From assembly GCF_003207895.1 (NCBI RefSeq), contig NZ_NKUB01000016.1, positions 1-62,558 of the forward strand: DNA of 62,558 bases, given 5' to 3'. The notes under the pieces were generated by a model, which made no database searches, was not told the DNA's origin, and saw only the letters and a program-made list of their open reading frames with translations. The translations under genes and the position numbers were made by a program. The stretch is from Komagataeibacter swingsii (GTDB lineage Bacteria; Pseudomonadota; Alphaproteobacteria; Acetobacterales; Acetobacteraceae). Positions 1 to 62,558 of this stretch are shown piece after piece. Numbering within the stretch: position 1 is the first letter of the stretch; each line of letters starts with the position of its first letter.

Positions 1-2
1 CC

Positions 3-56
3 ATCCAGAATGCCTCCTTCAGAGAATGGTCTGCATCCTATGAATCACATTTTTAA
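3..56 (+). CDS. Possible 3' end of an upstream gene (partial)
   Basis: An open frame runs in from the window edge and stops at TAA 54-56; its last residues are IQNASFREWSASYESHF. Only 17 codons are visible, so no family can be named. It could equally be chance open sequence. Confidence 0.2.
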   Translation: MQNASFREWSASYESHF

Positions 57-416
57 ACCGATGGGTACCCCGTGAGTCAGGCCAAACAATGGTTGGTATG
101 AGTGCCTCGCTCATTTTGAAACATCTCCTGTCGGGGCGGAATGCAACCTGACGCCAGCAAGGGCTTCGCCTGCCATTTTCCGCATTGCACAATCGAGTGC
201 GAAATGATCCTCATCTGTTGTTGTTTTTTACAGTACCCGGGATACCCTGTTTCCCTGCCCGGCATGTTCCGGGTATTTTGGGGCAAAAATATGTCACGAC
301 ATCAATACATGGAAAGAATTTCCCACCCATATTTTATTCATGTAAATTTCATATTTATACAAGTACGTTATTGAAACGTAACGATATCGGCGCATATATG
401 GCTATTCAGGCTGTTC
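57..416. other. Non-coding stretch at left edge
   Basis: No convincing gene is seen on either strand. The short open frames here show no recognisable family and overlap each other. A weak inverted pair (ATACCC ... GGGTAT) lies near 240-276. The right part becomes AT-rich. Confidence 0.4.
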
Positions 417-471
417 AATAAAAAACCGGCTGTCCCATGCGTGAAACCTGCGCCAGCCTTTCACGCATGGG
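417..471 (-). terminator. Rho-independent terminator of manC
   Basis: A perfect 13-bp stem has arms 434-446 (CCCATGCGTGAAA) and 459-471 with a 12-nt loop. Read on the minus strand it is followed 8 nt later by a T-run (complement of the A-run at 421-425). It sits just beyond the manC stop codon, so termination of manC is the natural reading. Confidence 0.7.
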
Positions 472-483
472 CCGACGCCTTCC

Positions 484-1962
484 TTACCGCCGGCCGTACG
501 TGTCCTCGAAGCGGACGATATCGTCTTCGCCCAGATATGGACCCGACTGGACCTCGATCAGGGTCAGGGGAATGCGCCCCGGGTTTTCCAGCCGGTGCAT
601 ACACCCTAACGGCAGATAGACACTTTCGTTTTCCTGCAACATAAGTTTTTCTTCATTCCGCGTGACGATCGCGGTCCCACTGACCACGACCCAGTGTTCC
701 GCGCGGTGGAAATGCTTCTGCAGCGACAGTTTCTGGCCGGGATACACCACGATCCGCTTGACCTGGAACCGTTCCCCCTGAATCAGCCCTTCGTAAAAAC
801 CCCAGGGCCTGTAACAACGATTGTGAATTTCGGCTTCCGCCCGGCTGGCCAGCCTGAGCTGTGACACTAGGGCGGACACATCCTGCGCATAATCACGATG
901 AATCGCGAGTACCGCATCAGATGTCACCACCAGCACGATATCCGTAAGCCCCGCCACGGCGGTCAGCATGCCTTCGCTGCGTACGTAACAGTTATGCGAC
1001 TGTTCCAGCACGACATCGCCCACCGCCACATTGCCGCAGGCGTCCTTGTCGCCCAGTTCCCACAAGGCATTCCAGTTCCCGACATCCGACCAGCCCAGGT
1101 CGGCGGGAATGACCGCGGCGCGGTCCGTGCGCTCCATGACCGCGTAATCGATGCTGACATTGGGGGAACGCAGGAAGGCCGTGGTTTCCAGCCTGCGGAA
1201 AGTCAGGTCGTTTTCACTGTTGAGCAGCGCATGGCGCACGTTTTCCAGCACGTCGGGTTCATGCCGTTTCAGTTCCGCCAGCATGACGGATGCCGAGGCA
1301 AGGAACATGCCCGAATTCCACAGGTAGTCCCCCGCATTCAGCATTTCGGTCGCACGCAGGTGGTCGGGTTTTTCAATAAAGCGGGCAACGCGGTACACGC
1401 TGTCATCGGGGTGATCGGGATGCAGGGGGGCACCAAGGCGTATGTAGCCATATCCCGTCTCGGGCACATCCGGCTTCATGCCGAATGTGACGATGTAGCC
1501 TTCCCGCGCCACGGCCGATGCTTTTTCAAGAATGGCAGGCAGGCGCTCGGGATATCGGAAAACGGCATCGGCGGCCATGATCCACAGAAGGGTTTCGGGA
1601 TCATCCTGCGCCGCCAGCAGGGCGGCGGCCGCGATCGCCGCGGCCGTATTGCGCACGGCGGGTTCGAGGATGATACGCCCGTCCTCGCACCCGTTTTCGC
1701 GCAACTGTTCCGCGACAAGGAAACGATGTGCGTTATTACAGACGACAATCGGCGGCGCGAATGCCGCACCGGCGGTACGCTGCAACGTTTCGCCGATCAT
1801 TGTCCGGCTGGATGCCAGCGCCCAGAACTGCTTGGGGTGGCTTGCGCGTGAAACGGGCCAAAGCCGTGTTCCCGTGCCACCGGACAGGATAACGGGCGTG
1901 ATGGTCCGGTTACGGGGTTCCGTTACGGATACGGTTATATCCGCTGCTGCCATAAACGTCAT
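484..1962 (-). CDS. manC: Mannose-1-phosphate guanylyltransferase / mannose-6-phosphate isomerase
   Basis: This 492-residue bifunctional type II enzyme makes GDP-mannose for EPS assembly in the cytoplasm. The nucleotidyltransferase signature is clear near residue 25 (VILSGGTGTRLWPVSR), followed by the FIEKP block. The C-terminal cupin (PMI) half starts around residue 355 with RPWGFYEGL and has the QKHFHRAEHWVVVSGTA metal-binding stretch. The length fits the ManC/XanB/AceF family. The ATG at 1962 has GGAG 8 nt upstream. The gene is divergent from ugd, so two nucleotide-sugar genes flank one control region. A GDP-mannose supply suits a mannose-containing repeat unit of xanthan/acetan type. Confidence 0.95.
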   Translation of the reverse strand: MTFMAAADITVSVTEPRNRTITPVILSGGTGTRLWPVSRASHPKQFWALASSRTMIGETLQRTAGAAFAPPIVVCNNAHRFLVAEQLRENGCEDGRIILEPAVRNTAAAIAAAALLAAQDDPETLLWIMAADAVFRYPERLPAILEKASAVAREGYIVTFGMKPDVPETGYGYIRLGAPLHPDHPDDSVYRVARFIEKPDHLRATEMLNAGDYLWNSGMFLASASVMLAELKRHEPDVLENVRHALLNSENDLTFRRLETTAFLRSPNVSIDYAVMERTDRAAVIPADLGWSDVGNWNALWELGDKDACGNVAVGDVVLEQSHNCYVRSEGMLTAVAGLTDIVLVVTSDAVLAIHRDYAQDVSALVSQLRLASRAEAEIHNRCYRPWGFYEGLIQGERFQVKRIVVYPGQKLSLQKHFHRAEHWVVVSGTAIVTRNEEKLMLQENESVYLPLGCMHRLENPGRIPLTLIEVQSGPYLGEDDIVRFEDTYGRR

Positions 1963-2265
1963 GATCGTGACTCCGTCCTGCGTGTTTCATGCTGCACGTA
2001 TCCGCGGCTTCCCTAGGGAAACAGAACCGGCCATGGCGGACATTGATGTTGCGGATGCACTTAGCGGGAATTTTTTTGTCAAGAATGTGGTGCTTAAACA
2101 TATTTTCGTCGTGATCATGCCCTTGTGTAGCATCCGCGTGACATATTCCGGGTTACGGATCATGCGCCCCTTATTACTTTCGGTTTTATTCAACCCGCTT
2201 TGAAAAGCTTTAGATTCCGGCCTGTTCCGGACAGCAGGCCGCGATACGAAATCAGGGAGGTCCAG
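1963..2265. promoter_or_regulatory. Divergent manC-ugd intergenic region
   Basis: About 300 bp separate the two divergent nucleotide-sugar genes and must hold both promoters. I could not pick convincing -35/-10 pairs. The only clear signal is the ribosome binding site AGGGAGG at 2254-2260 in front of ugd. Confidence 0.4.
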
Positions 2266-3609
2266 GTGCGAATTGCTATGATTGGTGGAGGCTACGTTGG
2301 GTTGGTCTCCGGTACATGTTTTGCGGAATTTGGCACCGACGTTGCCATTGTCGAAACCAACCCGGACCGCCTGACCGCCCTGCGTGAAGGGCGCATCCCG
2401 ATTTACGAACCCGGCCTGGACCGCCTGGTTGCGGAAAACGTGGAAGCCGGGCGCCTGACCTTTGGCGACGACATCGCCGCCGCGGTCAGGGGGGCCGATG
2501 CGGTGTTCGTGGCGGTGGGCACGCCATCGCGCCGGAGCGATGGGCAGGCGGATACAAGTTATGTCTATGCCGCCGTGGAACAGATCGCGCGCGTGGCGGA
2601 CGGCTACACCGTCATTGTCACCAAATCGACCGTGCCCGTCGGCACGGGGCGCGAAATTGCGCGCATTGTGCGCAAGACGCGGCCGGACCTGGATTTCGAT
2701 ATCGCATCGAATCCGGAATTCCTGCGTGAGGGCAACGCAATTCAGGATTTCATGCGCCCTGACCGTGTCATTATTGGCACGGACCAATATAAACCGGAAG
2801 GGACGGAACGCGCACAGAACATATTGCGCAAGCTGTACCGACCGCTCTACCTGCTGGAAACACCCATTGTCTTTACGGGGCTGGAAACGGCGGAACTGAT
2901 AAAATATTCCGCCAATTCGTTCCTTGCGATGAAAATCACCTTCATCAATGAAATCTCGGACCTGTGTGAAAAGGTGGGCGCCAACGTCAATGACGTGGCG
3001 CGTTCCATCGGTCTGGACGGGCGCATTGGCAAGAAGTTCCTGCACCCCAGCCCCGGCTTTGGCGGTTCGTGCTTTCCCAAGGATACGCGCGCGCTTACGG
3101 CAATCGGGCGCAATGCGGGGTCACCCGTGCGCCTGATCGAAACCACGGTCGCGGTCAATGACCAGCGCATGAAGGACATGGGCGAACGTATCATCGCCTT
3201 TGCCGATGGGGATGTACGCGGGCTTACGATCGGGGTGCTGGGGCTGACCTTCAAGCCTGAGACCGATGACATGCGCGAGGCGGCTTCCATTAGCATCCTC
3301 GACATGCTGGACAAGGGGGGCGCGCATATCCGTGCGTTCGATCCCGCCGGCATGACGACCGCCCGCCCCGTGCTGCCACAATCCGTAGCCTACTGCACGA
3401 ATGCACTGGATGCGGCGAAAGGGGCCGACATCCTTGTAGTGCTGACGGAGTGGAACGAATTCCGCTCGCTTGCCCCGGAAAAACTGGCGCGGGAAATGAA
3501 GGGCCGCAAGATTGCGGACCTGCGCAATATCTGGGATCCCCGAACCATGAAGGATGCGGGGTTCAAATATATCTCGCTCGGGCGGCCGGACGCGGTACAG
3601 CCACGTTAG
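2266..3609 (+). CDS. ugd: UDP-glucose 6-dehydrogenase
   Basis: This 447-residue enzyme oxidises UDP-glucose to UDP-glucuronate, the donor for the GumK-like transferase in the same locus. The N-terminus is a Rossmann fold (RIAMIGGGYVGLVSG). The catalytic cysteine motif GFGGSCFPKDTRAL lies near residue 265, and the C-terminal UDP-binding domain includes GLTFKPETDDMREA. I chose the GTG at 2266 because AGGGAGG lies 5 nt upstream and the Rossmann glycines then follow directly; longer in-frame starts would add an unrelated leader. The gene is convergent with the glycosyltransferase chain and followed by several hairpins. Confidence 0.95.
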   Translation: MRIAMIGGGYVGLVSGTCFAEFGTDVAIVETNPDRLTALREGRIPIYEPGLDRLVAENVEAGRLTFGDDIAAAVRGADAVFVAVGTPSRRSDGQADTSYVYAAVEQIARVADGYTVIVTKSTVPVGTGREIARIVRKTRPDLDFDIASNPEFLREGNAIQDFMRPDRVIIGTDQYKPEGTERAQNILRKLYRPLYLLETPIVFTGLETAELIKYSANSFLAMKITFINEISDLCEKVGANVNDVARSIGLDGRIGKKFLHPSPGFGGSCFPKDTRALTAIGRNAGSPVRLIETTVAVNDQRMKDMGERIIAFADGDVRGLTIGVLGLTFKPETDDMREAASISILDMLDKGGAHIRAFDPAGMTTARPVLPQSVAYCTNALDAAKGADILVVLTEWNEFRSLAPEKLAREMKGRKIADLRNIWDPRTMKDAGFKYISLGRPDAVQPR

Positions 3610-3614
3610 CCATA

Positions 3615-3645
3615 TTAAAAAAATCCGGGCCATGCATGGCCCGGA
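3615..3645 (-). terminator. Terminator of the glycosyltransferase operon
   Basis: A perfect 22-bp palindrome at 3624-3645 (arms TCCGGGCCATG and CATGGCCCGGA) is followed on the minus strand by a run of T (complement of the A-run 3617-3623). It would end minus-strand transcription from the 3791-8269 chain before it enters ugd. Confidence 0.6.
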
Positions 3646-3667
3646 CAGGAACACGGCACCGTGCCAC

Positions 3668-3691
3668 ATGCCCATGAAACGTCATGGGCAT
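3668..3691. repeat. Hairpin between convergent genes
   Basis: Perfect 10-bp arms ATGCCCATGA and TCATGGGCAT enclose loop AACG. It lies between the convergent ugd and glycosyltransferase genes, with further hairpins on both sides. It probably helps termination or protects mRNA 3' ends. Confidence 0.45.
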
Positions 3692-3712
3692 TATCCGGCT
3701 CGCAGTACGAAA

Positions 3713-3750
3713 CACCGCCTTTCCAAAAAAAGGCGGTGCCCGAAACATTC
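3713..3750 (+). repeat. Double-hairpin repeat, partial copy (hairpin B only)
   Basis: The stem is CACCGCCTTT / AAAGGCGGTG at 3713-3738, followed by CCCGAAACATTC. It matches the second half of the interspersed repeat seen in full at 28551 and 37412. It lies between the two convergent 3' ends. Confidence 0.55.
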
Positions 3751-3790
3751 ATTGCCTTATCAGTGTGCTATTTCACATCCGTATCCTGCA

Positions 3791-4756
3791 TCAGGAATGG
3801 CATAACCTGCGCCTGAGTGCCGCCGCCACCTGCCGTATCATGGCAGGCAGAAAGGCGGGCCGCCGCATGATGCGCCGGAAAATCGCCCCCACCGCCCCCG
3901 AACGCAGCGCCACGGACACAAAATAGGAATCATCAAGCCGCTGCAGTCCCGCCGCACGCTGGTGCAACAGCGCCACCAGTTCGGGATTATCCCGGATACG
4001 GGGATCCCGCGCCAGCGCCAGCGCCGTATCATGCATGTCACGATAGGCAATGACCGTACGCGACATGCCCGATGCACGCCCACTGACACTGCCCTGGCGC
4101 TGCGTGTAAAGATACGTGGCGTGATCGACCAGGAAAAACCTGCCGCCAGCCATGAGGAAGGCGATCATGAGCAGGAAATCCTCCCCATGCCGCACCACGG
4201 GGTCATACCGTATGCCATGGGCAAGCATGAATTCCCGCCGGAAAACCGGCTTGAGCAGCCCCCAGTCAAACCCGTCCCCGCCCGAGCGGTTATGGGCGAT
4301 GTAATCGCGCAGGCTGATAGGTGTACGCGGCACCTGTCCTTCCCCCATCGCACGGCCTGTCACCTGGCCCGCCATGGCGTCATAATAGGCCAGGTCGTCC
4401 GCCACCGCGTCACAATCCCCGGCTGCGGCACGCGCCATCAGCACCTCCAGCCGGTCGGGGGCGAAGGCGTCATCCGCGTCAAGAAAGGCGATCCAGTCAC
4501 CCCGCGCGGCCCCCAGCCCCACGTTGCGCGCAACCGATGGCCCGCCGTTATACGGCGTGGACAAGACGCGGATACAGTCATGGGCACGCGCCACCCTGCC
4601 CAGCAGGTCTGGCGTACCATCGGTGGAACAGTCATCCACTATGATGATTTCCAGCGGCGCATGCGTCTGTTCCAGCGCGGAACTGACGGCGCGCATGATG
4701 AAGGCCTGCGCATTATAGGTGGTAATGACCAGGCTGACGGACATGGGAACGTTCAT
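3791..4756 (-). CDS. Family 2 glycosyltransferase
   Basis: This 321-residue GT-A enzyme opens with SVSLVITTYNAQAFI, then the nucleotide-binding IIIVDDCSTDGT and the metal-binding AFLDADDAF (DxD) motif near residue 93. No membrane anchor stands out. It is the last gene of a minus-strand chain, and its ATG overlaps the stop of the upstream GT4 gene (ATGA at 4753-4756), implying translational coupling. It presumably adds one sugar to the lipid-linked EPS repeat; donor and linkage cannot be read from the sequence. Confidence 0.85.
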   Translation of the reverse strand: MNVPMSVSLVITTYNAQAFIMRAVSSALEQTHAPLEIIIVDDCSTDGTPDLLGRVARAHDCIRVLSTPYNGGPSVARNVGLGAARGDWIAFLDADDAFAPDRLEVLMARAAAGDCDAVADDLAYYDAMAGQVTGRAMGEGQVPRTPISLRDYIAHNRSGGDGFDWGLLKPVFRREFMLAHGIRYDPVVRHGEDFLLMIAFLMAGGRFFLVDHATYLYTQRQGSVSGRASGMSRTVIAYRDMHDTALALARDPRIRDNPELVALLHQRAAGLQRLDDSYFVSVALRSGAVGAIFRRIMRRPAFLPAMIRQVAAALRRRLCHS

Positions 4757-5952
4757 GGGATGCGTCCTGTCATACTGTCGTAAATGTTTTCCAGTGTCGC
4801 CGCCCAGCGGGCGACGTCATGCCTTTGCGCCACGAACGCCGGCCCGGCCGCGGACATGCGCGCGGCCAGATCATCATCGCGCAGCAGGTCCAGCAGGCGC
4901 GCGGCCAGCGTCATGACATCCCCTTCGGCAAAGGCGAAGCCTGTCGTGCCATCGATAATGCCCTCCGTCGCGCCGCCCCGCGCCGATGTCACGACCGGGA
5001 CGCCACTGGCCTGGGCTTCCAGCAGGACCAGGCCCATGCCTTCCGCATCACCATTGGCGGCGGTGACACTGGGCAGGCAGAAAACACGGGCCTGTTCCAG
5101 CAGTGGCTGCATTTCGGCCGCCGCGTACCGCCCGTAAAACGAGACACCATCCATCCCCGTGGCAAGGCTGGCCAGCATCGGGCGTTCAGGGCCGTCACCG
5201 GCAATGACCAGTTGCGCGTCAGGCAGTTGCGCGCGCACGGTGCGAAAGGCGTCGATCAGGTAGCGACAGCCCTTTTTTTCCACCAGCCTGCCCGCGAACA
5301 GGATAACCGGCGCCCGCCGGGCAACCGGCAGGCCGGTCGGATGAAAGCGGTGGACATCGATCCCCATGGGACAGACATGGATGCGCTGTTCGGGCAGGCC
5401 CGCGCGCAGCGCGGCTTCACGTATGCTGTGGGATACCGCGACAAAACTGACCTGCGGCACGGTGGCCAGTTGCCTGAGCCTGCGCGGATAGGCCCGCCAT
5501 CGCCGCCCCCCGCCACCGGCGGCGAACCAGTGCATATGGGTGGTGATATCCGATCCATGCAGCGTGACCAGCAGCGGCACATGCAACGCACGCGCCACGG
5601 GCCATGCCTCCACCCCGTCAAAACCGAAATGGGCATGTACCAGTGCGGGATTTACGGCACGCGCCAGTTTCATCATGCCCGGCACGGGACGTTCCAGGTA
5701 ACGCGCCCCCATGCCGACCAGGCGCTGGAAAAACGTGGGCGGTCCGTCATGCAGCGCCCGGACGTCCATGCCATCCAGTGGCAGTTGCCCAACTGTCCGC
5801 TCCCCGATCAGCACGGGCCGCCAGCGTGTCAGGGCGCGGGCCTGGTCGCGCACGAACGTTTCCGACCATGGCAGGATCTGCGTTCGGTATATTGCCACAC
5901 AGGGCCTGGATGCGCCGGGAACGGCTGTCCCTGCCTGTGGCGGCATTTTCAT
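4753..5952 (-). CDS. Family 4 glycosyltransferase
   Basis: This 399-residue GT-B protein has VHAHFGFDG and LVTLHGSDI in its N-domain, and VILFAGRLVEKKG plus EGMGLVLLEAQASGVPVVTS (the family-4 E-x7-E region) in its C-domain. I set the start at ATG 5952, which overlaps the upstream stop as ATGA (5949-5952). The frame is open about 99 codons further upstream, but that stretch lies inside the upstream gene and looks non-coding. It belongs to the EPS chain and resembles WcaL/AmsK-type enzymes. The sugar transferred is not determinable here. Confidence 0.85.
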   Translation of the reverse strand: MKMPPQAGTAVPGASRPCVAIYRTQILPWSETFVRDQARALTRWRPVLIGERTVGQLPLDGMDVRALHDGPPTFFQRLVGMGARYLERPVPGMMKLARAVNPALVHAHFGFDGVEAWPVARALHVPLLVTLHGSDITTHMHWFAAGGGGRRWRAYPRRLRQLATVPQVSFVAVSHSIREAALRAGLPEQRIHVCPMGIDVHRFHPTGLPVARRAPVILFAGRLVEKKGCRYLIDAFRTVRAQLPDAQLVIAGDGPERPMLASLATGMDGVSFYGRYAAAEMQPLLEQARVFCLPSVTAANGDAEGMGLVLLEAQASGVPVVTSARGGATEGIIDGTTGFAFAEGDVMTLAARLLDLLRDDDLAARMSAAGPAFVAQRHDVARWAATLENIYDSMTGRIP

Positions 5953-7115
5953 GCCGCGACGGCCTGCACGGAGGCGGCCTGGGACATGGGTACACCATGA
6001 TGGGCATGCCCCCGGCGACAGGCCCGATCGGTACGCGAGGATTCGCGACCGAAACGCCGGACCAGCGGTGCAAGCAGTACGCCCAGCACAAGGTCCTTGT
6101 ACATGGCGCGATTGCCGAAGGTCCAGAATGAACGCTCGCTGTATCCCCCTTCGCGCACCAGCCGCACAAAGGCTGCGATGCGACGTGGCAGGCTGCTGCC
6201 CGAACAGATTTCGGCACGCAGGGCATAAAGCGGTTCCAGCCCGCGCCATGCCTCCGCGGCGACGCGCGCACGGTTACGCATGGTTTCGGACCATGATGGC
6301 GTCCGGGCCAGATCGGCAAACATGTTGCTGTCCTGCACCGTCATGCGCGCAAGGTAGCGGTAGGTATCGGCCCGGTCTTCCAGCCGGTAGCGCCAGCGAT
6401 CCACAAAGGTGGGCCTGGTCCGCTTGCCCGACCCCACCGTATTGCCCCCATGCAGCCGGTATTCCGTCAGTTCGTCATCCAGATAGACAATGGTGCCGAC
6501 GCCGGATGCGACAAGGAAGAAAAACAGGTCATGCCCCATTTCCTTGCCCGGATTGTAATGGTCCCCCATGCGGCCCCACAGGGCGGCTGAAGGCTTCAGG
6601 TCAGCGCGGAATGTCTGCATGAACCCATAGGAAAAACACCATGGCTGCAACGTCAGCGGACGCGAAACGGGGGGAACGGGCGACGTTGCGTAAAAGGGGG
6701 AAATGGGCATCCGCCGTTCATTCACCAGATGCGCGTTATGAAAGACCATCATGACGTCGGGGTCATTCATGAACGCCTGGCGCACGCGTTCAAGGTTATT
6801 GCTTTTCCAGAAATCATCCTGGTCGCAAAAAGAAATCAGGTCGCCTGAACTCAGGCTGACCGCATGCATGAAATTGCCTTTGTAGCCAAGGCGTTGCGCA
6901 TTGCGGTGGACCTGCACGGGAAAGGGCGCGGTGCGAGCGAAATCGGCCACGATGTCCAGCGTGGCATCGGTCGAGCCGTCATCCGTCACGACCAGCTCGG
7001 CCGGCAGGCATGTCTGTGCCGCCAGACTGTCCAGTTGTTCGCGGATATGGGCCGCTCCGTTATAAGTTGCCATGACAACCGAAATGCGTGGTCCGTTATC
7101 ACCTGCCTCAGTCAT
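5949..7115 (-). CDS. Family 2 glycosyltransferase (rhamnosyltransferase-like)
   Basis: This 388-residue protein has ISVVMATYNGAAHIREQLDSLAAQ at the N-terminus, LVVTDDGSTDATLDI, then SFCDQDDFWKSNN as the DxD-type metal site near residue 95. That Q-D-D-x-W pattern is common in rhamnosyltransferase-like GT2 proteins. The rfbC/rfbD genes downstream in the locus are in keeping with a dTDP-rhamnose donor, but this is inference. The start at 7115 has GGAAAGAGCGAG upstream. Its stop overlaps the GT4 start. Confidence 0.85.
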   Translation of the reverse strand: MTEAGDNGPRISVVMATYNGAAHIREQLDSLAAQTCLPAELVVTDDGSTDATLDIVADFARTAPFPVQVHRNAQRLGYKGNFMHAVSLSSGDLISFCDQDDFWKSNNLERVRQAFMNDPDVMMVFHNAHLVNERRMPISPFYATSPVPPVSRPLTLQPWCFSYGFMQTFRADLKPSAALWGRMGDHYNPGKEMGHDLFFFLVASGVGTIVYLDDELTEYRLHGGNTVGSGKRTRPTFVDRWRYRLEDRADTYRYLARMTVQDSNMFADLARTPSWSETMRNRARVAAEAWRGLEPLYALRAEICSGSSLPRRIAAFVRLVREGGYSERSFWTFGNRAMYKDLVLGVLLAPLVRRFGRESSRTDRACRRGHAHHGVPMSQAASVQAVAA

Positions 7116-7159
7116 GTTCTCGCTCTTTCCTAATACTTTACGCAGGGACAGGCCTGCAT

Positions 7160-8269
7160 TCAGACACGCGTGTCGGGATAGGCTTCGGGGGTCAGGATAC
7201 GCTGCACGATTTCGGGCCAGCTATGGGCCTCAAGCCCGATCACGTCCGATGACCGCAGGGCCGCGTCGATCGCGCGCCCGATGGATTGCGCATCCCCCGG
7301 CCTGTAACCATGGCGGCCGGGCGTATCGTTCAATGCAAAATCGGGACAGACGGCGGGAATGCCAAACAGCGCGAACTGCCGCAGCTTCAGGGACGTATCC
7401 AGCAGGTAACGGGGCGTGTTCGCGTCCCGGTACGGGGCGACACCAAAACTGGCATGCTGGAGATAGGACAGCGTGCGTTCAAACGCCATTTCGGGATGGA
7501 TGATGATATTGGGCGCGTCCAGCCCATCCGCCGCATGGCCCGCACCGATGATATGGAAATCGATATCGGGCCTGATCCGTGCCGCAATCTGGAAAAAACC
7601 CGGGTCAAACAGCATCGAGCCGATCGAGACGCAACTGGTCCGGCCGGGCGCGTAGGGATCGGGGTAGGTTTTTTCGGCAATGCCACGATCAATGCCATGC
7701 GGCGCGAAAACGGCTGAACGCGCGTGGGGCAGGCGTTCAAGCAGATAGCGCGAGGGCATGCGCACCGTGTCGATCATGTCGAAATTTCGCACAAAATCAT
7801 TCTTGATGGTATCCGCGCATCCCACGACTTCCAGGTCGTCGGACATCAGGTAAATAATACGCGCCGATGGATTAAGTTTCCTGACATCGGAAATAAATAT
7901 CGGCGCCATGCCGGATTCAATAAAGACAGTATCGGCGCGCCGTATCCATCTTCGCGCGATGGCGGGCAGCATCTGGCGATACAGCCAGAACAACCCCCGC
8001 TCCACCGGCGCCAGCGCCGCACGGCGCATGTTGAACGGGTGCCATTTCATGCGCCACAGGTAACATTCCACGCCGTCCACCGTTTCCACCTGGTTGGCGC
8101 GATCGGCAAGGCTGGCGCGCGTATCCCCACGCCGCAGCGACAGCGTACTCAAGCCTATGGACAGGAACGCGGTGGGGCCACGGCGGGCCATCTCGGCTGC
8201 GATGAAATGGATACTCGCCTTACGCAAACTCCTGAAATCATGGACGGAAATAAACAGGGAGCGCGTCAT
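7160..8269 (-). CDS. gumK: GumK/AceK-like glucuronosyltransferase
   Basis: This 369-residue protein aligns by eye over its length with xanthan GumK (GT70). Shared landmarks are SVHDFRS..KASIHFI at the N-terminus, VECYLWR..WHPFN, FIESGMAPIFI, APHGID, IGSMLFDPGFF, the HPEM block, FGIPAVCP and a C-terminal PEAYPDTR. GumK adds glucuronate from UDP-GlcA to a mannose in the lipid-linked repeat at the inner membrane, which fits neighbouring manC and ugd. The ATG at 8269 is preferred: GGAGA lies about 9 nt upstream and the GumK-like N-terminus begins here, while the open frame further upstream has no similarity. It is the first gene of the minus-strand transferase chain. Confidence 0.88.
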   Translation of the reverse strand: MTRSLFISVHDFRSLRKASIHFIAAEMARRGPTAFLSIGLSTLSLRRGDTRASLADRANQVETVDGVECYLWRMKWHPFNMRRAALAPVERGLFWLYRQMLPAIARRWIRRADTVFIESGMAPIFISDVRKLNPSARIIYLMSDDLEVVGCADTIKNDFVRNFDMIDTVRMPSRYLLERLPHARSAVFAPHGIDRGIAEKTYPDPYAPGRTSCVSIGSMLFDPGFFQIAARIRPDIDFHIIGAGHAADGLDAPNIIIHPEMAFERTLSYLQHASFGVAPYRDANTPRYLLDTSLKLRQFALFGIPAVCPDFALNDTPGRHGYRPGDAQSIGRAIDAALRSSDVIGLEAHSWPEIVQRILTPEAYPDTRV

Positions 8270-8585
8270 GGAACTCTGGTCTCCTGCCGTGCGCCACGTT
8301 GGCGGCAGGCCGCATGCGCCTGGCGCGCGGCCCCTGGGTTCATATCGATTGCGCAAGGATGCCCGGGCCGTCACGCAACCCGTTTCACGCCGCGCCAAAT
8401 CCACAGTGTGATTGCGGCAAGATAATGACATGATCGTGCCACGATAAAGGCGGCGGCACAAAGAATTGTGTAGGCACATTTTGCATTTTTTCTACATTTA
8501 TATTCTGATACGGTGTGCCCGCCATAACAGAATCACTGTATTGCCGCACCACGCCATGCCATTCATGCATCCGGAGGAACCGACG
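8270..8585. promoter_or_regulatory. Divergent region between transferase chain and acyltransferase
   Basis: About 315 bp lie between divergent EPS transcription units. No clear promoter hexamers or palindromes were found. The ribosome binding site GGAGGA at 8573-8578 marks the acyltransferase start. Confidence 0.35.
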
Positions 8586-9764
8586 ATGTCGTCTGTGACG
8601 GAAACTTCGGGAACGGAACGAAATTATCTGCACCAGCTGACATCCCTGCGTGGCGTTGCATGCCTTGTCGTACTGTTCGGTCATGCCATACAGGTTTTCC
8701 GTTACCAGAACCCGCAACGCACGGGAGTACAGGCCGCGATGCATGACATCGTGACCTACGCATTCAATGCGGAAGCGGCTGTGGTGCTGTTTTTTGTGCT
8801 CAGCGGGTGCGTCCTGTCGCTGTCACTGCGCAAATATACGCATCTGACGGGCCGGATCGTCGGCAGCTTTTACGTCAAGCGCGTGTTCAGGATCTATCCA
8901 CTGCTGTGGTTTTCCATCGGGCTGGCCATCGCCAGCATGGTTGTCGCGCGTGAATGGGTCGGCGACGGCGTATTTGTCGGCTGGCTGTCGCGTAATCTGC
9001 TAACGCCAGTGTCCATCCGCAACACCATCATGTCGGTTGCGGGCGTTTTTACCCGCTACAATGGGCCGATGTGGTCGCTGCGGGTGGAACTCATGTATTC
9101 CGTGGCCTTTCCGTTCCTGTTCTGGCTGGTGCGCGCGCCACGGCTGCGGGTGGTTACACTGGCCGGCCTTGCGGCCATCGCCCTGCTGCCCCTGCCGCAT
9201 GAGGTTGGCACGGTCTTTGCCCTGTCCTTTGGGGCCGGCGCCCTGATCCCGCTGCTGCCGACAACGCTTTCCCCGCGCCACGGGGCTTATGCGCTGCTGG
9301 CGCTGGTTGTGCTGCTGTATGACCGCTACGGCCTGATGGCGATGGGGCTGAACCTGCCCGAACGCATTCCCGACATGATTGAAACGGTCGCGGCTTTCGT
9401 GCTGATCCGTGACCTGTATGCATCGGGGCGGCAGTACCGCCTGCTGCTCAGCAGGCCGGTCATCGCCATTGGCGAACTGTCCTATGGCATCTACCTGCTG
9501 CACCTGCCCATCATGCTGATGGTGTTCAGCATCATGGGGCATGTCATGGGGGCGCCCGCCCTCCTTTCGCATCCGTCACTGACCCAGGCGGGGCTGGGGG
9601 GCGCGACCGTCGTACTGACCACGGCGCTCGCGGCCATAACGTACAATATACTGGAACTGCCCCTGCATAACCTCGGCCGGCGGCTGGGCAATGCGCTGCT
9701 TGCGCAGCCCGCCCGTCCGGTATCCCCACCACAGGGTGCGGATACGCATGCCTCACACATCTGA
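8586..9764 (+). CDS. Acyltransferase family 3 membrane protein
   Basis: This 392-residue polytopic membrane protein has the acyltransferase-3 signature QLTSLRGVACLVVLFGHAIQVF near residue 20 and about ten hydrophobic segments. The ELSYGIYLLHLPIML block near residue 300 is also typical. Such proteins O-acetylate sugars of surface polysaccharides using cytoplasmic acyl-CoA. The start at 8586 is set by GGAGGA 7 nt upstream. The position in the EPS locus suggests it decorates the repeat unit, as acetyl groups do in acetan and xanthan. Confidence 0.85.
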   Translation: MSSVTETSGTERNYLHQLTSLRGVACLVVLFGHAIQVFRYQNPQRTGVQAAMHDIVTYAFNAEAAVVLFFVLSGCVLSLSLRKYTHLTGRIVGSFYVKRVFRIYPLLWFSIGLAIASMVVAREWVGDGVFVGWLSRNLLTPVSIRNTIMSVAGVFTRYNGPMWSLRVELMYSVAFPFLFWLVRAPRLRVVTLAGLAAIALLPLPHEVGTVFALSFGAGALIPLLPTTLSPRHGAYALLALVVLLYDRYGLMAMGLNLPERIPDMIETVAAFVLIRDLYASGRQYRLLLSRPVIAIGELSYGIYLLHLPIMLMVFSIMGHVMGAPALLSHPSLTQAGLGGATVVLTTALAAITYNILELPLHNLGRRLGNALLAQPARPVSPPQGADTHASHI

Positions 9765-9777
9765 TACGGGAAGCACC

Positions 9778-11109
9778 ATGTCCGCCACGGTCCATGCCCC
9801 CCTGCCCCACCGGTCCATGACCAGCACGCCCGCCCTGTCGCGGGCGGATGGCGTATCATGGCTGGTGGTGGCGGGCGCGATCTTCAACCTTGTCCTGTGC
9901 TTCATCAACACACGCCATGTCATCACGATCCGCAGTTCGGAAATCGTACTGTGCGAACTGGCCATCATCTTCCTGGCGTTTGTCGAGGTGCGCAACACGA
10001 TTTCCCCCGCCGTGGTGCGCATTACGGGGGTGATGATCTGTTTCGAGATCGGGGCCAAGCTGATCAATCCCCGCCTGGACATGAAGATCCTGCATGACCT
10101 GGCCATCGCCTATGTCTTCTACCAGTTGGGCACCCGGTCCACCCTGCGGTCGGGTGAGCGCACCATGTGGGTGATGATGGCCATGATCATGTTCGTCGGC
10201 TTTTTCGAACTGCTGTTCACCAACCTGTTCGGCACGATATTCGATGTCTGGACCTATTACGTGAACAAGGGCGTCATCAGCAGCAGCACCGTCAATTACA
10301 GCAATACGAACCTGTTTATCAGCGGGAACCGGGGGGCCGCCGCGTCCCGCACGTTTTTCCAGTCCATATTCGGGTCGCACCGCGTCTCATCGCTGTTTCT
10401 GGAACCGGATTCACTGGGCAATTTCTCGGCCATCGGATTTGCATGGTGCCTCAGCACAAACCTTGGCTCCCGGTTGCGACATGCATTCCTGTTCTTCCTG
10501 TCGGGGCTGTGTTTCGTGCTGGCGGATTCGCGCTTTGCCTCCGGTTGCGCACTGGGCATGATCCTGTTGCGCATGACACCGTTTTACCGTTCCCGCTTCG
10601 TGGTGTTCGCCATGCCGGTCACCGTGATGATGGGCCTGATGCTGCAGGGCGCCAACCACGAAATGCCCGGTATCCTGCCCTCCATCATCGGGGACAACTT
10701 TTCCGGCCGCCTGCTGTTTTCCGGGCGGCTGCTGGATTACTGGAACCTGCCGCAATGGTTCGCCATGGCCCCGTCGCAGGTGTACACGGCCGATACGGGC
10801 TATGCCTATATCATCAACAACCTTGGCCTGCCGCTGACGCTGTTCCTGCTGGCGCTGTTTACCCTCCATCCCGCCCGCACCGAAGCCGCCATATCGATGA
10901 AGGCGATGATCTCGCTATATTTTTCCACATCCCTGTGCATTGGCGCATCGGTCTTCACCATCAAGACGGCGGCGTTGCTGTGGTTCCTGTACGGCACGAC
11001 CAACAGCGTCGTTGCGCCATCGGAACCCGAAGTCAGGGAAAAGGCGCCTGAACGCCTGAAATCATTCCGTTTCAACCGATATACGCCCGCAGCGGAGCCT
11101 ATCGCATGA
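9778..11109 (+). CDS. Polytopic membrane protein, putative EPS polymerase (Wzy/GumE-like role)
   Basis: This 443-residue protein has roughly ten predicted membrane segments, starting with WLVVAGAIFNLVLCFI, and a large central loop (about residues 175-230). Its HRVSSLFLEPDSLGNFSAIGFAW stretch resembles the 'EP' motif loop found in some O-antigen polymerase/ligase-like proteins. I cannot assign a family firmly. It lies 13 bp after the acyltransferase and overlaps the GH5 gene by ATGA. The membrane topology and context fit a polymerase that joins repeat units at the periplasmic face. ATG 9748 is an alternative start, 30 nt upstream. Confidence 0.6.
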   Translation: MSATVHAPLPHRSMTSTPALSRADGVSWLVVAGAIFNLVLCFINTRHVITIRSSEIVLCELAIIFLAFVEVRNTISPAVVRITGVMICFEIGAKLINPRLDMKILHDLAIAYVFYQLGTRSTLRSGERTMWVMMAMIMFVGFFELLFTNLFGTIFDVWTYYVNKGVISSSTVNYSNTNLFISGNRGAAASRTFFQSIFGSHRVSSLFLEPDSLGNFSAIGFAWCLSTNLGSRLRHAFLFFLSGLCFVLADSRFASGCALGMILLRMTPFYRSRFVVFAMPVTVMMGLMLQGANHEMPGILPSIIGDNFSGRLLFSGRLLDYWNLPQWFAMAPSQVYTADTGYAYIINNLGLPLTLFLLALFTLHPARTEAAISMKAMISLYFSTSLCIGASVFTIKTAALLWFLYGTTNSVVAPSEPEVREKAPERLKSFRFNRYTPAAEPIA

Positions 11110-12131
11110 CATTGCCCCATTCCCCCCGCTTATGCCGCTGGCTTTGTGGCTGCGTGATCGCGGCCTCCCTTGCACTTTCCGCCCATGGGCAGGCGGATGC
11201 GCAGACATATCGCGGCGTCAACCTTGCGGGGGGTGCCTATTCCTCATCCAGACTGCCGGGCCGTTACGGGTATGACTACCTTTACCCTAAGCCCGCGGAA
11301 GTGGATTATTTCACCGCGCAGGGCATGAACACATTCCGCCTGTCGGTATTGTGGGAACGCCTTCAGCCTTCCCTGAATGGCCCGCTGGATGAAAAGGAAC
11401 TGGAGCGCGTGCGGCAGTTCATTGCCTATGCGCAGGGCAAGGGGGCCACAACGGTACTCGATATCCATGATTACGGGCGCTATCGCGGGCAGGAAATCGG
11501 CTCCGCCGCCGTGCCGGATCCGGCCTTTGCCGATTTATGGTCGCGGCTGGCGCGGGCACTAGGCAATAACCCGCATGTCCTGTTCGGCCTGATGAACGAA
11601 CCGCAGCAGCATTCGGCCGAGGCATGGAAAAACACGGTACAGGCTGCGATTGACGCCATCCGCAAGGCCGGAAGCCACAATACCATCCTCGTGCCCGGCA
11701 TTGGCTGGGACAGCGCGCAGGGTTTCCCGAAACTGAATGGCGACGCGCTGGCGCAACTGCACGATCCTGACAACCGTCTGGTTTATGAAGTGCATGAATA
11801 TTTTGATCCCGATGCATCGGGCACCAAACCGGCATGCATTTCACAAGACCAGGCCCTTGGCCGGCTCAGGCCCTTTACCGACTGGCTGCACGCCCACAAG
11901 GCGCATGGTTTCCTGGGGGAATTCGGGGTCAGCCGCCAGCCCGAATGTGTCGCCCTGCTCAGGCCCATCCTGTCGCACCTGCGTGAAAACGCGGATGTAT
12001 GGGATGGATGGACCTATTGGGCGGCGGGACCACTATGGGGCAATTACATGTTTACGCTTGAACCTGACCACGGTCAGGACCGCCCCCAGATGACGGCCAT
12101 TAAACCTTTCCTAAGCCCGACCAAGCAATAA
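11106..12131 (+). CDS. Secreted glycoside hydrolase family 5
   Basis: This 341-residue endoglucanase-like protein has a signal peptide of about 33 residues (LCGCVIAASLALSAHGQADAQ). Family-5 motifs are visible: TFRLSVLWERLQP, VLDIHDYG, the acid/base glutamate in LFGLMNEPQ (E165) and the nucleophile in GFLGEFG (E272). It should cut beta-1,4-linked glucan backbones in the periplasm or outside the cell. The overlap with the membrane protein gene (ATGA at 11106-11109) makes it part of the EPS operon. A role in trimming or releasing its own polymer is inferred from context. Confidence 0.9.
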   Translation: MTLPHSPRLCRWLCGCVIAASLALSAHGQADAQTYRGVNLAGGAYSSSRLPGRYGYDYLYPKPAEVDYFTAQGMNTFRLSVLWERLQPSLNGPLDEKELERVRQFIAYAQGKGATTVLDIHDYGRYRGQEIGSAAVPDPAFADLWSRLARALGNNPHVLFGLMNEPQQHSAEAWKNTVQAAIDAIRKAGSHNTILVPGIGWDSAQGFPKLNGDALAQLHDPDNRLVYEVHEYFDPDASGTKPACISQDQALGRLRPFTDWLHAHKAHGFLGEFGVSRQPECVALLRPILSHLRENADVWDGWTYWAAGPLWGNYMFTLEPDHGQDRPQMTAIKPFLSPTKQ

Positions 12132-12176
12132 CGCGGATATGGCCGCCACCGCGCAGACAGGAGAACAGGGTATCCC

Positions 12177-12735
12177 ATGGAAATACGGACATTTAATATC
12201 GCGGGCATGATTCTGCTCACCCCCCCCACGTTTTGGCGATGAACGTGGTTATTTTTCCGAAACATTCAACGCGGCCCGCATGAAGGAAATCGGCATTCCC
12301 GGCCCCTTCGTGCAGGATAATCACAGCCTGTCACGCCAGCGCGGCGTGATACGCGGGCTGCATTGCCAGCTTTCCCCCCATGCGCAGGGCAAGCTGATGC
12401 GCTGCACCCGTGGCAGCATATGGGATGTAGGCGTGGACATCCGTACGGGATCACCCACCTTTGGCCAATGGGTGGGGGCGACCCTGTCCGAGGAAAACGG
12501 GTCGCAGTTATGGATCCCGACCGGCTTCCTGCACGGTTTCTGCACATTAAGCGAAAATGCCGAGGTGCAGTACAAATGCACCGATTTCTGGGATCGTGAC
12601 TGCGAACGCTCCGTGCGCTGGGATGACCCGCTGCTGGCGATCGACTGGCCTGTCGCGGAAAAGGACGCAATCCTGTCTGAAAAGGATGCAGCCGCCCTGC
12701 CCTTTTCCAATGTTGATGACTGGTTCCATATATAA
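12177..12735 (+). pseudogene. rfbC: dTDP-4-dehydrorhamnose 3,5-epimerase with one frameshift
   Basis: From ATG 12177 the frame reads MEIRTFNIAGMILLTP, then meets a run of eight C at 12220-12227 and stops at TGA 12240-12242. With seven C the frame continues as PRFGDERGYFSETFNAAR into an intact body. The body keeps the catalytic regions GVIRGLHCQ, WDVGVDIR and IPTGFLHGFC. The repaired product would be 185 residues, the usual RfbC length. The single extra C may be a sequencing error, a real null mutation or a slippage-prone switch. Its partner rfbD, just downstream, is clearly broken. Confidence 0.88.
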
Positions 12736-12840
12736 AAGTCGACATCCGGACGCTTTTCATCAATGCATTGTTTTCAAGCACTTCCGAAAGAAGGCATGTA
12801 ACCGCCTGCCTTTCCCGATCCATATGAAAGAGGAAGCCGC

Positions 12841-13400
12841 GCATATCGATTCTGGTAAGCGGGGCATGGCCAGCTTGCAACGGCGCTGTCGGACCATGAC
12901 GGCGCGGTATGGGTCGGGCGACCGGAGTTCGATTTCGACCGGCCCGATACGATTGATGCCGTCATAAGGGCGCATAATCCCGCCGTGGTCGTGAATGCCG
13001 CGACATGGGTCTATTCCCCCATAACCGCAATTTCGTCCGCACGATGGTCAATGCCGCAACCCAGCGGCCGACCCTGCGGGTTATCAGTGACCAGATCGGC
13101 AACCCGACCAGCGCGGAGGCGCTGGCGGATGTCATCATGCATATTATCAGGCAGATCCGCGATACCGGATGGAAAACGCAATATGCCGGGATCTATCATG
13201 CAACCGGACAGCGGCAGGCAATCTGTACGACCTGGCCTGCACGGCGGTAAATGCCACAGCCGGTCATGGACGCCATCACCATTACCGACTGGCCCACACC
13301 GGCACGGCGGCCACCCGATGCGCGCCTTGACTGCGCGCGCTTAAGGCAGGTGTCCGGCTGTGCGCCCGGCCCGTGGGAACGCTTCTGCCACAGCCGGCAT
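12841..13400 (+). pseudogene. rfbD: dTDP-4-dehydrorhamnose reductase remnant
   Basis: Pieces of RfbD appear in order but in different frames. They are ILVSG near 12848, then GQLATALSDHDGAVW and FDFDRPDTIDAVIRAHNPA up to about 13003. WVYSP follows, then NFVRTMVNAATQRPTLRVI and QIGNPTSAEALADVI, IYHATG, NLYDLA, and finally RRPPDARLDCARLRQVSG near 13310-13355. The reading jumps from the NAA motif straight to WVYSP at about 13003-13008, so roughly 110 residues including the catalytic Tyr/Lys are gone. At least three frameshifts are also present. This is a dead gene, not a sequencing artefact. Confidence 0.85.
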
Positions 13401-13411
13401 AAGCCCTTTCC

Positions 13412-14332
13412 CTACGGGGCGCCACATACCTGCCGCAGCCGTTCAGCCGCGCGCAGCATGGCGGCACGGTACAGTTGCCCCCGTGATACGGCACCGGGAA
13501 AACGGCCAAGTTCACGCTGCAATGCACTGCCACGCATAAAGTAATGACGCACGAAATGTGTCTGCCGCAACAGATTTGCAATATATCTTTTCTGATCCAG
13601 GACAGGATGAAGAAAGGTATGCCCGCTTTGTGGCAATACAAGTTCTGTCGATAATATGGGCGGGAACCAGGAATAGCGCGAAACATCACCATAGCGCGCA
13701 AGCGGGATGAAGGTCAGGTCCGCCGCCGCCACTTCGGATGCGACAAAGGCTTCCCCCAACGGCCAGAAACCCGTTTTATCCATATTGGCCGACATCGCGC
13801 GCCGCCGCTGCGCCAGATGGATCAGCGCACGACGGGAAAAAAACGAAATACAGTTCAGTGACGCCCGCAACTGCCCCGCGGGGTAAATACCCGTATGGAA
13901 ACGGTGCCAGTACCATGCCGGTCCTGCATCAATGGAATGGGAAATGAAATCGGCCCCATCCGCGATCATGTCAGCCAGCAGGCGGCTGCCATTCCCGGCG
14001 ATACAGGCGTCATATTCCACAAACAGGTAATAATCATAATCCGGAATCCGGGCCTGTACCTGATAATGGGTGTAGTCGGCGTTCCACCATAGCAGGCTGC
14101 CCTTTTCAAACCGGTTGGCAAATCCGAGCGCCAGCATTTCCGCGTTACATGTGCGTAACACGCGGCCATATGGAATGGTTCCCGCAAAACCATTTGTTTC
14201 ATCAATGGAAATAAAAACATCCGCTTCAGGAAATGTTGACTGCAACCGTTGCAACTGCAGCCGCACGAAGCTGTCCCATGTATAGGTTTTCAACACAATC
14301 GCGCATTTTTTTCCTGCACTCACGTCAGTCAT
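13412..14332 (-). CDS. Unrecognised glycosyltransferase-like protein
   Basis: This 306-residue soluble protein starts with CAIVLKTYTWDSFVRLQLQR and contains VFISIDETNG and a DYYLFVEYDACI stretch that resembles a GT-A DxD site. A histidine-rich middle (YWHRFHTGIYP) and FLHPVLDQKRY near the end follow. I do not recognise a named family; it may be a hypothetical glycosyltransferase-fold protein of the EPS region. It is the only minus-strand gene between the rfbD wreck and the aminotransferase. An internal inverted feature or transfer sign was not seen. Confidence 0.6.
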   Translation of the reverse strand: MTDVSAGKKCAIVLKTYTWDSFVRLQLQRLQSTFPEADVFISIDETNGFAGTIPYGRVLRTCNAEMLALGFANRFEKGSLLWWNADYTHYQVQARIPDYDYYLFVEYDACIAGNGSRLLADMIADGADFISHSIDAGPAWYWHRFHTGIYPAGQLRASLNCISFFSRRALIHLAQRRRAMSANMDKTGFWPLGEAFVASEVAAADLTFIPLARYGDVSRYSWFPPILSTELVLPQSGHTFLHPVLDQKRYIANLLRQTHFVRHYFMRGSALQRELGRFPGAVSRGQLYRAAMLRAAERLRQVCGAP

Positions 14333-14647
14333 CCTGTGTTACTGGATTACATCACACACAAAATAAAACCGGTTTTCTTTACTTAGTTTTCGAATATGTC
14401 TGCAAGGATGGGAACGATCCGCAAATCATGAAATTGCATAAATTCCCTAGATTGTTTTAAAATATCATATATCTCGCGCCTGCATAGTAATCACATAAAC
14501 GTGTGGTAAATAATATATTTATATTTGCATTGAATGTACACGAATTATCTGCTTTTAACGTAAACGGCCGACACGGTCCGCCACCTTCCCCGATATCCGC
14601 CAGACATCATGATCAGGCCATCTGTTTGACGAAACCGGAATACAGAA
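14333..14647. other. AT-rich intergenic region
   Basis: About 315 bp of distinctly AT-rich sequence lie between two divergent genes. It must contain the aminotransferase promoter. No single -35/-10 pair is convincing, and no hairpin stands out. Confidence 0.4.
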
Positions 14648-15796
14648 ATGTCCTATACGGAAATATCCTTCATACGTTCCAATATTCCGAAAATAAGCCA
14701 GTTGGCCGATGGCATCAGCGCAATGGAAAACTCTGGCATCTACACCAATTACGGACCAATAAACCAGAAATTCGAAAAACGCCTGGTTGAACAGGTATTC
14801 AGTGGCGTCGGCCATTGCGTTACGGTATGCAACGCCACGATCGGGTTGATGATGGCGCTGAAATATGCAACGCGGCACAAGGATGCCCGTGTGGCGCGTT
14901 ACGTCCTCATGCCATCCTTTACTTTCGCCGCGGCGGCGCATGCCGTGTTATGGGCAGGATTTACACCCCTGTTCTGTGATATTGACCCCTCGGACTGGAT
15001 GGCGTCCCATGCGGCGGAAAATGAATTGCTGCATGAATACGGTGAACAGGTCGCAGCAATATTTCCCTACGCCACTTTCGGGAATGCAACCGACCTAAAC
15101 CATTATACGGAACTGGAAAAACAGACAGGTATTCCCGTTGTCATAGATGCGGCCGCATCCCTTGGGGCGCATGACGCACTGGGACGGGGATTCGGGACCG
15201 GTTCGCCGCACGCCATCATATGTTCCCTGCATGCAACAAAAACAATGGGGATCGGGGAAGGCGGTTTCATTTACGCCAGCAACCCCGACATGATCGAAGC
15301 CCTGCGGGCCATGGGCAATTTCGGCTTTGGCCAGTTCCGCCACGCCACAATGCCCGGACTTAATTCCAAGCTACCTGAAATCGGGGCGCTGCTTGCCCTG
15401 TCGGGGCTGGATAACCTGGAACGCGTTGTTGAAAGGAAGTGCCGCATAGAACAGATGTATTACGACCATCTGCCCGGTTTCGGTTTCCAGCGGCAGCGCG
15501 GCGCACGCATGTCCTACCAGTTCCTGCCGGTACGCCTGCCCCCACGATACGCGCCGCACCGCAACGCGATACTTGCCCGCATGAAAGAAAGGCGGATCGG
15601 CACATCAACCTATTTTTCTCCCCACCTGTATGAACAGAGTTATTTCGCCAGCCATTGCAAGGCTGGCGACCTGCAGGCGACCAACGCGCTTGCCGCCTCC
15701 ATCGTATCCTTGCCGTTATGGCACGAAATGACGCCGGAAATGGTGCGTTACGTGTGCCAGGAATTCATGAACGCCTGCAACGCTACAGATATGTAA
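14648..15796 (+). CDS. DegT/DnrJ/EryC1/StrS-family PLP aminotransferase
   Basis: This 382-residue fold-type I PLP enzyme belongs to the sugar aminotransferase family. It shows SGIYTNYGPINQKFE near residue 29, VLMPSFTFAAAAHAVLWAGFTPLFCDID, VVIDAAASLGA (PLP-binding Asp, residue 167) and the Schiff-base lysine in SLHATKTMGIGEGG (K198). Family members aminate 3- or 4-keto nucleotide sugars. No dehydratase or oxidase supplying a keto sugar is adjacent; the next gene is a FAD/NAD(P)-binding protein 43 bp downstream. The two look co-transcribed, so the substrate may be unusual. No strong ribosome binding site is visible at 14648. Confidence 0.8.
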   Translation: MSYTEISFIRSNIPKISQLADGISAMENSGIYTNYGPINQKFEKRLVEQVFSGVGHCVTVCNATIGLMMALKYATRHKDARVARYVLMPSFTFAAAAHAVLWAGFTPLFCDIDPSDWMASHAAENELLHEYGEQVAAIFPYATFGNATDLNHYTELEKQTGIPVVIDAAASLGAHDALGRGFGTGSPHAIICSLHATKTMGIGEGGFIYASNPDMIEALRAMGNFGFGQFRHATMPGLNSKLPEIGALLALSGLDNLERVVERKCRIEQMYYDHLPGFGFQRQRGARMSYQFLPVRLPPRYAPHRNAILARMKERRIGTSTYFSPHLYEQSYFASHCKAGDLQATNALAASIVSLPLWHEMTPEMVRYVCQEFMNACNATDM

Positions 15797-15839
15797 GCCC
15801 CCGTTCCTTATCACTTATGGAAAACGGATACATGCAGCC

Positions 15840-17228
15840 ATGTCCACAGATACGAAAACACCTGTCCTTATCGTTGGTGGCGGCCCGGCCGCCATTGCCG
15901 TCCTGCTTGCGGCCTCGCGCATAGGCGAACTGCCACGCCTGCTTGATGAGGGCCTGACGCTGGTTGAGCGGGAGCCGCAAATCGGTTCGGGCACGCTGGG
16001 GCGATATGTCATCAATTCCGACAGCGCGGCGGAAACATTCGTCGATGCGATAACGGATAATCCGGTGCCCGAACTGGCGCGCCTGACCCACCATCCACTG
16101 GTGGAAATGATACGCAGCCGGGGCAGGCTCCCGTTACCGCTGCGTGTTGTCGCGGATTTCCTGGATATGGTGGGGCAGGTACTGACAGCCCTCATCACGG
16201 CCCACCCCGCATCACGGATACTGACCGGGTGGCAACTGAAAAGCCTGCACCAGACCGTGGATGGCAAATGGCGGGGCTACCTTGCCTCCAGCGACGGGGC
16301 ACATACGCAGCACCTCATCGCCAACAAGGTCGTACTGGCAATGGGCGCGCACCAGCCGGAACAGCGGCTGCATGATGAAGTGGTGGGGGATGGCCCCCTG
16401 CTGCCCCGCCATGCAGGCCGGGTCATGCAATCCGACGAACTGCTTTCCCCCGATGGCATCACCAGATTACGCACCATGACGGCAGGACAGGAAACCCCCA
16501 GGATTGCCGTGATCGGCGGCGCGAGCAGCGCATTGTCTGCCGCACATGTCATAATGCGTGACATGGCGGACCGCATTGCGCCAGGCAAGCTGACACTGCT
16601 GCACAAATCCCGCCTGAAACTGTTTTACCGTACGGCGGAAGAAGCCGTGGCGGATGGGTACACCGAATTCCATGAAGAGGATATCTGCCCGGTCAGCCAG
16701 TTCGTCTACCGTTTTGGCGGCCTGCGTTATGATTCGCGCAACCTGGCCATGCGGTTGATGGGCATTGCCGGCGCCCCGCCCGAACCCCGCCTGCATGACG
16801 TGCGGATAACGGACGACAACCATGCGGAAGTACGGGCCATCGTGGATAATGCCGATGCCATTATCGCCTGCCTTGGCTACCGGCCCCGCCGTATCAGCAT
16901 GATCGATGCGTATGGCCGCCCGATCGCCCTCTGCGCCGATGCCCCCGATGGCTGCCTGACCGGCCCGGAATGCGGGATCCTGAATGCAGCGGGACAGGAA
17001 ATCCCGGGCCTGTTTGGCCTGGGCCTGGCATCGGGATTCCGCCCCACGGGGGCGATAGGGGGCGAAGCCAGTTTCCGCGGCCAGGTCAACAGCCTGTGGC
17101 TATGGCAGACCGCCATTGGGGAAAAGATCCTCCATCATCTCCTGCCGCCCGAAACGTCCCTGCTGGTCCCCACGCCGTGCCTGCGCGCGCCCGTACTGGA
17201 ACCCGCGCGCGGGCATCTCCATCCCTGA
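15840..17228 (+). CDS. FAD/NAD(P)-binding oxidoreductase
   Basis: This 462-residue protein has an N-terminal dinucleotide-binding motif (PVLIVGGGPAAIAVLLAAS) and a second Rossmann site near residue 222 (RIAVIGGASSALSAAHVIM). That is the two-nucleotide layout of flavin monooxygenase-like and YdhS-like proteins. A C-terminal GLFGLGLASGFRPTGAIGGEA stretch closes the FAD site. It resembles N-hydroxylating monooxygenases in layout but not closely enough to name. It follows the aminotransferase on the same strand, and together they may make a modified amino compound or amino sugar. A full-length double-hairpin repeat lies downstream. Confidence 0.7.
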   Translation: MSTDTKTPVLIVGGGPAAIAVLLAASRIGELPRLLDEGLTLVEREPQIGSGTLGRYVINSDSAAETFVDAITDNPVPELARLTHHPLVEMIRSRGRLPLPLRVVADFLDMVGQVLTALITAHPASRILTGWQLKSLHQTVDGKWRGYLASSDGAHTQHLIANKVVLAMGAHQPEQRLHDEVVGDGPLLPRHAGRVMQSDELLSPDGITRLRTMTAGQETPRIAVIGGASSALSAAHVIMRDMADRIAPGKLTLLHKSRLKLFYRTAEEAVADGYTEFHEEDICPVSQFVYRFGGLRYDSRNLAMRLMGIAGAPPEPRLHDVRITDDNHAEVRAIVDNADAIIACLGYRPRRISMIDAYGRPIALCADAPDGCLTGPECGILNAAGQEIPGLFGLGLASGFRPTGAIGGEASFRGQVNSLWLWQTAIGEKILHHLLPPETSLLVPTPCLRAPVLEPARGHLHP

Positions 17229-17348
17229 ATATCCATTTTCTGTATAACCAGAGCATGCGGGACGTTTTTTACTGTCCCGCCATATCCATTTTATCCAACA
17301 CTGTTTGAAACGGGCCGCCCCCTGGCGCATACAGAAAATATAAAGAAA

Positions 17349-17423
17349 TTTTGGGGAAGCTTTTTTCATAAAGCTAGGAAAGAACGCCGCCTTTCTGAAA
17401 AAGGGCGGCATCCAGAAACATTT
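17349..17423 (+). repeat. Double-hairpin interspersed repeat, copy 2
   Basis: Hairpin A is an imperfect GAAGCTTTTTTC / AAAGCT stem and hairpin B is CGCCGCCTTTCTG / AAAAAGGGCGGC, followed by ATCCAGAAACATTT. It lies between the convergent FAD-protein and MFS 3' ends, so it can serve as a bidirectional terminator. Confidence 0.75.
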
Positions 17424-17435
17424 GCTTCCATTTAC

Positions 17436-18803
17436 TCAGGTCAGGGTATTGAACGTACCCGCCTTCAGCGCCGTTTCAATTTCTTCCAGCGACCGCCCGC
17501 GCGTTTCGGGCACGTAACGCCAGACAAAAGCAAAGGCGAGCAGATTGATCGCGGCATACATCCAGAACGTGCCCGCCGCCCCCAGCGCCTGCACCAGCGA
17601 CAGCGTGGTCAGGGAAATCAGCAGGTCCGCCGTCCAGTGCGTCGCCGCGACTAGGCTCATGCCCTTGCTGCGGCACGACAGGGGATAGACCTCCGCCCCC
17701 ACCAGCCATATGGCGACAGACAGGCTGCCCACATTGAATATGGCATAACAGACCACCGCCGCCGCCGTTATCCATGTATTGATGCCGTGGGTCGACCCGA
17801 TGGCGAACATCGTCCCCAGCACCATGAGGGAGACAACCGCACCGGGAATAAGCCGCAACAGCAGCCTGCGCCGCCCCCATGCATCCACCGCCCAACTGCC
17901 AAATGCGGTGGACAGCACCATGGCGACCCCGATGGCGATCGAGGTCAACAGAGCGGATGACTGCCCGAAGCCGACACCTGCGAAAATGGTCGGTGCATAA
18001 TATAGCACCGCGTTGATGCCGGTAATCTGGCAGAACAGCGCCACCCCGACCGATGCAATCACCGCCGGGCGCACCCATGGCTGCAGCAATGCGGACCATG
18101 GGGCCTGCTCGTCATGCATCGCGACAATGGAATCCAGTTCGGCCCGCGCGGCCTGGGGGTCACGCCGCAGGCGTTGCAGCACCTCGAACGCGCTTTCAAG
18201 GTTTCCCTTCATGGCCAGCCAGCGCGGACTGCGTGGCAGGACCGACATGCCGACAAACAGGATGATGGCGGGCACGATGCCCAGCCCGAACATCAGCCGC
18301 CATGACTGGTGCCGGCACAGATACCCCGCAATGAAGGAAACAAGGATGCCGCACACGACCGCAAGCTGGAACAGGACCACCATCTGCCCGCGTTTTTCAC
18401 GCGGGGCGATTTCCGCGATATAGACCGGCACGATCTGCGAGCACATGCCCACCGCCAGCCCGAGAATGAACCGCGCGCAGACCAGTATTCCCACCCCGGG
18501 CGCCAGCGATGCGACCAGCGTGCCGACAATGAACACAAGGGCCGCGAACATGATCATGTAACGCCGCCCCAGCCGGTCCGACAACGGGGCCGCCATAAGG
18601 CAGCCCCCCAGCGCCCCGGCCACGATGGCGGATGTCACGACCTGCTGCCCCAGCGTGCCGAGGGTGAAATCGGTGGTGATCTGCAGCAGGGCTGCGGAAA
18701 TGATGCCGGTATCGTAACCGAACAGCAACCCACCCGTTGCGGCCACCCCCGCAATCAGGTTCACGATACCGGTTCCGGGGGCCGTCTGCCTGTCATGCGC
18801 CAT
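17436..18803 (-). CDS. Sugar-porter MFS transporter (sugar/H+ symporter)
   Basis: This 455-residue, 12-TM transporter is of the GalP/XylE/AraE type. Family signatures include GLLFGYDTGIISAAL in TM1, SDRLGRRYMIM after TM2, RFILGLAVGMCSQIVPVYIAEIAPREKRG around TM4, QITGINAVLYYAP in TM7 and PETRGRSLEEIE at the end. It should bring a hexose or pentose across the inner membrane with protons. It is the last gene of the minus-strand group xylB - MRJP-like - MFS, so D-xylose or another pentose is a reasonable guess. GGAAAG lies about 11 nt before its ATG. Confidence 0.88.
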   Translation of the reverse strand: MAHDRQTAPGTGIVNLIAGVAATGGLLFGYDTGIISAALLQITTDFTLGTLGQQVVTSAIVAGALGGCLMAAPLSDRLGRRYMIMFAALVFIVGTLVASLAPGVGILVCARFILGLAVGMCSQIVPVYIAEIAPREKRGQMVVLFQLAVVCGILVSFIAGYLCRHQSWRLMFGLGIVPAIILFVGMSVLPRSPRWLAMKGNLESAFEVLQRLRRDPQAARAELDSIVAMHDEQAPWSALLQPWVRPAVIASVGVALFCQITGINAVLYYAPTIFAGVGFGQSSALLTSIAIGVAMVLSTAFGSWAVDAWGRRRLLLRLIPGAVVSLMVLGTMFAIGSTHGINTWITAAAVVCYAIFNVGSLSVAIWLVGAEVYPLSCRSKGMSLVAATHWTADLLISLTTLSLVQALGAAGTFWMYAAINLLAFAFVWRYVPETRGRSLEEIETALKAGTFNTLT

Positions 18804-18836
18804 TATTATGCGTTCTTTCCAGCTTGCCCTTCAGGC

Positions 18837-19964
18837 TTATTTCAGGGGAATGCGCACCACCAGCCATGGCCGCTCTTCCATGTCGTGGCCGTCATGGAAT
18901 ACGGGCAGCCGCCCCCACTGGCCGACCGTCAGCCACAGGGCGCCGTCCTTCAGGGTCAGTCCATCCGGGGCGATCAGGCGCGGGTCATGCGCGACAACGG
19001 ACAGGTGGCCATCCGCCGTGCGACGCAGCACGGCGTGACGTTCGATGTCCGTCAGGTACAGGGTATTGTCCGGGCCGGTCGCCATGCCATCGACCACCGC
19101 GTCTTCCCCCTCGTCGCGCACGGCGCGTTCCAGTTGCGCGGGCTTGACGGCAGGATCGGCCAGCAGGGCCGTGGGGGCGCTGTACAGCCTGCGGCTGGAC
19201 AGGGGTTGCCAGTACAGGCGGCTTGAATCCGTGCTCAGCGTCACGCCATCAATGCCCCCCTGTCCCATGGCCGGGTGCGCCATGTCATAACGCAGCATCT
19301 GCCCGTCCAGTTCCATGGCGAAACCCGGTTCCGCACGGGTCGAAGGCGAGTTTTCCAGCACGCGCCGCGCCCGCCCGCTGGCAATGTCGACCACGATGAT
19401 CGCCGGATGGTCCATAAGCGAGGTATCGCTGACATAGGCCGTGCCCTGCGCGCCATGCGTCATGTCCACACGCACGTCATTGACATGGCTGTCAGGCCGC
19501 GTGGCGCCAGCGCCCAGCGGTATGGTCGCCACGATCCGCCCGGTATGCCCGTCCAGCCCGATCAGCGCCGGGGCGGCCGGTGTGGTCTGCCCGGCCACGA
19601 TGCCTTCATCCACGATCCACAGCCGGCCGGTTGCATCCACCGTCATGCCAAGGGGGGAGACGAAACGCGCCTGCGTTGCCTCATCGGGAAAGGGAACGGC
19701 CCTGCCTTTCTCCAGCACGCCCAGGCGCGGTCCCTTATGGTCGGCGGCACTGCGCGGGAAGGCCAGCACGATACGCCCGTCGGGCAGGGTTGCGATGCCC
19801 GATGGCTGCATGTCGTAAAAGCGCGCGACAACGCTGATATCACCCGACGGTGCCGCGCCATGATCCACGCTGTCGCGGGCAATCGCCGCCACGGGGGCCA
19901 GCAGCCCCAGCATGGCCGCCGCACATGCGGGATATAATGCCTTGTGAAATAAACCTGTCTTCAT
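18837..19964 (-). CDS. Secreted MRJP-like / SMP-30-type beta-propeller protein
   Basis: This 375-residue protein has a signal peptide (about residues 1-29, ending AAIARD) and a six-bladed propeller pattern. Markers of the major-royal-jelly (yellow) family are GRLWIVDEG, SHVNDVRVDMTHGAQGTAYVSD and GIDGVTLSTDSSRLYWQPLSSRRLYS. Bacterial members are often annotated as gluconolactonase-like, but the actual substrate is unknown. Between a kinase and a transporter for sugars, a periplasmic lactonase step is plausible. AGAGAG precedes the ATG at 19964. A perfect 16-bp palindrome lies 49 nt upstream. Confidence 0.8.
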   Translation of the reverse strand: MKTGLFHKALYPACAAAMLGLLAPVAAIARDSVDHGAAPSGDISVVARFYDMQPSGIATLPDGRIVLAFPRSAADHKGPRLGVLEKGRAVPFPDEATQARFVSPLGMTVDATGRLWIVDEGIVAGQTTPAAPALIGLDGHTGRIVATIPLGAGATRPDSHVNDVRVDMTHGAQGTAYVSDTSLMDHPAIIVVDIASGRARRVLENSPSTRAEPGFAMELDGQMLRYDMAHPAMGQGGIDGVTLSTDSSRLYWQPLSSRRLYSAPTALLADPAVKPAQLERAVRDEGEDAVVDGMATGPDNTLYLTDIERHAVLRRTADGHLSVVAHDPRLIAPDGLTLKDGALWLTVGQWGRLPVFHDGHDMEERPWLVVRIPLK

Positions 19965-20012
19965 AATGCTCTCTGCTTTCCCCTGTTCATGCCCGATATG
20001 GGCGGCATGGTC

Positions 20013-20028
20013 GTTATAGGCCTATAAC
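20013..20028. promoter_or_regulatory. Perfect 16-bp palindrome (operator candidate)
   Basis: GTTATAGGCCTATAAC reads the same on both strands. It lies between xylB and the MRJP-like gene, 49 nt before the latter's start. The symmetry suits a dimeric repressor, but no cognate regulator is encoded nearby. Confidence 0.5.
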
Positions 20029-20079
20029 AGCCTTTTACCCGACCGGGACATGCCACGGGCACGGTAGCGCGCCCATTCT

Positions 20080-21549
20080 TCAGGCGGGCTGCGCGTCCAT
20101 TGCGGAACGAAGGGCGGGATAGAGCCTGCGGTAGAACGCCAATGGCGCGGCGTAGGCATGGGCCAGTTCGGGATCGGGAACCAGCGTTTCCTCGCGCTGC
20201 TGCGGCAGGCAGACGGCCTCCACCGCCTCCCCCGTCACGGCAATGCGGGCTAGGCGGGCGGCGCCGAATGCGCCCCCCTGTTCCCCATGCGCCAGCCGGT
20301 GCAGCGACAGGCCCGTGACGCTGGACAGGATGGAGACCCATGTGCGGCTGTTGGACCCGCCACCGATCACATCCGCCTGCGTCACGATGGAACCGGCATC
20401 CGCCAGCACGTCCACCACGTCGCGGAAGGAAAAGGCGACCCCTTCCAAAACGGCCTGCGTCATGTCCGCGCGCGTGGTATTGTGGGACAGGCCGGCAAAC
20501 ATGCCACGGACATGCCCGTCATTATGGGGTGTCCGCTCACCCGACAGGTAGGGCAGGAAGACAACAGGCGATGGCCGCGTCACGCGCGCGGGCAGTTCCG
20601 CCAGCAGGTCGCGTTCCGCCATGCCGGTGGTGCGCGCCCACCACGCCAGCGAGGATGCGGCCGACAGTGTCACCCCCATCTGGTGCCATGTATCAGGCAC
20701 GGCATGGCAGAACGCATGGATCCCGCCCTGTGGATGCGGCCGGAAACGGTCGGTTGTTACCCACAACACGCCCGACGTGCCCAGCGACAGGAAGGATGAC
20801 CCGGCCCTGACCGCGCCCAGCCCTACCGCACCCGCTGCGTTATCTCCCGCGCCCCCTGCCAGGACCGGGCGCGTCTTCATGCCCCAGCGCCGGGCGATGG
20901 CCGCATCCAGTACGCCCGCGGGCGCCGTGCCTTCCACCAGTGCCGGCATATTGTCACGCCGCAGGTCGGTTGCCGCCAGCGCGTCATCGGACCAGCGGCG
21001 CTGGCCCACATCCAGCCACAAAGATCCCGAGGCATCCGACATATCCTCGATCATGTCGCCGGTCATGCGGTAACGCAGCCATGCCTTGGGCAGCAGGACA
21101 TGGCGGGTCGCGGCAAAGACCTCCGGCTCATGTTCCGCCACCCAGAGCAGCTTGGGCGCGGTAAAGCCCGACATGGCGATATTGCCGCATATTTCACGGC
21201 TTTTGGGAAACCTGTGCTCGAATTCCGCGCATTGCGCCACCGCGCGCACGTCATTCCACAGGATACACGGACGCAGCACGCCACCATCCCGCCCCAGCAG
21301 GACCGCGCCATGCTGCTGGCCAGACAGGCCAATGCCCGTGACCTGCGCCATTTCCCCCGGATGGGCCGCAACCAGCGCGTCCATGGTTCCCAGCAGGGCC
21401 GTCCACCAGTCCTGTGGCGCCTGTTCATTCCAGCCCGGGTGTGGGGAGCTGACACGCAGCGGACTGGAATGGCTGCCTATGACATGCTGATGGCTATCGA
21501 CCAGAACGGCCTTGAGGGCGGACGTGCCCAGATCAATTCCGACAAACAT
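20080..21549 (-). CDS. xylB: Xylulokinase
   Basis: This 489-residue FGGY kinase phosphorylates D-xylulose to D-xylulose 5-phosphate for the pentose phosphate pathway. It opens with FVGIDLGTSALKAVLVDS (phosphate loop 1) and has GIGLSGQQHGAVLL near residue 80, LAGGAGDNAAGAVGLG near residue 235 and the C-terminal ADVIGGGSNSRTWVSILSSVTG block. The start at 21549 places the kinase fold at the N-terminus with GGGA about 10 nt upstream; an alternative ATG at 21564 would add five residues. It is first in a minus-strand run with the MRJP-like and MFS genes. Confidence 0.93.
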   Translation of the reverse strand: MFVGIDLGTSALKAVLVDSHQHVIGSHSSPLRVSSPHPGWNEQAPQDWWTALLGTMDALVAAHPGEMAQVTGIGLSGQQHGAVLLGRDGGVLRPCILWNDVRAVAQCAEFEHRFPKSREICGNIAMSGFTAPKLLWVAEHEPEVFAATRHVLLPKAWLRYRMTGDMIEDMSDASGSLWLDVGQRRWSDDALAATDLRRDNMPALVEGTAPAGVLDAAIARRWGMKTRPVLAGGAGDNAAGAVGLGAVRAGSSFLSLGTSGVLWVTTDRFRPHPQGGIHAFCHAVPDTWHQMGVTLSAASSLAWWARTTGMAERDLLAELPARVTRPSPVVFLPYLSGERTPHNDGHVRGMFAGLSHNTTRADMTQAVLEGVAFSFRDVVDVLADAGSIVTQADVIGGGSNSRTWVSILSSVTGLSLHRLAHGEQGGAFGAARLARIAVTGEAVEAVCLPQQREETLVPDPELAHAYAAPLAFYRRLYPALRSAMDAQPA

Positions 21550-22003
21550 TATTATTATTCCCATGCCGTAACTGGCTTTCCAGTCCGGCTGTTCTTGCTT
21601 TGCCGCTTTGTTATGCCCCAAGTGAATACACATCGGGGATGGCATGGCAAGCATGGGTGGGACACCTTCTGGTGACCTGCAATCACAGAAAATTTTCCGT
21701 CATCCCGATGTATTACACAATATTACGGATGACGCAGGAACAATATCCGCGATTATTCCAAATATGAAACTGTTCCCTGTGTGAAGGGCCGTTTCCTTAC
21801 TTCCATGAAAGACCCAGCCCCCCACAGGGATGCCCTGGGGCGGATCATTCGATAAAATATCCAAAGGCACGCCGCCTTTAAAAAAAAAGGCGACGCCCAA
21901 AAACTTTTATTTCTTTCTCCATGGGCTGTTTCAAAACAGCCGCCTGACCGGAAGTGGCCATGCAGGCCAAAACCTGCATGCCATCGTGAAACGCCCTTTG
22001 TAT
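21550..22003. other. Intergenic region with several hairpins
   Basis: No gene was found. It holds a partial double-hairpin repeat and two perfect short stems at 21924-21941 (GGCTGTTT / AAACAGCC) and 21959-21980 (CATGCAGG / CCTGCATG). These probably form the 3' end of the acetoin operon and the upstream region of xylB. Confidence 0.5.
21869..21909 (+). repeat. Double-hairpin repeat, partial copy 3 (hairpin B only)
   Basis: The stem is CGCCGCCTTT / AAAGGCGACG followed by CCCAAAAACTTTT, matching the right half of the full repeat at 37412. It lies beyond the acoC stop. Confidence 0.6.
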
Positions 22004-23146
22004 TTACGTGGCGACAACTTTTGATTTCATGAAGTCTTCCACCATTCCGTTGACCTTATCCGCGCATTCAAGCTGCGGCATATGCCCGATATCAGGCAGG
22101 ATGTGCCGTTCGACAGAAGTGGACAGGCCATCAGCCTGTGTCACGGGCAGGATTTCATCCTCCCGGCCCCATATCACCGTGACCGGAACACCCACCGCCG
22201 CCAGTACGGGACGCAGGTCATCGCCCTGATGCCCGCCCGGGAAACAGGCATCCGCCACCGTGCGCAGGGCGGCCTGCACCCCATCCAGCCGTTTGTAGCG
22301 CAGCACGTCATCGGACATGCGCCGCCCGATCAGCGATTTGTCATGCACCAGGTATTTCAGCACGTCCTGCACCGCGCGCACGCGATCGGCTTCGATAAAG
22401 CCGTTGATGAAGGTCATGTTGATCTGCGGCCCAAGCCCGGCGGGCGCCACCAGCACCAGCGAGGCCACGCTGTGCGGCGCCGTATGCGCCAGGGTCAGCG
22501 CAATGCCACCGCCCAGCGAATGCCCCATGACATGCGCCTGCCTGATCTTGAGCTGCGCCAGAAGCTGCGCCGTCACATCGGCAAAGAACGCCAGCGTGCC
22601 CGGCCCGACATCCTTTGACGATTCGCCATGTCCCGGCAGGTCGAAGGCTATGACACGCCGCCCGTGCGCAAGGGCGGCGTGATTGAGCATCCAGTTTTTC
22701 AGGTCACCGCCAAACCCGTGGATCAGCAGCAGAGGCGTGCCATCGCCCTCCCCGCGTTCATGCACGCGCAGGGTGTGGTCGCCCACCGTCATCATGACCG
22801 GTTCATCAACCGGCGCGCTGTCCGACTGCGCATCGGATGATGCGGCAAAGTCAGCCTGGAAACGGGTAATGAAGGCGTCAATATCCGTATCAGGCACCGC
22901 CGGGTCCGCCACCACGCCAATCAGCGCGCCCACGGGCAGCATTTCACCGTTCCCTGCGACCTGTCGCCGCAACGTGCCGGTGACGGGGCTTTCAAAGGCA
23001 TTGGTGATCTTGCTGGTTTCGATATCAACCAATTCGTCGCCGGTTTTTATGGCCGCGCCCGGCTCGACCATCCACCCGGCAATCTTGCCTTCGGTCATGG
23101 CCAGCCCGAATTTGGGCATGGTGATGGGGGTTATGTCATGGGTCAT
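22004..23146 (-). CDS. acoC: Acetoin dehydrogenase E2, lipoyl domain fused to alpha/beta hydrolase
   Basis: This 380-residue protein carries an N-terminal lipoyl domain with its lysine in DIETSKITNAFESP (K46). After a linker near residue 95, an alpha/beta-hydrolase-like catalytic domain follows: LLLIHGFGGDLKNW, the nucleophile elbow GHSLGGG, WGREDEI (Asp) and DIGHMPQ (His). This layout, without the usual E3/E1-binding domain, is typical of AcoC. It passes the acetyl group from acetoin cleavage to CoA. It is third in the acoABC order, with its ATG right after the acoB stop. Confidence 0.9.
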   Translation of the reverse strand: MTHDITPITMPKFGLAMTEGKIAGWMVEPGAAIKTGDELVDIETSKITNAFESPVTGTLRRQVAGNGEMLPVGALIGVVADPAVPDTDIDAFITRFQADFAASSDAQSDSAPVDEPVMMTVGDHTLRVHERGEGDGTPLLLIHGFGGDLKNWMLNHAALAHGRRVIAFDLPGHGESSKDVGPGTLAFFADVTAQLLAQLKIRQAHVMGHSLGGGIALTLAHTAPHSVASLVLVAPAGLGPQINMTFINGFIEADRVRAVQDVLKYLVHDKSLIGRRMSDDVLRYKRLDGVQAALRTVADACFPGGHQGDDLRPVLAAVGVPVTVIWGREDEILPVTQADGLSTSVERHILPDIGHMPQLECADKVNGMVEDFMKSKVVAT

Positions 23147-23147
23147 G

Positions 23148-24176
23148 TCAGACTTTCTCCACTACGCGGTGGGCCATGGTGGCGGTCACGGCGGCCTCGA
23201 TCCTGTCCACGCTGGGCAGGTAGAGCGTTTCCAGAACCGTGGCGAAGGGAACCGGCGTATGCGGCGGCACCACGCGACGGATGGGCGCGCGCAGGGTATC
23301 GAATGCCTCTTCCGCCACGATGGCCGCGATATCGGTGGCCATGTTGCACCGTGGGCTGGATTCATCAACAATCACCAGCCGCCCCGTATCGGCCACGCAT
23401 TCCAGGATGGTGTCGCGATCAAGTGGCGAGGTCGTGCGCGGGTCGATGACCGTGCAGCTTATGCCCTTCTTTTCCAGCCGGTCAGCCGCCTGGTTGGCAA
23501 GTCCCACCATGCGGCCAAAGGCGACGATGGTGACATCGCGCCCCTCCCGCGTCAGGTTGGCTTCGCCAAACGGGATGGCATAGGGTTCATCGGGCACGTC
23601 CTCCTCCTCATCATACATCACCTTGTTTTCAAGGAAGATGACGGGATCATCATCGCGTATGGCCGAAATCAGCAGGCCCTTGGCCTCATAGGGCGAGGAC
23701 GGGATGACCACCTTCAGGCCGGGAATATGCGTAAACAGCGGATACAGTGCCTGACTGTGCTGGGCGGCGGCATTGAAGCCCGCGCCGAACATGGCGCGGA
23801 TCACCAGCGGGGTCCGCGCCTTGCCGCCAAACATGTAGCGGAACTTGGCCGCCTGGTTCATGATCTGGTCAAGGCAGCAGCCGACGAAATCGACAAACAT
23901 CAGTTCCGCCACCGGCCGCAGCCCGGTCACCGCGGCACCCGCGGCGGCCCCGATATACGATGCCTCGGTAATGGGGGTGTCCAGCACGCGGGTGTCGCCA
24001 AATTCCTCCAGCAACCCCTTGGTCACGCCCAGCACACCGCCCCATGCGTCCTTTATGCCGGCCGATCCGCCACGGCCGCCCGCGACATCCTCGCCCATCA
24101 GGATAACGGTGGGATCGCGGCGCATTTCCTGCCGCAGGGCTTCATTGATCGCCTGCCGAAAGCTTTTCTTGCTCAT
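23148..24176 (-). CDS. acoB: Acetoin dehydrogenase E1 beta subunit
   Basis: This 342-residue transketolase-like subunit has FRQAINEALRQEMRRDP at the N-terminus, GEDVAGGRGGSAGIKDAWGG, LDTPITEASYIGAAAGAAVTGLRPVAELMF near residue 87, and SPYEAKGLL. The C-terminal domain begins with the VVDESSPRCNMATDIAAIV region. With AcoA it forms the TPP-dependent E1 that cleaves acetoin to acetaldehyde and a hydroxyethyl group. It sits between acoA and acoC, 33 bp after acoA and 1 bp before acoC. Confidence 0.92.
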   Translation of the reverse strand: MSKKSFRQAINEALRQEMRRDPTVILMGEDVAGGRGGSAGIKDAWGGVLGVTKGLLEEFGDTRVLDTPITEASYIGAAAGAAVTGLRPVAELMFVDFVGCCLDQIMNQAAKFRYMFGGKARTPLVIRAMFGAGFNAAAQHSQALYPLFTHIPGLKVVIPSSPYEAKGLLISAIRDDDPVIFLENKVMYDEEEDVPDEPYAIPFGEANLTREGRDVTIVAFGRMVGLANQAADRLEKKGISCTVIDPRTTSPLDRDTILECVADTGRLVIVDESSPRCNMATDIAAIVAEEAFDTLRAPIRRVVPPHTPVPFATVLETLYLPSVDRIEAAVTATMAHRVVEKV

Positions 24177-24209
24177 GGTTCATGTCTTCCGTGCGTTGGG
24201 GGATACGGG

Positions 24210-25175
<966 letters not shown>

Positions 25176-25316
25176 GGTTGTTTCCCCTGTCTTTCCTGGT
25201 CCCGCGGCACTGCGCCTGTGCATGCCGCCGGGCTGCGTGCAGCACACACGCATTGCGCCATTGCGGGCAAGGACGCATCACGGCCCCTTCACGCCCATGT
25301 GACGCGGAGCGTACGA

Positions 25317-25338
25317 AGTGTCGCGAAACCGCGACACT
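25317..25338. promoter_or_regulatory. Perfect 9+9 bp dyad between acoA and the AcoR-like gene
   Basis: Arms AGTGTCGCG (25317-25325) and CGCGACACT (25330-25338) flank AAAC. It lies 142 nt upstream of acoA and 54 nt upstream of the regulator start. A binding site for the Fis-type HTH of the adjacent regulator is the simplest reading. No sigma-54 -24/-12 element was recognised in front of acoA. Confidence 0.65.
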
Positions 25339-25392
25339 CAGGCAGGTGTTTATCCACCAGCATCCCTGAAACACCGAACGCAAAGAAACAGC

Positions 25393-26352
25393 ATGCTGCA
25401 TGGTCCCGGCTTCTTGCGTCCTGACCCCGCCTTCCCCGCCATGGCCCGGACGGGGCTTGAGGCTTCATGGCAGCGCTGCCGGCATGAATACGGCCTTGAC
25501 CCGGCGGCAGCCCCCCTGCCGGAGGTGCTGTCGGGCGCGGAGCTGCGGCAGTCATGCCTGCGCATGGGACGGCTGCTGTATTTTGCCGGGCCGGAAATGG
25601 AACGGCTGCACGCGGCCCTGGCCCCGGTGGGCTATACCGTCATGCTGTCGGACATGGATGGGATCGTGCTGACGCATCAGGCGGCCAGCACCCTCCGGCG
25701 CGGCTGCCGCCGGTGGCATTTCTGGCCCGGCGCGGTCTGGGACGAACGTCATGCCGGGACAAACGGCATCGGGACATGCCTTGCCGAACACCGCAGCATA
25801 AGCGTGCACCGCAACCAGCACTGGCGCAGTGGCCTGCATGGGCTGGCGGGCATTGCCACGCCTGTTTATGATGCATCGGGCCGGATGGCGGGCGCGCTGA
25901 ACGCCAGTTCGTTCCATCCCACGCCTGATGGCAGTCTGGGCGTGCTGATCGCGTCCAACCTGTTGCAGGCGGCGCACCAGATCGAACAGGCCTGCTTCAT
26001 GGACCGGTACCGGGGCCACGCCATCATGCTGCTGGGCAATGCGGTGGGCGCGTCCGTCCCGCTGGTCGCCCTGGATCGCGACCGGCACGTGGTGGGCGCA
26101 ACCCATGCCGCACGCGCGCAGATGGGCCTTCCCCCCACGCAGGATGTAAATATGTGCCTGCTGGATGATACGGCCATCCCCGCCCCGGCCGCGCCATTGC
26201 GCGAGGCCCAGACCATGGCCATCCATACCGCGCTGGCCAGCGCACGCGGCAAGGTTGCGGTCGCCGCGCGCATGCTGGGTGTCAGCCGGTCCACCCTGCA
26301 CCGCAGGATCCGTACCATTGCGGAACAACAGCAGGCCGGCGCACGCGCCTGA
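25393..26352 (+). CDS. AcoR-like GAF/Fis regulator without an AAA+ domain
   Basis: This 319-residue protein begins like acetoin activator AcoR (ARTGLEASWQRCRHEYGLDP). A GAF-type sensor region with WDERHAGTNGIGTCLAE and HWRSGLHGLAGIATPVYDASGRMAGALN lies near residues 60-200. It ends with a Fis-type helix-turn-helix (KVAVAARMLGVSRSTLHRRIRTI). Canonical AcoR is about 600-650 residues and has a sigma-54 ATPase domain between these parts; no GAFTGA or Walker motif is present here. ATG 25393 is preferred because an upstream in-frame ATG would sit on the dyad. It presumably controls divergent acoABC. Confidence 0.8.
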   Translation: MLHGPGFLRPDPAFPAMARTGLEASWQRCRHEYGLDPAAAPLPEVLSGAELRQSCLRMGRLLYFAGPEMERLHAALAPVGYTVMLSDMDGIVLTHQAASTLRRGCRRWHFWPGAVWDERHAGTNGIGTCLAEHRSISVHRNQHWRSGLHGLAGIATPVYDASGRMAGALNASSFHPTPDGSLGVLIASNLLQAAHQIEQACFMDRYRGHAIMLLGNAVGASVPLVALDRDRHVVGATHAARAQMGLPPTQDVNMCLLDDTAIPAPAAPLREAQTMAIHTALASARGKVAVAARMLGVSRSTLHRRIRTIAEQQQAGARA

Positions 26353-26620
26353 ACGCCATGGACCCGGCGCCACCGGCACATGTCCAACACAGGATCTGAC
26401 CCTTTTTTCACGGACAGGCGGCCTGTTTCCGTCATCGCGATGCCACGTCGTCCGTTTACGGATTGATCATTTTTATAAAATAGACTGCGAATTCGGATTT
26501 TATGAACGTCCCTGCCTGAACCGTTCCAGAAAAAAGGTGCCCGCCATGTTATTTATTAAAATAAAAATCCGTTATCGTAATTTCAAAACCAATATATAAA
26601 TCAAACAAGGATAAATAAAA
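26353..26620. other. Intergenic region before the Hint gene
   Basis: About 270 bp turn AT-rich towards the right. AAGGA at about 26607-26611 serves as the Hint gene ribosome binding site. No clear promoter hexamers or hairpins were seen. Confidence 0.35.
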
Positions 26621-28414
26621 ATGGCCGATACAACCATTCTTTATGGCTATGGAAATACCGTCGATAGCAGCGGTGATTATGTTCTCACTCCGGTAGCGTG
26701 GGTAGCGGGGATCGCAGGGGTAGGCGGCGGTAGCGCCACATTTGAAGGAAGCAATGTCAATGCGACCCTTTCCTTCGCCCCGACCGTCATCGGTCTGCTA
26801 AGCCCCTATTCCGTCACGTCGGAAGACGGGGCGCATGTAACACTGACCGGAACCGACGGGTCCCTTGTATCCGCCCTGACCGGCACCACGATTACCGCGA
26901 ACGGGGGAACTGTCACCCTGGCGGGCGAAGATGCCATCTCGGCCCTGTCCGGCACCACCTATAATATCGAAAATGGCGGCACCCTGATGATCAACCAGGT
27001 GCAGGGGGCCGATGCCATCGCCGCGCTGGGGGGGTCAACGGTCAATTTCGGCACGGGTGGTGGAACACTGGTCATCACGCCGGGGTCCAATGTATCCATT
27101 CTGGAATTCCCCAGCATCACCGGGTTTGACCAGCCGGGCGCGACCATAGAAATTCCGAATGCGACCGCCATTGCTTCCGTATCGCAGTCCGGCGACAGCA
27201 CCAATATCGTTACGACCACCGGCCAGACCATTCAGGTCCAGGGTGATTTTTACGATTACGCGACCCAGCACAACCTGTTCCAGTCAACCAGCGACGGGAA
27301 CCTGTATATCAGCACCACCCCCGTCAACAGCACGGGCGATACAGGCGTTCTGGTCTGTTTCCTGCCCGGTTCGATGATTTCCACCCCCTCTGGCGCGGTT
27401 GCGGTGGAAGATATCCGGGAAAATGACGAAGTCCTGGCGTTGGTGGACGGCCAGATGATTCCACGCAGGGTCACATGGGCGGGCAGGGCGCGGGCAACCG
27501 TGCGCATGGACCTGCCTGATGACGAAGCGGGATACCCCGTGCGGATCCTGCAGAACGCCATTGCCGATGGCGTACCCTGCAAGGACATGCTGATTACCGC
27601 CGAACACTGCCTGTTTTTTGACGGTCGGTTCATCCCCGCCCGCATGCTGGTCAACGGGCGGTCGATCTTCTACGACCACTCGATCCGTTCCTATGATTAC
27701 CATCACATAGAAACAGAAGAACATTCCGTCATCATGGCCGATGGCATGCTGACCGAAAGCTATCTTGATACCGGAAACCGCCGTGCATTCCAGCAGGATG
27801 GCAATGTCATCCGCATCGGTGGAAAGACCTGTGACTGGGCACAGGATGCCGCAGCGCCCCTTGGCATCAGCCAGGATTTTGCTGAACCCATTTTCCGCCA
27901 GATTGAGGCGCGCGCCATTGCGGCAGGATATGAAAACGTGTCAGGCGCCCCTGCCCTGAGCGACGATCCCGCCCTTTACCTGCTGACGGAAACCAATACC
28001 GTCATCCGGCAGATACGCGCGGCCAACGGCTTTGTCTTTTTCATGATTCCCCCCGGCGTGCAGGACGTGCGCATCATGTCCCGTGCCAGTCGCCCATCGG
28101 ATATGATCGGTCCTTATGTGGACGACCGTCGCCAACTGGGTGTCCTGGTCAAGGACATCAAACTGTTTGAAGGCAATGCCATCCGTGCCATCACAACGCA
28201 TCTTGCACAGGACATCCCGACAGGCTGGCACGATGGCGTATGCGCACCGCACAACGCCCCCTGCCGATGGACAGATGGCCAGTCACCCCTGCACCTGGGT
28301 GCGCATCATGCGGCCGCCATGCGCCTGCTCTGCATCGAAATTCTGGCTGGTGGCCCCTATGCCATCATAAAGAACGACATGGCTGCGACAGCTATACCCC
28401 GCCTGACAGCCTGA
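26621..28414 (+). CDS. Hint-domain (Hedgehog/intein-type) protein with repetitive N-terminus
   Basis: This 597-residue protein has an N-terminal half of Gly/Thr/Ser-rich repeats, such as GGTVTLAGEDAISALSGTTYN and GGSTVNFGTGGGTLVI, which look like a beta-helical surface domain. It continues into a Hint_2-type domain starting at C246 (VCFLPGSMISTPSGAVAVEDI) with ITAEHCLFFDGRFIPARML as the conserved histidine block near residue 328. Hint domains can cleave the peptide bond before their first cysteine. No signal peptide is obvious. Such proteins are common in acetic acid bacteria, but their job is not known. A hairpin and a full repeat lie downstream. Confidence 0.8.
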   Translation: MADTTILYGYGNTVDSSGDYVLTPVAWVAGIAGVGGGSATFEGSNVNATLSFAPTVIGLLSPYSVTSEDGAHVTLTGTDGSLVSALTGTTITANGGTVTLAGEDAISALSGTTYNIENGGTLMINQVQGADAIAALGGSTVNFGTGGGTLVITPGSNVSILEFPSITGFDQPGATIEIPNATAIASVSQSGDSTNIVTTTGQTIQVQGDFYDYATQHNLFQSTSDGNLYISTTPVNSTGDTGVLVCFLPGSMISTPSGAVAVEDIRENDEVLALVDGQMIPRRVTWAGRARATVRMDLPDDEAGYPVRILQNAIADGVPCKDMLITAEHCLFFDGRFIPARMLVNGRSIFYDHSIRSYDYHHIETEEHSVIMADGMLTESYLDTGNRRAFQQDGNVIRIGGKTCDWAQDAAAPLGISQDFAEPIFRQIEARAIAAGYENVSGAPALSDDPALYLLTETNTVIRQIRAANGFVFFMIPPGVQDVRIMSRASRPSDMIGPYVDDRRQLGVLVKDIKLFEGNAIRAITTHLAQDIPTGWHDGVCAPHNAPCRWTDGQSPLHLGAHHAAAMRLLCIEILAGGPYAIIKNDMAATAIPRLTA

Positions 28415-28433
28415 ACCCGCGGGTGGTCCCTAA

Positions 28434-28460
28434 GGGAAGCAGGCATGGGTTCTGCTTCCC
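28434..28460 (+). terminator. Hairpin after the Hint gene
   Basis: Perfect 9-bp arms GGGAAGCAG and CTGCTTCCC enclose a 9-nt loop, 20 nt after the stop codon. There is no T-run, so it may stabilise the mRNA end rather than terminate. Confidence 0.45.
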
Positions 28461-28550
28461 TACCGCGCGGATCGCATCGAATCCGCGCCCATCAATGCCC
28501 CCATTCATCAGTAAACAGCCATCAATTTCCGCACAGGAAGCTGTCTGATA

Positions 28551-28630
28551 GAAGTTTTTGGTGAAGCTTTTTTCAAAAAGCTTCAAAGAACGCCGCTTTT
28601 TTGAGAAAAAGCGGCATCCAGAAACCTTTC
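28551..28630 (+). repeat. Double-hairpin interspersed repeat, copy 4 (full)
   Basis: Hairpin A is GAAGCTTTTT / AAAAAGCTTC, hairpin B is GCCGCTTTTT / AAAAAGCGGC, with spacer AAAGAAC between them and ATCCAGAAACC after. It lies between the convergent 3' ends of the Hint gene and the PAS-GAF-GGDEF-EAL gene. Confidence 0.8.
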
Positions 28631-28649
28631 TTGTTTTCCACCATATAAT

Positions 28650-30899
28650 TTATTTTGCTTTCGGCTGACCGGATACCTGTTTCTTGGCCAGCGCCTTGCG
28701 CATCGCCGGCATGATTTTGCGTGGCTGCCTGAACCACGCTTCAAGATCCTTGGGCGCCATGGGCTTGGCGAACAGGTAGCCCTGCATGACATCACAATGC
28801 AGGCTTTCCAGCAGTTCGTACTGCGCTTCCGTTTCAACCCCTTCGGTCACAACCGTCATGCCCAGGCGGTTACCGATCCCGATAACGGCGGTCGTCACGG
28901 CCTGCGCATTCGCGTCATGCTCCAGATTCATGATGAAGCTGCGATCAATCTTGATTTCCGTAAGCGGCAGGCGGGTCAGGCGCGACAGGGATGAATAGCC
29001 GGTGCCAAAATCATCCATGGACAGGCCGACATCAAGGGCACGGATGGCATGCAGCACATCCATCGTATCCTTGTTTTCATCCATCATGACGCTTTCGGTT
29101 ATTTCCACCGTCAACCGTGTCGGCGCGATACCGAACCGCGTCAGCAGGTTGGAAATCATTTCCGGCAACTGGCGCTTGCGAAAATGACCTGCGGACAGAT
29201 TGACGGATACCGCCGGGATCATGACGCCATCACGGTCCCATGCGACAATCTGGCGGCAGGCTTCTTCCAGGCACCATGCACCGATCGCCTCGATCTGCCC
29301 GGTATCTTCCGCCACCGCAATGAAGCGTGACGGGAAGATATTGCCCAGATGCGGATGATGCCACCGTGACAGGGCCTCCACACCATACAGGTCCCCTGTT
29401 TTCGCCTTGATCTGTGGCTGGTAATGCAGGTTCAGCAATCCCTTGGCCAGGGATTCACGCAGGGCGGACCCAAGGACAAGACGGTCCTGCGCCGCGGCAT
29501 GATCTTCCGGCGTCGCGACACGGTACGTGCCCCGCGCTTCCTTCTTGGCTAGACGCATCGCGGCTTCGGCATGGCCGATCAGGGATTCACTGTCCGGCCC
29601 GTTTTCGGGGAACATGCTGATCCCCACGCTGACCGAGGCCACAAGGAAATTGCCCCCGATTTCGATGGGTTCTTCCATGCCCGTAATCAGCGTTTCGGCA
29701 AATGCCGTTGCATTGGCGGCCTTTGTATCAGGCAGGATGATAACGAACTCATCCCCGCCTGCCCGGCTGAGGATATAATGGCTGCGACACAGGCTTTTGA
29801 TCCGTGTGGCCACCGCCTTCAGGAAGTCATCCCCGTTGGTATGTCCCAGCGCATCGTTAATGTCGCGAAAACGGTCCAGGTTGAGCATCAGCACGGCAAA
29901 ATGGTTATCGCCCGGCTTGCCGACCAGCGTTTTCAGGACTTTATGAATCGCGGTCCGGTTAAGGAAACCCGTCAGGGGATCATAATTCGCCAGTTGGGAG
30001 ATATGGTGCCGCGCATCATACTGTTCGATCAGCACGCTGCAGAAGGAAACGCAGCCCGCCACGACTTTCTGCGGCCAGTCGCTGGTTTTGTTCAGGTTGC
30101 GTGAAAACAGGGCGAATATTCCCGATATCCTCCCGTTTCCGGCCTTGATGGCGGACGCCCAGCAATGATGGAGGCCCAGCGACACCCCAAGCGATTTATA
30201 GCTGTCCCATACCACCGTCGCGGCTTCATCCAGGTCGTTGGATAGGGCCATGATATCCGCGTCGGACAGGGTCACGTTCTCCAGCGCCGCGGCATAACGT
30301 CGCGGCAGGCCGGGACCGGAGAGAACATGCAGGCGGTGGCCTTCACCGATCAGGACCAGAATGGCAACCGTATTGGGAACGAAGTTTTCAACCTCGCGGC
30401 AGACAAGGTCAGCGACATCCTGGATCTGCATTTCGGTCGAAAGGGACTGAAAGACCGTATTCTGCAGGTCCAGCAGTTTCTTGCGGTGGTTTTCCTCCGT
30501 TACGGCCTTGATCGACGCCAGATAATATTTCGCGCCCTTCGGGCCAACGGGGCTTGATGACAGGGTCAGTTCGCCAGTGATGTAATCGCCATGCCTGTTT
30601 TCGAATATGACTTCCCGCGATGTGCCGATGATGGTGTTGACATCCGTTTCACGGTTGCGGGCAATGTGCCCATCATGTTCATTCCGGACAAAATCCGGGA
30701 CAAGCATCCTGACGTTATGGCCAAGAACCTCGTCCTGCGTATATCCCCACAGCTTTTCCGCCCCGGTGTTGAAAAAAATGATGTCATTCCTGTCATTGAT
30801 GACAACAATGGCTTCGGTCGCGTCATGGAGCAGGGCCAGTGCCGCATCCCCTGACAGGGCGGGTTTCCGGGACGATGGGGAAACAAGAAGTTCATTCAT
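28650..30899 (-). CDS. PAS-GAF-GGDEF-EAL c-di-GMP signalling protein
   Basis: This 749-residue cytoplasmic protein has a PAS domain (about residues 20-145, with VVINDRNDIIFFNTGAEKLWGY). A GAF domain follows at about 150-300, then GGDEF (RAGGDEFVIIL near 383) and a C-terminal EAL domain. The GGDEF motif is intact with no RxxD inhibitory site. The EAL domain keeps EALSRW, VNLSA, EITES, DDFGTGYSS, IKIDRSF and EGVE, so it looks able to hydrolyse c-di-GMP. This is the architecture of DGC/PDEA proteins that set cellulose synthesis in Komagataeibacter. ATG 30899 is chosen over GTG 30917, neither having a strong ribosome binding site. Confidence 0.9.
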   Translation of the reverse strand: MNELLVSPSSRKPALSGDAALALLHDATEAIVVINDRNDIIFFNTGAEKLWGYTQDEVLGHNVRMLVPDFVRNEHDGHIARNRETDVNTIIGTSREVIFENRHGDYITGELTLSSSPVGPKGAKYYLASIKAVTEENHRKKLLDLQNTVFQSLSTEMQIQDVADLVCREVENFVPNTVAILVLIGEGHRLHVLSGPGLPRRYAAALENVTLSDADIMALSNDLDEAATVVWDSYKSLGVSLGLHHCWASAIKAGNGRISGIFALFSRNLNKTSDWPQKVVAGCVSFCSVLIEQYDARHHISQLANYDPLTGFLNRTAIHKVLKTLVGKPGDNHFAVLMLNLDRFRDINDALGHTNGDDFLKAVATRIKSLCRSHYILSRAGGDEFVIILPDTKAANATAFAETLITGMEEPIEIGGNFLVASVSVGISMFPENGPDSESLIGHAEAAMRLAKKEARGTYRVATPEDHAAAQDRLVLGSALRESLAKGLLNLHYQPQIKAKTGDLYGVEALSRWHHPHLGNIFPSRFIAVAEDTGQIEAIGAWCLEEACRQIVAWDRDGVMIPAVSVNLSAGHFRKRQLPEMISNLLTRFGIAPTRLTVEITESVMMDENKDTMDVLHAIRALDVGLSMDDFGTGYSSLSRLTRLPLTEIKIDRSFIMNLEHDANAQAVTTAVIGIGNRLGMTVVTEGVETEAQYELLESLHCDVMQGYLFAKPMAPKDLEAWFRQPRKIMPAMRKALAKKQVSGQPKAK

Positions 30900-30972
30900 G
30901 ATGATGGGCCAGTTCACAATTGGACAGCTACGATGCGTTGGTCTGCACCGGACGGTAAAACGGGATCATGGG

Positions 30973-33012
30973 TCAGGCTGGTTGCAGCCCCAGTGTTTCA
31001 GGGCGGGCCGGGCGCCCCAGCAGAAAGCCCTGTCCCGCCACACAGCCTTCACCCCGCAGGACTTCAAGCTGTCGTGGCGTTTCAATCCCTTCCGCCAGCA
31101 CGGAAATGTTCATGGTGCGGCCAAGGGCAAGGACCGAGCGGACAATGGCCGCGGCATCCGAATTGGTTTCGATCCCCTTCATGAAACTGCCATCAAGCTT
31201 GATCCGGTCAAATGGGAAGGACCGCAGTGTATCAATGGATGAATAACCCGTCCCGAAATCATCCAGTGCAATCGAAACGCCCAGCTCCTTGATCCTGCGT
31301 ACGATTTCCAATGCACGTTGCTTGTCATCAATAATTGAAGTTTCCGTTAATTCCAGTTCCAGCCGGGCCGGCGCCAGCCCGGTGCTTTCCAGCGTTTCCT
31401 GAACCAGACGGGACAGGTCGGGGTGAAAGAACTGCACCGGCGACAGGTTTACCGCCAGTTTATAGGCCGGGTCCCAGTGCGCCGCCTGCGCGCAGGCGGT
31501 CTGCAGCACCCATTCACCCAGTGGAATGATCAGGCCGTTTTCTTCCGCCACGGGAATGAACTGGGCGGGGGGGACCTCGCCGCGTTCGGGGTGGTTCCAG
31601 CGCAGCAGCGCTTCGTAGCCAAAGATCTCGCCTGTCGCTATGGCCGTCTGCACCTGATAATGCAGGGACAGTTCGCCCTTTTCCATTGCAGCCCTGAGAT
31701 CGGCCGCAAGCGCGCGTGCCTCCCGGACCGTTTCATCCATGGAGGGTTCATAATAGGCGACAGTGCGCACCGGGTCCGCCTTGGCGCGGTACATCGCAAG
31801 ATCCGCGCGCGTCACGAGTGTTTCCTTGTCGGTCGCATCCTTCGGGAACAGCGCCAGGCCCACGCTCCCGCCAGTGGTGACGGCGTAATCATCGATCGGG
31901 ATGGGCAGGTTGATGGCTTCCTCGATCCGGGCGACAAAGGCTGCCAGTTCATCGGGATTGCTGGTCAGGTGAACCGCCGCGAATTCATCACCACCCAGAC
32001 GGGCCACGAATTCCCCCTTACCCAGCATTTCGGTAAACCTATTGGCAATGGTGACCAGAACGGCATCCCCTGCGGCATGCCCTCGCACATCATTGATTTC
32101 CTTGAATTTATTAAGGTCAATGCCAATCAGGGCAAACTGCGTTGCGTCCTTTTTGGCATCCTCGATCACCTGGTCCAGATGATCGTTGAAGCTGACACGG
32201 TTGGGCAGCGACGTCAGGGCGTCGTGCAGGGCCATCTGCCGCATGCGTTCATAGGATTCCGCGCGCGTGGCATCATCGATTGAAAAGCTGTTGCCCCCCG
32301 TGGCGACAAGCAGAAGGGTCGTGATGGCCAGCGCCACCCCAAGCACGACCGGCGCATTGCCACCGGATGTAAGGTCGGCAGACAGCATGGTCGTGCGCAT
32401 GGCCGACACACCGACAAAATGCAGCCCGGCAATGGCCGCGACAAACAGGACCGTGGCCAGAAGTTCGCGGTGCCGGTTCCCGCTGCGCAGCAGGCACTGA
32501 AGCGACAGGGTACCAAAAACCATGCCCAGCAGCAGGGACAATGCGATTGTTGGCACGCTCCATGCCATATGTTCGCCAAAATCTACTGCATACATGCCCG
32601 AATAATGCATGCCAGCAATAGCCAGCCCCAGCACGGCGCCCCCCATGGCCGGTCCCATCCGGCTTTTGCTGGTGGTCGCGATGACGGTTGCCGACAGCAC
32701 GCCCCCGGCCGCAACGGCGAACGAAAACAGGGTGAGTGGAATGTTCAGCAATCCGGCAACGCCGGGCATGTAAGCCAGCAAGGCCAGAAAATGGGTGCAC
32801 CATATGGTTGTCGCACCGGCCGCCGCGCATTGCAGGTACCATGAATGGTTCTGCCGTCCCGGCGTTGCAGCGATACGCGCCATGATACGTACAGTAATCC
32901 ATGACCCGGCGATGCAGACGATCAGAGCAGAAATAAGAAGGGGCATATTGGAATCCGCTATCGTTTCAAACAATTGGAGCACGGCATTATTCCATGAATA
33001 AACACACGCCAT
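30973..33012 (-). CDS. MHYT-GGDEF-EAL membrane c-di-GMP signalling protein
   Basis: This 679-residue protein starts with about seven membrane segments bearing MHYT-type motifs (WCTHFLALLAYMPG, IAGMHYSGMYAV, IAGLHFVGVSAM). These are thought to sense a small ligand such as oxygen, CO or NO through metal. A GGDEF domain (ARLGGDEFAAV near 345) and an EAL domain follow, with EALLRW, AVNLSP, ELTETS, DDFGTGYSSIDTL, IKLDGSF and EGIET all kept. No RxxD site precedes GGDEF. It is transcribed in the same direction as the PAS-GAF-GGDEF-EAL gene, 73 bp upstream, so the two may form an operon. Confidence 0.9.
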   Translation of the reverse strand: MACVYSWNNAVLQLFETIADSNMPLLISALIVCIAGSWITVRIMARIAATPGRQNHSWYLQCAAAGATTIWCTHFLALLAYMPGVAGLLNIPLTLFSFAVAAGGVLSATVIATTSKSRMGPAMGGAVLGLAIAGMHYSGMYAVDFGEHMAWSVPTIALSLLLGMVFGTLSLQCLLRSGNRHRELLATVLFVAAIAGLHFVGVSAMRTTMLSADLTSGGNAPVVLGVALAITTLLLVATGGNSFSIDDATRAESYERMRQMALHDALTSLPNRVSFNDHLDQVIEDAKKDATQFALIGIDLNKFKEINDVRGHAAGDAVLVTIANRFTEMLGKGEFVARLGGDEFAAVHLTSNPDELAAFVARIEEAINLPIPIDDYAVTTGGSVGLALFPKDATDKETLVTRADLAMYRAKADPVRTVAYYEPSMDETVREARALAADLRAAMEKGELSLHYQVQTAIATGEIFGYEALLRWNHPERGEVPPAQFIPVAEENGLIIPLGEWVLQTACAQAAHWDPAYKLAVNLSPVQFFHPDLSRLVQETLESTGLAPARLELELTETSIIDDKQRALEIVRRIKELGVSIALDDFGTGYSSIDTLRSFPFDRIKLDGSFMKGIETNSDAAAIVRSVLALGRTMNISVLAEGIETPRQLEVLRGEGCVAGQGFLLGRPARPETLGLQPA

Positions 33013-33850
33013 AATACATATGACTAATTTACTTAGACAAAATACGTATGACGCAGATACATATTATATTTTTACAACAAATAGATGGTCAGTAAGCTGA
33101 ACATCCATGCAGTCCTAATGATTTATATGGTGCATTAAGCACTTATATCCTTAAACGATTTTTTTGTTGCAAAAAAAATCTATCTTTTCGATCGCCGATA
33201 AGCGCCCTTAAGACAAATCAAGAAAACGTGATATGTTATTTATCCCATACAGTATAATTATTACTGTATTCGCGTGCTTACATTAGGCTTTATAGTTTAA
33301 ATTGTGATGGAATCACAACCACGCCATTCTTGCCTGTTTTCCATCATATTGGCTTACATCGTCCATATCGCCCGCATGACGGTTTGTAACAATCATGCGC
33401 ATGCAGGAATTTTCCATCACAAAATATTTAGGGGCAGCATCATTTTAAATACCTGCAACATACATGTACCCATCTACGTGAATGAAAATACCATCTGCAT
33501 GATCCTGTCACAGCAGAACAGGTCAGCGCGTGCCATCATATCCCTTGCGCAAGGATGGATGGCATTCCGGCGCATAAAATACTGTTTGGAAAGTCAGCGC
33601 ATTATTTAATAAACAGAATACGTTTTTGGTGCAGCTTTTCCAAAAATCTTTAAAAAACGCTGCCTTTTTTCAAAAAGGCGGCATCCACCATGCCATGTCC
33701 GGTAGCAGGAAAGTCGTGCGCTGCCGTCAGGCCCATATACCGGATAGCCGGTAAATATCAGGGCAAGACTGTCGGTGAAGAATGCCAGACGCGCCTTTGC
33801 AAAGCTGTAACGACGTTGCTTCACATCCCCAGCGTCAGGAGACACGCTGT
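33013..33850. other. Long AT-rich non-coding region
   Basis: About 840 bp with no supported gene. The left 600 bp are strongly AT-rich for this genome and contain poly-T/A runs near 33165. A 101-codon open frame at 33304-33609 has no family features. A repeat copy lies at 33621-33689. The MHYT gene promoter must lie at the left end. An unrecognised small RNA or a decayed insertion is possible. Confidence 0.4.
33621..33689 (+). repeat. Double-hairpin interspersed repeat, copy 5 (diverged)
   Basis: Hairpin A is degraded (CAGCTTTTCC / AAAAATCTTT); hairpin B is GCTGCCTTTTTT / AAAAAGGCGGC followed by ATCCACC. It lies downstream of the minus-strand SDR gene that ends at 33851. Confidence 0.7.
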
Positions 33851-34753
33851 TCATGTCGGCGCGGCTACATGCAGCAGATCCCCAAGGCCGATGCGCCGCA
33901 GCAGTTCGGCCCGCATCCTGTCGGCCACGCCGTTGACGATTTCCGCCCCGTCCTGTGCCGGATCGACATGCACCCGGAACGGGCGGCTGCCACGTGGCGC
34001 ATCCACAACCGCCTCGATCGCCCTGGCCACGCTCTGCGGGTCGGCATCGGCTGGTTCCAGCGCCGCAAGCCCCGCAAGCGCCTTTTCTTCCACACCTTTG
34101 TAAGGGCCATCCATATAGGCCCGCGCCACGGCCTGGTCGGCTGGGGCACCAGCATCACGGAAATGGTTGGTTCCCTTGGTAAAGGCGCCCGGCACGATGA
34201 TGGTCGTCTCGATCCCCCAGCGGGTCAGTTCACCGGCGTAGGAAATCGCCAGCGCATCCATCGCCGCCTTCGCCGCGAAATAGGGGCCGAGGAAAGGCGG
34301 CGTGCCGCCCCGCGCACTCGATGACGAGACCCACACGACCAGCCCCTGCCCCCTTTTGCGCATATGCGGCAGGGCCGCGCGATTGAGGCGCTGGGTGGAC
34401 AGGACATTGACGTCATACAGGCCCGCCAGCTGCTCCGGCGTGAACGCTTCCGCCGGGCCAAAACACATATGGCCCGCATTATGGATCACCACGTCAATCC
34501 GGCCCTGCTCCGCGATGATCCGGTTGACTGCCGCCCCGACCTGTGTGTCCTGAAGCACATCGAGTTCGACGGTCCGCAGGTCCACCTTCCAGTCGCTTGC
34601 AAACCGGGCGGCATCCTCCACCGCCGCCTTCCCCCTACCCATGGGGTCCAGAATACCGGCATAGACACAATGCCCCGCGGTGGCGAGCGCCCGTGCGGTC
34701 ATGGCGCCAAACCCGCTCGACGCCCCGGTAATCAGGATAACCTGCTTGCCCAT
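33851..34753 (-). CDS. Short-chain dehydrogenase/reductase
   Basis: This 300-residue classical SDR has the NAD(P) site ILITGASSGFGAMTA, then VIHNAGHM, catalytic serine in VWVSSSSARGG and YFAAK as the Tyr/Lys pair. The start at 34753 is supported by GGAG and a leading GKQVILITG; the frame upstream of it overlaps the next gene and has no SDR sequence. It lies 25 bp behind a second SDR gene on the same strand, and both face a LysR regulator. Substrate is unknown. Confidence 0.85.
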   Translation of the reverse strand: MGKQVILITGASSGFGAMTARALATAGHCVYAGILDPMGRGKAAVEDAARFASDWKVDLRTVELDVLQDTQVGAAVNRIIAEQGRIDVVIHNAGHMCFGPAEAFTPEQLAGLYDVNVLSTQRLNRAALPHMRKRGQGLVVWVSSSSARGGTPPFLGPYFAAKAAMDALAISYAGELTRWGIETTIIVPGAFTKGTNHFRDAGAPADQAVARAYMDGPYKGVEEKALAGLAALEPADADPQSVARAIEAVVDAPRGSRPFRVHVDPAQDGAEIVNGVADRMRAELLRRIGLGDLLHVAAPT

Positions 34754-34778
34754 GCTCCGTTTCCCTTCCATGAGCGCC

Positions 34779-35516
34779 TCAGACCATGCCGCCATTGGCG
34801 CGTAGGGTCTGGCCATTGATCCACGCGCCATCGGGACCCACAAGGAAGGCCACGGCCGCCGCAATGTCGTCTGGCGTGCCCAAGCGTTCCAGCGGGTTCA
34901 TCTTCGACAGTTTTTCGATCAGTTCGGGGCTTTTGCCATCCAGGAACAGCGCGGTTCCGGTCGGCCCCGGTGCGACCGCGTTGACCGTGGTGTTCCGGCC
35001 ACGCAGTTCCTTGGCCATGATCGCCGTCAGGGTTTCAACCGCCGCTTTTGTAGCGGCATAGACGCCATAATTTTCGAATTTCAGCCCCACGACACTGGTC
35101 GAAAGATTGACGATGCGCCCGCCGTGCCGAAGCCTCTTCCCGGCCTCGCGCAGCGTGTTGAACGTGCCGCGGAAATTGATGTCCACCTGTCGCGTAAAGG
35201 CCGCATCATCCACATCGGCAATCCGGCCCAGCGTCATGATCCCGGCATTGTTGACCAGCACATCGACCCCGCCGAAGGCTTTTTCCGCCGCGTCAAACAG
35301 CGCGGCCACGGCAGCCGGGTCGGACACATCGGCCCTGACCGGCAGGGCTTCGCCGCCAGCCTTACGGATCTGCCCTGCAAGTTCGTCCGCCTGCGTGGCG
35401 TTGCCCGCGTAATTGATGACGACCGCCAGACCATCCTTTGCCAGTCGCGTGGCGATGGCCGCACCGATCCCGCGTGACGCGCCGGTGACGATCGCGACTT
35501 TCCTGTTCTGTGTCAT
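34779..35516 (-). CDS. Short-chain dehydrogenase/reductase (FabG-like)
   Basis: This 245-residue SDR shows VAIVTGASRGIGAAIA, VLVNNAGIMTLG, the catalytic NLSTSVVG..YGVYAATKAAVE and a PGPTGTALF segment. It ends with GQTLRANGGMV. The ATG at 35516 has AAGGA about 9 nt upstream, and an ATG two codons earlier is possible. It is the first of two SDR genes and is divergent from a LysR gene 115 bp away, the usual arrangement for regulation by that LysR protein. Confidence 0.88.
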   Translation of the reverse strand: MTQNRKVAIVTGASRGIGAAIATRLAKDGLAVVINYAGNATQADELAGQIRKAGGEALPVRADVSDPAAVAALFDAAEKAFGGVDVLVNNAGIMTLGRIADVDDAAFTRQVDINFRGTFNTLREAGKRLRHGGRIVNLSTSVVGLKFENYGVYAATKAAVETLTAIMAKELRGRNTTVNAVAPGPTGTALFLDGKSPELIEKLSKMNPLERLGTPDDIAAAVAFLVGPDGAWINGQTLRANGGMV

Positions 35517-35631
35517 ATCCATTTTCCTTCTGTCAGTGGCCATCTGGACCATGGAGGGAACCCTGCCCCTTTTCGGCCGTCGGATAATCCCGCATAATCC
35601 GGACAGGCCATTCGGAAAAAGGGAACAGTCC

Positions 35632-36528
35632 ATGGACCGGCTGGATGTCATGCGCCTGTTCATGCGCATCGTGGACCGCGAAAGCTTTACGCAGGCGGCA
35701 GAAGACATGAACCTGCCGCGTTCAACCGCGACCGATGTCATCAAGGCGCTGGAGGCCCGGCTTGGCGTGCGCCTGCTGCACCGCACGACACGCCAGGTCA
35801 GCCCGACGCCGGAAGGCGAAACCTATTACCGCCGCTGCCGGCATATCGTGGCCGATATCGAGGATGCCGAGGCGGCATTCGGCACAGTCCGGCCCAAAGG
35901 CACGTTGCGGGTCGATGTGCATGGCACGCTCGCGCGCCATTTCCTGCTCCCGGCCCTGCCCGCGTTCTTTGCAGCCTATCCGGATATCGAACTGCATATG
36001 AGCGAGGGCGACCGTCTGGTCGATCCCGTTCGCGAAGGCATGGACTGCGTGCTGCGGGTGGGTGAACTCAAGGATAGCGAGATGGTGGCCCGGCAACTGG
36101 GCATGCTGGAGGAAGTGACCCTGGCCGCCCCGGCCTATCTGGCTGCGCATGGCGTCCCGACCCACCCGGACGCGCTGGCGGATGGCCACTACATGGTCGG
36201 TTTCCAGTCCAGCCTGCGGGGCCGTATCCTGCCGCTGGAATTCGTCATTGACGGAAAACAGCGTGATATGACCCTGCCCCTCCACATGGCCGTCAATGCG
36301 GCGGAAAGCTATGTTTCGGCTGCACGGGCCGGGTTGGGCGTCATCCAGATCCCGCGCTATCACGCGGCGCATGACATCAGGGCCGGGACATTGGTGGAAA
36401 TCCTGGCGGCGTTTCCACCAACCCCCTCTCCCGTCGCACTGCTGTATCCGCACAACCGGCAGATGTCCCCGCGCGTGCGCCTTTTCATTGACTGGGTTGC
36501 GGAGATTTTTCACGGCATTCGCCCGTAA
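35632..36528 (+). CDS. LysR-family transcriptional regulator
   Basis: This 298-residue regulator has an N-terminal winged HTH (LFMRIVDRESFTQAAEDMNLPRSTATDVIKALEARLGVRLLHRTTR) and a periplasmic-binding-like effector domain. AGGGA precedes the ATG. It is divergent from the two SDR genes and 26 bp upstream of an exported hydrolase gene, so it may control both. The intergenic space has a short direct repeat, ATAATCC, at about 35584-35599. The subfamily resembles regulators that respond to aldehydes or quinones, but this is a guess. Confidence 0.9.
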   Translation: MDRLDVMRLFMRIVDRESFTQAAEDMNLPRSTATDVIKALEARLGVRLLHRTTRQVSPTPEGETYYRRCRHIVADIEDAEAAFGTVRPKGTLRVDVHGTLARHFLLPALPAFFAAYPDIELHMSEGDRLVDPVREGMDCVLRVGELKDSEMVARQLGMLEEVTLAAPAYLAAHGVPTHPDALADGHYMVGFQSSLRGRILPLEFVIDGKQRDMTLPLHMAVNAAESYVSAARAGLGVIQIPRYHAAHDIRAGTLVEILAAFPPTPSPVALLYPHNRQMSPRVRLFIDWVAEIFHGIRP

Positions 36529-36554
36529 TCCCCCTCTCGCAACCAAGGAAGCCA

Positions 36555-37406
36555 ATGCGAAAATACCCGCAGAACATGATCGCGATACTGTCGTTTCTCG
36601 CCCTCCTGCCTGCCGTGGCGTTCACGCGCGATCACCCCCGGCAGGAGGTGGCCACCATCACCGCCGCGCCGAGCCAGAACGAACGTCTTTTCAACCTGCC
36701 GCTGAATGGGGGAGAAACAGTCCGGGTGCTGTCTACCGCGCCCGACCGCCCCCGGGGGATCATTGTCATGCTGCCCGGTGGGGCTGGCGATATCGGCCTT
36801 GAAAAAAATGGAAGCATCCGACACGGCGACAATTTTGTCGTACGCACGCGTGGCCTATGGAATCAGAAGGGTTTTGCCGTTCTCATTCCCGATACGATCG
36901 ACCGCGCCAACCTCAGGGGCCACCGCAGTTCCCCGACCTATGCCCGTGTTGTGGAGCAGTTGGTCACCCTTGCGCATCGGCAGGGACCGGAACCTGTGTT
37001 CCTGCTGGGCACGAGCCAGGGCAGCATCGCAGCCGTCAATGGCGCAGCACATGCCCCAGCGGGCAGCATTGCCGGTGTGGTGCTGACGGAATCCGTTTCC
37101 GTCATGGGGGGCAGCAGGGAGACAGTTTTTAGCGCCGATCCGCAGGCAGTACGCGCGCCGGTCCTTGTCGTCGCCAACCGTGATGACCGCTGCAACGTCG
37201 CACCGCCACAGGCCGCCCAGCGGATTGCGGACGCCATGACGGCTAGTCGGGATGTGCATGTACTGATGGTTGCAGGCGGCACCACCCGGTCGAAAAAGGC
37301 GTGTGGTTCCCTCACCCCGCATGGATATTACGGGATTGAAGACCGGGTGGTTGACGCGATCAGCCAATGGCTGGATGCCCACTCACAATGGGCCGGGCTA
37401 CAGTAA
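36555..37406 (+). CDS. Exported alpha/beta hydrolase
   Basis: This 283-residue protein has a signal peptide (about residues 1-24, AILSFLALLPAVAFT). The hydrolase fold is shown by GIIVMLPGGAGDIG, the nucleophile elbow LLGTSQGSIAA (Ser), LVVANRDDRC for the acid and a late TPHGYYGIE for the histidine. AAGGAAG lies in front of the ATG. It follows the LysR gene closely and is probably periplasmic. The substrate is unknown; an ester or lactone is likely. Confidence 0.75.
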   Translation: MRKYPQNMIAILSFLALLPAVAFTRDHPRQEVATITAAPSQNERLFNLPLNGGETVRVLSTAPDRPRGIIVMLPGGAGDIGLEKNGSIRHGDNFVVRTRGLWNQKGFAVLIPDTIDRANLRGHRSSPTYARVVEQLVTLAHRQGPEPVFLLGTSQGSIAAVNGAAHAPAGSIAGVVLTESVSVMGGSRETVFSADPQAVRAPVLVVANRDDRCNVAPPQAAQRIADAMTASRDVHVLMVAGGTTRSKKACGSLTPHGYYGIEDRVVDAISQWLDAHSQWAGLQ

Positions 37407-37411
37407 AAAGC

Positions 37412-37499
37412 AGCTTCTGGTGAGGCTTTTTTTCCAAAAAGCTTCGAAGAACGCCGCCTTTTTGAAAAAAGGCGGCACCCAAAAACTTTTATTTTTTCA
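37412..37499 (+). repeat. Double-hairpin interspersed repeat, copy 6 (full)
   Basis: Hairpin A is GGCTTTTTTTCC / AAAAAGCTTC, hairpin B is GCCGCCTTTTT / AAAAAAGGCGGC, then CACCCAAAAACTTTTATTTTTT. It lies between convergent hydrolase and transaldolase genes, and the terminal T-run makes it a good plus-strand terminator. Confidence 0.82.
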
Positions 37500-38651
37500 A
37501 TGTGGCTTCAGGCTTGATATCTTCGTGGATATGCTGTCGCGCAGGGCATGAAAGGCTTCCTCAAACGCGCCCAGCCCTTCATGCAGCAGGGCCTCCGTCA
37601 CCCCGGCCAGATCAAGCCCCAGCCGGTCCGCCTCATGCAGCACCCGTGCTGCGCCCGGCACATCCTGTGTCAGTGTCGGGGCCACCGTGCCGTGGTCGCG
37701 AAAGGCTGCGAATGTAGACGGTGGAATGGTATTGACCGTCTCCGGCCCGATCAGCGCATCGACATACAGCACATCGCTGTAAGCCGGGTCTTTCGTGCCG
37801 GTCGAGGCCCAGAGCAGGCGCTGGGGCTGCGCGCCAAGGGCCGCCAGCTTCCGCCATCGCGCCCCCTGCGTCACCTCCCGCCAGTATTGATAGGCCATCC
37901 TGGCATTGGCGATGGCGACCTTGCCGCGCAGGTTTTCCAGCACCCTTGCATCCGGGTCCGCTGCCGCCACCCGTGCGTCAATCGATGCATCGATGCGGGC
38001 GTCAATGCGGCTGACGAAAAAGGACGCGACCGAGGCGATGCCCGATACCGGCAACCCCTGCGCATGCCGCGCCTCCAGCCCAGCCATGTAGGCATCCAGC
38101 ACCTTTTTGTATGCTTCAAGCGAGAACAGCAGCGTTACATTGACATTCATGCCATCCGCGATCGCAGTCCTCACGGCCTCGCCCCCTGCTTCCGTTCCGG
38201 GGATCTTGATCATGAGGTTGGGTGCGTCGACCCGTTTCCATAAATGCCGTGCCTCGGCCAGCGTGCCAATGGCGTCGTGGGCCAGATGGGGCGAAACCCC
38301 AAGGCTGACATACCCGTCAATATGCCTGCTGGCTTCATAGACGGGGTACAGCACTCTGGCTGCGGCCTTTATATCCTCCACCGCCAGAATCTCATACAGG
38401 GCTGCCGCGTCGACTGTCCGTTCGGCCAGCACCTGCCGGATGCGGGCGTCATATTCACTGCCCTGCCCTATGGCCTTCTGGAAGATGGCGGGATTGGAGG
38501 TAACACCCTTCAGCCCATCCTGATCCACCAGCCGTTTCAGGCTGCCATTTTCGGTAAAGGAGCGCTGGATGAAATCCAGCCACGGCGACTGGCCAAAGCG
38601 GGCCAGTTCGCATAACGGATTGGTCAGGGTCATGCTGCAAGGTTCGTTCAT
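37497..38651 (-). CDS. tal: Transaldolase
   Basis: This 384-residue enzyme exchanges three-carbon units between sedoheptulose 7-phosphate, glyceraldehyde 3-phosphate, erythrose 4-phosphate and fructose 6-phosphate. The sequence shows LKGVTSNPAIFQKAI near residue 47, the Schiff-base lysine in NLMIKIPGTEAGG (K149), VNVTLLFSLEAY and WASTGTKDPAYSD. It is of the longer TalB-like bacterial type, here not fused to phosphoglucose isomerase as often seen in relatives. It is the last gene of a minus-strand run behind transketolase, an SDR, a polyol permease and a DhaK-type kinase, in keeping with disposal of erythrose 4-phosphate. Confidence 0.93.
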   Translation of the reverse strand: MNEPCSMTLTNPLCELARFGQSPWLDFIQRSFTENGSLKRLVDQDGLKGVTSNPAIFQKAIGQGSEYDARIRQVLAERTVDAAALYEILAVEDIKAAARVLYPVYEASRHIDGYVSLGVSPHLAHDAIGTLAEARHLWKRVDAPNLMIKIPGTEAGGEAVRTAIADGMNVNVTLLFSLEAYKKVLDAYMAGLEARHAQGLPVSGIASVASFFVSRIDARIDASIDARVAAADPDARVLENLRGKVAIANARMAYQYWREVTQGARWRKLAALGAQPQRLLWASTGTKDPAYSDVLYVDALIGPETVNTIPPSTFAAFRDHGTVAPTLTQDVPGAARVLHEADRLGLDLAGVTEALLHEGLGAFEEAFHALRDSISTKISSLKPH

Positions 38652-38678
38652 GATCTGTGTTTCCGGCTCTTCATATGT

Positions 38679-40799
38679 TCAGGCGCGCGCGATCTGCCGC
38701 CGTGCCGCGGCAAGGACGGCTTCCACGGTAAAGCCGAATTTTTCCTGCAACGCTTCCGTCGGGGCGGAGGCGCCAAACGAATGCATCACCACGGCCTCGC
38801 CTGTCAGGCCGATATAGCGCGCCCACCCCATGCCGGATGCCTGTTCCACCGCCACGCGGGCGGTGACATCGGGCGGCAGCACGCTGTTGCGGTAGGCTTC
38901 GGGCTGGGCCTCGAACAGATCCCATGACGGCATGGAGACAACACGGACGCTTACGCCTTCCTTTTTCAGGATTTCATACGCTGCCACCACAAGGGAAACC
39001 TCGCTACCCGTCGCCATCAGGATCAGGTCTGGCTTTCCGCCACATTCGGCCAGGACATAGGCCCCTTTCGCAAGCCCCGTGGCGGGGGCGTAAACGCTGC
39101 GGTCCAATGTTGGCAGGTTCTGGCGGCTGAGCACCAGCACGGCGGGGCGGTCAGTCATGGGGATGGTGACCCGCCAGGCTTCCGCCACCTCGTTCGCATC
39201 GGCGGGGCGGATCAGGGTCACGCCGGGGGTCGCGCGCAGCTGGGCCAGTTGCTCGATGGGCTGGTGGGTGGGGCCGTCCTCGCCCACGCTTATGGAATCA
39301 TGAGTGAAAATATAAAGAACCGGCAGGTTCATTAGCGCCGACATGCGGATCGGCGGCTTCATGTAATCGGAAAAGATCAGGAAGCCAGAGCAGAACGGGC
39401 GAAGACCCGCCAGCACGATCCCGTTGCAGATCGACCCCATGGCATGTTCGCGCACACCGAAATGCACGTTGCGCCCGCCATAGGTGCCACCCCATTGCGG
39501 CGGCTGGAAATCGCCCGCGCCTTCGAATGTCAGATGCGTCTTGGTCGATGGCGACAGGTCTGCCGAACCGCCGATCATCCAGGGATAATGCTGTGCGACC
39601 GCATTGAGCACCGCGCCTGAACTGGCGCGGGAGGCAACACCCTTTGCATCCGCATCAAAGGTGGGGATGCTGGCATCCCACCCGACCGGCAGCGTGCTGT
39701 TGATGATGGCCGTAACCTCGGCCCCAAGGTCGGGATGGGCCTGACGGTAAGCGGTCAACAGCGCCTGCCACCGTGCGCTGGCCGCAGCCCCGCGAGCGCC
39801 CAGCCCGGACTGGAAATGCGCCAGCACGCCATCGGGCACGTAGAAGCTTCTGTCTTCCGGCCAGCCATAGAATTTCTTGGTCTCGCGGATTTCTTCCACA
39901 CCCAGCGGCTCGCCGTGGGCCGCCGCCGTGCCCGCCTTGTGCGGCGCGCCCCAGCCGATGATGGAATAGGCGATGATGAGCGTGGGCCGCGCAGTCTCGG
40001 CCTTCGCATCCGCCAGCAGGCGTTCAAGATCGCCTGTATCATTGGCGTCCATCAGTTCCAGCACGTGCCAGCCATAGCCCTCGAAGCGCCTGCGCACGTT
40101 TTCGGTAAAGGCGATATCGGTCGAGCCTTCGATGGAAATACGGTTGCTGTCATAGATCCATGTCAGGTTGCCTAGCTTCAGGTGGCCTGCAATGGACGCG
40201 GCCTCACTGGCCACGCCTTCCATCATGTCGCCATCGCCGCACAGTGTGTAGATGTGGTAATCGAACAGGTCGAAGCCGGGGCGGTTATAGCGCGCGGCCA
40301 GCCATTTCTCGGCCATCGCCATGCCCACCGAATTGCCGCATCCCTGCCCCAGCGGCCCGGTTGTGGTTTCCACGCCTGCGGTATGGCGGTATTCCGGGTG
40401 GCCGGGTGTTTTTGAGCCAAGCTGGCGGAACTGCTCCAGATCACCCAGCGTAAGCGATGGCGCATCCGTCACCTTGCCCGCCTGCACATCACGCACGCCT
40501 GCCAGATAGATCAGCGAATAGAGCAGCATCGACGCATGCCCGATGGACAGCACAAAACGGTCCCGATTGGGCCAGAGCGGGTTGGCGGGGTCGTACTTCA
40601 TGACATTGCGCCACAGGGCATAGGCACAGGGTGCGAGCGCCATCGCGGTGCCGGGATGGCCGGAATTCGCCTTCTGCACGCCATCCATCGACAGGGTGCG
40701 GATGGTGTTGATGCAGAGCTGGTCGATACTGGCGCTTGCGTGGCCGCCCCCATCGGGGGCAGCGGGTATTGTGTGGCGCATGTCGTGCGGTTTTCCCAT
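38679..40799 (-). CDS. tkt: Transketolase
   Basis: This protein of about 706 residues has the TPP site GDGDMMEGVASEAASIAGHLKLGNLTWIYDSN, the N-terminal CINTIRTLSMDGVQKANSGHPGTAMALAP and the pyrimidine-binding domain with FCSGFLIFSDYMKPPIRMSALM, then DSISVGEDGPTHQPIEQ. It moves two-carbon units in the pentose phosphate pathway. The ATG at 40799 is the most upstream start outside the repeat element; ATG 40781 is an alternative. The frame remains open upstream through a repeat copy, but that is accidental. It lies 27 bp before transaldolase. Confidence 0.93.
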   Translation of the reverse strand: MGKPHDMRHTIPAAPDGGGHASASIDQLCINTIRTLSMDGVQKANSGHPGTAMALAPCAYALWRNVMKYDPANPLWPNRDRFVLSIGHASMLLYSLIYLAGVRDVQAGKVTDAPSLTLGDLEQFRQLGSKTPGHPEYRHTAGVETTTGPLGQGCGNSVGMAMAEKWLAARYNRPGFDLFDYHIYTLCGDGDMMEGVASEAASIAGHLKLGNLTWIYDSNRISIEGSTDIAFTENVRRRFEGYGWHVLELMDANDTGDLERLLADAKAETARPTLIIAYSIIGWGAPHKAGTAAAHGEPLGVEEIRETKKFYGWPEDRSFYVPDGVLAHFQSGLGARGAAASARWQALLTAYRQAHPDLGAEVTAIINSTLPVGWDASIPTFDADAKGVASRASSGAVLNAVAQHYPWMIGGSADLSPSTKTHLTFEGAGDFQPPQWGGTYGGRNVHFGVREHAMGSICNGIVLAGLRPFCSGFLIFSDYMKPPIRMSALMNLPVLYIFTHDSISVGEDGPTHQPIEQLAQLRATPGVTLIRPADANEVAEAWRVTIPMTDRPAVLVLSRQNLPTLDRSVYAPATGLAKGAYVLAECGGKPDLILMATGSEVSLVVAAYEILKKEGVSVRVVSMPSWDLFEAQPEAYRNSVLPPDVTARVAVEQASGMGWARYIGLTGEAVVMHSFGASAPTEALQEKFGFTVEAVLAAARRQIARA

Positions 40800-40823
40800 G
40801 TCTTGAAAGTTTATTGGAAAATA

Positions 40824-40906
40824 AAAAAGCTTTTGGGTGCCGCCTTTTTTTTCAAAAAGGCGGCGTTCTTCGAAGCTTTTTGAAAAAAGCTTCACCAAAA
40901 ACTTTC
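40824..40906 (-). repeat. Double-hairpin interspersed repeat, copy 7 (full, inverted)
   Basis: This is the reverse complement of the other full copies: GCCGCCTTTTTTTT / AAAAAGGCGGC first, then GAAGCTTTTTGAAAAAAGCTTC. It is wedged inside the minus-strand operon between the SDR and transketolase genes, so it may tune read-through. Confidence 0.82.
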
Positions 40907-40915
40907 TTTTATTGG

Positions 40916-41671
40916 TCAGCGAATGGTATAGCCGCCATCTACTACCAGGTTCTCACCATTCACCATGGCGGCGGCATTGCTGACCAGATAGGCGACGGCG
41001 CAGGCGATCTCGTCAGGCTGGGCAAAGCGGCCGGTTGGCACCTGCGCACGGAAGGCGTCGCCCACCGGCCCGGACCAGACCTGCTTGCCCAGTTCCGTCT
41101 CGACCACGGTGGGCGAGATCGCGTTGACCGTTACCCCCGATGGCCCCCATTCAAACGCCAGCACCTTGGTCAGGCCAAGGATGCCCGCCTTGCTCGCGCT
41201 ATAGGCGGCATGCTTGTCCAAAGCCACAAGCGCTGCCTGTGAAGCAATGTTCACGATCCGCCCGAAGCCCTTCGCGCACATGGCCGGGCCAAGCGCGCGG
41301 GCAAACAGGAAGGGCGCGCGCAGGTTGATCGCCATCGTCAGGTCCCACGCGGATGTTTCCAGTTCCGCCGCCGAGGCAATCAGGGCAATCCCGGCATTAT
41401 TGACCAGAATATCGACATGCCCAAGCTGGGACAGGATGGTGCTGCACGCGGTCTTGATCGCAGCTTCATCCGTCACATCGGTATGCACGCCGCAATGCTG
41501 GCTGCCCAGGGAGGCCGCGATTTCGGCAACCTTTTCATTCCGGTCAACCAGGCACACCACGGCCCCCTGCCCTGCAAGCCGCTGGGCAATCGCCAGGCCA
41601 ATGCCCGATGCGCCGCCGGTTACGACAGCGGTCCGGCCCGCAAGGCTGAGGAGTTCACTGAACGGTTTCAT
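40916..41671 (-). CDS. SDR polyol dehydrogenase, GolD/DthD-like
   Basis: This 251-residue SDR starts FSELLSLAGRTAVVTGGASGIGLAIA, with VDILVNNAGIA, catalytic VNIASQAALV..HAAYSASKAG and a C-terminal VNGENLVVDGGYTIR. The N-terminal form resembles GolD and D-threitol dehydrogenase proteins that oxidise small polyols with NAD+. Neighbours (polyol permease, DhaK-type kinase, RpiB-like isomerase, transketolase, transaldolase) support a tetritol or related polyol as substrate. It is 33 bp behind the permease gene. The exact substrate is inference. Confidence 0.85.
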   Translation of the reverse strand: MKPFSELLSLAGRTAVVTGGASGIGLAIAQRLAGQGAVVCLVDRNEKVAEIAASLGSQHCGVHTDVTDEAAIKTACSTILSQLGHVDILVNNAGIALIASAAELETSAWDLTMAINLRAPFLFARALGPAMCAKGFGRIVNIASQAALVALDKHAAYSASKAGILGLTKVLAFEWGPSGVTVNAISPTVVETELGKQVWSGPVGDAFRAQVPTGRFAQPDEIACAVAYLVSNAAAMVNGENLVVDGGYTIR

Positions 41672-41704
41672 TTTATTGTTTCCGTATAGGTTTTTATTTT
41701 CTGG

Positions 41705-43054
41705 TTATTTGTTTGCAGCCACGGCACGCCGGGAACTGTCCAGTTCCGCCTGCAACGCCGGGTCCAGTGTCAGGAACCACGCAAGGCCGGCACTCAGCAG
41801 GTAAATCCCCGCATAGATGACCATGACACCAAAGATGCCAAAGCGCGGTTCAAAAAGGTAGACAACAGCAGGCCCGATCCACACGCTGGCCCCGGCCCCA
41901 AGGTTGAGCAGCGACATCGCGGCCGGTTTGTCATCGGGCGCCAGATAGGGCATCAGGGCTGAAAGCGGCACGTAGGCGGCCAGCGTCATGCCATACAGCG
42001 CGCCGGCCAACAGCGTGGGCAGCATGTGCCCCGGCCCGAAATGGGTCGGGCACCAGTACAGCAGCAGTGTGCTGATGGCTGACCCCACGCCACCGCCCAG
42101 CATGACCGTGCCGCGCCAGCTCAGCCAGTCGCTCAGTATGCCGAACAGAAGGTTCCAGATCACGTTGGAGATGAAGATGGCCTGCAACACCATCAGCCAC
42201 TGCCCCAGGCTGAAATGCAGGTCGTGCATGAAATACAGCGGCAGGCAGACCAAAAACCCGAATTCGGCCGAGGTATCAATGGCGCGGACAATACAGCCAA
42301 GACCAACCTTGGGCTTTTCCCACGCAATCGACAGCGAGGCGAACAGGGTTTTCAACGGATGCTTGTCGGCAGTGGCGGCATGGACATTGCCATGTTTTTC
42401 GCGGATGCCACCCAGTGCTATGGCCCCGCCCAGCATAACGAGGCCAAGTGCCAGCCACAGCGTTGCGATGGGTCCGATATAGGGAATGGTGTAACCGGCA
42501 AATACGGACCCCAGCGTGGGCATGCCGCCGGTAAAGCAGAACCAGAACCACCCCACGGCGGACCCCAGCCTGCCCGGATTGACCGTTGTCACCACCCAGA
42601 CAAGGAAGCCAAACGCAAACAGCGGATAGCCAAACCCCCTGATGCCATAGAACAGCAGCATGAGCGGCAGGGAACGTGCGGGGAGAGCCACCAGCAGGAA
42701 ACCGACCTGCAGCAGCCCCCATATCGCAAGCCCGGCCAGCATGACCCGCCGCGCACCCCACAAATCGGACAGCGCGCCGGACAGCCATGCCGCAACCGCG
42801 GCGCTCAGCCCGTAGATGGTAAACAAAAGGGCTACGTCATGTTCGGTAAACCCCATGCTGACGAGATAGGGCGAGAGATAGCCGCTCTCCACCCCATCGC
42901 CGGTCATGAAGATCAAGACCCCGGCAAACCCCCATGCCAGGGCGGGCGGCATGCCGATGCGCGAAAGAAACCGGCCCAGGGTGGTGCGCGGCCTTTCCTC
43001 ATGCGGGATTTCATCGCCGACCCGCGCGGGGTCGAGCAGGACTGTCTGGGCCAT
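41705..43054 (-). CDS. MFS polyol permease of the RbtT/DalT/CsbX family
   Basis: This 449-residue 12-TM transporter shares with ribitol and D-arabitol permeases a block such as GVLIFMTGDGVESGYLSPYLVSMGF in TM1, LFYGIRGFGYPLFAFGFLVW in TM4 and TIPYIGPIATLWLALG in TM6. It should import a small polyol or ketose with protons. The ATG at 43054 has GGAGGG upstream; the frame is open further but without similarity. It lies between the DhaK-type kinase and the SDR genes. Confidence 0.85.
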   Translation of the reverse strand: MAQTVLLDPARVGDEIPHEERPRTTLGRFLSRIGMPPALAWGFAGVLIFMTGDGVESGYLSPYLVSMGFTEHDVALLFTIYGLSAAVAAWLSGALSDLWGARRVMLAGLAIWGLLQVGFLLVALPARSLPLMLLFYGIRGFGYPLFAFGFLVWVVTTVNPGRLGSAVGWFWFCFTGGMPTLGSVFAGYTIPYIGPIATLWLALGLVMLGGAIALGGIREKHGNVHAATADKHPLKTLFASLSIAWEKPKVGLGCIVRAIDTSAEFGFLVCLPLYFMHDLHFSLGQWLMVLQAIFISNVIWNLLFGILSDWLSWRGTVMLGGGVGSAISTLLLYWCPTHFGPGHMLPTLLAGALYGMTLAAYVPLSALMPYLAPDDKPAAMSLLNLGAGASVWIGPAVVYLFEPRFGIFGVMVIYAGIYLLSAGLAWFLTLDPALQAELDSSRRAVAANK

Positions 43055-43194
43055 TATCTTACCCTCCAGCAGCGCGGATGGCGCAGCCGGGGCGCGCACT
43101 TTCCGCATAAGATGTTATTCTTGTTATTATCGGTGCAGAGATGGTGCCCCATGGCCGCAGGCAACGACCATGGGGTGGATATGCGTATGAAGGC

Positions 43195-44967
43195 TCAGGC
43201 TTCGGCAATGCCGGACAGGCTGGCCGCCATGGTCTGAAGGATCAGGCAGCACGACGTGGCCCCCGCATCCAGCACGCCGCGCGACCGCTCACCCAGCCGG
43301 CTGGCGCGGCCGATGCGCGCCACGAGGTCACGTGTTGAATCGCGTCCCTGCTCGGCCGCCACCGACATGGCGGCAAGTGCTGCTTTCAGCCCCTGCCCTT
43401 CCGCCGCGTGATAGGCCCTGACGGCGGGCACGAGCGTGTCCATCAGCGTCTTGTCGCCCACATCGGCATTGCCCAGCGAGCGGATGCCTGCTTCCGCCCC
43501 GTCCAGCATCAGGCCGAACAGATGCGCGTCGATACAGGTCACACCCGCCAGCGGCTTTGCCAGACCTTCGAAAAACCGCCCGTAAAGCGGCCCCATCGAA
43601 CCACCAATCCCGGCCATGAGCGCGTCTGAAAGTGCGCGCAGGCCGCCTTCCAGCGTGGGTGGCGCATCGCCCAGCGCCTGCCCGCAGCGGGCAAAGCCCT
43701 TGGCCATGTTGATGCCGTGGTCGCCATCACCGATCTTGCCGTCAATCTCGCTCAGCCAGTCGCGCGCGCCGACGATGGCGCCGACCAGCGCGGGCACGAC
43801 CGCGCGCGTGTTCTCAAGCGCAATCCCCGATGTCGGGATGTAGCGTTCGTTCTCCGCCGCTGCCGCGTGGGCGGCAAGGTCATGCGCCGTGGCCGTTGGG
43901 GCCTCCGTGACCGGGCCTTCGGGCGTGTCGCCCACACGGGTCAGACCGATGGCATGGGCGGGATGGGACATCAGCCGGTCCAGTTCCGCATCCAGCTTCA
44001 TCACCGTCAGCGTCACTCCCTTCATGTCCAGGGAGGTGAACAGGTTGCCCACGAAGTTGTGGCGGATGGTGATGCCGCGTTCGCGCATGATGTCGGCAAT
44101 ATCGGCAAACAGCACGTAAAGCTCGATGACCGGCGTGGCCCCAAGGCCGGACACCAGCACCGTCACCTCATCCCCTGCCGTGAAGGGCAGGTCGGGCAGG
44201 ATATGGTCGCACATCATCCGCGCGATTTCACGCGATGACCCCAACCTGCTGATTTCCACCCCCGGTTCGCCATGATGGCCGATGCCGACTTCCATCGTCC
44301 CGGCCTCGATCATGAAATTGGGATGGCCGTTGGCGACAATGGTGCATGGCGAAAGGCCAACGCCGATCGAGCGCGTGTTGTCGATCGCCTTGCGGGCGGT
44401 CGCCAGTACCTCTTCCAGCGACGCCCCTTCCTCCGCCCGGGCGCCGGCGGCCTTCCACATCAGGATTTCGCCTGCGACACCCCGCCTGCGGGCCGCGTCA
44501 TCCTTCGGGGCGGAGGCCACGTCGTCATTGGCGACCACCGTGCCCACGGCAATCCCCTCGCGCGTTGCGTCATCCACGGCCAGGCGGACATTCATGGTGT
44601 CGCCTGCATAGTTGCCGAACAGGCAGGCAACCCCCGCGCCGTTATCCGCCTCGCGCATGGCGTCAAGGAAGCTGGCCGCCGTGGGGGAGGAAAAGATCTC
44701 CCCCACGGCTACCGCATCCAGCATGCCCCTGCCTACATAGCCCAGGAACGCCGGTTCGTGGCCGGAACCGCCGCCGGTAATCACGCCAACCTTGCGCGTA
44801 GCACTTTTACGCGCCCGGCGCAGGACACGCGGGTTGTCCGTGCCCGCCAGGATATCGGGATGCGCCAGCAGGTAGCCGCGGATTCCGTCTTCGACGATCT
44901 GGTCGGGATCATTGAAGATACGGTCCAGCGGACGCGCGGCGCGCAGGTGAATGTCGATGGTATTCAT
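43195..44967 (-). CDS. DhaK-DhaL fusion kinase (dihydroxyacetone/erythrulose kinase type)
   Basis: This 590-residue ATP-dependent kinase has an N-terminal DhaK domain (about 1-330) with FNDPDQIVEDGIRGYLLAHP, VGVITGGGSGHEPAFLGYVG and the histidine-bearing GIGHHGEPG near residue 212. A C-terminal DhaL domain (about 380-590) carries the Mg-ATP aspartates in IDGKIGDGDHGINM. Relatives phosphorylate dihydroxyacetone, D- or L-erythrulose. The RpiB-type gene across the divergent promoter and the SDR point to a four-carbon ketose. GGGAAAG lies before ATG 44967. It is the first gene of the minus-strand operon. Confidence 0.88.
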   Translation of the reverse strand: MNTIDIHLRAARPLDRIFNDPDQIVEDGIRGYLLAHPDILAGTDNPRVLRRARKSATRKVGVITGGGSGHEPAFLGYVGRGMLDAVAVGEIFSSPTAASFLDAMREADNGAGVACLFGNYAGDTMNVRLAVDDATREGIAVGTVVANDDVASAPKDDAARRRGVAGEILMWKAAGARAEEGASLEEVLATARKAIDNTRSIGVGLSPCTIVANGHPNFMIEAGTMEVGIGHHGEPGVEISRLGSSREIARMMCDHILPDLPFTAGDEVTVLVSGLGATPVIELYVLFADIADIMRERGITIRHNFVGNLFTSLDMKGVTLTVMKLDAELDRLMSHPAHAIGLTRVGDTPEGPVTEAPTATAHDLAAHAAAAENERYIPTSGIALENTRAVVPALVGAIVGARDWLSEIDGKIGDGDHGINMAKGFARCGQALGDAPPTLEGGLRALSDALMAGIGGSMGPLYGRFFEGLAKPLAGVTCIDAHLFGLMLDGAEAGIRSLGNADVGDKTLMDTLVPAVRAYHAAEGQGLKAALAAMSVAAEQGRDSTRDLVARIGRASRLGERSRGVLDAGATSCCLILQTMAASLSGIAEA

Positions 44968-45305
44968 GGAACTTTCCCGTCTTTCCTCGTGCGACATTGG
45001 GCCGCCTTGTTGTTTTTGGTCCAGCTTCCGGAACGTTTGTAATTTTACCGGGACACATGTTTACGCGGAATCGTAGAACGACAGCTTCTTGCATAGGCTC
45101 TTACGCCTTTAACGCACATATTTCTGGCGTTTTCATATCACTATAACGTGATAATAGCGGATATATCCGGTTTACAAAGGTTATTATAATTATCTTTTGT
45201 TCCTGATTGTTGTCTTTTGTGCGGCGCACAACGCAGGGACCCAGCAACATAAACCCCGCCGGGCAGCCTTCGCTCCCGGGATAACCGGATAAAAGGATAC
45301 ACATC
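44968..45305. promoter_or_regulatory. Divergent control region of the polyol locus
   Basis: About 340 bp separate the kinase and isomerase genes and turn AT-rich in the middle. A dyad at 45136-45153 is the clearest signal. Both operon promoters must lie here, but I could not choose hexamers with confidence. Confidence 0.5.
45136..45153. promoter_or_regulatory. Inverted repeat, operator candidate
   Basis: Perfect arms TATCAC and GTGATA are separated by TATAAC. It lies midway between the divergent operons, in the right place for the SorC-type regulator encoded downstream of the isomerase. Confidence 0.5.
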
Positions 45306-45755
45306 ATGGATATCGCCATCGGCTGCGATGAAGCAGCATTCACCCTGAAGGAAACAATCCGTGATTTCCTCGCGGCGGAAGGTCACACCATTACCGATTA
45401 CGGTACGCATGACGCCGCGCCGGTGCTCTACCCCGACATTGCCGTCACCGTGGCCGAGGCCATAAAGGCCGGGAAGCATGAGCGCGGCGTCCTTCTGTGC
45501 GGGACGGGCATCGGGGTCGCCATCAGCGCCAACAAGGTGCATGGCATCCGCGCGGCCCAGACACACGACACCTATTCCGCCGAACGGGCCATGAAAAGCA
45601 ACAACGCCCAGATCATTACGCTCGGGTCGCGGGTAATTGGTCCCGAACTTGCCAAAACGATCGTGAAAGCGTACCTCTCATCGCAGTTTTCCGGCGGCCC
45701 ATCCGCCGAAAAGATCAGTCGCATCGCCTATTACGAGGAGCGCCTCCCTGTCTGA
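45306..45755 (+). CDS. rpiB: RpiB/LacAB-family sugar-phosphate isomerase
   Basis: This 149-residue isomerase has the active cysteine in GVLLCGTGIGVAISANK (C65) and the ring-opening histidine in QTHDTYSAERAMKSNNAQI. The N-terminal motif is GCDEAAF where classical RpiB has DHAG or DHVG, so a glutamate replaces the first histidine. That points away from ribose 5-phosphate and towards other members such as the erythrulose 4-phosphate isomerases of tetritol pathways. It is followed directly by, and overlaps, the regulator gene. Confidence 0.85.
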   Translation: MDIAIGCDEAAFTLKETIRDFLAAEGHTITDYGTHDAAPVLYPDIAVTVAEAIKAGKHERGVLLCGTGIGVAISANKVHGIRAAQTHDTYSAERAMKSNNAQIITLGSRVIGPELAKTIVKAYLSSQFSGGPSAEKISRIAYYEERLPV

Positions 45756-46812
45756 CACTCCGCGCAAATCCACCCGCACGGCATCGCCCGAACGCCTGCG
45801 GCGGCGGTCAGGGTCGCGCGATGCCGCGCAGGCCGCGTCCGATGCAAAACCCAATGGGCGCACGGAAGTCACGCTGGATCAGGTAACGGAAATCGCGGCC
45901 CTCTATTACCTTGAGCAGGTGACACAGGAAGAGCTGTCCAGGCGGTTTTCCATGTCACGTCCCACCATAAGCAAACTGCTCAAGCGTGCGCGCGAGGAAG
46001 GCATTGTCGATATACGGGTGCGCGCCCGCCCGGCGGCGGCGGCGGCGCTGGAGCAGGAATTCCAGCGCCGCTTCGGCATTGCCCGGCTGCTGACGGCGGT
46101 GGACCAGCGCGACCAGGATGCCCAGCGTGACAGCGTGGCGGCCATCGTCGCCATGCATCTCGACTCCCTCCTGCAGGACGAGATGATCATCGCCGTGGGC
46201 ATGGGTCGCAATATCGCCGCCATCGCCAGCCATATCGGCGTGCCCGTGACCCGCGCCATTACCTTTGTCTCGGCCATTGGCGGGTCGATGCGCGCGGGCG
46301 AGCACATGAGTTCCGATCACATCTGCCGCCGCCTGGCCGCACGCTTTGGCGGCGAGAGCGAGACGCTGTACGCCCCCGCCCTTGTGGCCGATGCGCAGAT
46401 GCGCCGCGCGCTCATGGCCAACGATGTGGTGCAGCATACGCTCAACCGGGCACGGCGGGCCGATATCGCCCTGATCGGCATTGGCGATGTCAATGAAGAC
46501 AGCAACATGGTGCGCATGGGCTGGTTCTCTCCTGCCGAGATCGCGGCCTCGAAACTCGCTGGCGCCATTGGCGACATGATGGGCTATGACTTCATCACCA
46601 TCGCGGGCAAGGTGGCCGACGTACCCATGCAGGGCCGTGTCATCGGGCTTTCACTTGATGAGTTGCGCCGCATCCCCAATGTCATCGCCATTGCATCGGA
46701 AAGCACGAAGATCGTCGCCATCCTGGCCGCCCTGCGTACCGGCACCATCACCACGCTGGCCACGACCGAAGCCAATGCCCGCACCATCCTGGAACTGGAC
46801 GCCACGGCATAG
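45748..46812 (+). CDS. SorC-family sugar-binding transcriptional regulator, CTG start
   Basis: This protein has an N-terminal HTH (VTEIAALYYLEQVTQEELSRRFSMSRPTISKLLKRAREEGIV) and a SorC sugar-phosphate-binding domain with GMGRNIAAIA, VSAIGGS and a late NVIAIASESTKIVAIL. There is no ATG, GTG or TTG in frame between a stop at 45664 and GTG 45919, and 45919 lies inside the HTH. CTG 45748, 7 nt after GAGGAG (45735-45740), gives a 354-residue product with a basic Ser/Arg-rich leader and overlaps the rpiB stop, so translation is probably coupled. It likely controls the divergent polyol operons in response to a sugar phosphate. Confidence 0.82.
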   Translation: MSDTPRKSTRTASPERLRRRSGSRDAAQAASDAKPNGRTEVTLDQVTEIAALYYLEQVTQEELSRRFSMSRPTISKLLKRAREEGIVDIRVRARPAAAAALEQEFQRRFGIARLLTAVDQRDQDAQRDSVAAIVAMHLDSLLQDEMIIAVGMGRNIAAIASHIGVPVTRAITFVSAIGGSMRAGEHMSSDHICRRLAARFGGESETLYAPALVADAQMRRALMANDVVQHTLNRARRADIALIGIGDVNEDSNMVRMGWFSPAEIAASKLAGAIGDMMGYDFITIAGKVADVPMQGRVIGLSLDELRRIPNVIAIASESTKIVAILAALRTGTITTLATTEANARTILELDATA

Positions 46813-46823
46813 GTACATGGAAG

Positions 46824-46904
46824 AAAAGTTCTTGGGTGCTGCCTTTTGCAAAAGCGGCATCTTTCGAAGCTTTTTCGATCAAAAGCTTCATCAAAAACTT
46901 CTTT
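46824..46904 (-). repeat. Double-hairpin interspersed repeat, copy 8 (inverted, diverged)
   Basis: The order is GCTGCCTTTTGC / AAAAGCGGC then GAAGCTTTTTCG / AAAAGCTTC, with flanks AAAAGTTCTTGGGT and CATCAAAAACTT. It lies just after the regulator stop codon. Confidence 0.75.
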
Positions 46905-47088
46905 ACGATTTACCACTCGTTACAGGGGCAGGCCCTGATTTTCGGGCGCAATCTGCTACCTGAAAAAAATGGGCGCGTCATATGAAATCCGGCGCAGAAA
47001 ACGCATGACTGGATTTACCGACAAGCGCTGGTCTTTCCCCTTCAACGTCCATATCTGCGCCTGAATAATTTTTTCGTGAGCAGAGCGG

Positions 47089-48018
47089 ATGAAGAATACC
47101 GGCCTTTCGGCGGGCATGATGCTGGCGTTTGCGGCATACGCCTCGTTTTCGATCAGTGATGCCTATTCCAAGCTGCTGGCGGGCCGGATCGACCCGTTTG
47201 AAGTGGCGTTTTCCGGCGGTGTCTTCGGCCTGCTGCTCATTCCCTTCATCCGGGGAAAAAACGAATCCTACCGTGACCTGTTCGTGGTCCGGCAGCCGGT
47301 CATGTGGCTGGTGCGGGCGGCCGCCACCTTTGCCGCCACGGCGGCCAGTGTTGAAGCCTTCATGCTCCTGCCCATGCCGGAGGCGTTCTCCCTTATTTTC
47401 CTCATGCCGCTTTTCGTGACCATCCTCTCGGTCGTGCTGCTGCGCGAGAAGGTTTCCACGCTGGGCTGGCTGTCGGTCATCGTGGGCTTTATCGGCGTGC
47501 TGATCGTGCTGCGGCCGGGGCTGCGCGCGCTCCATTTCGGGCATCTGTGCGCGCTGATCTCGGCGGTCGCGAATGCCGTGGGCGTCATCGCCTACCGGAT
47601 GTCGGGCCGTAACACGCCGCGCCTGTCCATGTTCAGTTCCAGCCTGTGCGGTCCGCTGCTGGGCAATGGCGCCCTGATGGTGGCCCATGCAAGCTGGCCG
47701 CAGGGCGCCACGGTATGGATGTTCCTGTTCGGCTATGGCTTCCTTGCCGCACTCGGGCAACTGCTCATGATGATGGCCGCCACCCGGGCGACCGCCAGCG
47801 CAATCGCCCTGCCGCAATACAGCCAGATGCTTTGGGCCGTGGCCTTCAGTTTCTATGTCTTCCATGAACCGCTGGATAGCTGGACCTTTGTGGGCATCGC
47901 CGTCATCGTCGCATCCGGCGTTTACAAATGGGCCTATCCGCGCGTGACTGCCAGACTGGCGACCATAAGGCGGCAAAGGATCATTCAGCCCCCATGTGGC
48001 CCCTACCCGCTGACCTGA
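47089..48018 (+). CDS. EamA/DMT-family transporter
   Basis: This 309-residue protein has ten membrane segments in two EamA repeats; FAAYASFSISDAYSKLLAGRIDPFEVAF opens the first, and LCALISAVANAVGVIAYRMSG opens the second. Such proteins move metabolites or drugs, mostly outward. It is on the same strand as the polyol regulator but is separated by a repeat copy and about 275 bp, so it may be its own unit. The substrate is unknown. Confidence 0.85.
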   Translation: MKNTGLSAGMMLAFAAYASFSISDAYSKLLAGRIDPFEVAFSGGVFGLLLIPFIRGKNESYRDLFVVRQPVMWLVRAAATFAATAASVEAFMLLPMPEAFSLIFLMPLFVTILSVVLLREKVSTLGWLSVIVGFIGVLIVLRPGLRALHFGHLCALISAVANAVGVIAYRMSGRNTPRLSMFSSSLCGPLLGNGALMVAHASWPQGATVWMFLFGYGFLAALGQLLMMMAATRATASAIALPQYSQMLWAVAFSFYVFHEPLDSWTFVGIAVIVASGVYKWAYPRVTARLATIRRQRIIQPPCGPYPLT

Positions 48019-48041
48019 TGCCGCAGCGCACCGCAGGCGCC

Positions 48042-48073
48042 ATGCCCGCTGTTTTTTCCAGAACGGCGGGCAT
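48042..48073 (+). terminator. Hairpin after the DMT gene
   Basis: Arms ATGCCCGC and GCGGGCAT enclose a 16-nt loop and are followed by TCATTT. A weak terminator for the transporter gene. Confidence 0.4.
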
Positions 48074-48136
48074 TCATTTCCCTGGCGCCAGCATGACCCC
48101 ACGTTGAAAACGGGCGTGACCCACAGCCCGAAAACC

Positions 48137-48514
48137 CTAGGGTGGCGCATCAAGCATGTCGCCGCGCCGCTGGTCGGTGGCAAGGACATCACCAATCTCG
48201 GTCGCCGCCTGTACCAGCAGTGCCTGCACCCCCCGCAATCGCACGCCTGGGACCAACTGGTCGCGCTCCGCCAGCCGCAGAACCGTCGCGATCACCGCTT
48301 CCGACTGCCGCGCCAGCAAAATAAGGTGCCAGCCTCCCGGGCCATGCGTGCCGTTCAGCCAGTTCTTGGCGCTCCTTTCACTTGCGCCCGTCCATCCCAT
48401 CACCGTTTTGATCGCCCTGTGGCTTGATCCCAGTTCGCCGCGCAAGGCCATCCCGATCTCTTGCGCGAATCTGTCTGGCGGTTTTCGGCGAATGTTGCCC
48501 GCTTTAGGTAACAT
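48137..48514 (-). CDS. Small HTH-like protein of the recombinase module
   Basis: This 125-residue basic protein has a central helix-rich block (HRAIKTVMGWTGASERSAKNWLNGTHGPGGWHLILLARQ) that looks like a DNA-binding helix-turn-helix. I recall similar short proteins in alphaproteobacteria, near recombinase genes, without a known role. It is divergent from the serine recombinase, 70 bp apart, which is the position expected for its repressor or directionality factor. That role is inference. Confidence 0.6.
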   Translation of the reverse strand: MLPKAGNIRRKPPDRFAQEIGMALRGELGSSHRAIKTVMGWTGASERSAKNWLNGTHGPGGWHLILLARQSEAVIATVLRLAERDQLVPGVRLRGVQALLVQAATEIGDVLATDQRRGDMLDAPP

Positions 48515-48584
48515 GTTGCCCCTCCATTCGGCTTAGGGTGTTGCAGCAATAGAAAACCGCAGCCCCATATGTTCGGAAGTCCAG

Positions 48585-50147
48585 ATGGTTATTGATTGGA
48601 ACCAGCGTGAGACAAATAACGACCGGCGGCTTCGGGCCGCAGAATATGTCCGTATGTCCACCGACCATCAGGAGTTCTCGACCCGTAATCAATCGGCGGC
48701 GATCCGGGCCTATGCCGGCAGGCGCGGCTACGAGATTGTCCATACTTACGCCGATGAAGGCAAAAGCGGCCTTAACGTCGATGGGCGGGACGCGTTCATC
48801 AGGCTGATTGATGATGTGGAAAGCGGTCGCGCGGACTTCAGCGCCATCTTTGTTTACGACATCAGCCGCTGGGGCCGTTTTCAGGACCCGGACGAGGCAG
48901 CCATGTACGAACTGCGCTGCCGCCGCGCCGGTGTGGACGTCTGTTATTGCGCGGATCAGTTCGAGAACGACGGCAGCATCGGCTCATCCATCGTCAAGAC
49001 CGTCAAGCGGGTCCTGGCTGGCGCCCATAGCCACGACCTGTCGGTCAGGGTGTTTGCGGGCCAGGCCAACCTGATTCGGCGCGGCTACCGCCAGGGCGGC
49101 GCACCCGGCTTTGGCCTGCGCCGGATGCTGATCAACCAGAATGGCGAAAGAAAGGGGTCTCTGGGGCGCGGCGAACATAAGAGTATCGCCACCGATCGTG
49201 TCATCCTGGTTCCCGGCCCGGAGGACGAGATCTCGATTGTCCAGGAAATTTACCGGATGTTCGTTGAGGATGGGCGATCTGAACGCGATATCGCCGCGAC
49301 CCTGAACACCCGCGCCATCCTGACCGACCTTGGTCGTCCCTGGACACGGGGCACGGTCCACCAGATCCTCATCAACGAGAAATATATCGGCCATAACGTC
49401 TGGGCGCGGACCTCATTCAGGCTCAGGCGCGCGCATATCCGCAACGATCCCGAAAAATGGGTGCGCATCAACGATGCGTTCGCTCCGATTGTCGATCGGA
49501 ATATTTTCCTTCGTGCGCGTGCCATGATCGATGCCCGTTCGGAAAGGCTGAGCGATGAAGCCATGCTCGACGTGCTCAGGCTGATCCTTGAGGGACATGG
49601 TCAGCTATCCGCCATCATCATCGACGAAGCCGAGGGATGCCCGTCGAGCGGCGCCTACCGTTCACGTTTCCGCAGCCTGCTGCGCGCCTACGCGCTGGTC
49701 GGCTTTTCACCTGATCGCGATTATCGCTACCTTGAAATCAACCGGAAACTGCGGGCGCTCCATCCAGCCGTGATCGCCGGAATCACCGCCGGTATCGGGG
49801 CAGCCGGTGGGCGTGTCATCAGCGACCCGTTGACCGACCTGCTGACCGTCAACGCCGAATTCACCGTCTCGGTCGCGATCATGCGTTCGTTCCTTACCCC
49901 GGCCGGAACGCTGCGCTGGAAGCTGCGCCTCGACACGGCGCTCAACCCCGATCTTACCATCGCCGTGCGCATGGACGAACACAACGACCGGACGAAGGAT
50001 TTCTACCTGCTGCCACGCCTGGACATAAGGGAGGCCGTCCTGCGACTGTGTGAACATAACGGGCTGTCGCTTGATGCCTATCGCTTCGACACGCTTGACC
50101 GCTTTTACCGGATGGCCGCACGCGCCGCCGTGCCAAGGGCCGCCTGA
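48585..50147 (+). CDS. Large serine recombinase
   Basis: This 520-residue protein has an N-terminal resolvase catalytic domain, with nucleophile serine in AAEYVRMSTDHQEFSTRNQ (about residue 25) and FVYDISRWGRFQD supplying the arginines. A recombinase domain follows (GGAPGFGLRRMLI, IVQEIYRMFVEDGRSERDIAATLNTRAI, TRGTVHQILINEKYIG). The last 200 residues do not show the usual zinc ribbon and coiled coil of phage integrases. Its stop overlaps the start of a ParB-like gene (TGATG at 50145-50149). Integration, excision or inversion of this module is its likely job. Confidence 0.88.
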   Translation: MVIDWNQRETNNDRRLRAAEYVRMSTDHQEFSTRNQSAAIRAYAGRRGYEIVHTYADEGKSGLNVDGRDAFIRLIDDVESGRADFSAIFVYDISRWGRFQDPDEAAMYELRCRRAGVDVCYCADQFENDGSIGSSIVKTVKRVLAGAHSHDLSVRVFAGQANLIRRGYRQGGAPGFGLRRMLINQNGERKGSLGRGEHKSIATDRVILVPGPEDEISIVQEIYRMFVEDGRSERDIAATLNTRAILTDLGRPWTRGTVHQILINEKYIGHNVWARTSFRLRRAHIRNDPEKWVRINDAFAPIVDRNIFLRARAMIDARSERLSDEAMLDVLRLILEGHGQLSAIIIDEAEGCPSSGAYRSRFRSLLRAYALVGFSPDRDYRYLEINRKLRALHPAVIAGITAGIGAAGGRVISDPLTDLLTVNAEFTVSVAIMRSFLTPAGTLRWKLRLDTALNPDLTIAVRMDEHNDRTKDFYLLPRLDIREAVLRLCEHNGLSLDAYRFDTLDRFYRMAARAAVPRAA

Positions 50148-51034
50148 TGTCCGCCCGTCCCGCCCAGCGTGTGGAGATGGTGCCGGTGGAACGGATTACC
50201 GTCCTCAATCCCCGCATTCGCAATCCCCGGATGTTCAGGGAGATTGTTGACAGTATCGCAAGGATCGGCCTCAAGCGACCGATTACCGTTACCCGCAGGG
50301 CCGGGGCTGACGGCCCCTTTTATGATCTTGTATGTGGACAGGGTCGGCTCGAGGCATTCCTTGAACTTGGTGAGACGGAAATACCGGCACTGGTCGTCAA
50401 TGCCGACATGGAGGATTGCCTTGTCGCCAGCCTGGTCGAAAATTGCGCGCGTCGGCATCATCGCTCACTGGACCTGCTGCAGAACATCGGCGGCATGAGG
50501 CAACGTGGCCATACGGTAGCAGACATTGCCCGACAGACTGGGCTTTCAGGCGAGTTCGTCGGCTGTGTGCTGCGTCTGCTGGAAAAAGGTGAGCAGCGCC
50601 TGCTACAGTCTGTTGAAACCGGACAGATGCCGATTTCGGTGGCGATCGAAATTGCGGATGCCGACGAACCCGGCATCCAGCTCGCCCTGCAGCATGCCTA
50701 CGAAAACAACCTGCTGCGCGGGCGTAAACTGCTGGCGGCCAAGCGTCTTGTCGAACAGCGCAAGCGACGGGGCAAGCATGTGCGCAGGCGGACGGATGGC
50801 GGGACGATATCGTCCGCATCCCTTCTGAACGCCTATCAGGAGGAAACCGATCGCAAACGGCTTCTGGTACGCCGCGCCGAAGTCGCCAGAAATCGCCTGA
50901 CCTTCATAACCGAAGCCTTGGGCAAATTGTTTACCGACCGCGCCATGACGGAAATCCTTGAAAGCGAGAAACTGCACGATATGCCAGAAGAACTTCGTGA
51001 TCGTCTTGGCAATACAGGGGCGCGCATGCCATGA
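50147..51034 (+). CDS. ParB-like protein 1 of the recombinase module
   Basis: This 295-residue protein has a ParB/Srx-like N-domain (VPVERITVLNPRIRNPRMFREIVDSIARIGLKRPITVT) with the CTP-site region altered to CGQGRLEAFLELG. ENCARRHHRSLDLLQ forms the next box, and a central HTH (TVADIARQTGLSGEFVGCVLRLL) follows. It resembles RepB-type partition proteins. It overlaps both neighbours by start/stop codons (50147 and 51031), so the three genes are translated as a unit. No ParA ATPase is present, so it may act as a DNA-binding switch rather than in classic partition. Confidence 0.8.
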   Translation: MSARPAQRVEMVPVERITVLNPRIRNPRMFREIVDSIARIGLKRPITVTRRAGADGPFYDLVCGQGRLEAFLELGETEIPALVVNADMEDCLVASLVENCARRHHRSLDLLQNIGGMRQRGHTVADIARQTGLSGEFVGCVLRLLEKGEQRLLQSVETGQMPISVAIEIADADEPGIQLALQHAYENNLLRGRKLLAAKRLVEQRKRRGKHVRRRTDGGTISSASLLNAYQEETDRKRLLVRRAEVARNRLTFITEALGKLFTDRAMTEILESEKLHDMPEELRDRLGNTGARMP

Positions 51035-51918
51035 CCGCCGCGCGATCCACGGTTCGCATGGCCTTCGAGCAGGCCAGCATTCGCATCCCGATCGCCGAGA
51101 TCGGCCTGTTGCGCGACGTGCCCCCGGCCATTCGCAGGACCATAAAATATGGGCAGATCGCGGCTTCGATCACCGAGGTTGGCCTGATCGAGCCTCCGGT
51201 CGTGGCGCGCGATGGCAGAAATCCCAACCACTACCATCTGCTCGATGGTTATCTGCGCATTGACATCCTCAAGGCGCAAGGCGAACACGAGGTGGTGTGC
51301 CTGGTAGCCCTTGATGATGAAGGCTTCACGTACAACAGGCGGATCAGCCGCCTTGCAACAATTCAGGAACACAGGATGATTCTGAATGCGGTCAGGAAAG
51401 GCGTATCAGAAGAACGACTGGCCCGCGCCCTCAACGTCAATATCGACAACATCCGACACAAACGGACGCTTACCGAAGGGATCTGTCCCGAGGCGATTGA
51501 CCTGCTCAAGGATCGGCATGTCCCGATCGCCACATTCGCGGAATTGAAGCGGTTGAAACCGGTTCGACAGATCGAGGCGGCCATGGCCATGAATTCCATG
51601 AACAAATACAGTGTTTCCTACGCAAAATCGATCGTGACCGCAACGCGGGAGGATTTTCTGGTGGCACCACGCCGCAGGCCTGCCCGCGGCCTGACTGAAG
51701 ACCAGATCACCACGATGGAACGTGAATCGGCCACGCTTGATCGGGAGTTCAGGATTATCGAAAGGGATTATGGTCGGGATCATCTTGTCCTGACACTGGC
51801 CATCGGTTATGTGCGCGCCTTGTTGGATAACGTACGGGTTGTCCGCCATCTTGCCCAATATCATCCCATGATCCTTGCTGAATTCCAGAAAATCGTGGAA
51901 TTTCAGCCAACGGCATGA
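51031..51918 (+). CDS. ParB-like protein 2 of the recombinase module
   Basis: This 295-residue RepB-like protein differs from its neighbour. Its N-domain has VAR-DGRNPNHYHLLDGYLRIDILKAQGEHEVVCLV, followed by TYNRRISRLATIQEHRMILNAVRKGVSEERLARALNVN (an HTH) and GICPEAIDLLKDRHVPIATFAELKRLKPVRQIEAA. The CTP-box position reads DGYLRIDIL. This form matches chromosomal or plasmid RepB C-terminal-domain proteins. It is the last gene of the three-gene overlapping set and has the same length as ParB-like 1. Confidence 0.8.
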   Translation: MTAARSTVRMAFEQASIRIPIAEIGLLRDVPPAIRRTIKYGQIAASITEVGLIEPPVVARDGRNPNHYHLLDGYLRIDILKAQGEHEVVCLVALDDEGFTYNRRISRLATIQEHRMILNAVRKGVSEERLARALNVNIDNIRHKRTLTEGICPEAIDLLKDRHVPIATFAELKRLKPVRQIEAAMAMNSMNKYSVSYAKSIVTATREDFLVAPRRRPARGLTEDQITTMERESATLDREFRIIERDYGRDHLVLTLAIGYVRALLDNVRVVRHLAQYHPMILAEFQKIVEFQPTA

Positions 51919-52079
51919 TCGTCGCACCAAAGCCTAACCACGGTAACAGCGATCCAGCCGCACGTACTGCTGTTTTCCGGACCGAAGCGATGCAGAAATC
52001 ATCAGCAGTCGATCTCAGATCCTCATTCCGACACCCAATATACTACCCATCCCGTTGCCATCACCATTCAGGATGCAAC
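51919..52079. other. Gap between module and IS remnant
   Basis: About 160 bp with no gene or clear direct repeat. I looked for a copy of sequence near 48019-48137 that could be the paired attachment site and saw none. Confidence 0.35.
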
Positions 52080-52376
52080 GAACAAAAGAGCGTTGCACTG
52101 GCTTATGTCGACCAGGGTTATACAGGCGGAAAGCCGGCCGAGGCAGCACGGGCACAGGGGCCGCCCTTGAAATCGTCAGGGTTGCCCGAGGCCAGACGTG
52201 GCTTCGTCCTGCTGCCGCGCCGATGGGTTGGCGAATGCTCTTTCGCATGAGCCACATGTTGCCGCAGGCTCGCCAAGGATTACGGGCGTTACGCTTCAAC
52301 ACTCGCAAATCTCCATGTCATCGCGTTCACATGCTTCATGTTCAGAAACGCCGCTATACTTGCCCAAATTGCATAA
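52080..52376 (+). pseudogene. IS5-family transposase C-terminal remnant
   Basis: The frame reads EQKSVALAYVDQGYTGGKPAE, LPEARRGFVLLPRRWVGE and, past an in-frame TGA at 52248-52250, RRLAKDYGRYASTLANLHVIAF to TAA 52374-52376. These are the last blocks of an IS5-type DDE transposase. The TGA replaces an expected Trp, and the N-terminal two thirds are missing. It directly follows the recombinase module. Confidence 0.8.
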
Positions 52377-52546
52377 TACCCTCCAGTAATGTAGCAATTT
52401 GTGAATGGTCCTTTAATCGCTGGAGCAGGTTGTTATGTCCCTTCCATTGATAACCATATGATCAGCACGGACTGAATTTATAAAGAAATGTGGTTGACCA
52501 AACGTTTAATCAATCGTGAAATTTTTATATTATAAACCATAAAATA

Positions 52547-53740
52547 TCATTCGTATGGCTGGACTTGATATTCAAGAATCTTACTCATGAATGAAAGGCA
52601 AAGCTGCAATTGTGACTTTTCAATAAATTCATCAGCCTGATGTGCCTGTTCGATCATGCCTGGCCCACAAATAACGGTTGAGAGTCCCCGACTCTGGAAC
52701 TGGCCACCTTCCGAACTATAGGGAACAACCTTATCCTTCGTGTTGGTACCTAGAAAATGCGCGCATAAGTCAATGGCTGATGAATTGTTTTCTCCGCCAT
52801 AAGATGGAATATCAACCAGTTTTGTAATTGAAACCCCACATTCGGGAAACGCGGACCGACAAAGAGTATCAATGTGGCAAATTTCTTCAAGGAAAGGCGC
52901 CAGGATTGCTTCGGCATCGTCTTCAGGCCGGCAGCGCAGGTCAAAGGAAAATTCACAATTTTGTGCAAGAATATTGAACGCTGTACCTCCGGAAATCAAT
53001 CCGATCGTAAGGGTGGCCTGACCAGGTTCATAGGGTGAATGGGGATCAGCATTGGCTTGAAGCTGATCGGCCAGTTCTACAAGATGATTCATCAGCCTTA
53101 TCGCAACCTCATTGGCCGAAAGGCCCTTATGCGGAAGGCTTGAATGCCCTTCCCGCCCCGTTACAACGACTTTGTAACTGATGATACCCTTGTGGGAACT
53201 GACTACTTTCATCCCGCTGGGCTCACCCACGATTACTGCATCAATGCCGGGATGTTTCATGACGATATGATCAATCATATCGGGAGCGCCTAGGCAGCCG
53301 ATTTCCTCGTCATATGAAAGGGCCAGGTAAACAGGCCGTTTCAGACTGTCAGGCTTGACATGGATAATGGAAGCCAAAGCACAGGCAGCGAACGACTTCA
53401 TATCGCTGGTACCTCGACCATAAAGACGGCCTTCCCTTTCAATTAACACAAATGGGTCGCTGGTCCATGCCTGCCCATCGACAGGAACGACATCAGTATG
53501 TCCTGATAAAATAATACCTCCCGGCGCTGATGGTCCAACCCTCACAATTACGTTAGCTTTTTTTCCGCTTGCATCCGGAATACGCTCAACAAAAAGCGAG
53601 TGCTCAGAAGCCAGTTTCTCAATATAAGAGACGAGGGCCAGGTTGGAATTTCGGGATGTCGTATCGAATGCGATAAGGTCACGCAGGATACAGATAGTCG
53701 CCTCCATCATATCGGAAGGCAGTGGGGCAGTCGGTTTCAT
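52547..53740 (-). CDS. M20-family deacylase (ArgE/DapE type)
   Basis: This 397-residue zinc amidohydrolase shows the metal and catalytic blocks ILSGHTDVVPVD, GRGTSDMKSFAACAL, LALSYDEEIGCLG, AVIVGEPSGM and a final AHQADEFIE. Family members remove acyl groups from amino acids (acetylornithine, succinyl-DAP) or cut dipeptides. It does not sit with arginine genes; it lies beside a TonB receptor and LysR regulator in AT-richer DNA, so a catabolic role on imported N-acyl or peptide compounds is more likely. Codon use looks less GC-biased than most genes of this window. Confidence 0.85.
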   Translation of the reverse strand: MKPTAPLPSDMMEATICILRDLIAFDTTSRNSNLALVSYIEKLASEHSLFVERIPDASGKKANVIVRVGPSAPGGIILSGHTDVVPVDGQAWTSDPFVLIEREGRLYGRGTSDMKSFAACALASIIHVKPDSLKRPVYLALSYDEEIGCLGAPDMIDHIVMKHPGIDAVIVGEPSGMKVVSSHKGIISYKVVVTGREGHSSLPHKGLSANEVAIRLMNHLVELADQLQANADPHSPYEPGQATLTIGLISGGTAFNILAQNCEFSFDLRCRPEDDAEAILAPFLEEICHIDTLCRSAFPECGVSITKLVDIPSYGGENNSSAIDLCAHFLGTNTKDKVVPYSSEGGQFQSRGLSTVICGPGMIEQAHQADEFIEKSQLQLCLSFMSKILEYQVQPYE

Positions 53741-54103
53741 TATGACATAGCCTTTTTCAAAAAAGGGGAAATGACACCATTTTTATTTGTAAATATGAAT
53801 AATTCTGCAATCATTAAGGGATGTTTTGTACAGCCAAAAATATCCACATCTGGCAGAATTTATTACATTAACTATTACTTTGTTTGTTTTTGTGTTTCTG
53901 CATCAATTTTGGATTTTATCCAAGAATACATATGACTACGGTCCTGCGTTACGATTATCAATGTTTTCAAACGGAGGCACTATGATGGCAGTGCCAGAAC
54001 ACCTGAATGGCGAATAGAAAGACCAGAATGTCGTAACGCGTTCACGAAACTTCATTTGCAATATTTGCAAATGAAGTTTGAATGCCCCACAGTCAATATT
54101 GGT
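53741..54103. other. AT-rich gap with a long perfect hairpin
   Basis: About 360 bp between the TonB receptor and the deacylase. No gene seen. It contains a CCTTTTTC / AAAAAAGG stem near 53751-53766 and the 15-bp hairpin described separately. Confidence 0.4.
54047..54079 (-). terminator. 15-bp perfect stem-loop after the TonB receptor gene
   Basis: Arms AAACTTCATTTGCAA and TTGCAAATGAAGTTT enclose loop TAT, 25 nt beyond the receptor stop. No T-run follows on the minus strand, so it may end the mRNA with help of Rho or stabilise it, separating receptor from deacylase expression. Confidence 0.5.
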
Positions 54104-56362
54104 TTATAGTCCGACATCGACCTGCATGCCGATTGTACGGGGACGGATACGGATATAATCATAGTAAACATCTGGCGGTTGCCCAAGACCATTCCAGTTG
54201 TTGAGGTTTTCACCAAATATGGTGACGGACCATTTCTGTCGCGAGTGATAGGCAATGCTCGCCCGGGATGTTAGTGGAGAATTGCTTGCATATACCATGG
54301 ATGATCTGGAAACAATTGCCCGTGCAATCTCTTTTGACCTATAGTTCATGGATGCGGACAAGACAAGCGTATCACCCCGATTGGTTACCGGGAAGGTATA
54401 GTTTACATATGCACTGGCGGTCGTTTGCGCAGAATAATTGAGACGAGATCCCTTGGGGGTAAGAACAACCCCGCTAGACATTACTGAATTATCCAGTTGC
54501 AGATCATTCCAGCTAAATGTTCCACCAATTAAAAAATTGTCGGTCAAGTGGACTGTAGCACTAGCATCAACCCCAAAACCACTTGCGCGTCCGCCATTTA
54601 CGGTGGCTGCCAGGTAGGCGCCATGGAACGGCACGTCAACATTCTGCTGGACATCCCGCCAGTCGATATAATAGCCGGCAAGGTCAAAGTCGAGCAGGCC
54701 GCGCCAGGCGCTGCCTTTCAACCCGACTTCATAATTGCTAAGCGTATCCCCTTTTACGGCTGGCAATGCTGGATCTTCGGTCATTATAAGCGGATTCTGG
54801 TTGAATCCACTTCTGAAACCTTGTGAATACGAAAAATAAGTATTTAAAGAATGGTTGATATGGTAAAGTATTGATGCTCGCGGCGTAGCTGCCTGAAATA
54901 GCTGGGTTCGATGTGCAAGTGGCTGGTGTGGGTTGCCGGAAGACGGTGATCGCTCCTGCTGCGTAACTTCATCGCGGAAGAATCTCCAACCGCCAGAAAG
55001 TTCCAGGCGGCGATCGAGAAGGAAGCGCGTCACCTCGCCATAGACAGCCTCTGACTGTGATATATCCCCAAAATTAATCGGCGCAGGGAGTACCTGCAAT
55101 GTCTGGTAAATTACATCTTTTGCATTGCGGTAGAATGCGCCGGCAGACCATTGCCAGTCGCTTGGACCACGCGATGCCGCTGATAATTCTTCAGTAAATA
55201 TCTTGGAACTTTGCGCAGTCAGAAGATCATCTCCCGGGGTAATGGTATGGTAGTCCACATAGCCATGATTCATGTAATGCAGGTAACTTGTCGTACTGTT
55301 GATTGTAAAACGGGAAAAATCGTACCCGATTGAACCACTATAGGCCTCAAAATCCGTGTAGGTAGGGAGGGCTATAGGCGTGGTCTGCTGGTTATTGTTA
55401 TCAGCGTATGAAGTTGATCCGTTCTTGATTCCAGACAACCAGACTGAAGCACCAATCTTCAGGTGTTCGGTAGGCCTGGCATTCAGTTTGACGCGAGCTG
55501 AACGCGATGTCCCTTCATTCGCGTTCTTTTTCCCTAAAAGCGGTTGATCAATCCAGCCCGGTATATGGTCGTCGCCAAGCACGACCCGAAGTGCCAGTTT
55601 GTCCTTGATGATTGGTATGTTTCCCGCCAAATCACCGCCAAACCCCAGTCCGCCACCCTCCGTTCCGGAAACGTGTGAACGGGCCTTGAAGGAATAATGA
55701 GATAAATCAGCATCATGCGTCAGCACTCTGGCTACGCCATTCAGTTCATTCGCGCCATAAAGTGTTCCCTGCGGGCCACGATGCACCTCGACCCTATCCA
55801 TGTCATAGGCGTCCATATCAGGCACAATCGCGGATTTGACCAGTCCGAACGGCACGGAATCCAGATAGTATGCAATAGGGCTTGCACCAGCCAGAAGCGC
55901 ACCATTTGCCGATACGCCGCGAATGGCCACCTGGGTTCCGCCCCCGTGGCCAGTACTTGTGATGGCGACACCTGCAACGCGGCTTAATGCTTCCGAAACA
56001 CCACCAAGGGGTTGCTTGTCCAACATCTCCCCGCTCAGCACCGAAACCGAAGCTGGTATATCCCGTAAGGGTTTGCGTGATTGGTTCGTACGAACAACGA
56101 TCTTTTCTGCTGTCGGATGGGGCATGGTTGCCTGCTGTTTGGCGCCATGCTCACGTGGCGTTATCACATGCAGTCCGGCAGGCTTTGATTTGGCTCGCAT
56201 TACCTTGGTTTCGTTACTTTTACGATCCAAACTGGCAGCGAAAGCGGAAGACCAGTATCCGATACTGGCCAGACTTACAAAGCAGATTGCAGCCATTATG
56301 GGTAATGGCGGACACAGAAATGAAGATGTTCGCAAATAAACCTTGCTCAAACCAGACGCCAT
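54104..56362 (-). CDS. TonB-dependent outer-membrane receptor
   Basis: This 752-residue receptor has a long signal region (hydrophobic AAICFVSLASIGYWSSAFA) and an N-terminal TonB-box-like EKIVVRT. A plug domain follows (LRDIPASVSVLSGEMLDK, SRVAGVAITSTGHGGGTQVAIRGVSANG), then a beta-barrel ending in IRPRTIGMQVDVGL. It imports a ligand using TonB energy. The ATG at 56362 has GGAGA 7 nt upstream; ATG 56386 lacks one. No iron box was recognised. It is divergent from a LysR gene and followed by the M20 deacylase. Low-GC codon use hints at transfer. Confidence 0.9.
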   Translation of the reverse strand: MASGLSKVYLRTSSFLCPPLPIMAAICFVSLASIGYWSSAFAASLDRKSNETKVMRAKSKPAGLHVITPREHGAKQQATMPHPTAEKIVVRTNQSRKPLRDIPASVSVLSGEMLDKQPLGGVSEALSRVAGVAITSTGHGGGTQVAIRGVSANGALLAGASPIAYYLDSVPFGLVKSAIVPDMDAYDMDRVEVHRGPQGTLYGANELNGVARVLTHDADLSHYSFKARSHVSGTEGGGLGFGGDLAGNIPIIKDKLALRVVLGDDHIPGWIDQPLLGKKNANEGTSRSARVKLNARPTEHLKIGASVWLSGIKNGSTSYADNNNQQTTPIALPTYTDFEAYSGSIGYDFSRFTINSTTSYLHYMNHGYVDYHTITPGDDLLTAQSSKIFTEELSAASRGPSDWQWSAGAFYRNAKDVIYQTLQVLPAPINFGDISQSEAVYGEVTRFLLDRRLELSGGWRFFRDEVTQQERSPSSGNPHQPLAHRTQLFQAATPRASILYHINHSLNTYFSYSQGFRSGFNQNPLIMTEDPALPAVKGDTLSNYEVGLKGSAWRGLLDFDLAGYYIDWRDVQQNVDVPFHGAYLAATVNGGRASGFGVDASATVHLTDNFLIGGTFSWNDLQLDNSVMSSGVVLTPKGSRLNYSAQTTASAYVNYTFPVTNRGDTLVLSASMNYRSKEIARAIVSRSSMVYASNSPLTSRASIAYHSRQKWSVTIFGENLNNWNGLGQPPDVYYDYIRIRPRTIGMQVDVGL

Positions 56363-56593
56363 TTTATTCTCCACGGAAAGGATCATTCAACAGAAGCTGG
56401 CGTATGGTGCACAGCTATATCATGGATGGGCATGCCATTAATTTCACTATCGAAACTATAATCCAGATAGAAAACACTGTGGAGAGAAAATGAATGCATT
56501 CATGCAAGAAAGATATGCAACGATGCATAAAAAGGCTTTAATGAAGATGAATATGGACTTTGACCCAAAGAACAGGCTGCCTAAGGACCTTCG
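56363..56593. promoter_or_regulatory. Divergent TonB-receptor/LysR region
   Basis: About 230 AT-rich bp. It should hold both promoters and the LysR site. AAGGA just before 56594 is the LysR ribosome binding site. Confidence 0.35.
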
Positions 56594-57481
56594 ATGAATT
56601 GGAATGATATCCAGTATGTTATAGCAGTCGCAAAAAGTGGTAGCTTCCAGACGGCGGCTGATCTGTTGGGGGCAAATCAGTCTACTGTGGGGCGCAGGAT
56701 CCAGAGACTTGAATCCGAACTCGGATTCAAGATATTTGACCGTCATGCTACTGGTATGCGGCTTACACCAGCAGGAACAATACTGGTCGAAAAGTCCAAA
56801 GCCATGGAAGTGGCAGCAGAAGATATAGAGAAGGCGCTGCTAGGTCTCGACCACTCACTGTCAGGCAATGTGCGCATTTCTGTAACAGAAGGCGTAAGTT
56901 ATCTGTGGTTAGCATCGGTTCTTGTTGATTTTTCTGATAATTTTCCAAGTATCTCTGTCGATATGGTCGTGGATCGCCAGGGACTCAACCTGCTTTATCG
57001 TGATGTAGATGTATCTGTTGTAATAGACAGGCCTGTAGATCCGCGCCTGGTTGTTGCGAAAGTTGCCCGGTTGGGCCTCTCCCTTTTCATCAGTGAAGCT
57101 TACAAAAAACGCTTTGGCCTGCCTGAAACTGTCGAAGCATTCAAGCAACATCGTTTTATTCACTATACAGCATATGAGAAAAGCAAAGAGCTTGCCTGGT
57201 GGAACCAAACGGTCATCGTCTCGAATACGGTCTTATTCAAGACGGATTCAGCTTCCACATATCTTTCCCTTGTGCGGGCTGGAGCAGGGATTGCATTACT
57301 TCCTAATTTTTATTTTACCGCAGCGCCTGATCTGATTCCGTTAAACATCGAGACAGGATGTCATCTCATACTCTGGCTGGTCTCGCATGAAGAAACCAAT
57401 CAGGCCCGAAGAACACGCGTACTTCTGGATTTCCTGCGTCAGCGATTTATAAAGGATCGGTCTACCTGGTTTAGATTATGA
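56594..57481 (+). CDS. LysR-family transcriptional regulator
   Basis: This 295-residue regulator has a clear N-terminal HTH (YVIAVAKSGSFQTAADLLGANQSTVGRRIQRLESELGFKIFDR) and an effector domain with LVRAGAGIALLPNFY. AAGGA precedes ATG 56594. It is divergent from the TonB receptor gene and therefore its likely regulator, perhaps together with the deacylase beyond it. Codon use is AT-richer than the window average. Confidence 0.88.
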   Translation: MNWNDIQYVIAVAKSGSFQTAADLLGANQSTVGRRIQRLESELGFKIFDRHATGMRLTPAGTILVEKSKAMEVAAEDIEKALLGLDHSLSGNVRISVTEGVSYLWLASVLVDFSDNFPSISVDMVVDRQGLNLLYRDVDVSVVIDRPVDPRLVVAKVARLGLSLFISEAYKKRFGLPETVEAFKQHRFIHYTAYEKSKELAWWNQTVIVSNTVLFKTDSASTYLSLVRAGAGIALLPNFYFTAAPDLIPLNIETGCHLILWLVSHEETNQARRTRVLLDFLRQRFIKDRSTWFRL

Positions 57482-57541
57482 ACGGTTCATCAGGTATTTC
57501 ATGCCATGTCTGAATCCCATCCCGACCTTTCATCACAGACA

Positions 57542-58882
57542 CTATGAACGTTGTTGGAATGTATTCTTATCTGTTTGTGCCATACGGACTGGGTCAATTA
57601 TTGGATATGGTATTGAATTACAGTCGCCAGACCGCTTTGCCCGAATGCAAGATGCGGCAAAGGCGTAAAAAGTGCACGACAGGAATAGGGCGGCCGAGCC
57701 GATGAGCGACGCATATCCCAGCGCGTTCGATACATTCCGCTGGGTAAGATAATCGCTTAATGCACCAATCAGGAACGGGCCGCCCCCCTGTCCCATATTG
57801 ATGACGAACAGCATCATGATGGCCGCTGAAACCGCACGAGCATGCGGTGGCGCGTATTGCTGGAAGGTTGCCACGGTCGGCGCATAGGTCGATCCGGTCG
57901 TTGCACCAAACAGGGCGAACATGGCCAGCGACAGGTTCCGGTCCGCTACTAAAAACGCTGCCATACTGGCGCAGGCTGAAAGAATGTTGAGACCGCCGCA
58001 CAACATAAGCGCCGCGCTTTCCCGGCGCGTCTGCAGATGCCCCACAAGTGGTCCGCCCACTATCAGGCCGATGAGCGCACCCGCCGTTGATGACATGGCA
58101 TAGGACACGCTCAGTTCGTGTAATGTCATGCCGTGCGTGCGCATATAAAAAGCTGGAGTCCATTGTGCGAAACCGGCATAGGCGATGCCGGTCACGGATT
58201 GCGCCCCGACCAGCGCGACAAGAATGGGGCTGCGGCCGATCGTGCGGAAGGTTGCCCATGTAGAGATTCTGGAAGAATGGTTCCGGGCCATGTCGTTCGA
58301 TGAATCCCGTACTGTTGTAGCAATGAGGAGTGCGATCAGAAATCCTGGCGCTGCCAGGATCGCCATTGCCTGACGCCAGCCCAGCAACTCGCCAAGCCGG
58401 GCTCCTATGCTGACACCAAAGGCAATCCCTAGCGTTCCACCAGTCAGGAACAGCCCGTATGCAAGTGGGCGCCAGCGCGGCGAGAAGGTTGTATGGATCA
58501 GCGCATAAGATGTGGGGGCAGCAGCAGACTCGCCAACCCCCAGGCCAAGGCGGATAGCGAAAAGCTGCGCGAAACTGCGTGCATTTGCCGTCAGCATGCA
58601 CATTGCGCTCCATATCCCGATCGCGCCGCACAGCACCCATTTCTGGCTGAACCGATCAGCCCATTGTGCCAGTACCAACCCCGCAAGACTGAACATTGCG
58701 GCAAAGGCAACGCCGGACATGGCTCCCAATTGGGTATCGGTCAGGTGCAGGTCCATTTTCATTGGCTGTGTCAGCACAGCCACGAGCGTCCGGTCCGAAT
58801 AATTGATCATGTTCACGCCGACCAGCAGAACAAGCAGATATATTTTGGAAAATGCCGCGCTTCGGTTGCCTTGGTTCATCAT
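57542..58882 (-). CDS. MFS transporter of the spinster-like family
   Basis: This 446-residue 12-TM transporter has NMINYSDRTLVAVLTQPMKMDLHLTDTQLG at TM1, RLGLGVGESAAAPTSYALI at TM4-5 and GQGGGPFLIGALSDYL late. This pattern is typical of spinster-like or hexuronate-type MFS proteins that often export small organic compounds. Its promoter carries a 22-bp palindrome, and a TetR gene lies upstream on the same strand. It is probably an efflux or uptake pump controlled by that TetR protein. Confidence 0.85.
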   Translation of the reverse strand: MMNQGNRSAAFSKIYLLVLLVGVNMINYSDRTLVAVLTQPMKMDLHLTDTQLGAMSGVAFAAMFSLAGLVLAQWADRFSQKWVLCGAIGIWSAMCMLTANARSFAQLFAIRLGLGVGESAAAPTSYALIHTTFSPRWRPLAYGLFLTGGTLGIAFGVSIGARLGELLGWRQAMAILAAPGFLIALLIATTVRDSSNDMARNHSSRISTWATFRTIGRSPILVALVGAQSVTGIAYAGFAQWTPAFYMRTHGMTLHELSVSYAMSSTAGALIGLIVGGPLVGHLQTRRESAALMLCGGLNILSACASMAAFLVADRNLSLAMFALFGATTGSTYAPTVATFQQYAPPHARAVSAAIMMLFVINMGQGGGPFLIGALSDYLTQRNVSNALGYASLIGSAALFLSCTFYAFAASCIRAKRSGDCNSIPYPIIDPVRMAQTDKNTFQQRS

Positions 58883-58935
58883 GCATTTGGCCTTGTTCGT
58901 GGCGTCAGCAGAAAGGCGACGCGGTGCAGCCCATA

Positions 58936-58964
58936 ATTAACAAGCAGTACGTACTGCTTGTCAA
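58936..58964 (-). promoter_or_regulatory. Promoter of the MFS gene
   Basis: On the minus strand TTGACA (58964-58959) and GTTAAT (58941-58936) are separated by exactly 17 nt. The -35 is consensus and the -10 matches four of six. The spacer is filled by the palindrome, so a bound repressor would block RNA polymerase. Confidence 0.72.
58940..58961. promoter_or_regulatory. Perfect 22-bp palindrome, TetR operator candidate
   Basis: Each arm is 11 bp (ACAAGCAGTAC and its reverse complement) with no spacer. It lies 58 nt upstream of the MFS start. The core TACGTA-type symmetry is common for TetR-family sites, and a TetR gene is the next gene upstream. Confidence 0.75.
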
Positions 58965-59310
58965 TTTGTCAATTTTGATCCGTTGCTGCCATCGGGGCAG
59001 GTGAACTATGCAGTCTTGACCCTCTCCAGGATACTATCTGTAAGGAATTCATGTCTGGCAGCATGCAGTCCATACCGCCAGAATCCATTATTACAACGAA
59101 ACGGTCTGTTCGCAAACACGATGAAAGGGCAAACACCGTTATTTTGCATGGGCAGTCGGGCTTTTCATGCCAATGCGCTTGATTATGAAGAACCCGTTAT
59201 TAGGTGTTTTGACGCCCTGATATCAGGCTGTTACGCGTGCTGGCTCCATGTCCGACATACCATGAAGGGAATCGGCGCAAAAAGGCATGGTACCAACGAT
59301 TCGGGTCTGA

Positions 59311-59937
59311 TCAGCCACGCTCAAGGACCAGATTGATGAACATCTCAAGGGACTGCCGCGCATTGATACGGTTGGTAATCGAGTAACTGGCGACACGCTC
59401 CAGCGCAAGGCCGCGGGTTGTCGCAAGCAGCAGTCGCATCCAGGTATGTGCAGTTTTACGCGGCATTGATGTTGCAACCAGCAGTTCTTCAAGGTCTTGG
59501 AACGACTTCGCGTCAAAACGCTTGAGCTGCGGCCCGACGGCAGCGGCCAGTTCGCTGTCGCCTTTCATTGCCATGCGGATTTCAAAAGCTGCCAGGACAT
59601 GGTCATGCTCGAATGTTTCCTGGATGAGTTTGATATATTCGATGACACGTGCCTGCGGCTCATCGCTATGGAGTTTCCGTAACGAAAGATGGTCATTGTT
59701 CGTTTCGTGAATCGATTCGATCACGGCGGCCATGATTTCCGCCTTGGTCGAAAATTGGTGCTGCACGCGTCCTATGCTCATCTTTGCCGTGGAGGCGATC
59801 AGCGTGATGCTGGTTGCTGCATAGCCGACTGATACCAGGCACCTGATTGCGGCAACGATGACCTTGTCCCGACTGATTGCGGTCCTTTCTGCCTGCGTGG
59901 GGCGGGCTGCCTTTCTCTTCACTGTTGCTGGAGTCAT
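59311..59937 (-). CDS. TetR-family transcriptional regulator
   Basis: This 208-residue regulator has the TetR HTH near residue 30 (VIVAAIRCLVSVGYAATSITLIASTAKMSIGRVQHQFSTKAEIMAAVIES) and a helical ligand domain. The first Met codons are ATG 59940 and 59937; GAGGAAG spacing favours 59937. It lies upstream of the MFS gene on the same strand and probably binds the palindrome in that gene's promoter. The hydrolase gene diverges from it. Confidence 0.85.
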   Translation of the reverse strand: MTPATVKRKAARPTQAERTAISRDKVIVAAIRCLVSVGYAATSITLIASTAKMSIGRVQHQFSTKAEIMAAVIESIHETNNDHLSLRKLHSDEPQARVIEYIKLIQETFEHDHVLAAFEIRMAMKGDSELAAAVGPQLKRFDAKSFQDLEELLVATSMPRKTAHTWMRLLLATTRGLALERVASYSITNRINARQSLEMFINLVLERG

Positions 59938-60428
59938 CATCCCTTCCTCTTGTTTGCGTCCGCACATTGTCTTATGGCGCCTTATCCCGCAACCAGCCTA
60001 TTCCATCCTGCCAGGCAGCCAGTCCAGATATGGGTATCTCAGCGCTTGACATGCCGTTTCAAAAAACAATATGTTTTTATTGTAAATATCAGATCGGGTT
60101 GGTAACGTTCATGCTTCCGTATCGGGATTGTGTAGGTCTGGCCGCTGCCTCCTGCCGGTCCATTGTATGTGTTGCGGGCACTACGACACCCTGCAACAGC
60201 AACTATAATTACTTTAAAGAAACAACGTGATGCATGCTTCGGGATGACCTTACGGCAGTCCGGTGCCCTGACCTGTTTTACATGCAACCAGTGGTGTTCT
60301 GGTGGCATGCGCTGGTGCTGTTGATGCCTGCCACGTTGGCATGGCCTGCCTGTTTGGAGAAACGGAACCCGGACTGGTTTTGATCTTCTTGTTCCAACAA
60401 CACGCTTTGACAAGGAATAGAGACATTC
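59938..60428. promoter_or_regulatory. Divergent TetR-hydrolase region
   Basis: About 490 bp without a gene. TTGACA (60046-60051) and TATGTT (60070-60075), 18 nt apart, form a possible rightward promoter. An inverted repeat ACAATA / TATTGT (60066-60083) overlaps its -10. Signals for the TetR gene were not identified. Confidence 0.4.
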
Positions 60429-61322
60429 ATGTTAATAGATGTCGGACAGCAGAAGCTTTTTTTTGAAGTCATTGGCACGAAGCTGCGCATTGCAAAAGGC
60501 GGCGTATCGGAAGTGCCAACGGTCGTTTTCGTACATGGTGGCCCCGCATGGGACCACCTTACGCTTCGGATGAATTTCGAACAGTTGCAGGATGTGGCAC
60601 AGCTTATCTTTTATGATCATCGTGGTCTTGGGCGAAGCGACGTATCGACACCCGCGCACTGGACGCTGGAACAGTGGGCGGCGGATCTGCATGGATTGAT
60701 CAAGACCCTGGGCCTCGAGAAGCCCATCGTTCTGGGCCAGTCATTCGGCGGGATGGTGGCACAGAAATTTGCGATTGATTACCCGGATGATTATTCGGCG
60801 ATTATCCTGTCAGCCACCGCTGCGCGTTTCAATCTGCCCGAAATCGTAGAAACCTTTGGCACGCTGGGTGGACCCGAACTGCGAGAGACCGCACTTTCCT
60901 TCTTTACCGCGTCAGGCGTGGAGTATCGTGACCGTTTTCTACGCGAATGTTTTCCCTACTACACTGTCAGTACCGCAACCATCGGCGCACTGTCGCCATT
61001 CAAGCCAGACGTACTTGACCACTTTTTCTCTGATGCGGGTGACGGTCGCTTTTTTGATTACCGCCATGCGCTTGCCGCCATCACGAAGCCGGTGCTGGTT
61101 CTCGGCGGTGACAAGGATCCGGTCATCTCACCTCAAGCGGTTTGCGAACTGGCTGCCTGTTTTCGACCAGGCATTGCCGAACTTGAGATCTTTGACAACT
61201 GCGGCCATGGACCGACGCGTGACCGACCGGAAGTAGCATTGAAACTCCTGCGGGCTTTCATACAGAAAGTCGTCCCGACTAGGCGGGTCTTTCCTGAACC
61301 TGAGGCAACGGAGTCCGAATAG
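60429..61322 (+). CDS. Alpha/beta hydrolase (proline iminopeptidase-like)
   Basis: This 297-residue hydrolase has the oxyanion region VVFVHGGPAWDHL, YDHRGLGRSD, the nucleophile elbow VLGQSFGGMVAQ, an acid in LGGDKDPVI and the histidine in NCGHGPTRD. The HGGP start is common to proline iminopeptidases and related amidases. No signal peptide, so cytoplasmic. It is divergent from the TetR gene and may act on the compound moved by the neighbouring MFS protein. GC is closer to the genome average here. Confidence 0.8.
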   Translation: MLIDVGQQKLFFEVIGTKLRIAKGGVSEVPTVVFVHGGPAWDHLTLRMNFEQLQDVAQLIFYDHRGLGRSDVSTPAHWTLEQWAADLHGLIKTLGLEKPIVLGQSFGGMVAQKFAIDYPDDYSAIILSATAARFNLPEIVETFGTLGGPELRETALSFFTASGVEYRDRFLRECFPYYTVSTATIGALSPFKPDVLDHFFSDAGDGRFFDYRHALAAITKPVLVLGGDKDPVISPQAVCELAACFRPGIAELEIFDNCGHGPTRDRPEVALKLLRAFIQKVVPTRRVFPEPEATESE

Positions 61323-61743
61323 ACTCCACGTTGCGCGTGTCACGCTGGATTCGTTCCGGTTTCCGGGGTATCGGTCAGGCGGCTTTTATGTCCGGTGGCA
61401 TGGCGGAAAGAAATGGACCCGTCCGTTCGGACAGTTTTGTGGGTTGAGTATGCTATACTTGGGTCACGTCCTGTTGTCGCCATTCTGACGGTGGTGCTAT
61501 CGCTCGCCTGATCCAGGATTAATTCCGGATCAGGCTGGTGCGGGATCTGACGTTTTTCTTCTCCGGTAACGGCCGGTCATAAAGGCCTGAACGTTTCAGT
61601 TACCGCAGCGTGCATCTCTGCACCATAAAAAGGCCAAGGCCGTTTCGGACCAATCATTGATCGCCCCTTGTAAAATGAATTGTTCCGTAGTTACCGGAGA
61701 GATTTGTTCAGCGATCAGGCTGCGATATCAAGTCTGCTCTGAT
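61323..61743. other. Intergenic region with an inverted repeat
   Basis: About 420 bp with no gene. It has a perfect 9-bp pair GCCTGATCC (61506-61514) / GGATCAGGC (61527-61535) that extends inward with one mismatch. It may be the hydrolase terminator or a relic of an insertion end. Confidence 0.4.
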
Positions 61744-61860
61744 CTGCATGGAAAGCACGTTCGGCTTCGGCGATACAATGGGATTCCTCAGCAGAACTTC
61801 CATCTCTTCTTGGCTGAATGTAAGTGGTGCTTCAATCACCGCTCGCTCAGGAAACGCCTA
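61744..61860 (+). pseudogene. IS1595-family transposase fragment
   Basis: The frame reads HVRLRRYNGIPQQNFHLFLAE then CKWCFNHRSLRKRL, which matches the C-terminal end of IS1595 (ISXO2-type) transposases, normally ...YNGIPK.HF.LFLKECEWRFNN. Everything upstream of this is missing. It ends at the left edge of the IS5 fragment. Confidence 0.7.
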
Positions 61861-61861
61861 G

Positions 61862-62205
61862 GGCATGTCGTCAGTTAATTCCGATGATGGCGGAGACGAG
61901 TTGCACTGCTGCGAGGAATGTTGACTTCAGCTTGTCGTAGCGTGTTGCAATGCCCCTGAACTGCTTCAGCCCGGCGAAGAAGCGTTCAATGATGTTTCTG
62001 TTTTTATAGAGCTGGAAGCTGATTTTTCGTGGATCGTGTCGGTTTTTCCTCGAAGGGATAACCGGTGTGATCTGCCGTTCTTCGATCTTTTCGATAAGCG
62101 GATCAGCATCATAAGCCTTGTCGGCTATAAAGGCTGCAGGGTCGACTTCATCCAGCAGGGGGGCTGCTTCTGTGTTGTCCGCTCTCTGCCCGGGCGTCAG
62201 GGACA
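61862..62205 (-). mobile_element. IS5-family element fragment
   Basis: Minus-strand coding ends at TGA 61871-61873 and carries the DDE transposase C-terminal half: LSLTPGQRADNTEAAPLLDE, FIADKAYDADPLIE, IPSRKNRHDPRKISFQLYKNRN and NIIERFFAGLKQFRGIATRYDK. The last group includes the catalytic Glu. GGGCATGTCGTCAGTTAA at 61861 looks like the terminal repeat. The 5' half of the element is missing and is replaced at about 62205 by a dnaE2 fragment. Confidence 0.75.
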
Positions 62206-62340
62206 ACCCATGCGCGACGGGGCGGAAGTGGTGCGCGATTATAACCGTCTTGGCCTGACCCTGCGGGACCATCCCCTGGCCTTTCTGCGCGAGGATCTTC
62301 AGGCCAAGGACATCATATCCTGTCGGCAGGCACTGGCCGC
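62206..62340 (+). pseudogene. dnaE2: dnaE2 (error-prone DNA polymerase) fragment
   Basis: The plus-strand frame reads MRDGAEVVRDYNRLGLTLRD, HPLAFLREDLQAKDIISCRQ, resembling the late DnaE2 segment (DY..TGLSL..HP..FLR). Only about 45 codons are left, bounded by the IS5 fragment on the left and unrelated sequence on the right. It suggests a dnaE2 gene was broken or rearranged here. Confidence 0.6.
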
Positions 62341-62404
62341 AACCTACGCTGCGCTTTCACTCCCATCTGCATCCTATACGCATCCTGCGCAGGATTTTGG
62401 GCAC

Positions 62405-62433
62405 AAAAAAAGCCACCCGATTGGGTGGCTTTT
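62405..62433 (-). terminator. Terminator of the initiator tRNA gene
   Basis: Perfect 8-bp stem AGCCACCC / GGGTGGCT with a 4-nt loop. On the minus strand it is followed by a T-run. It lies 27 nt beyond the tRNA 3' end. Confidence 0.75.
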
Positions 62434-62459
62434 CCTTTGTCTTTTCAGACATTTATATT

Positions 62460-62536
<77 letters not shown>

Positions 62537-62558
62537 GTGGTGAGGGGTGACTGGAAGA

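Follow-up and report, generated by a model that had tools for sequence, protein, structure and literature searches.

We propose that three overlapping genes of Komagataeibacter swingsii, encoding a large serine recombinase and two ParB-like proteins, form a compact autonomous mobile site-specific recombination module which resides in defence hot spots and whose activity may be controlled by the ParB-like pair (probability of this reading roughly 0.45). The proposal is based on co-inherited genes, an intact set of serine-recombinase residues, no adjoining ParA gene found, sharp edges in close pairs and many unrelated contexts. The genes are located on a 62,558-nucleotide stretch of DNA, here called the window (Table 1), for which the original prediction had been made from the sequence; overall, this interpretation was partly supported.

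Table 1. Features of the recombinase-ParB-ParB unit and its right flank in the window.
Feature	Position	Strand	Description (source)
Small divergent gene	48137-48514	-	125 aa (ORF list)
Intergenic region, divergent, small gene / recombinase	48515-48584	.	70 bp
Recombinase gene	48585-50147	+	520 aa, Resolvase + Recombinase domains (ORF list, Pfam)
ParB-like gene 1	50147-51034	+	295 aa, ParB_N + PF07506 (ORF list, Pfam)
ParB-like gene 2 (pb2)	51031-51918	+	295 aa, PF07506 (ORF list, Pfam)
Right edge	51919-52054	.	closest-relative homology ends at 51919; RNA of other relatives absent
Multi-copy genus segment, probable IS remnant	52055-52393	.	adjoins unit, outside it

Gene content and protein features

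The ORF coordinates confirmed the predicted overlaps of the three genes (TGATG at 50145-50149, ATGA at 51031-51034), the equal length and different sequences of the two ParB-like products, and the gap across which the small gene diverges from the recombinase start. The description “translationally fused” held with respect to overlapping, coupled genes, while the products are separate proteins and no fusion. An EamA (DMT) transporter gene is the left neighbour, as had been noted. The multi-copy segment to the right, present several times each in many genomes of the genus, is consistent with an IS remnant, putatively of the IS5 family as had been suggested.

The recombinase carries a Resolvase and a Recombinase domain (PF07508, E 2.1e-23). 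Residues Y21, R23, S25, Q29, R95 and R98, which we take to be catalytic, showed no variation across 19/19 recombinase sequences. Both hallmarks of a large serine recombinase were present, namely a Resolvase domain bearing the Ser nucleophile and the Arg residues (19/19) and the PF07508 domain. Profile matches were obtained to chains of the TP901-1 integrase, the SPbeta integrase (YokA) and TnpX. Catalytic domain, invariant residues and Recombinase domain are common to these enzymes, the Ccr proteins of SCC and the recombinase of the unit; the NCBIfam CcrB match stayed far under the cut-off (65.9 of 900 bits). The closeness of SCC to defence genes can be likened to that of the unit. Unlike in those systems, the recombinase gene overlaps with two ParB-like genes, the unit has no internal cargo, and a structured RNA follows at the 3' side in many relatives.

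ParB1 matched ParB_N and RepB (PF07506, 4.6e-12), ParB2 RepB (PF07506, 1.3e-36). The GxGR and VENxARR boxes of ParB1 were invariant in 22 sequences, as were TYN and TIQEHRMI of ParB2 in 24 sequences. A check of the CTP-binding residues, suggested with the original prediction, gave a divided result at the sequence level: box III appears to be kept in ParB1, whereas in ParB2 it appears altered and the ENxxR box lacks its Glu. ParB/Noc/KorB-like profiles and folds were matched by both proteins over the N-terminal fold and the HTH region (pTM of the models 0.38-0.45), which they have in common with that family. They differ from it as two dissimilar tandem copies with a PF07506 C-terminal domain and no adjoining ParA, and by the missing Glu of ParB2. 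The C-terminal domain is shared with RepB of repABC plasmids; the window unit, however, has the recombinase in place of a repA or repC neighbour. As predicted, a scan of 10 proteins flanking the unit in the window detected no ParA or replication family, repA and repC included; a single one of the 10 had no match at all. The ParA ATPase gene that stands beside parB in ParABS systems was not found among these neighbours. Automatic annotation names such genes, for example, “plasmid partitioning protein RepB C-terminal domain-containing protein”.

The small divergent gene was present in 17/37 related places (E<=1e-4) and is a component of the unit in many relatives, probably as a regulator. Its product had been called HTH-like, a label that the searches did not bear out: nothing exceeded the cut-off in Pfam or NCBIfam, and the sole match was a PHROG of unknown function (4.8e-5).

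Conservation, spread and defence-gene neighbourhood

The trio is not a chance grouping. Searching genomes for the order recombinase-ParB-ParB, as had been suggested, we found it complete in 30/37 related places and in 9/9 plasmid loci read, in agreement with the predicted conserved, self-contained module without ParA. Seven places were incomplete: three were cut by a contig start, one had a deletion, and three had lost the recombinase (L009, L016, L030), so that the ParB-like genes usually occur together with it. All three proteins were of good length in 48/58 entries examined. The second ParB gene was found in 28/398 sampled genomes, our own included, and the gene set is widespread in Pseudomonadota. 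Far from all being on parA-bearing plasmids, the relatives are located on chromosomes, viral contigs, plasmids (conjugative ones included) and prophages. No description of the unit or its RNA was recognised in the titles and abstract openings of the literature searched.

Neighbour proteins of the relatives (136 proteins, 31 loci) matched 313 PADLOC families at E<=1e-8, compared to 0 families for 116 control proteins; as the controls came from the chromosomal DNA of one genus and from the window, island or plasmid location is uncorrected in this comparison. Judged by product names, 6/9 annotated plasmid loci have genes for defence or toxin-antitoxin systems close to the unit. The types were type I RM, phosphorothioation-type, AbiEii, Fic, RES-Xre, ParDE, CcdB and restriction endonuclease; this neighbourhood was less clear in L121, L124 and L125. 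Both observations also favour the main rival to the module reading, namely that the unit acts as an anti-phage or anti-plasmid system in its own name and occurs in defence islands as one of their members. The ParB-like proteins would then spot foreign or replicating DNA, the recombinase would cut or rearrange it, and the RNA would belong to an effector complex. Like defence systems, the unit travels cargo-free, on viral contigs and together with Tni genes. Nevertheless, we consider this explanation somewhat unlikely: the four proteins of the unit gave no convincing match to PADLOC models of known anti-phage systems (best E 0.0021), mobility is the simpler role for an intact serine recombinase, and the PADLOC comparison carries the limit of its controls.

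A structured RNA at the right end of related units

Downstream of the second ParB gene, a structured RNA of at least 130 nt was found in 15/37 related places, and in units that have the RNA, its gene is the right end. Covariation was strong in the 33-sequence and the 15-sequence set, with compensatory base changes beyond controls and 0/500 shuffles matching any of five measures. In these sets 94.6% and 93.8% of the cells were paired versus 32-48% in slid controls, the structures having been drawn from the same or overlapping sequences. Two scans with Rfam 15, one covering 7 loci and the other 10, gave no match at the gathering score. For Alphaproteobacteria 17/18 RNA matches adjoined the second ParB gene or what is left of it; four RNA copies (L156, L157, L161 and L163) have only a pb2 remnant next to them. 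On viral contigs RNA and second ParB gene were found together in 28/36. Another order carries the RNA without the module in 13/13 wide loci; by reading, it closes off prophage-like gene clusters there and adjoins different genes, such as a helicase/ATPase pair and HsdM-like genes. L152 and L153 were identical across 4371 aligned columns, and 24/24 differences lie from about mid-RNA onward, as if an exchange had occurred inside the RNA gene.

At window positions 46000-54500 (filters off) the R1 search reached a top score of 8.8 bits, and R2 gave nothing in the window; a candidate in the own genome (21.4 bits, E 0.037) was rejected. Going by where the RNA lies and how it is distributed over the tree, it is probably an ancestral right-end part of the unit that was lost in the lineage of the window. 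Conserved noncoding pieces in RNA-less clades were likewise discarded: downstream ones were seen only between near-identical relatives, and upstream matches were mostly the small gene. The RNA may serve, for example, as regulator, co-factor or folded recombination site. We see a small chance that it contributes to the machinery itself, either in an RNA-ParB complex that steers the recombinase or as a folded 3' nucleic-acid site at which recombination takes place; its right-end position, the L152/L153 differences and its occurrence outside the module speak for this. Bridge-RNA IS110 and omega-RNA IS elements are also small mobile units with an end-located structured RNA, but they use a DEDD or Y1 enzyme instead of a serine recombinase. 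Guide-like matches between RNA and flanks were also rejected for the unit, the longest common words being only 9-15 nt in 31 loci (uncontrolled) and the 15-nt one plasmid sequence.

Edges, insertion sites and proposed mode of action

In close pairs, homology was restricted to the unit. Comparing the window with its relative G025 (80.6% identity), homology had a right limit at 51919 and, after joining G025 contig ends, a left limit at about 48162. For L023 and L024 (91%) it stops at the pb2 stop codon; L120 and L128 agree (92.7%) over 4.2 kb and once more, farther on, over a separate stretch of 2.1 kb, and the two copies of genome G265 (84%) over 4.0 kb only, within 12-14 kb compared. Such sharp edges in differing contexts support the predicted mobility, short of proof. 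The edge itself varies: it coincides with the pb2 stop in some loci and with the end of the RNA elsewhere. On two pAt plasmids, near-identical units (96.9%) occupy different sites, and imperfect, tRNA T-arm-like direct repeats some 26 bp long flank each unit. At the matching junction, a related plasmid that lacks the unit has a single repeat copy, giving a partial picture of attL/attR and a rejoined empty site, which is absent in the window. In Sphingobium, some plasmids have a 5.6-kb insert containing the unit and others lack it (two of the latter were read).

Among 21 loci, direct repeats at the ends reached the 95% background score only in L121, L170, L123, L120 and L128. The 99% value of 12.5 was surpassed by L121, where the repeat is plasmid backbone, and L170. 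Inverted repeats exceeded background in L003 and L121 only, with L122 on the 95% line. The window unit showed neither direct nor inverted end repeats. The loci compared revealed neither an excised circle nor a clean empty site. An empty site within the genus was pursued in vain: the gene left of the unit is conserved in much of the genus, but in the seven relatives compared it is not followed by any window DNA from the right of 48018. The T-arm-like target is exact at the pAt units and was retained for this group only. As a general target it was rejected, with just 11 near-end matches in 38 loci (0.48 versus 0.22 per kb); across 54 loci, ARAGORN predicted two tRNA genes, neither of them at a unit end.

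Tni-type transposon genes accompany the unit in L006 (by reading) and in L173-L175 (annotated tniQ/tniB and a Mu-type transposase gene), so other elements may move it. Since L006 carries such genes, the right edge at 9402 in L006, L007, L009 and L029 was discarded as a unit end and taken for the putative end of a Tni-like transposon. The occurrence beside these genes and in conjugative plasmids, together with the ParB/Noc/KorB-like profiles and folds, would also suit a maintenance module whose recombinase resolves multimers or cointegrates of plasmids, prophages or transposons at a site bound by the ParB pair, with host ParA or none. This is quite improbable in view of the many chromosomal copies, the sharp transfer between unrelated replicons and the lack of any ParA-like family among Pfam families matched by at least 2 of the 136 neighbour proteins. 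Decay of a larger integrative element, its integrase and accessory genes persisting together by chance, would fit the broken copies (L009, L010, L016, L026, L030), the RNA copies at pb2 remnants and a window copy without RNA or end repeats next to an IS-like segment, but is highly unlikely with most entries encoding three good-length, highly conserved proteins and with distant families sharing the compact limits of the unit.

For the preferred mobile recombination module, we picture a serine recombinase that would move the unit into accessory hot spots on plasmids, prophages and transposons. The two Noc/ParB-like proteins would load onto DNA near the unit ends and decide on timing and direction of recombination, ParB1 with its near-complete nucleotide-binding box and ParB2, with the altered box, as its partner. 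ParB-like proteins are candidate recombination directionality factors. The automatic names of this gene set may suggest the wrong job. The RNA, with its strong covariation and its life outside the module, is a concrete testable object. If ParB-like clamps control the recombinase, the CTP-clamp idea would widen from segregation to site-specific recombination.

The recombinase-ParB unit and its relatives

The original prediction described a serine recombinase gene joined to two ParB-like genes by start/stop overlaps, without ParA and without a replication gene. On reading the ORFs the overlaps were found exactly as predicted, and neither a ParA nor a replication protein was present among the 10 flanking window proteins scanned. 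Nine of these 10 belong to metabolic, transport or regulatory families and one was without match. Pfam assigned Resolvase and Recombinase domains to the recombinase, ParB_N and PF07506 (C-terminal RepB domain) to the first ParB-like protein and PF07506 to the second. All 19/19 recombinase sequences keep the residues that an active serine recombinase should have, and the recombinase profile matched integrase and TnpX structures. Profile comparison linked both ParB-like proteins to Noc, and the first in addition to Spo0J and ParB. The relationship to Noc was obtained as well by fold search using AlphaFold models of both (mean pLDDT 76-77, pTM 0.38-0.45). The ENxxR box is kept in the first ParB-like protein, and its glutamate is replaced in the second.

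One public-genome scan and a family-level search (150 genomes, 10 of them matching, the window's own included) yielded 38 related places, 37 of which were examined. All three genes were matched, in order and on one strand, at 30 of the 37; within these 30, the recombinase was cut by the contig start at two loci (L012, L018) and split at two (L026, L113). The seven others comprised three cut by the contig start (L007, L011, L017), one deletion (L010) and three without recombinase (L009, L016, L030). The trio also stood in order at 9/9 annotated plasmid loci first read, which were picked from first-ParB matches with the recombinase already named in most listings; one phage record (unverified) holds the trio too. 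A sample of 398 genomes across the phylum had the second ParB in 28, the window's own included. Two further genomes of the window's genus, listed in the family search, were without it. This is a real module and a widespread one; no description of it was recognised in the literature searched (listings and starts of abstracts). A second, shorter serine-recombinase match was observed upstream of the main recombinase at L020, L021, L022, L027, L154 and L155.

Coordinates of features in the window and of structured RNA copies at other loci
Locus	Feature	Position	Remark
Window	Four-gene set: small divergent gene, 520-aa serine recombinase, two 295-aa ParB-like proteins	48137-51918	
Window	EamA transporter gene	47089-48018	left of unit
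L020 (Defluviicoccus)	RNA with about 98 nt lost	8882-8985	relative to close relative L021
L228	Two RNA copies, same strand	451-605 and 6540-6694	6 kb apart, array-like
L221	Two RNA copies, same strand	2787-2939 and 3251-3406	0.3 kb apart, array-like

Edges of the unit and its neighbourhood

Comparing pairs of close relatives, the unit was common to both and little else. The window and its closest relative G025 share it at 80.6%, with the right limit at 51919 and the left at about 48162 once two G025 contig ends were joined. L120 and L128 have 4.2 kb in common at 92.7%, plus a separate 2.1-kb stretch further on; in L023 and L024 the 3.5 kb shared at 91% run up to the stop codon of the second ParB gene. 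Two copies in one genome (G265) have 4.0 kb in common at 84%. Imperfect repeats resembling a tRNA T-arm flank the unit in two pAt plasmids, which carry near-identical units at different places; on a related plasmid that lacks the unit, a single repeat copy is seen at the junction. Such repeats were absent at most other loci tested, the window included. The unit adjoins annotated tni genes at L173-L175 and genes judged tni-like by reading at L006. On these three Agrobacterium plasmids (L173, L174, L175) tniQ, tniB and a Mu-type transposase gene were seen beside the module and DUF1403 upstream; an ScpB-annotated gene is also present at L173 and L174. A mobile recombination module is the most likely reading, tentatively held at a probability of about 0.45.

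In the window, a multi-copy segment of the genus adjoins the unit on the right side. Of 18 other genomes of the genus, 12 match the EamA gene at 86-90% and the remaining six at just 76-79%. The 3' side of this gene resembles a rearrangement point, because window DNA right of 48018 was not found after it in the seven relatives fetched.

A defence system is the next most likely reading, held with less confidence than the mobile module. The 136 neighbour proteins from 31 loci matched 313 PADLOC families at E<=1e-8 (a count of families; the number of proteins matched is not given by the tool), and 116 control proteins matched none. The controls came from this window and otherwise from chromosomes of a single genus, so the contrast may partly be due to island location in general. 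A Resolvase domain was found in seven of the 136 neighbour proteins.

A structured RNA behind the second ParB gene

Conserved noncoding sequence was found 3' of the second ParB gene at 15 of the 37 places, a partial copy in L020 included, and at two of the nine plasmid loci. A structure derived from 16 of the 33 copies aligned with MAFFT comprises 35 pairs, and over all 33 copies 94.6% of the cells are paired. Twenty pairs changed on both sides, with 103 such cells compared to 32.5 in shuffles; 0/500 shuffles reached any measure, and slid controls were 32-45% paired. The last hairpin, added by hand on reading the alignment, had 82% of cells paired, the other helices 94-100%. The case for a structured RNA rests on covariation, since a single copy folds no better than shuffles (z -1.04). 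None of the loci scanned matched an Rfam 15 family at the gathering score. Further hairpin-like stretches, read by eye and left unfolded, follow 3' of the model in many copies. Between L152 and L153 the first 4371 columns of the common block are identical and all 24 differences lie from about mid-RNA onward, which puts a probable exchange point inside the RNA gene, a single pair that cannot show mechanism.

The RNA with and without the module

Eighteen RNA matches were obtained in 15 of 385 alphaproteobacterial genomes, counts that are lower bounds because few candidates were scored per genome. All adjoin a second-ParB match with the exception of the weakest (E 2.6e-4). In wider stretches of these 17 places all three genes were present in 12, one of them (L152) fetched as its own contig; the other five (L156, L157, L161, L162, L163; one at a contig start) showed just a portion of the second ParB gene. 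Neither recombinase nor first ParB was seen in the stretches fetched for L156, L157, L161 and L163, which suggests possible remnants or a diverged form. The RNA model confirmed 36/36 viral contigs from a pattern scan; 28 have a second-ParB match directly upstream, 17 of these with the full trio. Three of the remaining eight begin within about 120 nt of the RNA core; in the last five, 0.4-6.7 kb of upstream sequence holds no second ParB.

A phylum-wide search gave 27 RNA matches in 18 of 398 genomes. Among 18 newly returned loci the module was present in four (three of the window's class, one outside) and not found within 1.5 kb in 14, one of which (L218, weak) is from the window's class. The module was not matched at E<=1e-3 at any of 13 wider loci, all belonging to a single order in another class; the upstream DNA seen spanned 4-10 kb at twelve of them and 0.7 kb at the other. 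In that order the RNA family occurred in 20 of 48 genomes, with at most five matches each. Module-less copies show covariation of their own (15 sequences, one beside a module), and a model built from them recovers the alphaproteobacterial RNAs. The RNA accompanies the module in Alphaproteobacteria but, given these copies in another order, is older or wider than it. By ORF reading, several module-less RNAs are placed where prophage tail-like clusters end, beside variable, including defence-like, genes. Across L207-L220 and L221-L233, nearly all from another order of the phylum, RNAs without module were often 3' of such clusters and convergent; the ORFs nearby read at L221 as a UvrD-like helicase together with an OLD-like ATPase, at L214 and L224 as HsdM-like proteins and at L219 as a reverse transcriptase.

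In a tree built from 55 second-ParB proteins, eight changes were required to account for the RNA label, which appeared in several main branches; an ancestral RNA lost several times would fit this, with repeated gain as the alternative. The tree sample was partly chosen by RNA, so the RNA share is inflated. One RNA-less clade of ten holds the window, G025 and Sphingomonas-type copies. The window copy is a plain, RNA-less form of the module, and the interest lies mainly with its relatives.
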